21,873 nucleotides of DNA from a virus. Positions 1 through 21,873 of this stretch are shown piece after piece. The stretch lies in the IMG/VR virus record IMGVR_UViG_3300031576_000282, positions 1 to 21,873 of that record. The stretch is one strand, 5' to 3'. Numbering within the stretch: the first letter of the stretch is position 1; each line of letters begins with the position of its first letter. The translations under genes were made by a program, and so were the position numbers. The notes beneath the pieces are model-generated. The model ran no database searches. It had not been told where the DNA came from and saw nothing but the letters and a program-made list of their open reading frames with translations.

Positions 1-324
1 TTAGGTCCTTTCACTGCTCACATCCGCAAGGACTGCGATTTGAAGTATGACGAACGAATGGGTAGCAAGGAGGATTACGATTTCGCTTTGCAACACCTTC
101 ACCGATATAAGAAGGTTTTGCGGCTTAACAAATTTCACTATTATTGCGATCACGGCGACAACCCAGGCGGTATCGTGTCAATGCGAACATTGGAGTATGA
201 AGTCGGCTTTGCGCGGGCTATAATGAATAAATGGGGCGAGAAGGTCATCAAGTATGACCTCAACCCGACAAAGATGTCAGCTATTTTGAACGGCAAGGTT
301 AATGTCCCGATCAAGGGAGTATAA
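1..324 (+). CDS. Possible phage glycosyltransferase, C-terminal part (5' end outside window)
   Basis: The reading frame is open from base 1, so only the last 107 residues are visible; it ends at TAA 322-324. The visible part contains YDERMGSKEDYDFALQHL near the start, then VLRLNKFHYYCDHG, then an NPGGIVSMRT stretch and a closing KWGEKVIKYD. The D/E-rich 'KEDYD...LQH' block followed by a glycine-rich 'GG' segment resembles the C-terminal half of phage glycosyltransferases of the TET-associated (TAGT) type, which in other phages act in base hypermodification. That match is from memory of the family style and is not proven. The gene ends 4 bases before the small terminase start, so it is probably co-transcribed with packaging genes. 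The alternative is a conserved phage protein of unknown function. Confidence 0.45.
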   Translation, partial: LGPFTAHIRKDCDLKYDERMGSKEDYDFALQHLHRYKKVLRLNKFHYYCDHGDNPGGIVSMRTLEYEVGFARAIMNKWGEKVIKYDLNPTKMSAILNGKVNVPIKGV

Positions 325-328
325 AAAT

Positions 329-805
329 ATGGCAAGCAAAAAAGACGCAGTGCGTGAACAATTGATTGATGGAGTGCAACGCCTTTTCGTAATGGGCTTC
401 AAAAAGCCGTATCAGATTATGAAATTATTGCCTGCGATTTCCGATTTCCGCACGGCGGATAATTATTTGCGGATCGCGCAACGGCGACTTCATCGTTCAT
501 TGACGAATATCAATCACACAGAGGAAATTAAGAAGCAGGTGCAGATTATGGATCAAGCCATCGGCGAATTGTGGGCGCAGTTTTTAGTGGCATTGGAAGT
601 CAATGAAAAAGTCAGTTGCGTCAATGCTATTGAAAGGTTGCTCAAAAGCAAAGCCGAACTTTTGGGATTGGAAGCGCCTAAGGAATTGAAAGTTCAGTCG
701 CAAGATAGTTTGTGGGATATTTTACAAAAGATGCCCGAAAATGAACGAGAACAAATCATCAAATCAATTGACGCCTATTCTGGCAAACAAAAGCCAACTG
801 CGTGA
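329..805 (+). CDS. terS: Probable terminase small subunit
   Basis: This 158-residue protein lies directly upstream of the large terminase, the usual place for the DNA-recognition subunit that selects phage DNA for packaging. I chose ATG 329 (MASKKDAVREQL) because the upstream ATG at 302 lies inside the preceding gene and adds only nine unconserved residues. The N-terminal 60 residues look helix-turn-helix-like (VQRLFVMGFKKPYQIMKLL, then DFRTADNYLRIAQRRLHR). A helical middle (KKQVQIMDQAIGELWAQFL) would suit oligomerisation. The C-terminus (SLWDILQKMPENEREQIIKS) may contact the large subunit. The gene overlaps the next one by 65 bases. The call rests mostly on position and length; small terminases diverge strongly. 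Confidence 0.68.
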   Translation: MASKKDAVREQLIDGVQRLFVMGFKKPYQIMKLLPAISDFRTADNYLRIAQRRLHRSLTNINHTEEIKKQVQIMDQAIGELWAQFLVALEVNEKVSCVNAIERLLKSKAELLGLEAPKELKVQSQDSLWDILQKMPENEREQIIKSIDAYSGKQKPTA

Positions 806-2126
806 GGTTTTGTATCGCCGTTACCTTACGCGGTTCATTGAGGATCAGATTTACCCATATGACGATGAGGCGGTAAGGAACGATTGGAAGCTCGGATCAC
901 TTCATAGGGAGTGGGATAATTTGTTGCAGAAAAAGAAAATCCGCATCCTTGCTCCGCGTGATCACCTCAAAAGTTTTTATTTCAGCATCGCCTATGCACT
1001 GATGCGTGTCAGGTTTATTCCTGATGATGAGATTTATATTTTCAGCAAAACGGACAGGCAGGCAGTCAAGATATTGGATAAGATCAAGCGCATCGTTAAG
1101 AAAAATCCTGAATTGGATTTTTTGAGCAAGGGTGCAGGCGTGGATTTTTGGAACAAGACCGAGTTGCGGTTCAGTAATGGCGCAACGATTTACGCACAGG
1201 GTTATCAGACAGCAGTTCGTGGCGCTCATCCGCGCCTTATTATATTGGATGATCCTATTGGAAGTGAGGTTGTTTATTCCGATGAGCAGAATTTGAAGGC
1301 GAAGGAAAAGTTTTTTCAGGATATTTTGCCTATCGCCGAGCCTGATACGCAGATTATAATTGTTGGATCGTTGCAACGCGAGGATGACTTGTATCACGCA
1401 CTTGATCCGAAGCAGTATGAGTTAAAGACCTACTCGGCAATCGTGGACGAGGAAAAGCATTTGACGCTGTATCCCGAAAAGTGGGATTGGGAAAAGCTGA
1501 TGGCGCGTAAGCGTGAGATCAGTTTTGATTTGGGCGAGAAGTTTTTTGATAAGGAGTATTTGAATTTACCAGTGCAGATCGTGGGAGGGCTGATCAAAAA
1601 GGAATGGTTGAAGTATTACGAGGAAAAGGATTTGCCAGAGGGCGATGACTATATTGGTTGGGATTTGGCTGTCGGCAAAAACGAAAACGAGGGCGACTAC
1701 GCGGCGTGCGTGGTATTCAGATTGATTAAGGACGGAAGTTATTATATCCGACATATTTACAGGGGGCGTATTGATTTTCCTACTCGGTTGAAAAAGATTT
1801 TGGAGTTAGCCAGTATCTATCGTGATCGTAAGAAAATTCAGATTGAGGAAAACACCTTTCAGTCGGATACAGTTCAGTTGCTAAAAAAGCAGACGAGTTT
1901 GCCGATTTTCGGTATCAAGACGACACGCAACAAGGTGCAGAGGTTCACCGAGGAGCTTGCGCCGTTATTTGAGAATGGGAAGGTTTATATTTTGCCTACG
2001 ATGAAGGAGTTTGAAAGCGAGTTGTTGACACTACCGCGTGGAAAGCACGATGATATGAGTGATGCTTTTCTAATTGGCAAATCGGGCTTGGGAGTGAGGG
2101 TCGCGCCGCGTGTTAGTTGGATTTGA
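741..2126 (+). CDS. terL: Terminase large subunit (packaging ATPase and nuclease)
   Basis: This 461-residue motor protein translocates phage DNA into the prohead and cuts it. The ATPase part has a degenerate Walker A, APRDHLKSF (residues 71-79), a Walker B, LIILDDP (166-172), and a coupling motif, IVGSLQRED (207-215). The C-terminal RNase H-like nuclease shows its acidic residues in YIGWDLAVG (D308), IQIEEN (E369/E370) and KHDDMSDAF (D437, D438, D441), so both activities look intact. The GWDLA...GDYAA nuclease start is typical of the family in which the nuclease domain is annotated as TIGR01630. The start at ATG 741 lies within the small-subunit gene in another frame, suggesting translational coupling; a TTG near 811 is an alternative. 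The protein ends at TGA, showing that TGA is a stop codon. Confidence 0.95.
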   Translation: MNENKSSNQLTPILANKSQLREVLYRRYLTRFIEDQIYPYDDEAVRNDWKLGSLHREWDNLLQKKKIRILAPRDHLKSFYFSIAYALMRVRFIPDDEIYIFSKTDRQAVKILDKIKRIVKKNPELDFLSKGAGVDFWNKTELRFSNGATIYAQGYQTAVRGAHPRLIILDDPIGSEVVYSDEQNLKAKEKFFQDILPIAEPDTQIIIVGSLQREDDLYHALDPKQYELKTYSAIVDEEKHLTLYPEKWDWEKLMARKREISFDLGEKFFDKEYLNLPVQIVGGLIKKEWLKYYEEKDLPEGDDYIGWDLAVGKNENEGDYAACVVFRLIKDGSYYIRHIYRGRIDFPTRLKKILELASIYRDRKKIQIEENTFQSDTVQLLKKQTSLPIFGIKTTRNKVQRFTEELAPLFENGKVYILPTMKEFESELLTLPRGKHDDMSDAFLIGKSGLGVRVAPRVSWI

Positions 2127-2130
2127 TTTA

Positions 2131-2139
2131 TGCTATTAT
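2131..2139 (+). promoter_or_regulatory. Extended -10 promoter ahead of the portal gene
   Basis: TGCTATTAT matches an extended -10 (TGnTATAAT) in the 39-base gap between terminase and portal, 26 bases before the portal ATG. No convincing -35 is seen. It shares the TGCTAT core with five other sites in the window, which raises its credibility. Transcription would begin near 2146, giving a leader of about 20 bases. Confidence 0.55.
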
Positions 2140-2165
2140 TAAAGTAATACCCGTCAGGCATTTCT

Positions 2166-3767
2166 ATGGCAAAGAAAAATATATTTTCAAAATTGGCATT
2201 TTGGCGGAAGGAAAAGGCACACATTTCCTTTCAATCATTTTTTGGCGGTATTGTCCCGCCCGAAGCAACGACATCAGAGCGTTTGAACTCATATCGTGAT
2301 TGGGCTTATGCCTGCATCAACGCGATTTCAGAGGAAGTCGGATCGTTGGAATATCGGCTTTTCAAATTGACTAACGGAAATTTGGTTGAGCAAGATACAA
2401 GTCCATTGTTGGACTTGCTTTACAAGGTCAATCCATTTCAGACGAAAAAAGAATTTTTGCAGTTGCATCAAATTTATAAAGAAACGGCGGGCGAAAGTTT
2501 TTGGTTTTTGGAACGCGGCAAGGATAATCCGAAGCCAACTGATCCAGTAAAAGAAATTTGGTTGTTGCGTCCCGATTTGGTTGAGGTCATTCCTGATGAT
2601 AAGACTTTCATCAAGGGCTATATTTATATGGTTGGCGGCAGGAAAGTCCCATTTTTACCGCACGAGATCATTCATTTCAAGTATCCTAATCCGATCAATC
2701 CGTATCGTGGTTATTCGCCGATGCAGGCGGGGGCGCTTTCGGTGGATACACATAATTTTGCATCGCAGTGGAACAGGAATTTCTTTTACAATTCGGCGCG
2801 TCCTGATGGTGCGTTGATGACTGATGGTGAATTACACGATGATCAACGCAAGCGTTTGATGGGTGAGTGGGAAGCGCGGCACGGGTCACTAAAAAACTCG
2901 CAACGCGTGGCTATTTTGGAAGGTGGATTGAAATATGAAAATATCGGTGCGTCCTTGAAGGATATGGATTTCAATAATTTGAAGGATAAGACGCGTGACG
3001 AGATTTTGTCTATTTGGCGCGTGCCGAAAGTCCGATTGGGAATGACGGACGATGTGAACAGGGCGGCGGCGGAGGCGAGTGATTATGTTTTCAGTTCACG
3101 GGTGATCAAGCCGAAAATGCAGGATATAGTGGATACGCTTAATGAATTTTTAGTTCCGATTTATGGGGACGATTTGATTTTGGATTTTGATGACCCGACA
3201 CCTGAAAACCGCGAAGCGACAGTTAAGGAATATGAAGCTGGTCACAATCGTTGGCTCACGACAAACGAAATTCGTGGTTTGGAAGGTTTGGAGGAAGTGG
3301 ACGGCGGGAATGTTATATACCAGTCAATTGCACTATTTCCTATCGGTTCAGAGGCGGAAGCAGAGGAAGCAAAAAGAATGATGGTTAAGTTGGAAGGTAA
3401 AAAGTTTGTTGATGTTCGCAAGGTGAAGCGGTTGGCAGATTTGAAAGCGAAATTGTTGGCATCGCGTCCGCGCCGAAAGGTCATTGAGGAATTGCGGCGC
3501 AGAATTGAATTGCAGATGGGTCAGAATTTGAAAGCGAAGGATGATGGCGAGCAGAAAAAGCAGGCGGATCGTGAAGCGGAGTTGTTGAATGATGTGGCGA
3601 AGGCGAATAGTGAACGGGATTTTTACAAGGCACAATCAGAAAAAAATGCAGGCGCACTGGATAATGAAACCAAACGGGCAGATGAAGCAGAGCGTTTGGC
3701 TAAGGAGGCGCTGGACTTAGACGAAAATGGAAAACGAAAAGCAGACACAACTCAAAAAGGAGCTTGA
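2166..3767 (+). CDS. Portal protein, HK97 type, with long coiled-coil tail
   Basis: The portal forms the dodecameric ring at the capsid vertex through which DNA enters and leaves. Family signatures are visible in order: WAYACINAISEEVGSL (about residues 39-54), KEIWLLRPDLVEV, EIIHFKYPNPINPYRGYSPM, then IWRVPKVRLGMTDD with a following AAAEASDYVF segment, and LTTNEIRGLEGLEEVDGG. At 533 residues it is about 100 longer than most members. The extra C-terminal part, from about residue 430, is highly charged and predicted coiled coil (DREAELLNDVAKANSERDFY, then ETKRADEAERLAKEALD). This tail could act as an internal scaffold or plug; that is inference. The gene has its own upstream promoter-like site and overlaps the next gene by 41 bases. 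Confidence 0.94.
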   Translation: MAKKNIFSKLAFWRKEKAHISFQSFFGGIVPPEATTSERLNSYRDWAYACINAISEEVGSLEYRLFKLTNGNLVEQDTSPLLDLLYKVNPFQTKKEFLQLHQIYKETAGESFWFLERGKDNPKPTDPVKEIWLLRPDLVEVIPDDKTFIKGYIYMVGGRKVPFLPHEIIHFKYPNPINPYRGYSPMQAGALSVDTHNFASQWNRNFFYNSARPDGALMTDGELHDDQRKRLMGEWEARHGSLKNSQRVAILEGGLKYENIGASLKDMDFNNLKDKTRDEILSIWRVPKVRLGMTDDVNRAAAEASDYVFSSRVIKPKMQDIVDTLNEFLVPIYGDDLILDFDDPTPENREATVKEYEAGHNRWLTTNEIRGLEGLEEVDGGNVIYQSIALFPIGSEAEAEEAKRMMVKLEGKKFVDVRKVKRLADLKAKLLASRPRRKVIEELRRRIELQMGQNLKAKDDGEQKKQADREAELLNDVAKANSERDFYKAQSEKNAGALDNETKRADEAERLAKEALDLDENGKRKADTTQKGA

Positions 3768-5121
3768 AGCCCGACAAAAGCGAGATGCGCAAAAAAGGTT
3801 TGCTGACCTTATTGCTGAAGCTGTATCGGGACAGGTCGCAGTGCATTTTTCAAAGATCGCTGATGCGTTTGGAATTTTAGCTGAACAGGTCAGTAAATTT
3901 GAGGGTGCGATTAACGAGGCAAAAAATCCTCCTTTACAGAAAATTGAAGGCGAAGTCACGATTGGCAATCCTGTGAAGGAGGTGACAATCAAAAATCCTG
4001 TCAGCGAGGTGGCTATCAAAAATGTGAGCGAGATCGGGGCGGAGGGTGTTAAAGCGGTTGATAGTTTGCACGATACGATGCGTGTTTTGTTGCATACGAT
4101 TTCAAGATTGGAAAGTCAGGAACACGCAAAAAATACAGAGCAGTTGGATTATTTGAAAAAGTTTTTGGTGGGAGTTTTAGAAAAGCAGAGTGAACAGGCA
4201 ATTCCGTTTTTGTCGCATTTGCAATTTTTGTCGGATGATCCGAAAAAGCCGCTTTCAGTTCGTTTGAGCGATGGTGAAAGGTTTTACAAATCTATCGCTA
4301 ATGCTGTTTTGAGCGCGGGCGATGCCTCAAACAATAAGTTGGATGAGTTGAAAGCCATATTGCAACAGATTGAGGATAACACTGACGGATTGGAAATCAC
4401 GGCGGATAGCATTAATTTGAATACCGATACATTGGAGGCGAAGGTGCAAAGCGTCCGCGATCAGTTAAATGTTTTGTTATCCACGCGCGCGAGCGAGGCA
4501 ACGCTCATTCAGGTTAGGGATTATTTGGATACTGTGGAAACAAAGTTGCAGAGCGTCATTGATAACACGGACGGCGTGGAAGGATTGCTGACTTCAATAA
4601 GAGATTATGTTGATACGCTGGAAATTAAACTCCAAACCTTAATAGATGAACGCGGCAAAGATAATGAACAGATTGAAACAAGGGACGGCAAGGCATTTTC
4701 GGCGGCGACTAATCTTGTCGCCATAGTCGGCACAGGCGAAACAGATTTTTATTTGTTAAAAAATCCGACTGGTTCAGGTAAGAAACTTCGGCTGTTATTA
4801 TTTACAGGAAACATTGAAGGCGGTGGCGTGGGTCAGGTTTCTAACTTTCGCATTTATAAAAATCCGACAATCACAACGAATGGGACGGCATTGACTATCG
4901 TCAATAAAGATTTTACCAGTTCAACGGCTACTGTTATGCAGGCGTTTTCCGCTCCGACAATTTCAGCGAGAGGAACTTTACTTGATGTTCGGACTGCCGC
5001 TTCGCCAACAGATTTTAGTTTTGATTTAATTTTAGGCGAAGGACATAGCGTCTTAGTGTCGGTGGACGCTACACTTAATAACACACTCCATTCGGCAACG
5101 GCGGTTTGGGTGGAGGAATAA
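3727..5121 (+). CDS. Fibre-like virion protein with coiled coil, short repeats and beta-rich C-terminal domain
   Basis: This 464-residue protein matches no standard head gene. Residues 1-30 are a charged helix. Residues 76-103 carry three short repeats (EVTIGNPVK, EVTIKNPVS, EVAIKNVSE) of a kind seen in fibrous phage proteins. Residues 105-310 are mostly helical and contain two related units, IQVRDYLDTVETKLQSVID and TSIRDYVDTLEIKLQTLID, separated by 8 residues. From about 325 the sequence becomes beta-rich, with Gly, Thr and Ser (FYLLKNPTGSGKKLRLLLF, ending SVDATLNNTLHSATAVWVEE). This suggests a trimeric stalk with a globular head. Its place between portal and gp7-like protein points to a capsid or vertex fibre or a decoration protein. 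Function is inferred from architecture only. Confidence 0.6.
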   Translation: MENEKQTQLKKELEARQKRDAQKRFADLIAEAVSGQVAVHFSKIADAFGILAEQVSKFEGAINEAKNPPLQKIEGEVTIGNPVKEVTIKNPVSEVAIKNVSEIGAEGVKAVDSLHDTMRVLLHTISRLESQEHAKNTEQLDYLKKFLVGVLEKQSEQAIPFLSHLQFLSDDPKKPLSVRLSDGERFYKSIANAVLSAGDASNNKLDELKAILQQIEDNTDGLEITADSINLNTDTLEAKVQSVRDQLNVLLSTRASEATLIQVRDYLDTVETKLQSVIDNTDGVEGLLTSIRDYVDTLEIKLQTLIDERGKDNEQIETRDGKAFSAATNLVAIVGTGETDFYLLKNPTGSGKKLRLLLFTGNIEGGGVGQVSNFRIYKNPTITTNGTALTIVNKDFTSSTATVMQAFSAPTISARGTLLDVRTAASPTDFSFDLILGEGHSVLVSVDATLNNTLHSATAVWVEE

Positions 5122-5125
5122 TTTT

Positions 5126-5404
5126 ATGTATTTATATCGCACAACAATTTATAAAGATACGAGCAATGTTTTGGGATTGAATATCAGCCAAAACAATACT
5201 GACAAAACTGATTTTGAAACCAATTATAAAAACACGGCAATAGCGGTGAGTAATGTTGTGATTTCCGAAACTACTTTTTTGACTGAATTGTCCTATGCTA
5301 CTTTCAAAACAAAAGTAGTTACTCCCATTTTATGGAGTGATGTCAAGTATACTGATGACGGGCTGCGATATGTCTTACATATATCAAGTTCAATTCCATT
5401 ATGA
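5126..5404 (+). CDS. Small hypothetical protein of the head module
   Basis: This 92-residue protein starts at ATG 5126, five bases after the preceding stop, with GGAGG nine bases upstream; that SD-like run also encodes the end of the previous protein. The sequence is polar and Asn/Thr/Ser-rich (LNISQNNTDKTDFETNYKNT) with alternating hydrophobic residues near the end (DDGLRYVLHISSSIPL), suggesting a small beta-rich fold. There is no signal peptide or membrane segment, and I do not recognise a family. It overlaps the next ORF by four bases (ATGA), so the two are probably translated together. Given its neighbours it may be an accessory to the fibre-like protein. Confidence 0.6.
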   Translation: MYLYRTTIYKDTSNVLGLNISQNNTDKTDFETNYKNTAIAVSNVVISETTFLTELSYATFKTKVVTPILWSDVKYTDDGLRYVLHISSSIPL

Positions 5405-5562
5405 GATACGAATATAAAGTGGTAAAAGTGGCAACCACAACAGCAATCGCCACAATAGAAAATAGTTTGAATAATCAAGGCACGAAAGGTTGGGAGGTCA
5501 TCAGCGCAGTTTTAGTCGGAACGGATTATGTCCTTTATTTGAAACGGCTGATCGTTAAATAG
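5401..5562 (+). CDS. DUF4177-like small protein
   Basis: This 53-residue ORF begins at an ATG that overlaps the previous TGA (ATGA) and ends at TAG 5560-5562, three bases before the next start. The pattern MRYEYKVVKV, then IENSLNNQGTKGWEVISAVL, then YVLYLKRL matches the short DUF4177-type layout: Tyr-rich first strand, helix ending in Asn-x-x-Gly, a GWE(V/L) turn, then a strand ending in K-R. Such proteins are common in phages and bacteria but their role is unknown. The ATGA coupling and absence of gaps support its being a real gene. Confidence 0.65.
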   Translation: MRYEYKVVKVATTTAIATIENSLNNQGTKGWEVISAVLVGTDYVLYLKRLIVK

Positions 5563-5565
5563 AGT

Positions 5566-6414
5566 ATGAATATCAAAATCGTGGCAAAACAAAATCAGCT
5601 TTCGTCAGATCAAAAAGCCGTGATTGTTGCTGGCTATTTGAAACGCCTCAATCGTGACGAGGCGAATTTCAAGCGGCGATTGAACAGCTTATTCACGGCG
5701 CAGAAAAATGAAGTGTTGCGGAAATTGCCGCAGATATTTTTACCGAAGGGTTTGGGATTGAAAGCGGCATATTTCAAAAATCATCAAAAGGCAGTCAATG
5801 ATGTTTTATTTGACGAAAGCGAGCAGGTGTCGGTATTCATTCGTTTTGAGCGTCCGATTTTAACCGAAAATTTGCGACAGGCGGCAGAGGAAATTTATGG
5901 AATTACTGGTGAGGCGTTTTCTAGTTTTGATTTGCAGACGAAACGGGTTGCCGCATATTTGGAAAAGCAATCAAAGAAATTCGCGAAGCGTGTAAATGAT
6001 ACAACTATAAAAGATTTGCGCCGTGAATTGCGGTTAGGTTTGGAGGATGGCGAAACATTATTGAGTGATTTTCAGGCGCGTGTGGAAAAGGTTTATGACA
6101 AGGCAACCAGTTATCGGGCGGAAAGGATCGCGCGGACAGAATTGGGAAGTGCGGAAAATTTTGGTGAGTTTGAGGCTTATCAACAAAGCGAAGTCACGGA
6201 AAGTAAGGAATGGGTCACAGTAATTGATGATCGGACACGCGGCAATGATCCGAATGACGAGTTCAATCATATTGAATTGGATGGCGAGGTTGTTCCAAAG
6301 AATGAAAGGTTTGATGTCGGTGGTGAATTTTTACAGTTTCCGCGTGACCCAGCAGGGTCGGCAGGCAATGTTGTGAATTGTCGTTGCAGGACACTACCTG
6401 TTTTCCGAAAGTAA
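5566..6414 (+). CDS. Head morphogenesis protein, SPP1 gp7 / Mu gpF-like
   Basis: This 282-residue protein ends with the signature of minor head proteins related to SPP1 gp7: RAERIARTELGSAENFG (184-200), KEWVTVIDDRTR (214-225), a histidine in FNHIELDGE (H235), then FPRDPAGSAGNVVNCRCRTL (258-277). In SPP1 and Mu these proteins sit with the portal and affect DNA exit and head assembly. The N-terminal 150 residues are helical and basic. The gene follows the DUF4177-like ORF by three bases and is followed by a promoter-like site. The call is firm for family, less so for precise role. Confidence 0.88.
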   Translation: MNIKIVAKQNQLSSDQKAVIVAGYLKRLNRDEANFKRRLNSLFTAQKNEVLRKLPQIFLPKGLGLKAAYFKNHQKAVNDVLFDESEQVSVFIRFERPILTENLRQAAEEIYGITGEAFSSFDLQTKRVAAYLEKQSKKFAKRVNDTTIKDLRRELRLGLEDGETLLSDFQARVEKVYDKATSYRAERIARTELGSAENFGEFEAYQQSEVTESKEWVTVIDDRTRGNDPNDEFNHIELDGEVVPKNERFDVGGEFLQFPRDPAGSAGNVVNCRCRTLPVFRK

Positions 6415-6417
6415 TTG

Positions 6418-6426
6418 TGCTATACT
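6418..6426 (+). promoter_or_regulatory. Extended -10 promoter ahead of the protease and capsid genes
   Basis: TGCTATACT starts four bases after the gp7-like stop and lies 28 bases before the protease ATG. It has the same TGCTAT core as the sites at 2131, 10883, 12068, 15605 and 20317. No clear -35 is visible. The likely product is a message carrying protease and major capsid protein, with an untranslated leader of about 20 bases. Confidence 0.55.
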
Positions 6427-6454
6427 GATTTTATAAGCCCTCAATTTCAAATCA

Positions 6455-7660
6455 ATGACTAAAATTTATGTAAAAGCGCTCGTTGAAAAGGTCAACGATG
6501 CAGATGGAGTTTTGCAAGTGAGTATCGCGTCAACTGGCGCTACGGATCGTCAAGGCGAAATAATTGATCAGGGTGGTTGGCAACTGGACAACTTCCGAAA
6601 AAATCCTGTTTTAATGTGGGCGCACAATTACGATATGCCTCCGATTGGTAAGGTGGAGGATATTGGTGTTGTTGAGGGTCGCCTTATGTTTAAGGCAAAG
6701 TTGGCGACTGAAATCAGTGCGTTCGCAAAAGAAATCTATCAGATGTTTAAGGAAGGCTACCTCAATGCGTTCAGCGTTGGTTTTCAGCCGCTTGAACGAA
6801 AAGATGGGGACACATTCAAGAGCGTTGAGCTTTTAGAAATTTCCGCCGTTCCTGTTCCTGCAAATCCGCAGGCGTTAGTGATGATGAGATCACTCGGCTT
6901 CAAAGCGGTGAAAGGGGATCACGCAGTTTGTGATCCTGACAGTTCAGAATATGATCCCGACAAATGTGCCGAAGCGATGAAGGATAAACCGAAGGAGGAA
7001 GGAAAGGGTGTTGTGCCTTATGCAACCTATCCGACAATTGATCGCGCGTGGGATGCGGATGCGGCGCAACAGCGTATGCGCGCGTGGGCGGGCGGGGATA
7101 ACATTGATTTCGGGAAATATGCGAAAGGGTTTGCGTGGTTTGATAGCGCGGCGGCAGATCAGTTTGGATCATACAAGTTGCCTCATCACGATATTGTTGA
7201 TGGTGATATAGTCACGAATTTGCGCAGTGTGATTGCCGCGATGGCGGCTTTGCTAGGCGCGCGCGGTGGCGTGGATATGCCCGAAGCAGATCGCCGAGGT
7301 GTTTATAATCACCTTTCCAAGCATTATGCAGAGTATGATCGTGAAGCCCCTGAATTTCGCTCATATAATGATGAGGAATTGGCTAAGGTATCCGCAGGGT
7401 TACCGAGCAATTATGTTTTAAGTTTTGAAAATCGTGGGAAAATCAATTTGACTATTGAAGCGCTAAAAACTGCCGCAGATGCGTTGCAGGAACTCGCCCG
7501 ATTGGGTGCGTCCTTCACCGATAATGACGGCGCGGCGAAAGCTGGGTCGGGCGCATCGGAGGAAAAAGTTATCCGCATAATTTCCACCGAAGCGAAGCGC
7601 GCGGTGCAATCAATTGAAAAGATAAACCGCGTCATCAAGATTGGTAGTCCCTCAAAGTAA
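6455..7660 (+). CDS. Prohead protease with an extra middle domain
   Basis: This serine protease matures the capsid precursor during assembly. The first 150 residues hold the HK97-type protease fold: TDRQGEIIDQGGW (30-42), the catalytic-histidine segment LMWAHNYDMPPIGK (H57), the nucleophile segment LNAFSVGF (S107), and LLEISAVPVPANPQALVM (126-143). Residues about 188-302 form a separate domain (AWDADAAQQRMRAWAGGDN, then FGSYKLPHHDIVDG, LLGARGGVDMPEADRRGVYN, HLSKHYAEYDREAPEFR) that I recall from other phage proteases of this type. The last 100 residues are helical and charged and could be a scaffold-like tail. At 401 residues it is roughly twice the minimal protease. The start has no Shine-Dalgarno sequence. 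Confidence 0.92.
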   Translation: MTKIYVKALVEKVNDADGVLQVSIASTGATDRQGEIIDQGGWQLDNFRKNPVLMWAHNYDMPPIGKVEDIGVVEGRLMFKAKLATEISAFAKEIYQMFKEGYLNAFSVGFQPLERKDGDTFKSVELLEISAVPVPANPQALVMMRSLGFKAVKGDHAVCDPDSSEYDPDKCAEAMKDKPKEEGKGVVPYATYPTIDRAWDADAAQQRMRAWAGGDNIDFGKYAKGFAWFDSAAADQFGSYKLPHHDIVDGDIVTNLRSVIAAMAALLGARGGVDMPEADRRGVYNHLSKHYAEYDREAPEFRSYNDEELAKVSAGLPSNYVLSFENRGKINLTIEALKTAADALQELARLGASFTDNDGAAKAGSGASEEKVIRIISTEAKRAVQSIEKINRVIKIGSPSK

Positions 7661-7690
7661 GTAATACAAAATAATAAAAAAAACAAAACA
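7661..7690 (+). promoter_or_regulatory. A-rich leader without Shine-Dalgarno before the capsid gene
   Basis: The 30 bases between protease stop and capsid ATG consist almost only of A with a few T and C, ending in AAAAACAAAACA. There is no purine-rich SD. The tail-tube gene has a nearly identical end to its leader (AAAACACAAAACT). The two genes encode the most abundant virion proteins, so a translation-enhancing, unstructured leader is a reasonable inference. Confidence 0.4.
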
Positions 7691-8773
7691 ATGGATAAAA
7701 AAGAAGTAGTTTTGTCAGCAGAACAGCTTGCGACTATGATGGCAGATGCCGTCAAAGCGGCTGTTACTCCGCTTCAAGAGAAAATTGAAGCAGGGTTTAA
7801 TCGCAAAGACATTCACGGCGATCAAGTTGCGCCGGAATTGAAGGATTTGAAGGGGGTGGAAAAAGCCGCCGCGTGGTTGAAAGCCCTTGCAAAAGGTGAT
7901 TTCGCTACTGTGAAGGCTTTGTCCGAAGGTGTTGGTGCAGATGGAGGTTTCACTGTGCCGACTGAATTTCGTGCGTTGGTTGTTGAGAAGTTGATCAAGT
8001 CCAGCGTGATCCGTCCGAACGCTACGACTATTCCGATGAGCCGCAATAAGCTGGAAGTGCCAGTTGAAGGTGCGGCGGTCACTGCGTCTTGGAAAGCCGA
8101 AAACGCGGCGTTGTCCGAAGCTAATCCGACTTACGCGCAGGTAGTTTTGGATACCAACAAGCTCACGGGCTTGTCCAAGATGAGCCGCGAGTTATTGTCC
8201 GATAGTGCAATCAGTTTGGTGAATTATGTCGCAGAGAGGTTTGCGCGAGCTTTCCAAATTGAGGAGGACAAAGCGTTTATGACTGGTTCGGGAACTGGCG
8301 AGCCGAAAGGCATCCGTCAGGAAACGATTACCAGCACAGCGCAGGCTGGCGCGAACTTGGTTGCAGATGATGTCGTCAAGTTGTTCTATTCGTTGCCGAG
8401 CCAGTATCGGAAAAATGCGAGTTGGTTGATGCACAACGATGTGATCCGCTTGGTTCGGTTGCTTAAAGACACTCAGGGTCGCTATCTTTGGACTGATGGT
8501 TTCAATGATGCCCCAGCGACAATTTTGGGTCGTCCTGTGTTAGAGCAAAACGACATTCCGACTAACTTGGGTGCAGGCACTAACGAGAGCGAAATTTTCC
8601 TCGGTGATCTTTCGTATTACCTCGTGGGTGATCGGCAGTCAATGGAGGTTGAGAGTTCAACCGAAGCGGGAACTGCGTTTGAAAATCATCAATTGTGGCT
8701 CAAAGTGATTGAGCGCGTTGATGGTCGGTTGGCGTTAACTGATGCCTTCCGTAAGCTCACAGCTGTCAAATAG
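7691..8773 (+). CDS. Major capsid protein, HK97 fold
   Basis: This 360-residue capsid subunit begins with a charged, mostly helical delta-like segment (residues 1 to about 75) that would act as internal scaffold and be removed by the protease. The mature part opens with GVGADGGFTVPTEFRALVVE (80-99). Other family marks are ASWKAENAALSEANPTYAQV, LTGLSKMSRELLSDS, and EEDKAFMTGSGTGEPKGI, the usual HK97-type set. No separate scaffold gene is seen between protease and capsid genes, in keeping with the HK97 arrangement. The capsid gene follows the protease by 30 bases. Identity is secure; the cleavage site is an estimate. Confidence 0.96.
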   Translation: MDKKEVVLSAEQLATMMADAVKAAVTPLQEKIEAGFNRKDIHGDQVAPELKDLKGVEKAAAWLKALAKGDFATVKALSEGVGADGGFTVPTEFRALVVEKLIKSSVIRPNATTIPMSRNKLEVPVEGAAVTASWKAENAALSEANPTYAQVVLDTNKLTGLSKMSRELLSDSAISLVNYVAERFARAFQIEEDKAFMTGSGTGEPKGIRQETITSTAQAGANLVADDVVKLFYSLPSQYRKNASWLMHNDVIRLVRLLKDTQGRYLWTDGFNDAPATILGRPVLEQNDIPTNLGAGTNESEIFLGDLSYYLVGDRQSMEVESSTEAGTAFENHQLWLKVIERVDGRLALTDAFRKLTAVK

Positions 8774-8782
8774 TTTGTGGCT

Positions 8783-8819
8783 TGACCTCATTCCTCCGAT
8801 TTTTCGGGGGAATAGGTCA
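8783..8819 (+). other. Long RNA hairpin after the capsid gene
   Basis: TGACCT (8783-8788) pairs with AGGTCA (8814-8819), and after one bulged C, ATTCCTCCG (8790-8798) pairs with CGGGGGAAT (8805-8813) with one G-T wobble, closing a six-base loop. That is 15 base pairs in an 80-base gap. No T-run follows on either strand, so it does not look like an ordinary intrinsic terminator. It may be an mRNA-processing or stability element that shields the capsid message, or a weak attenuator before the connector genes. Confidence 0.6.
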
Positions 8820-8852
8820 GACCGAAAACAAGGTCGTGATCAAAGCAAAAAT

Positions 8853-9044
8853 ATGAAAGTTCTAAAATTTATAAAAGCAAAGTCACCTTATGCAGTCGGC
8901 GATGTCGCGGGTGTTGATGACGCGCAAGCTGATGCGATGATGGAGGAAGGCGTGGCGGAGTTAGTAAGTGCCACGACAGCCCCTGCAAAGCCGCCAAAAG
9001 ACAAAGCGGTAAAGTCGCCCCGCAAAAAGAAATCTGATAAGTAG
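8853..9044 (+). CDS. Small hypothetical protein between capsid and connector
   Basis: This 63-residue protein starts at ATG 8853 (MKVLKFIKAKSPYAVGDVAG); the frame is open further upstream but that part runs through the hairpin and has no ATG in a good context. The N-terminal half has a compact beta-like pattern followed by an acidic helix (DDAQADAMMEEGVAELV), and the C-terminus is Lys/Pro-rich (PPKDKAVKSPRKKKSDK). Small proteins of this kind are common just after the capsid gene in siphoviruses, where they may be head accessory proteins. The basic tail suggests nucleic-acid contact. Function unknown. Confidence 0.65.
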   Translation: MKVLKFIKAKSPYAVGDVAGVDDAQADAMMEEGVAELVSATTAPAKPPKDKAVKSPRKKKSDK

Positions 9045-9046
9045 TT

Positions 9047-9637
9047 ATGATCCCTGCAACACTTCATTCCTATGCGCTAACTGACCTGACGACAGTCAAG
9101 GCGGTTTTGGGTATTACGGATGCGAGCAAAGACGAATTATTGAAGCATCTCATCAACGCGATGACGGACAACATTGAAAGCATTTGTGGGCGGAGGTTCA
9201 AAGCGCCCGGAAGTGATGCTGTGGAGTTGGTCAACGGGACAGGCAGACCTGATATTTTCGTTAAGAACTATCCGCTTATAAGTGTCACGAAAGTTGAAAA
9301 AAAGACGAGCAATAGCCCCTTAACATTTGAGGAAATTTTGGCAGGTGATTATGTAAAAGAGGATGCTATTGGCAGGTTCAGGTTGCAGGAAGGTGACAGC
9401 GAAAATGATATTCAAAATTATCGTGTGACCTATAAGGGCGGCTATGCCGTGATCCCTGTTGATTTAGAGCAGGCGTGTATTTCGTTGGTATCAAATGAGT
9501 TTAATGATCGGAAAGCGCGTGGCATCCAGTCAGAGAGTTTGGGTCAATATAGCGTGACATACGGAAAAAATGAGAGCGAGCTTGATCCTGAAATTTTACA
9601 GGTCGTGAAGCGATATAAACGGATTTCAGTTTTATAA
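9047..9637 (+). CDS. Head-tail connector protein (gp6-like adaptor)
   Basis: This 196-residue protein begins two bases after the preceding stop. The N-terminal helical pattern LTTVKAVLGITDASKDELLK, then LINAMTDNIESICGRRF, is typical of phage connector/adaptor proteins of the HK97 gp6 group, which form the ring docking under the portal. The middle is beta-rich (FVKNYPLISVTKVEKKTSNS; NYRVTYKGGYAVIPVDLEQA), another common feature, and the C-terminus is helical and basic. Its position after the capsid gene supports the call. Confidence 0.8.
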   Translation: MIPATLHSYALTDLTTVKAVLGITDASKDELLKHLINAMTDNIESICGRRFKAPGSDAVELVNGTGRPDIFVKNYPLISVTKVEKKTSNSPLTFEEILAGDYVKEDAIGRFRLQEGDSENDIQNYRVTYKGGYAVIPVDLEQACISLVSNEFNDRKARGIQSESLGQYSVTYGKNESELDPEILQVVKRYKRISVL

Positions 9638-9638
9638 T

Positions 9639-9959
9639 ATGTTGAACGATTATTACAAGTTAACCGCAGTCGTTAAGCGATTGACGGCGGGCTTTGGCGG
9701 TGATCCTGACAAGAGCGACTATCAGACAGTGGTCGCGGCGTTAAAGTGCGATATTCAGCAATTGGATGCCGAGCAGTCCGCGTTTGTTGGCGGAGTTTTT
9801 GGCAGGACATACAACTTGTTTTGTGATTTAGCAACGGACATTAAGATGAGTGACCGCGTTGAGGAAGGCGGCAGGAACTTCACAGTCAAAGGCGTGCAGA
9901 ATTTTGATGAAGGCACGATTGGACATATGGAGGTTATTATTGAGGAGGATTTAAGCTAA
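9639..9959 (+). CDS. Head-closure / stopper-like protein
   Basis: This 106-residue protein starts at ATG 9639, one base after the connector stop. The sequence is beta-rich (YYKLTAVVKRL; ALKCDIQQLDAE; NLFCDLATDIKMSDRVEEGG; NFTVKGVQNFDEGTIGHMEV). The 'DI..SDRV..GG..F.V.GV' pattern is common in phage head-closure proteins, which complete the neck after packaging. Position (second of the neck genes) and length fit. The gene ends at TAA overlapping the next start (TAATG). Confidence 0.72.
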   Translation: MLNDYYKLTAVVKRLTAGFGGDPDKSDYQTVVAALKCDIQQLDAEQSAFVGGVFGRTYNLFCDLATDIKMSDRVEEGGRNFTVKGVQNFDEGTIGHMEVIIEEDLS

Positions 9960-10453
9960 TGGGTGCAAGATTTGAAATTAAAATTGAAAATGCCGATCAG
10001 TTTGAGCGTTTGTTCAGGGAAAGTCCGAAGGTAGTGGCGCGGGAAATTCACAACTCGCTTGATGAAGCGTCAGGTTTAGTTTTGCGCGATGCCGTGCGTG
10101 GCGCGCCTATTGGTGCAACAGCACAATTGCAAAATAGTTTGACCCGTGACATCAGACCTTTAGAAGCATCGGTATTTACAATTCAGCCATATGCCCCGCG
10201 TGTGGAGTTCGGATCGGGAGGGCGCGGTAAGGCGGGAATACCTGCAAGACCTGTTTCGCCTTCGGAGTTATTTGATTGGGCGCGGCGAAAGCTTGGCGAT
10301 GAGGGTTTGGCTTATCCGATTTCAAAGACGATTTCAAAATTCGGAACTTCGCCTCATCCGTTTATGTTGCCTGCAAAGGAAAAGAATGAGCGCAACATCA
10401 TCAAGTTATTTGAGCGAGCTATTGAAAATATCGTTAAAGCGTTGGAAACTTAA
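9959..10453 (+). CDS. Neck / tail-completion protein, HK97 gp10-like
   Basis: This 164-residue protein starts within the preceding stop (TAATG), with GAGGAGG ten bases upstream, one of the few good ribosome-binding sites here. Features resemble the HK97 gp10 group: N-terminal IKIENADQFERLFRESPKVV, a LVLRDAVRGAPIGATAQLQN segment ('A..gAPv.TG.L..S' style), VEFGSGGRGKAGIP, and a closing PHPFMLPAKEKNERNI ('p.PFm.PA.e'). These proteins connect the head neck to the tail. Confidence is high for the group. Confidence 0.83.
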   Translation: MGARFEIKIENADQFERLFRESPKVVAREIHNSLDEASGLVLRDAVRGAPIGATAQLQNSLTRDIRPLEASVFTIQPYAPRVEFGSGGRGKAGIPARPVSPSELFDWARRKLGDEGLAYPISKTISKFGTSPHPFMLPAKEKNERNIIKLFERAIENIVKALET

Positions 10454-10456
10454 TAT

Positions 10457-10876
10457 ATGTCATTCGTATCAATCATCGCGGCGATCAAATCAAAACTTGA
10501 AAGTTTAACGGACATCAAAGAAGTTTGGAATTTTGATAAGGGAAAATTCACGGGTTATCCTGCGGCGGTGGTTTTTCCTTCCGAGAATAAAAGTGCTTTT
10601 GAAACGACAACGCAAAATCGGCGAGAGTATGTTTTCACAATTCGGATACATCAGTCAATGGAAAGCACGGGTGCAACTGATCACGAAAAGGCAGATCGCA
10701 TTTTGCGCGAAACAATTGACGCAGTGATTACTGCCTTTGATGCAGATTATTCGCTCGGTGGCGTTGTAAATTTTTGTCAGGCAACTCCGAGCGCGTGGGG
10801 CTATCAGACACGGGAAAGCGGCGCGGTTCGTGTGGCAGAGATAACTTTGACTTGCGTGAAGCTCGTTGCAATTTAA
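10457..10876 (+). CDS. Tail terminator-like protein
   Basis: This 139-residue protein follows the gp10-like gene by three bases and precedes the tail tube, the normal place of the tail terminator that caps tail-tube polymerisation. The sequence begins with a helix (FVSIIAAIKSKLESL), then GYPAAVVFPSEN, YVFTIRIHQSM, a helix HEKADRILRETIDAVITAF, and a final strand pair VRVAEITLTCVKLV, which is the alpha/beta layout of this family. No exact motif proves it; the call depends on fold pattern and order. Confidence 0.7.
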   Translation: MSFVSIIAAIKSKLESLTDIKEVWNFDKGKFTGYPAAVVFPSENKSAFETTTQNRREYVFTIRIHQSMESTGATDHEKADRILRETIDAVITAFDADYSLGGVVNFCQATPSAWGYQTRESGAVRVAEITLTCVKLVAI

Positions 10877-10882
10877 TGAATA

Positions 10883-10891
10883 TGCTATACT
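10883..10891 (+). promoter_or_regulatory. Extended -10 promoter, leaderless spacing
   Basis: TGCTATACT lies between the tail terminator stop and the 46-residue ORF. Six bases (TGAATT) separate it from ATG 10898. Since bacterial transcription usually starts about seven bases after the -10 element, the message would start at or next to the A of ATG. The same exact spacing is found at 12083 and 15620. Confidence 0.6.
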
Positions 10892-10897
10892 TGAATT

Positions 10898-11038
10898 ATG
10901 AGTAAGGGTTCAAAAAAAGATGTTGAAAACGGGGAGGAGGGTGAGCCTTATTTCTTTCCTGAACATCAGATAACTATTTACGCGACATCGCAAGAGCAAG
11001 CCCTCAAAAAACTCGCGGCGATGCAAGATAAAAAATAA
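10898..11038 (+). CDS. Small conserved-looking tail-module protein, likely leaderless
   Basis: This 46-residue ORF (MSKGSKKDVENGEEGEPYFF...) lies between tail terminator and tail tube and is preceded at six bases by a TGCTATACT element. The core YFFPEHQITIYATSQEQALK resembles small phage proteins at the same place in other siphoviruses: an aromatic-proline strand, then a helix containing 'A.S.EEA..KL'. The N-terminus is charged and probably disordered. Function is unknown; it might assist tail-tube assembly. The dedicated promoter suggests it is expressed and opens the tail-tube transcript. Confidence 0.68.
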   Translation: MSKGSKKDVENGEEGEPYFFPEHQITIYATSQEQALKKLAAMQDKK

Positions 11039-11050
11039 AAACACAAAACT

Positions 11051-12025
11051 ATGGCTACAATAATCGGACGGCAAATAGATGTCGGTATTGGAAAGGAAAG
11101 CGTGCGCGGGACGCCTGTTGCGCCTTCATTTTGGTTGCCTGCAATCGGTAAGGATATGGAGGACACTTTTGAACTCGCGAAGGACGAAGCGGCTCGTGGC
11201 GTAATTGAAACGGACGAGGATGCGCAGGTCATCAAGCGAATGAGTGAAGGTGACATTGAAGGTTTGGTTCGGGATAAGTCAATCGGGTTGTTATTCCTTA
11301 ATTTGTTCGGATCGGTAGTCACTACTCCGAACAGCCCCGAAGCGGGTGTGCATACGCACGATTTCAGTGTGGCGCAATCAGTTCAGCATCCGTCATTGAC
11401 AGTCGCGTTGAAACACGCAAATGAGAATGTGCGGTTTGCACTTTCAATGTTGAGCGCGTTTGAGATGAGTGTTGAGCTTGGTGACTTCGTGAAATATACC
11501 GCCTCGTTTATGGGTAAGAAGGGGGCAAGTGGATCAGACACAGTTTCCTATACTACCGAAAATGAATTTGTGGCACAGCACGCGACAGTCAAGTTCGCGA
11601 CTAACCTTGCGGGATTGGCGGCGGCGGTAGCAACGAAAGTCAAGTCGGTCACATTGAGCTTTGAAAAGAATGTGGAAACTGATGATGTTGTCGGATCAAA
11701 CGAGCCGAACGATATTTTGAATAAAGAGTTCAGGGTTTCGGGAACAGTTGAATTACTTTATACCGATACTGCTTTCAAAGCATTGGCGGTTGCGGGAACT
11801 CAACAGGCGATGCGTTTGACCTTGCTGAATACTGCGGTTACGATTGGCGCTTCCTCAAATCCGAAAATTGAAATTGATTTGGCAAAAGCGAAGTTTGAGG
11901 AATGGTCACGCGATAGCGGCGCGAACGATTTAATCAGGCAGACATTGACCTTTGAAGCTTATTACTCGGTGACGGATGCTAAAATGATCACTGGAAAGTT
12001 GATCAATACGCAAGCGAGTTACTAG
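11051..12025 (+). CDS. Major tail tube protein
   Basis: This 324-residue protein occupies the tail-tube slot between tail terminator and chaperones. The N-terminus IGRQIDVGIGKESVRGTPVA is a common start in tail-tube proteins (a beta strand followed by 'G.es..Gtp..p'). The rest alternates strands and short turns (VGSNEPNDILNKEFRVSGTV; TALNT-like repeats near the end) and the C-terminus is beta (LIRQTLTFEAYYSVTDAKMI). It follows the 46-residue ORF by 12 bases with an A-rich leader and no Shine-Dalgarno. An intrinsic terminator follows, setting it off from the chaperone gene and fitting its high expression. Confidence 0.85.
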   Translation: MATIIGRQIDVGIGKESVRGTPVAPSFWLPAIGKDMEDTFELAKDEAARGVIETDEDAQVIKRMSEGDIEGLVRDKSIGLLFLNLFGSVVTTPNSPEAGVHTHDFSVAQSVQHPSLTVALKHANENVRFALSMLSAFEMSVELGDFVKYTASFMGKKGASGSDTVSYTTENEFVAQHATVKFATNLAGLAAAVATKVKSVTLSFEKNVETDDVVGSNEPNDILNKEFRVSGTVELLYTDTAFKALAVAGTQQAMRLTLLNTAVTIGASSNPKIEIDLAKAKFEEWSRDSGANDLIRQTLTFEAYYSVTDAKMITGKLINTQASY

Positions 12026-12031
12026 GAAATT

Positions 12032-12059
12032 GCACTCCTCACGGGGTGCTTTTTCTTTT
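12032..12059 (+). terminator. Intrinsic terminator after tail tube
   Basis: GCACTCC (12032-12038) pairs with GGGGTGC (12043-12049), one G-T wobble, around a TCAC loop, followed at once by TTTTTCTTTT. It begins seven bases after the tail-tube stop and is followed within ten bases by a new promoter, so it separates the tail-tube transcript from the chaperone transcript. Confidence 0.88.
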
Positions 12060-12067
12060 CAGGCTTG

Positions 12068-12076
12068 TGCTATAAT
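12068..12076 (+). promoter_or_regulatory. Extended -10 promoter of the chaperone gene, leaderless spacing
   Basis: TGCTATAAT is a perfect extended -10 and lies immediately after the tail-tube terminator. Exactly six bases (GAAGGT) separate it from ATG 12083. The GAAGGT could be read as a weak Shine-Dalgarno, but it would be too close to ATG and probably not transcribed. No canonical -35 is seen. Confidence 0.72.
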
Positions 12077-12082
12077 GAAGGT

Positions 12083-12460
12083 ATGGAAAATCGTGAAACA
12101 ATTACAGTTGAAACGCCAGTCGGTAAGACAAAAGTCGTTTTGAAAGCTTATTTAACAGGTCGCGAAAAGCGGGATTTGATGAAGCCGTTTTTGCGTGGCG
12201 GTTTGGTTTTAGATCAGAAGGGTGGCGCGGAGTTAAAGAATGGAATGAATAGTGATGTGATTGAGGAAAGTGAAAATATGGCTTTCCGAACAGTCATCGT
12301 TTCGGTGGACGGCAAAAAAGACGGCGAGATATTTGATAGCAAGACTTATTCGGTAGTGGATGCGGTTTTGGATATGCACGGCGCAGATTATAGTTTCCTC
12401 GTTACAAAAATTAACGAGTTAACAAAGGACGCCGAATTTGAGAAAAAAAAAATGAGTTGA
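12083..12460 (+). CDS. Tail assembly chaperone (gpG-like)
   Basis: This 125-residue protein lies between tail tube and tape measure, the standard place for the chaperone that coats the tape measure before tube polymerisation. I chose ATG 12083 because of the promoter six bases upstream; an in-frame TTG at 12065 lies within the promoter. The N-terminus ETITVETPVGKTKVVLKAYL, then GREKRDLM, is a beta-then-helix layout seen in G-type chaperones, and the C-terminus is Lys-rich helix (FLVTKINELTKDAEFEKKK). It ends on a run of ten A just before the stop, from which a -1 shift would join it to the next ORF. Confidence 0.8.
   Translation: MENRETITVETPVGKTKVVLKAYLTGREKRDLMKPFLRGGLVLDQKGGAELKNGMNSDVIEESENMAFRTVIVSVDGKKDGEIFDSKTYSVVDAVLDMHGADYSFLVTKINELTKDAEFEKKKMS
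12443..12452 (+). other. Slippery A-run for -1 frameshift
   Basis: Ten consecutive A at the 3' end of the first chaperone are read AAA AAA AAA A in the zero frame, two codons before its stop. A one-base backward slip at A AAA AAA gives AAT GAG TTG ATG CAC..., entering the next ORF with no intervening stop. This is the usual place and direction of the G/GT frameshift in siphovirus tail chaperones. RNA polymerase slippage on the same run is an alternative. Confidence 0.7.
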
Positions 12461-12672
12461 TGCACGACTATTTGACCTTCCTTCAAAAAGGAAGCGGTCA
12501 GATAGACGAGCGGCTGGCAATGGCAATGATTTGTGAAAAGATGTGTTGGACTTATGAACAATACATTGATCAGCCGAGTTGGTTCATCAAGTTGTTGATG
12601 CTCAAATTCAGTGCGGACGCCGATTATCAAAATAAACAGAGCAAAAAACAATGGCGGCAACAGCGCAGTTAG
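12451..12672 (+). CDS. Second tail chaperone segment (T part of a G-T fusion)
   Basis: The frame continues from the slippery run; the fusion would be join(12083..12451,12451..12672), 196 residues. The T part reads NELMHDYLTFLQKGSGQ, then DERLAMAMICEKMCWTYEQY, and ends in a basic Lys/Gln/Arg tail. It could also begin separately at ATG 12460, which overlaps the first stop as TGATG, giving 70 residues. It overlaps the tape measure start by 22 bases. In lambda and many siphoviruses the ratio of short to fused form is essential for tail assembly. The content (helical, aromatic-rich, few conserved residues) fits a T domain. Confidence 0.72.
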   Translation, partial: NELMHDYLTFLQKGSGQIDERLAMAMICEKMCWTYEQYIDQPSWFIKLLMLKFSADADYQNKQSKKQWRQQRS

Positions 12673-14108
12673 ACATCTTAATAAAAGCGAAAGACGAAGC
12701 CTCAAAAACGCTTGAAGGTTTTGCTGACAAAGCAAAGCAGGCGGGTAAAGCGATGACGATTGCGGGCGGCGTGATTGTCGCGGGTTTGGGATTGGCAGTC
12801 AAGGCGGCATCGGACGCGGAAGTGCAGATGCAAAAAGTTGATACTACTTTGAAGGCGATGGGTCAGACTAGCGCGGCGGTTCGTAGCAGTATTCAACAGG
12901 CGGCGGATGCAACGCTGAAATTGGGATTTGATAATGAAACGGCGGCACTTTCAATTACAAAGTTATTTCAACGGACGGGCAACTTGAATGATGCCATTAA
13001 GCTGAACAATTTGGCGATGGATTTGGCACGGGCAAAAAACATTGACCTTGCAACGGCGGGCAACCTTGTCGGTCAGGTGTTATCAGGAAACGGCAGAGTG
13101 CTAAAGCAGTTTGGAGTGGAAGTTGATGAAACAAAAACCCCGATGCAACAGTTGATTGACCTTCAAGGCAAGTTGAGAGGTCAGGCAGAGGGTTTTACAA
13201 CGACATTCGCAGGTCAAGCAGAAATTTTGAAGCAACAGTTTGGTGAAGTAACCGAGCAGATCGGCGCAAAGCTCATTCCGATATTGACGATGTTGTTGCA
13301 AAAATTGACCCCTATTGTGCAGTCAATTGTGGAGTGGATTGGCGAACATCCGAAATTGACGAGCGTGATTGTTATTGTCACGGCGGCAATCGGCGGGCTG
13401 ATGGCGGTTTTAGGACCTTTGCTATTGATTTTGCCGCTATTAACGACTGCGGTGGGCGCGTTCGGCACAGTTTTGGCTTTCGTGGCGGCAAATCCGATTG
13501 TATTGATTATCGCGGGGATCGCTTTATTGATTGCGGCAATCGTTTTCCTCATTGCGAATTGGAGGATACTTTGGGAAAACACAAAGCTCATTTGGGACGG
13601 GATTGTGAACAACATTTTGAAGCCAGCGTGGGAAGCAATAAAATTCCTATTTCAAAGCGGGTTGGATTTTCTCAAAGGATTGTGGAGTGCGGTATGGGGC
13701 GGGATAGCCAGCACTTTCAATAACATTTGGGAGGGCATCAAAAATACTGTGAGTGGCGCGATCAGTTTTATTTCAAATTTGATCAGCCGTGTTGTGAGCG
13801 AGTTCAACAATTTGAAATCCATATTGGAAGCGCCTATTAAGTTTGCTTCCAGCATTGCGAGCAAAGCTATTTCAACAGTTGGTAAGGCGTTCGGTGTTAA
13901 AGATGCGGTGATTTCACCGAGTGGCGATGTAATCACTACTGATCCGCGTGATTTCCTCATTGCAACGAAAAATCCCGCAGGGTTATTGAGTGGTGGCGGG
14001 GTCATCAATATCAACATTGAAAATGCTTTTGGCAGTGATGTGGACAGACTGGCTACCACGATTGGCGATGCGCTCGTTCGCCGATTGAATAACAATATGC
14101 GGATTTAA
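12651..14108 (+). CDS. Tail tape measure protein
   Basis: This 485-residue protein sets tail length. The N-terminus (AQLDILIKAKDEASKTLEGF) is a typical tape-measure start; the first 220 residues are helical with long Ala/Gln-rich stretches and the pattern LDLATAGNLV-like in GNLVGQVLSGNGRVLKQFGV. A hydrophobic block at about residues 237-303 (VIVIVTAAIGGLMAVLGPLL; VLIIAGIALLIAAIVFLIAN) would form membrane segments, which in other phages help DNA cross the host membrane. Amphipathic Trp-rich helices follow (WDGIVNNILKPAWEAIKF). By the rule of about 1.5 angstrom per residue, the tail would be roughly 70 nm, which is short. The gene overlaps the chaperone by 22 bases. Confidence 0.92.
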   Translation: MAATAQLDILIKAKDEASKTLEGFADKAKQAGKAMTIAGGVIVAGLGLAVKAASDAEVQMQKVDTTLKAMGQTSAAVRSSIQQAADATLKLGFDNETAALSITKLFQRTGNLNDAIKLNNLAMDLARAKNIDLATAGNLVGQVLSGNGRVLKQFGVEVDETKTPMQQLIDLQGKLRGQAEGFTTTFAGQAEILKQQFGEVTEQIGAKLIPILTMLLQKLTPIVQSIVEWIGEHPKLTSVIVIVTAAIGGLMAVLGPLLLILPLLTTAVGAFGTVLAFVAANPIVLIIAGIALLIAAIVFLIANWRILWENTKLIWDGIVNNILKPAWEAIKFLFQSGLDFLKGLWSAVWGGIASTFNNIWEGIKNTVSGAISFISNLISRVVSEFNNLKSILEAPIKFASSIASKAISTVGKAFGVKDAVISPSGDVITTDPRDFLIATKNPAGLLSGGGVININIENAFGSDVDRLATTIGDALVRRLNNNMRI

Positions 14109-14113
14109 CGGCA

Positions 14114-15601
14114 ATGATCCAACTCAAAATCAACACGATTGATCGGACAGCGCTGTTAGATTGGAACAGTGTGGAATGGGAAAGTAATTTGACGAGTGAA
14201 GTTGATTTGCTTAATTTTTCAATCAAGATTTACGGAACGAAAACTTATAAACCCTCATTGAATGACGAGGTGGAATTTTTTGTTGAGGGCGTAAAAGTTT
14301 TCGGCGGGACAGTCATTGAGGTGGCAACACGGATCAGGGGGCGATTGGTATATGCTGATGTTCAATGTAAGGATTTCACTCATTTGATGGACGGAAATTT
14401 GGTCGTAAAGATTTATGAGAATACGCTTTTATCGGATGTGATCAATGACATCAAAACAAATTTCCTTCCTGCGGGGTTCACGACAGCAGGGGTGAATGTC
14501 GGGACGCTCACAGTCAAATATGTATCCTTCAATTACGAACAGCCAAGCAAATGTTTGCAACAGTTGGCAGACCTGTTCGGGTTGGATTGGTATGTTGACC
14601 CGTTCAAGGATATTCATATGTTCGTCAATGAAGCGTTGGTTGCGCCGTTTAATTTGACCGACACGAACGGGAAATACTTTTTCAATTCGTTGGTGATCCG
14701 CGAGAATGTTCGCAACTTGCGCAATACGATTTTCGTGCGCGGCGGTGAGTTCAAGGGGACGACATTCACCGAAAAGGAAACGGCGGACGGCGTAGCAAAG
14801 GTTTTCAAACAGGGTTTCCGTTACTCAACTATCGTTGTAAAAAAAGGCGGTGTGACGCAGACACTTGGTATTGATAACATAAATGATCCGACATTGTTTG
14901 ATGTGCTTTATAATTTCAACGAAAAGGCAGTCAAGTTCCGTGATGACAATAAGCCTGCGAATGGAGTGGAGGTTGAAGTTACAGGATTGCCTCACATTCC
15001 TGTTTTAATCAAAGTCAAAGACAACATTTCAATCGGCACATTCGGCGAATTTCAACATAAGGTGGTGGATAAGTCTATCAATTCAAAGGAGGGCGCGCGA
15101 GATCGGGCGAAGGGTGAGATTTTAGCTTGGGCGGAGGAAATGAATGATGGCAGTTTCCGAACGAAGGAACACGGCTTGCGTGTCGGTCAGGCGATCAACA
15201 TTCAAAGCACAATCAGGGGACTAGACAAAACTTTTATCATTAAGGGGGTTCGCGGGATTATGAAAACTCCGACTGATATGAATTATGAAGCGATTTTGCT
15301 TGCCTCCGAAAGTATGGGGGCGATTGATTTCTTTCAGAAGTTGCTGATGAATAAAGATAAGGAAATTGAGATTAAGACGGATGAGGTGTTGGATAAAATT
15401 GAGAGCGCGTTTGAGGATATTTTGCTGACGGAAGCATTTGTTGTCCTCACGGATCACAACAGACAATTGGAAACGATCAATTTCGGTGAGAGTGTATTGG
15501 TTCAGGCATTGAATTATTCTGTTGAGTTCGTTTATGCGCCGTTTGCCCCCCCGACAGGGTTCAAGCGTGAAGGGAACTACGATAGTGCTGTTTATCAATA
15601 A
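14114..15601 (+). CDS. Tail hub / distal tail protein
   Basis: This 495-residue protein follows the tape measure by five bases. The start (IQLKINTIDRTALLDWNSVE) and the pattern VEFFVEGVKVFGGTVIEVAT, then LVYADVQCKDFTHLMDGNLV, match phage tail-hub proteins related to gp27/gp44 and to the ReqiPepy6 Gp37 group: a beta barrel, a 'C.D' strand and a helix with 'l.di..nfl'. A second barrel appears near 280-400. The C-terminal 100 residues hold a helix (MNKDKEIEIKTDEVLDKIES) and a beta end that may bind the fibre. There is no separate Dit gene between tape measure and this protein, so it may combine functions. Confidence 0.75.
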   Translation: MIQLKINTIDRTALLDWNSVEWESNLTSEVDLLNFSIKIYGTKTYKPSLNDEVEFFVEGVKVFGGTVIEVATRIRGRLVYADVQCKDFTHLMDGNLVVKIYENTLLSDVINDIKTNFLPAGFTTAGVNVGTLTVKYVSFNYEQPSKCLQQLADLFGLDWYVDPFKDIHMFVNEALVAPFNLTDTNGKYFFNSLVIRENVRNLRNTIFVRGGEFKGTTFTEKETADGVAKVFKQGFRYSTIVVKKGGVTQTLGIDNINDPTLFDVLYNFNEKAVKFRDDNKPANGVEVEVTGLPHIPVLIKVKDNISIGTFGEFQHKVVDKSINSKEGARDRAKGEILAWAEEMNDGSFRTKEHGLRVGQAINIQSTIRGLDKTFIIKGVRGIMKTPTDMNYEAILLASESMGAIDFFQKLLMNKDKEIEIKTDEVLDKIESAFEDILLTEAFVVLTDHNRQLETINFGESVLVQALNYSVEFVYAPFAPPTGFKREGNYDSAVYQ

Positions 15602-15604
15602 AAT

Positions 15605-15613
15605 TGCTATAAT
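15605..15613 (+). promoter_or_regulatory. Extended -10 promoter of fibre genes, leaderless spacing
   Basis: TGCTATAAT, identical to the site at 12068, lies in the 18-base gap after the hub stop. Six bases (AAAATT) separate it from ATG 15620. The A/T-only spacer cannot hold a ribosome-binding site, which strengthens the leaderless reading. Confidence 0.72.
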
Positions 15614-15619
15614 AAAATT

Positions 15620-16084
15620 ATGCAGACAAAAGAACTCGTGAGCTTAAAAGGCATTTGGAAATTCACTTTACGCGATGTGGTCACGGGCGCAGTCAGGGTT
15701 TTGGAATACGAAAATTTGATCCCGACAGTTGGTCGTCAGCAGATCGCAAAAGCTTTATCAGGCGGGACTTCAACGGCGGCTGAAATTAAGATCAATTATA
15801 CTTCGCTCGGTTCGGGTTTAACTGCGCCAGCAAATGGTGACACGCAATTGCAGACGGAGGTGTTTCGCAAGCTGGTTGCTTCGGGGACTTTTTCGTCAAA
15901 TCAATTGTTCATTACTGCTTTTTATACTGCGGCAGAAGCAGTTGGCACACACAAAGAAGCAGGTTTGCACATCAACGGAACGGCGAGCGCGAATAGTGGG
16001 ATTTTATTTAGCAGGGTGGCAATCAATGTTATCAAAGCGGCAACTGAAACTTTGACTATTGATTACACAGTAACAATCACTTAA
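15620..16084 (+). CDS. Fibre-base / tail-tip protein
   Basis: This 154-residue protein matches a common phage pattern: YENLIPTVGRQQIAKALSGG (26-45), INYTSLGSGLTAPANGDTQL (58-77), EVFRKLVASGTF, then a TAAEAVGTHKEAGLHINGTA segment and a final strand series ending LTIDYTVTIT. Proteins with 'N.I...G...IA..L', 'LG.G...p..GDT.L..E..RK' and 'EaGL' are found between hub and fibre in siphoviruses and probably form the fibre base or an adaptor. The leaderless promoter and position before the long fibre fit that role. Function otherwise unproven. Confidence 0.75.
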   Translation: MQTKELVSLKGIWKFTLRDVVTGAVRVLEYENLIPTVGRQQIAKALSGGTSTAAEIKINYTSLGSGLTAPANGDTQLQTEVFRKLVASGTFSSNQLFITAFYTAAEAVGTHKEAGLHINGTASANSGILFSRVAINVIKAATETLTIDYTVTIT

Positions 16085-16088
16085 ACCT

Positions 16089-18911
16089 ATGTCGCTTGTA
16101 AAAGTAAATGCTGGTGAGAAAATTTTTGCGGCAGATCATAACAGTTTGGTTGACGGGATAATTGCCGCGCAACACGATTTATATAACCTTTTTTTACAGG
16201 CATATTTTGACGGGAAAAGTCCGAACTCATCGGGCATCATTTTTGACGGATTGATTGATACGACTAAAACCGATACCATAAAAAGCAACGGGAAATTGGT
16301 TTTCAAGGCGGCAAGCGGACAGGATAAGTTGAAATTGGAAGTTGGTCAGGGTTCGCAATTCGGCGTTGGTAAAACAATCGCTATTTATGATGGTGTCAAT
16401 CACGAGGAAAAAGTTATTCAAGCAGTTAACCTCAATCAAAGCGGTGGTGGCGCGGCGGCGTTCACGGAAAATTTTGAATCTTATACGCTAGGTGCTATTG
16501 GTGGTCAAGGCAACTGGACTGGTGCGGGAACTGTCGTATCAAGTCCTGCCCTTGAAGGCACGAAAACATTACAGATTTCAGGCGGAACAGGTCCTGAAAG
16601 TTCGGCATTATTAACCACGATTGCTGGTCTTACGGGTAGTATTCAGAGCTACGCTTGGAAAGTCCGATACGATAGTTATCCCTCTAGTGGCGGCAATGGT
16701 GCGGTATTTCATTTAAAGAGTGGCGCGACTGATGTTATTAATATTCGTTCAGTAGCGATTAGCGGCACAATACAAGTTCGTCACAATACTTCTTACCGCA
16801 ATACGAAAGTTGGTGGCTTTATCCCGACATTGACTACGACTTATCTTTTTATCGTTGAATATAATAAAACTCTTGGTACTTATCGTCTTAAAACTGGAAG
16901 TGAACAATGGTCGCCTTGGAACTCTATATCAGCAGGCGGCACTTCGGGCAATATAGATAACCTTGAAATTGAAAGGGATCGGGTTAATGGAAGCGTCTAT
17001 TTTGATATTATGCAGGGCTATAATAGCAACGCTGATGCTATTGGAATTTTTGATGAAATTGATTTGACTACTAACCTTGCCAACACATTCGGCAATGACA
17101 AAGCGAAAGACGATTTTGAGAGCTATACTAGCGGCGCGTCAATCAGTGGCTTGAATGGTGGAAGCGGATGGGCTGGTGCTTATAATGCTTTGGCGACAGC
17201 CCCGACAATTGCAGTTGATCAGTTTTATGACGGCGCGCAATCGGTCAAGATTGTTACGGGAAGTGGCAATGGTTTTGATCGGGCAATTGTAAAAATGGCT
17301 TATGGTCAGCTTACAATTCGTTTCCGCAAAGACAATGCGAGCAATCCTGAAAGCTGGATAACGCTTTATGAGGGAACGACTAAAAGAATTAGGATACAGA
17401 TAAGCAACACTCCTGCTGTTCATCAGCAATATAACAATGGCGCGAGTAGTGATAGCTTAGGAGCTTACACCGCAAATGTTTGGCACACGATAACAGTGAG
17501 TTGGAACAAAACTACGGGTAAGTTTTGGGCGGCGTTAAATACGGCAGATGCCCCCGCTGAGCGCGATGTTGAAAGTCCCTCTGACTTCAAAGGTATTGAT
17601 AAAATTGAGGTTAAACATATTGACGGCGTGGCAGGCAACACTTGGTTTGATTTGATTGAAATTCAACCATACAGTCACGAAGCTACCCTCGCCCGAACAT
17701 CAGCAATTATTTCAGAACAGACGGGTAAAACAATCCGTGAAACTTTTGATACCTATATTGCAGGACAAGACATCGCTGGTAAAAATGGAGGGTTCGGTTG
17801 GTCGGGAGCTTGGGTGGACGCAAACGCAGGTGCGGGCATAGAGATATTTTCCGAAACTGCTCCGTCAGGCGGACAAGGCGGTTTGGCGGCGAAAACTACA
17901 AGTCCGATGGATTTGGCAGGTGCAACAAGTTATTACCGAGAGTTCACTGGAAGGACAAAAGGCAAGGTTCGGTTTTGGCATAGGCAATCAATAAGCACTG
18001 TGAGGAGTGCTTATGGTTTGCGGTTCGGCGGAACTAACGCTTTTAGTATTAGATTTATGACGAACGGCAACATAGAAGCACTAGGAACAGGCACGACAAC
18101 CGTTCAGGCATATGTAGTAAATACTTGGTATGAGATTGAAGCCGAGTTTGATGCTTCGCTTGGCACAAACGGACAGGTCAAAGTTTCGGTTATCGGCGGA
18201 AGTTCAACGGCATTTTTGGAAGCGGCAGTTGATTTTACTACAATCAGTCGTTTCAATGCGTCCTATGGTGCTGGCGGCGAGCCGACAGGTGGCGAGTTTT
18301 GGTTTGATGATGTTCGGGTGATTGAAAGCGAGCAGTTTCAAGTTGGACTAAAACGGGCATTGCATCATTCCATCAATAATCGCTTCAATCAAGAAATGGC
18401 TATTGCGGGAATTTGGGTGATGCGAAATCGTCCGAGCAAATATAATTTAGCTTCATCAATTGCAGTCAGTGCAACTACCTTGACGATCACGGGCGACAAG
18501 ACAGCAGAATTTGCGAATGGCGACACGATTGATATTGCGGATCAGTTTAACAATGTTCGGGAAAGGAAAACCCTCACTGCAACTCCGACTTTCGGATCGG
18601 GAGTAACAACGCTGACCTTTACTCCGAGCGTGGTCAACGCAACCGGTTTTGCTACAACGGCGACAGTTGAGCGCGTTGATATTTTGCCAAAGATGAGCAT
18701 TGTTGACAACAACGCAACGGAAAGTTTGGCTAGTCCGACTTATCAGAAAACATTGGAGGTCACTGTTGACGGGGAAGCGTTGGTTGAGGACGAATATCAA
18801 TACAGTCCTAGTCCCGCAAATAATGATGTGGTTTTGCAATTATTATTGACGCGAAATACTACCGCAGTTGTGCCAAAGGTCAAAAGATACGGAATTGCAC
18901 TAAACCCTTAA
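16089..18911 (+). CDS. Long tail fibre with three tandem jelly-roll (LamG/ConA-like) modules
   Basis: This 940-residue protein is the longest in the window and the likely host-recognition fibre. Residues 1-60 are an N-terminal attachment part (KVNAGEKIFAADHNSLVDGI). Three divergent jelly-roll modules follow: about 125-308 (opening FTENFESYTLGAIGGQGNW), 341-525 (KDDFESYTSGASISGLNGGS) and 549-744 (IRETFDTYIAGQDIAGKNGG). Each ends in an Asp/Trp strand (GSVYFDIMQ; GNTWFDLIEI; GEFWFDDVRV). This is the layout of concanavalin-like carbohydrate-binding domains. Residues about 745-940 form a beta-rich tip (LTITGDKTAEFANGDTIDIA; LEVTVDGEALVEDEYQYS). It starts four bases after the previous stop with no Shine-Dalgarno. 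Confidence 0.82.
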   Translation: MSLVKVNAGEKIFAADHNSLVDGIIAAQHDLYNLFLQAYFDGKSPNSSGIIFDGLIDTTKTDTIKSNGKLVFKAASGQDKLKLEVGQGSQFGVGKTIAIYDGVNHEEKVIQAVNLNQSGGGAAAFTENFESYTLGAIGGQGNWTGAGTVVSSPALEGTKTLQISGGTGPESSALLTTIAGLTGSIQSYAWKVRYDSYPSSGGNGAVFHLKSGATDVINIRSVAISGTIQVRHNTSYRNTKVGGFIPTLTTTYLFIVEYNKTLGTYRLKTGSEQWSPWNSISAGGTSGNIDNLEIERDRVNGSVYFDIMQGYNSNADAIGIFDEIDLTTNLANTFGNDKAKDDFESYTSGASISGLNGGSGWAGAYNALATAPTIAVDQFYDGAQSVKIVTGSGNGFDRAIVKMAYGQLTIRFRKDNASNPESWITLYEGTTKRIRIQISNTPAVHQQYNNGASSDSLGAYTANVWHTITVSWNKTTGKFWAALNTADAPAERDVESPSDFKGIDKIEVKHIDGVAGNTWFDLIEIQPYSHEATLARTSAIISEQTGKTIRETFDTYIAGQDIAGKNGGFGWSGAWVDANAGAGIEIFSETAPSGGQGGLAAKTTSPMDLAGATSYYREFTGRTKGKVRFWHRQSISTVRSAYGLRFGGTNAFSIRFMTNGNIEALGTGTTTVQAYVVNTWYEIEAEFDASLGTNGQVKVSVIGGSSTAFLEAAVDFTTISRFNASYGAGGEPTGGEFWFDDVRVIESEQFQVGLKRALHHSINNRFNQEMAIAGIWVMRNRPSKYNLASSIAVSATTLTITGDKTAEFANGDTIDIADQFNNVRERKTLTATPTFGSGVTTLTFTPSVVNATGFATTATVERVDILPKMSIVDNNATESLASPTYQKTLEVTVDGEALVEDEYQYSPSPANNDVVLQLLLTRNTTAVVPKVKRYGIALNP

Positions 18912-18912
18912 T

Positions 18913-19077
18913 ATGGAACAAATTATTCACGAAGGCGGCGCGATTGAGCGCATCAAATCAAAGGAGGAAAAAGATTTGCGAGCCAAGTTCAAAGACAAAA
19001 AAGAGGCTAAGGATTTGAGTGATGCAGATGTTAAAGAGTTGGTTTTAGCTATCGCAAAACAGCTTAAAATAATATAA
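18913..19077 (+). CDS. Small charged helical protein
   Basis: This 54-residue ORF starts at ATG 18913, directly after the fibre stop. It is highly charged and helical (MEQIIHEGGAIERIKSKEEK; AKFKDKKEAKDLSDADVKEL; VLAIAKQLKII). No signal or membrane segment is present. Similar short, Lys/Glu-rich proteins often sit between fibre and lysis genes in phages, but I do not recognise a family. The codon pattern and seamless spacing (1-base gap before, 4 bases after) support its being real. Function unknown. Confidence 0.6.
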   Translation: MEQIIHEGGAIERIKSKEEKDLRAKFKDKKEAKDLSDADVKELVLAIAKQLKII

Positions 19078-19081
19078 TCCT

Positions 19082-19294
19082 ATGTCAGATCGCGAATTTC
19101 ATCAGTTGCTTCAAGACATCGGCTATATCAAGGGTAAGGTTGAAAAGATTGATGGCATTGATGCTCGGGTTTTGACGATTGAAAAAAGGGTTAGCCGAAT
19201 TATGGGCTGGGCTTCAGGTGCAGGCGCAGTTTTTGGTTTAACATTTGCATTGGCGAAGGATTGGATCAAGGGCGTTTGGAATAGTCATCAATAA
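19082..19294 (+). CDS. Holin-like or haemolysin XhlA-like membrane protein
   Basis: This 70-residue protein has a polar, helical N-terminal half (MSDREFHQLLQDIGYIKGKV, then IDARVLTIEKRVSRI) that looks like coiled coil, then one hydrophobic segment at about residues 41-60 (GWASGAGAVFGLTFALAKDW) and a short tail. That layout resembles XhlA-type phage lysis proteins, which join a coiled coil to a single membrane segment. It sits between fibre and endolysin genes. A second, clearer holin candidate lies at 20120, so this one may be an antiholin or accessory membrane protein. Confidence 0.6.
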   Translation: MSDREFHQLLQDIGYIKGKVEKIDGIDARVLTIEKRVSRIMGWASGAGAVFGLTFALAKDWIKGVWNSHQ

Positions 19295-19296
19295 TT

Positions 19297-19416
19297 ATGG
19301 ACGAGGATGAGGTTGAAATTGAACAAGAGCGAGTTGAACAGATGGCTTGTGGCAATTGCGGCGCGATAGTTTTCAGCGATGAAGCGCGTTGCCCTGATTG
19401 CAACGAGCCGATGTGA
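19297..19416 (+). CDS. Tiny zinc-ribbon protein
   Basis: This 39-residue ORF starts at ATG 19297, three bases after the previous stop, and ends at TGA 19414-19416. The N-terminal 15 residues are acidic (MDEDEVEIEQERVEQ); the rest is ACGNCGAIVFSDEARCPDCN, a C-x2-C...C-x2-C zinc ribbon with an 11-residue spacer. Such small ribbons are common in phages and Patescibacteria and may bind protein or nucleic acid. The complete four-cysteine set argues against a chance ORF. Confidence 0.65.
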   Translation: MDEDEVEIEQERVEQMACGNCGAIVFSDEARCPDCNEPM

Positions 19417-19426
19417 TTGTCCTTTG

Positions 19427-19527
19427 ATCGCGCCTTTTGAGGGGGGCGCAAACAGCCCGAAAGGGCAAAGCGGCTATCAAGCGGGGTTTTTATAAACATA
19501 AGGTCGTCCTTGCTTGATGGGCGCGAT
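19427..19527 (+). ncRNA. Candidate structured RNA between zinc ribbon and endolysin
   Basis: This 128-base gap is unusually rich in complementary segments. An outer helix joins ATCGCGCC (19427-19434) to GGCGCGAT (19520-19527), 8 perfect pairs across 85 bases. Inside it are GCCC-GAAA-GGGC (19455-19466), a GNRA-capped hairpin; a helix ATCAAGC (19476-19482) with GCTTGAT (19512-19518), plus one wobble; GTTT-TTAT-AAAC (19486-19497); and AAGG-TCGT-CCTT (19500-19511). The 3' strands of the last, middle and outer helices are contiguous, allowing stacking. The 5' outer strand could instead pair locally (GCGCC 19430-19434 with GGCGC 19445-19449), a switch-like alternative. The endolysin ATG lies 17 bases downstream. 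Not assigned to a known RNA family. Confidence 0.5.
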
Positions 19528-19544
19528 GAGAGGATAATAAAGGT

Positions 19545-20123
19545 ATGAGGTATCAAATTCCACACACAAATTACGAGGTCGGGCGGCACGGATATGCTAT
19601 CGCGGGAGTGATTGTTCATATTCAGCAGGGCTATCAGAAAGGCACGATTGATTGGTTTATGAACGCAATCAGTCAGGTATCATCGCATTGCGCGGTGGCG
19701 AAAGACGGATCGGATGACGACTTTGTTGATTACGGGGACACCGCATACCACGCGGGCAGGGTCAATCAGCCCATTTGGTCGGGGATGAAACCTAACGCGT
19801 TCGGCGGTTGGGTCAATCCGAACTACTACACATATGGCATTGAGTGTGAGGGTTTTCGTGGCGATAGATGGACAGAGCCGCAGATGGTCAAGTTGGTTGC
19901 ACGCGTCAAAGCCGCATTGGATTTCGCAAAACTTCCTTATACCCGAAAATATGTTGTGAGCCACAACGAGATCACCGCTGACAAAGAGGATATGCGTGAG
20001 TGGTGCGATGAGGTCATCAGGCGTTTGAATACCCCCGCAGTAGTGCCAGTTCCGCCTCAATCCGCAAAACAGGAAATGGTCGGAATGCTTGAAAAAGCAT
20101 TGGAGATTGCAAAAAAGCTATGA
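19545..20123 (+). CDS. Endolysin: N-acetylmuramoyl-L-alanine amidase (Amidase_2)
   Basis: This 192-residue enzyme cleaves the amide bond between N-acetylmuramic acid and L-alanine in peptidoglycan to lyse the host. Zinc-ligand and catalytic segments are visible: VIVHIQQG (H25), AYHAGRVN (67-74), YGIECEGF (E100), VSHNEITADKEDM (H140, K147, D149). The catalytic domain spans about 1-165; the C-terminal 25 residues after a Pro-rich linker (PAVVPVPPQS) are a helix, not a recognised wall-binding domain. There is no signal peptide, so release would depend on a holin. Its GATAAT, six bases before ATG, may be a weak -10; AAAGGT just before ATG is an alternative weak ribosome site. It overlaps the holin gene (ATGA). 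Confidence 0.92.
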   Translation: MRYQIPHTNYEVGRHGYAIAGVIVHIQQGYQKGTIDWFMNAISQVSSHCAVAKDGSDDDFVDYGDTAYHAGRVNQPIWSGMKPNAFGGWVNPNYYTYGIECEGFRGDRWTEPQMVKLVARVKAALDFAKLPYTRKYVVSHNEITADKEDMREWCDEVIRRLNTPAVVPVPPQSAKQEMVGMLEKALEIAKKL

Positions 20124-20314
20124 CGAAACACATTTTGACGAGCAAGATGGTTTGGTTCAACCTGATTTATACGCTTGGCGAGGTGATCCTGTTGGTGAAG
20201 GACATCGTGCCAGTGGCGTATGTGCCTTATGTGATGGCATTACAGGGGACAATCAACATCGTCCTGCGAGTTTGGTTCACGAACACGACACTGACAATGA
20301 CAAATGAGCAGTAA
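20120..20314 (+). CDS. Holin
   Basis: This 64-residue membrane protein starts within the endolysin stop (ATGA), the usual coupled lysis pair. The sequence MTKHILTSKMVWFNLIYTLG, then VILLVKDIVP, AYVPYVMALQGTINIVLRVW, resembles small phage holins of the pattern 'SK..W.N.i..l', a Pro-containing turn and a second helix ending 'INIVLR'. Two membrane segments are likely (about 12-27 and 31-48). A charged, Thr-rich tail follows. It would permeabilise the membrane and release the amidase. Confidence 0.8.
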   Translation: MTKHILTSKMVWFNLIYTLGEVILLVKDIVPVAYVPYVMALQGTINIVLRVWFTNTTLTMTNEQ

Positions 20315-20325
20315 TGTGCTATAGT
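20297..20325 (+). promoter_or_regulatory. Full promoter: -35 plus extended -10
   Basis: ATGACA (20297-20302, one mismatch from TTGACA) is separated by 17 bases from TATAGT (20320-20325), which is preceded by TGC. This is the most complete promoter in the window. It overlaps the end of the holin gene and points to a non-coding stretch, with transcription predicted from about 20332. Confidence 0.7.
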
Positions 20326-20331
20326 CGGTAA

Positions 20332-20454
20332 TTGTCTATGCACTGTCACCTGTTATTGGGCTTCGGCGCGACAACAGGCAGGTTAGATCAAGGACTGTCG
20401 GATATTTATATCGCGACTTTCAACAAAGAAATGCCCCGCAAGGGGTGTTTTTTT
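20332..20454 (+). ncRNA. Candidate small RNA of about 120 bases with its own promoter and terminator
   Basis: Between a full promoter and an intrinsic terminator there is no credible gene. The transcript would contain a long hairpin, CCTGTT (20349-20354) with AACAGG (20373-20378), extended inward past two mismatches to a C(TTCG)G tetraloop at 20361-20366; a second hairpin, GTCGGATA (20397-20404) with TATC-G-CGAC (20409-20417) around TTTA; and the terminator hairpin (20431-20454). UUCG and GNRA loops are features of stable functional RNAs. A 50-codon frame from ATG 20338 runs through the terminator and is unlikely. Possible roles are regulation of phage or host genes, a packaging RNA or a host-interference RNA; the sequence does not tell which. 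Confidence 0.6.
20431..20454 (+). terminator. Intrinsic terminator of the small RNA
   Basis: ATGCCCC (20431-20437) pairs with GGGGTGT (20442-20448), with two G-T wobbles, around a GCAA tetraloop and runs into seven T (20448-20454). It is strong and well formed. Confidence 0.9.
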
Positions 20455-20470
20455 ACCTCAAAACAGCTAT

Positions 20471-20487
20471 GTATATCGTGGTATACT
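20471..20487 (+). promoter_or_regulatory. Promoter with overlapping inverted repeat before transglycosylase
   Basis: TGGTATACT (20479-20487) fits an extended -10 and lies after the small-RNA terminator. GTATA (20471-20475) and TATAC (20482-20486) form an inverted repeat over it, a possible operator. Seven bases further is an ATG (20495) opening a five-codon mini-ORF (MGGRR, ends TAA 20510-20512) that contains GGAGGT, followed by 31 bases before the ATG of the transglycosylase. The mini-ORF may be a leader peptide or chance. Confidence 0.5.
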
Positions 20488-20543
20488 TAGGTTGATGGGC
20501 GGACGGAGGTAAGGTTCGTGTTGGGTTGATCCGTTCATCACCT

Positions 20544-21014
20544 ATGGCAAGCATTTTACAGAGGGCTGTGATGTGGTTCATCGGGTTCGGTATAGCGTTA
20601 GCGATGACCCCTCACGATCCTTCAAATAGCGGGATCGGGCAGGAATTATGGGTAGAAGTTGAGCAAACGAGCTTATACGCTCAAACACCCGTTATTTCAG
20701 AGCGAGCGCGCGTGATTGCCTTGATTTCGCAATATAGCAAAGAGTTCGGAGTGGATTTTGATTTAGCTTATACGATAGCGGAATTAGAGAGTGATTTCGT
20801 AGTCACTGCGAAAAACCCTCACAGTTCGGCATCGGGAGTTTTCCAGTTTGTCGCAAGCACTTGGCAGGGGTATTGTTCGGGCAATGTTTTCAACGCGGAC
20901 GACAATGTTCGGTGCGCCTTGAAACTATTGGCGGAACGCAACGGGATAAAATATTGGCTTGCGGACAAAAGTATGGTTGATAGGTTAAGATTGCGGGGGT
21001 ATGTGTTCAATTAA
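20544..21014 (+). CDS. Lytic transglycosylase (SLT-like) with N-terminal membrane segment
   Basis: This 156-residue enzyme cuts the glycan strand of peptidoglycan between MurNAc and GlcNAc. I chose ATG 20544 (MASILQRAVMWFIGFGIALA); a TTG at 20526 is possible but less likely. Residues 8-21 are a signal or anchor helix. The catalytic domain reads FGVDFDLAYTIAELESDFVV (catalytic Glu likely E82 in the 'ES' pair), then KNPHSSASGVFQFVASTWQG and NADDNVRCALKLLAERNGIK. It differs from the endolysin: it has its own promoter and an export signal. It may weaken the wall for genome entry or release. The sequence style (SERARVIALISQYSKEFGVD; SSASGVFQF; DDNVRCALKLLA) is like transglycosylases I recall from Patescibacteria. 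Confidence 0.85.
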   Translation: MASILQRAVMWFIGFGIALAMTPHDPSNSGIGQELWVEVEQTSLYAQTPVISERARVIALISQYSKEFGVDFDLAYTIAELESDFVVTAKNPHSSASGVFQFVASTWQGYCSGNVFNADDNVRCALKLLAERNGIKYWLADKSMVDRLRLRGYVFN

Positions 21015-21018
21015 AAAC

Positions 21019-21050
21019 GGACGAACGCGTGTGAGGTCGCGTCCGTCCTT
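21019..21050 (+). terminator. Terminator-like hairpin after transglycosylase
   Basis: GGACG-A-ACGCG (21019-21029) pairs with CGCGT-C-CGTCC (21038-21048), one internal mismatch, around an eight-base loop. A stretch of TTATTTATTATA follows and AAAAA precedes, so it may act in both directions. It begins four bases after the stop. Confidence 0.75.
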
Positions 21051-21091
21051 ATTTATTATATGGCTGATTGGCGGTATTGACAAAGCTATGG

Positions 21092-21100
21092 TGTTATGAT
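21092..21100 (+). promoter_or_regulatory. Weak extended -10 before the zinc-ribbon gene
   Basis: TGTTATGAT resembles the extended -10 consensus and lies 12 bases before ATG 21113. A perfect TTGACA is present at 21077-21082 but only 12 bases away, too close for a standard pair. Since a terminator sits just upstream, some promoter is needed here. Confidence 0.4.
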
Positions 21101-21112
21101 ATGCTATCAGCT

Positions 21113-21322
21113 ATGAAAAACAATCAAAAGCGAAAGAAGTGTCCTCGTTGCGGCAAGTCGTATGTCGGTTTTCCTGCTTTGAGCCGTAGGGATAATAAGA
21201 CAGATATTTGCTCAAAGTGCGGCACGGAGGAAGCGATGGTTGATTACGCGTATGTCGGCGCGCCGCGTGAATGGATACGCGACAGGGCATTTATGATCCA
21301 GTTGATCCGAAACAAAAAATAA
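21113..21322 (+). CDS. Zinc-ribbon protein of a common phage family
   Basis: This 69-residue protein starts at ATG 21113; an in-frame ATG at 21101 would add four residues. It reads KKCPRCGKSYVGFPALSRRD, then NKTDICSKCGTEEAMVDYAY, and ends in an Arg-rich helix (PREWIRDRAFMIQLIRNKK). The pattern 'CP.CG..Y..yPALSR.Dn.t.IC..CG..EAm' is a recurrent small phage and plasmid protein with two C-x2-C pairs that bind zinc. The role is unknown but probably involves nucleic acid or protein binding. It overlaps the next gene as TAATG. Confidence 0.75.
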   Translation: MKNNQKRKKCPRCGKSYVGFPALSRRDNKTDICSKCGTEEAMVDYAYVGAPREWIRDRAFMIQLIRNKK

Positions 21323-21555
21323 TGAAAATTCAAATGAGTGTCGGGCGCGGCAGTAAAGATCGTCCGCCGGAGGAGCTTGAAGTTGCAGGTTTCGCGGGGA
21401 TGGTTCAGGCGGTCAAGAAACGGCTGATGAGTAGCATAATTGAGATCGTGGAGATGGAGGATGACAAAGGCAACGGCACGGGAACATACGATGTAATGGT
21501 CGGCGATTTAAGCAGAACTGTCGGATGGGTCAAGGTTTTGGATTTCAAGGAATAG
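21322..21555 (+). CDS. Small hypothetical protein coupled to the zinc-ribbon gene
   Basis: This 77-residue protein begins within the preceding stop (TAATG at 21320-21324), so it is probably translated with the zinc-ribbon protein. The sequence is alpha/beta (MKIQMSVGRGSKDRPPEELE; VQAVKKRLMSSIIEIVEMED; TGTYDVMVGDLSRTVGWVKV), with no membrane segment. I recognise no family. A strong terminator seven bases after the stop closes the two-gene unit. Confidence 0.65.
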   Translation: MKIQMSVGRGSKDRPPEELEVAGFAGMVQAVKKRLMSSIIEIVEMEDDKGNGTGTYDVMVGDLSRTVGWVKVLDFKE

Positions 21556-21561
21556 CACGGG

Positions 21562-21593
21562 AAACCCGCAGAGATGCGGGTTTTTCGTTTTTG
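21562..21593 (+). terminator. Strong intrinsic terminator
   Basis: AAACCCGCA (21562-21570) pairs perfectly with TGCGGGTTT (21575-21583) around a GAGA tetraloop, with TTTTTCGTTTTT running through the 3' arm. It ends the zinc-ribbon/21322 unit. Confidence 0.93.
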
Positions 21594-21604
21594 GGATACT
21601 TGCA

Positions 21605-21625
21605 ATTTGATACAGATTTGATACA
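21605..21625 (+). repeat. Two tandem direct repeats upstream of the LexA-type gene
   Basis: ATTTGATACA occurs at 21605-21614 and 21616-21625, separated by one base, and a related GATAC lies at 21595-21599. An AT-rich TTATAAC follows before ATG 21635. The repeats are spaced 11 bases apart, one helical turn, which suits a protein binding twice on the same face, such as a repressor. They could also contain promoter elements (TTGATA). Confidence 0.5.
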
Positions 21626-21634
21626 TTTATAACT

Positions 21635-21873
21635 ATGTATAAGGAAAAGGTCGCGCAACAAATTTACGATTTCATCAAGGAGTATTGGCTGATGAATAAG
21701 TATATGCCGACATTGGACGAGATCGCCTCAAAGTTCAGCGAAAAAGATACGAGGCGTTATCGGGGATGGGCGCGCTATTGGTTGCGAGAACTAGAAAAGG
21801 AAGGGCGGGTGATCATCATTAAAAACAAACATCGCGGCATCCGATTGGTTGAGCGCGATGGTAAAGGTCAACA
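21635..21873 (+). CDS. LexA-type winged-helix DNA-binding protein (3' end outside window)
   Basis: The frame runs from ATG 21635 to the window end without a stop (79 complete codons). The sequence VAQQIYDFIKEYWLMNKYMP, then TLDEIASKF, then RYWLRELEKEGRVIIIKNKH and RGIRLV, resembles the LexA N-terminal winged helix: helix 1, 'g..Pt..EIa..f' recognition region, a helix ending 'L..Le.eG.i', and a wing with 'rgI.l'. In LexA this domain binds SOS boxes, while in phages such domains act as transcription regulators. Whether a protease domain follows is not visible. The direct repeats just upstream could be its operator. Confidence 0.65.
   Translation, partial: MYKEKVAQQIYDFIKEYWLMNKYMPTLDEIASKFSEKDTRRYRGWARYWLRELEKEGRVIIIKNKHRGIRLVERDGKGQ

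Follow-up and report, generated by a model that had tools for sequence, protein, structure and literature searches.

A putative promoter-driven, two-hairpin RNA unit in the lysis region of a phage placed among viruses of Patescibacteria

What occupies the 229 nt that separate a holin-like ORF from a transglycosylase gene (ATG 20544) in the phage DNA of the incomplete IMG/VR record IMGVR_UViG_3300031576_000282? We analysed the whole stretch of 21,873 nucleotides (hereafter the window), of which this is the largest internal non-coding gap. A preliminary description, made from the sequence alone, had proposed a self-contained small-RNA gene of about 120 bases, framed by its own promoter and terminator. 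At the sequence level this anatomy is supported, with a predicted RNA of 123 nt within 20297-20454.

Anatomy of the unit

The features of the locus in the window are as follows.

20120-20314, + strand: holin-like ORF of 64 amino acids
20297-20325, + strand: sigma70-type promoter with extended -10 (ATGACA, 17 bases, TGC-TATAGT)
20332-20454, + strand: predicted non-coding transcript of ~123 nt, from the -10 position (which sets its start), the fold and the non-coding frame
20332-20391, + strand: hairpin 1, a long irregular stem with apical GC(UUCG)GC
20393-20421, + strand: hairpin 2, arms GUCGGAUA/UAUCGCGAC
20425-20454, + strand: intrinsic terminator, AAAGAAAUGCCCC-GCAA-GGGGUGUUUUUUU
20479-20487, + strand: second extended -10 (TGG-TATACT) between terminator and transglycosylase, weak, with no good -35
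20544-21014, + strand: SLT transglycosylase (Pfam SLT, 1.3e-6)

The 64-aa ORF has no match in Pfam or PHROGs, so that its earlier label as a holin is positional only; it does align, at 36% identity, with the small ORF that lies in the same place in the related phage G003, between amidase and transglycosylase. The transglycosylase ORF opens at TTG 20526, with ATG 20544 or 20571 as the likelier starts.

The claimed promoter is present, and its -35 element overlaps the last codons of the holin-like gene. It matches at 10 of 12 positions, with a 17-base spacer and an extended -10 (TG-N-TATAGT). Such quality is far above chance: only two sites of this class (at least 10/12, spacer 17, TG) occur in the window, at 20297 and 21077, whereas shuffled whole windows hold 0.05 on average, both strands included. 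The related phages (595 kb) hold eight sites of the class, most of them directly 5' of genes; that it normally precedes genes there, not RNAs, is counted against the small-RNA reading. Strong extended -10 promoters with an ATG 7-9 bases past the -10 were also seen at 21077-21113 of the window and, on the minus strand, at 4257 of contig L012 and 7674 of contig L051, and the genes at these three places are probably leaderless. A Shine-Dalgarno sequence is absent from many genes of the window phage.

The predicted transcript folds with -43.8 kcal/mol (z -4.1), and none of 1000 shuffles was as good. Without the terminator, the RNA body has a z of -2.8 (p about 0.009, ~1% of shuffles being equal), which is just moderately unusual because z <= -2.5 is seen in ~5% of 95-nt windows across the phage genome. 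Hairpin 2 alone (20392-20426) reaches z -3.5 (p about 0.001). The two extra hairpins of the preliminary description, one of them tipped by C(UUCG)G, are both there and well defined: pair probabilities in hairpin 1 are mostly 0.8-1.0, with basal pairs at 0.5-0.6, and nearly all inner pairs of the two hairpins have a probability of at least 0.8.

The accompanying statement that the interval holds no credible ORF overlooked a frame at 20332-20490 that spans it, with 52 codons from TTG 20332 or 50 from ATG 20338; what stands is that its codon usage is non-coding and that no stop precedes the terminator. The codon score of the frame (-0.14) lies under that of every real 50-codon coding segment of the phage and equals the median of wrong frames, and neither a family match nor a tblastn match was found for it. 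Its stop codon lies 36 bases past the terminator, which is thus inside the frame, and a message would therefore carry no stop codon.

The strong terminator can be seen plainly, in sequence and folds alike, as a 13-bp hairpin with a GCAA loop and a U7 tail, yet it is absent from the list of predicted terminators, probably because the whole stem runs into the U tract. It probably also ends the late/lysis operon. In the nascent-RNA pairing test its 5' arm was free (mean pairing 0.22, CCCC 0.03), compared with a mean pairing of 0.56-0.74 and a core of about 1.0 in three likely attenuators of relatives that served as positive examples, and no antiterminator competing for the arm was found. This comparison makes a transcription attenuator or riboswitch leader unlikely. 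As its arm is left free, the terminator looks unconditional, and the unit would therefore be better read as a small transcript or a late-mRNA 3' end than as a switch.

Related phages and known phage RNAs

Relatives of the window phage in viral contigs are 56-65% identical in TerL and 31-65% in a tail protein. The tail protein is also found in seven genome-collection contigs, all seven assigned to Patescibacteria (Falkowbacteria, Peribacteria, Taylorbacteria, Nomurabacteria and unnamed groups), and through these relatives the phage can be placed with Patescibacteria viruses. Near-identical terminators, CCCCGCAAGGGG with A- and U-rich flanks, recur in many Patescibacteria genomes, which fits this placement.

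The surroundings of the unit differ among the relatives. In G003 no bases separate the stop codon of the holin-position gene from the transglycosylase, and a terminator lies 3' of the latter; in L020, which is the closest relative when the tail protein is compared, the gap between the two genes is about 60 bases. In G001 a plain terminator comes after the holin-position gene, and after it the TTGACA / TGTGATACAAT promoter of the next gene. When 715 kb were scanned systematically for units of 50-260 nt that run from a promoter to a terminator, just four came up, including that of the window. At 10212-10340 (+) of L020, in the early region, a promoter, a structured stretch of ~100 nt with a weak fold (z -1.75) and a terminator precede a gene.

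No homologue of the RNA body was found in the related phages or in 380 Patescibacteria genomes, where the only matches were driven by the terminator or were short and due to chance. Rfam had no match to the window. Hairpin 1 was not recovered in pattern scans of viral contigs, blastn and tblastn against phages and plasmids gave nothing useful, and searches of viral contigs with the amidase and the transglycosylase found no relatives. The single-sequence covariance model R2 had weak matches in 32 of the 380 genomes, which were rejected as terminator matches, one of them aligning the RNA body to a tRNA-like sequence. The covariance search proposed as a check thus recovered the terminator, as a common Patescibacteria type, and not the RNA body; nor did homologous phages, at just 55-70% protein identity, preserve the hairpins and promoter. 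With no homologue found, no conservation or covariation backs a function or a conserved sRNA family; but an orphan sRNA would not be expected to be kept over the distance to even the nearest relatives (55-70% protein identity), and the unit may be a young sRNA gene. Within what was compared, the unit appears specific to the window lineage.

The functions suggested earlier were followed up in turn with the known classes of RNA. A packaging RNA finds no backing, as 19380-20600 has no Rfam match at E <= 5, a phi29-type pRNA included, the phage has an ordinary TerL (Terminase_6C/PHROG 38) and an HK97-type capsid, and the unit lies between lysis genes, not at a genome end. No tRNA or tmRNA was matched in the unit by ARAGORN or Rfam. 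Target prediction gave the regulator suggestion no help either: when duplexes were predicted with every start region of the window and with the upstream element described below, no site in the phage mRNAs stood out over shuffled RNA (p 0.29). With a possible RNA anti-CRISPR in mind, a solitary mimic of a host CRISPR repeat, the 380 Patescibacteria genomes were compared with the unit, and the repeat-like matches were confined to short pieces due to chance.

Among phage RNAs, OOP is terminator-capped. Small RNAs such as lambda OOP and P22 sar are transcribed from a promoter of their own and carry an intrinsic terminator (PMC12197685), and the window unit, as predicted, resembles them in being a short, promoter-driven, non-coding phage RNA; those RNAs, however, lie antisense to a known gene or have targets that are known, whereas the unit has neither an antisense partner nor a target above chance. 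The ipeX RNA is a 3'-end-derived phage sRNA that is processed from a phage porin transcript (PMC12197685), and shares with the unit the position of a structured RNA at a phage mRNA 3' end. Unlike ipeX, the unit is directly preceded by a promoter and shows no sign of processing. A literature search for small RNAs in Patescibacteria viruses retrieved no paper devoted to the subject.

Other RNA elements of the phage group

Two further kinds of structured RNA were recognized in the window and its relatives.

Window 19415-19542 (+); L012 15306-15188 (-), in G001; L013 9210-9336 (+), in G003: conserved structured RNA before the endolysin gene
L017 9121-9260; L019 about 2290-2440; L015 about 7880-8032: portal promoter, leader and terminator with mutually exclusive antiterminator

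The first of these, 128 nt long and ~900 bases upstream of the 20297-20454 unit, begins at the stop codon of the small gene in front of it and ends just before the ATG of the amidase (endolysin). Its parts are a closing stem of 14 bp, a hairpin of 5 bp whose loop, UUGAGGG, is conserved, a small hairpin that varies, and an arm of 16 bp with the loop GGUCG; among the three sequences 14 pairs are changed on both sides, against 0-3 when the partners are slid. No Rfam match was found for it in the window at E <= 5, and it was not found in the 380 Patescibacteria genomes or the other phages searched. Three pattern matches were examined as further copies and rejected, being the known G001 record and two chance matches within coding sequence. 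The 20297-20454 unit was likewise rejected as a second copy, as model R1 gives no match there. The element is probably a cis-acting part of the lysis operon. Ahead of the downstream gene, purine-rich runs that resemble a Shine-Dalgarno sequence lie in the 3' strand of its closing stem, which makes control of lysis at the level of translation a plausible guess. By these sequence comparisons the endolysin element is better supported than the 20297-20454 unit.

The second kind is found between terL and the portal gene in G004, G005 and G006, where a promoter is followed by a leader of ~100 nt and a long terminator, with its U tract ending at the ATG of the portal gene. In all three, a leader hairpin occupies the 5' arm of the terminator while the 3' arm has yet to be made (pairing of about 1.0 in the core), because of which the leader is likely to be a conserved transcription attenuator. 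The 20297-20454 unit is similar to it in promoter class, in a leader-sized stretch of ~100 nt, in its strong terminator and in the phage group, but the portal leaders have an exclusive antiterminator and a U tract that reaches the start codon, and the unit has neither.

Some other observations concern RNA structure and expression in these phages. A very stable hairpin (z -4.2) lies directly 3' of the major capsid gene at 8780-8840 (+) of the window, where the lowest sliding-window z of the whole window falls, and inverted repeats seem to be present after the capsid gene in G001 and G003 too. At 12440-12672 (+) a 71-codon frame overlaps the end of a 131-aa ORF 5' of the tape-measure gene; the overlap, at the A-rich stretch GAAAAAAAGAAG, resembles the programmed frameshift of tail chaperones. 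The related contig L026 carries a DUF3800-IX RNA (Rfam, 44.8 bits) at 16096-16161 (-).

Readings of the unit

The reading we prefer, with about even confidence, is that of a lineage-specific, unconditionally terminated non-coding transcript of ~123 nt whose terminator also ends the lysis mRNA. The promoter at 20297, overlapping the end of the holin-like gene, would make a two-hairpin RNA that stops at the intrinsic terminator (20454), and the long late/lysis mRNA would end at the same terminator, 20425-20454. With the terminator common to both, the structured segment would exist as an sRNA and as the 3' end of an mRNA. It would also insulate the transglycosylase, which would use its own weak promoter, from late transcription. 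We infer the transcription of the unit, the transcript ends and the late-operon stop at 20454 from the sequence. If the RNA acts, it would most simply do so by base-pairing regulation or by protecting the lysis mRNA at its 3' end. That it is a recently acquired trans-acting sRNA, made as lysis begins and controlling lysis timing or a host mRNA or defence, seems rather improbable.

Possible, if doubtful, is that the segment is no more than the 3' UTR of the late/lysis operon with its terminator, the promoter match being accidental or weak and no separate RNA gene being present. Of all parts of the unit the terminator is supported best, the corresponding gene of G001 is followed by a plain terminator before the next promoter, and in G003 a terminator comes after the transglycosylase. 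Yet a promoter of this quality, expected 0.05 times per window, sits exactly 5' of the structured stretch, and a bare terminator does not need 100 extra structured bases. The likely attenuators before the portal gene show that a promoter, leader, terminator and antiterminator architecture exists in the group (three related phages), and the transglycosylase is otherwise without a strong promoter; both points would suit a regulated leader in which the 20297 promoter drives the transglycosylase and the terminator acts as attenuator. We consider this leader unlikely, as no structure competes for the terminator arm, the ~90 nt from the terminator to the gene start include a separate extended -10, and the transglycosylase directly follows the holin-position gene in G003 and L020. 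A protein gene is unlikely too, and a leaderless small-protein gene of 50-52 codons, starting at TTG 20332 or ATG 20338, very much so. Its start codon would lie 6 or 12 bases past the -10 in an open frame, and three other promoters of the class in the group have an ATG 7-9 bases past the -10; but the codon score falls under all true coding segments, no homologue was found, and the terminator within the frame would leave the message without a stop codon.

Viruses of Patescibacteria are known almost solely from sequence. If it is transcribed, the unit would provide an early case of a non-coding RNA driven by a promoter in a Patescibacteria phage, and were it a trans-acting sRNA, few if any RNA regulators would have been proposed earlier for phages of the radiation. 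Together, the endolysin element, the likely portal attenuator and the unit suggest that control at the RNA level is common in this phage group; the first two are the better-supported RNA regulators and offer concrete targets for testing.
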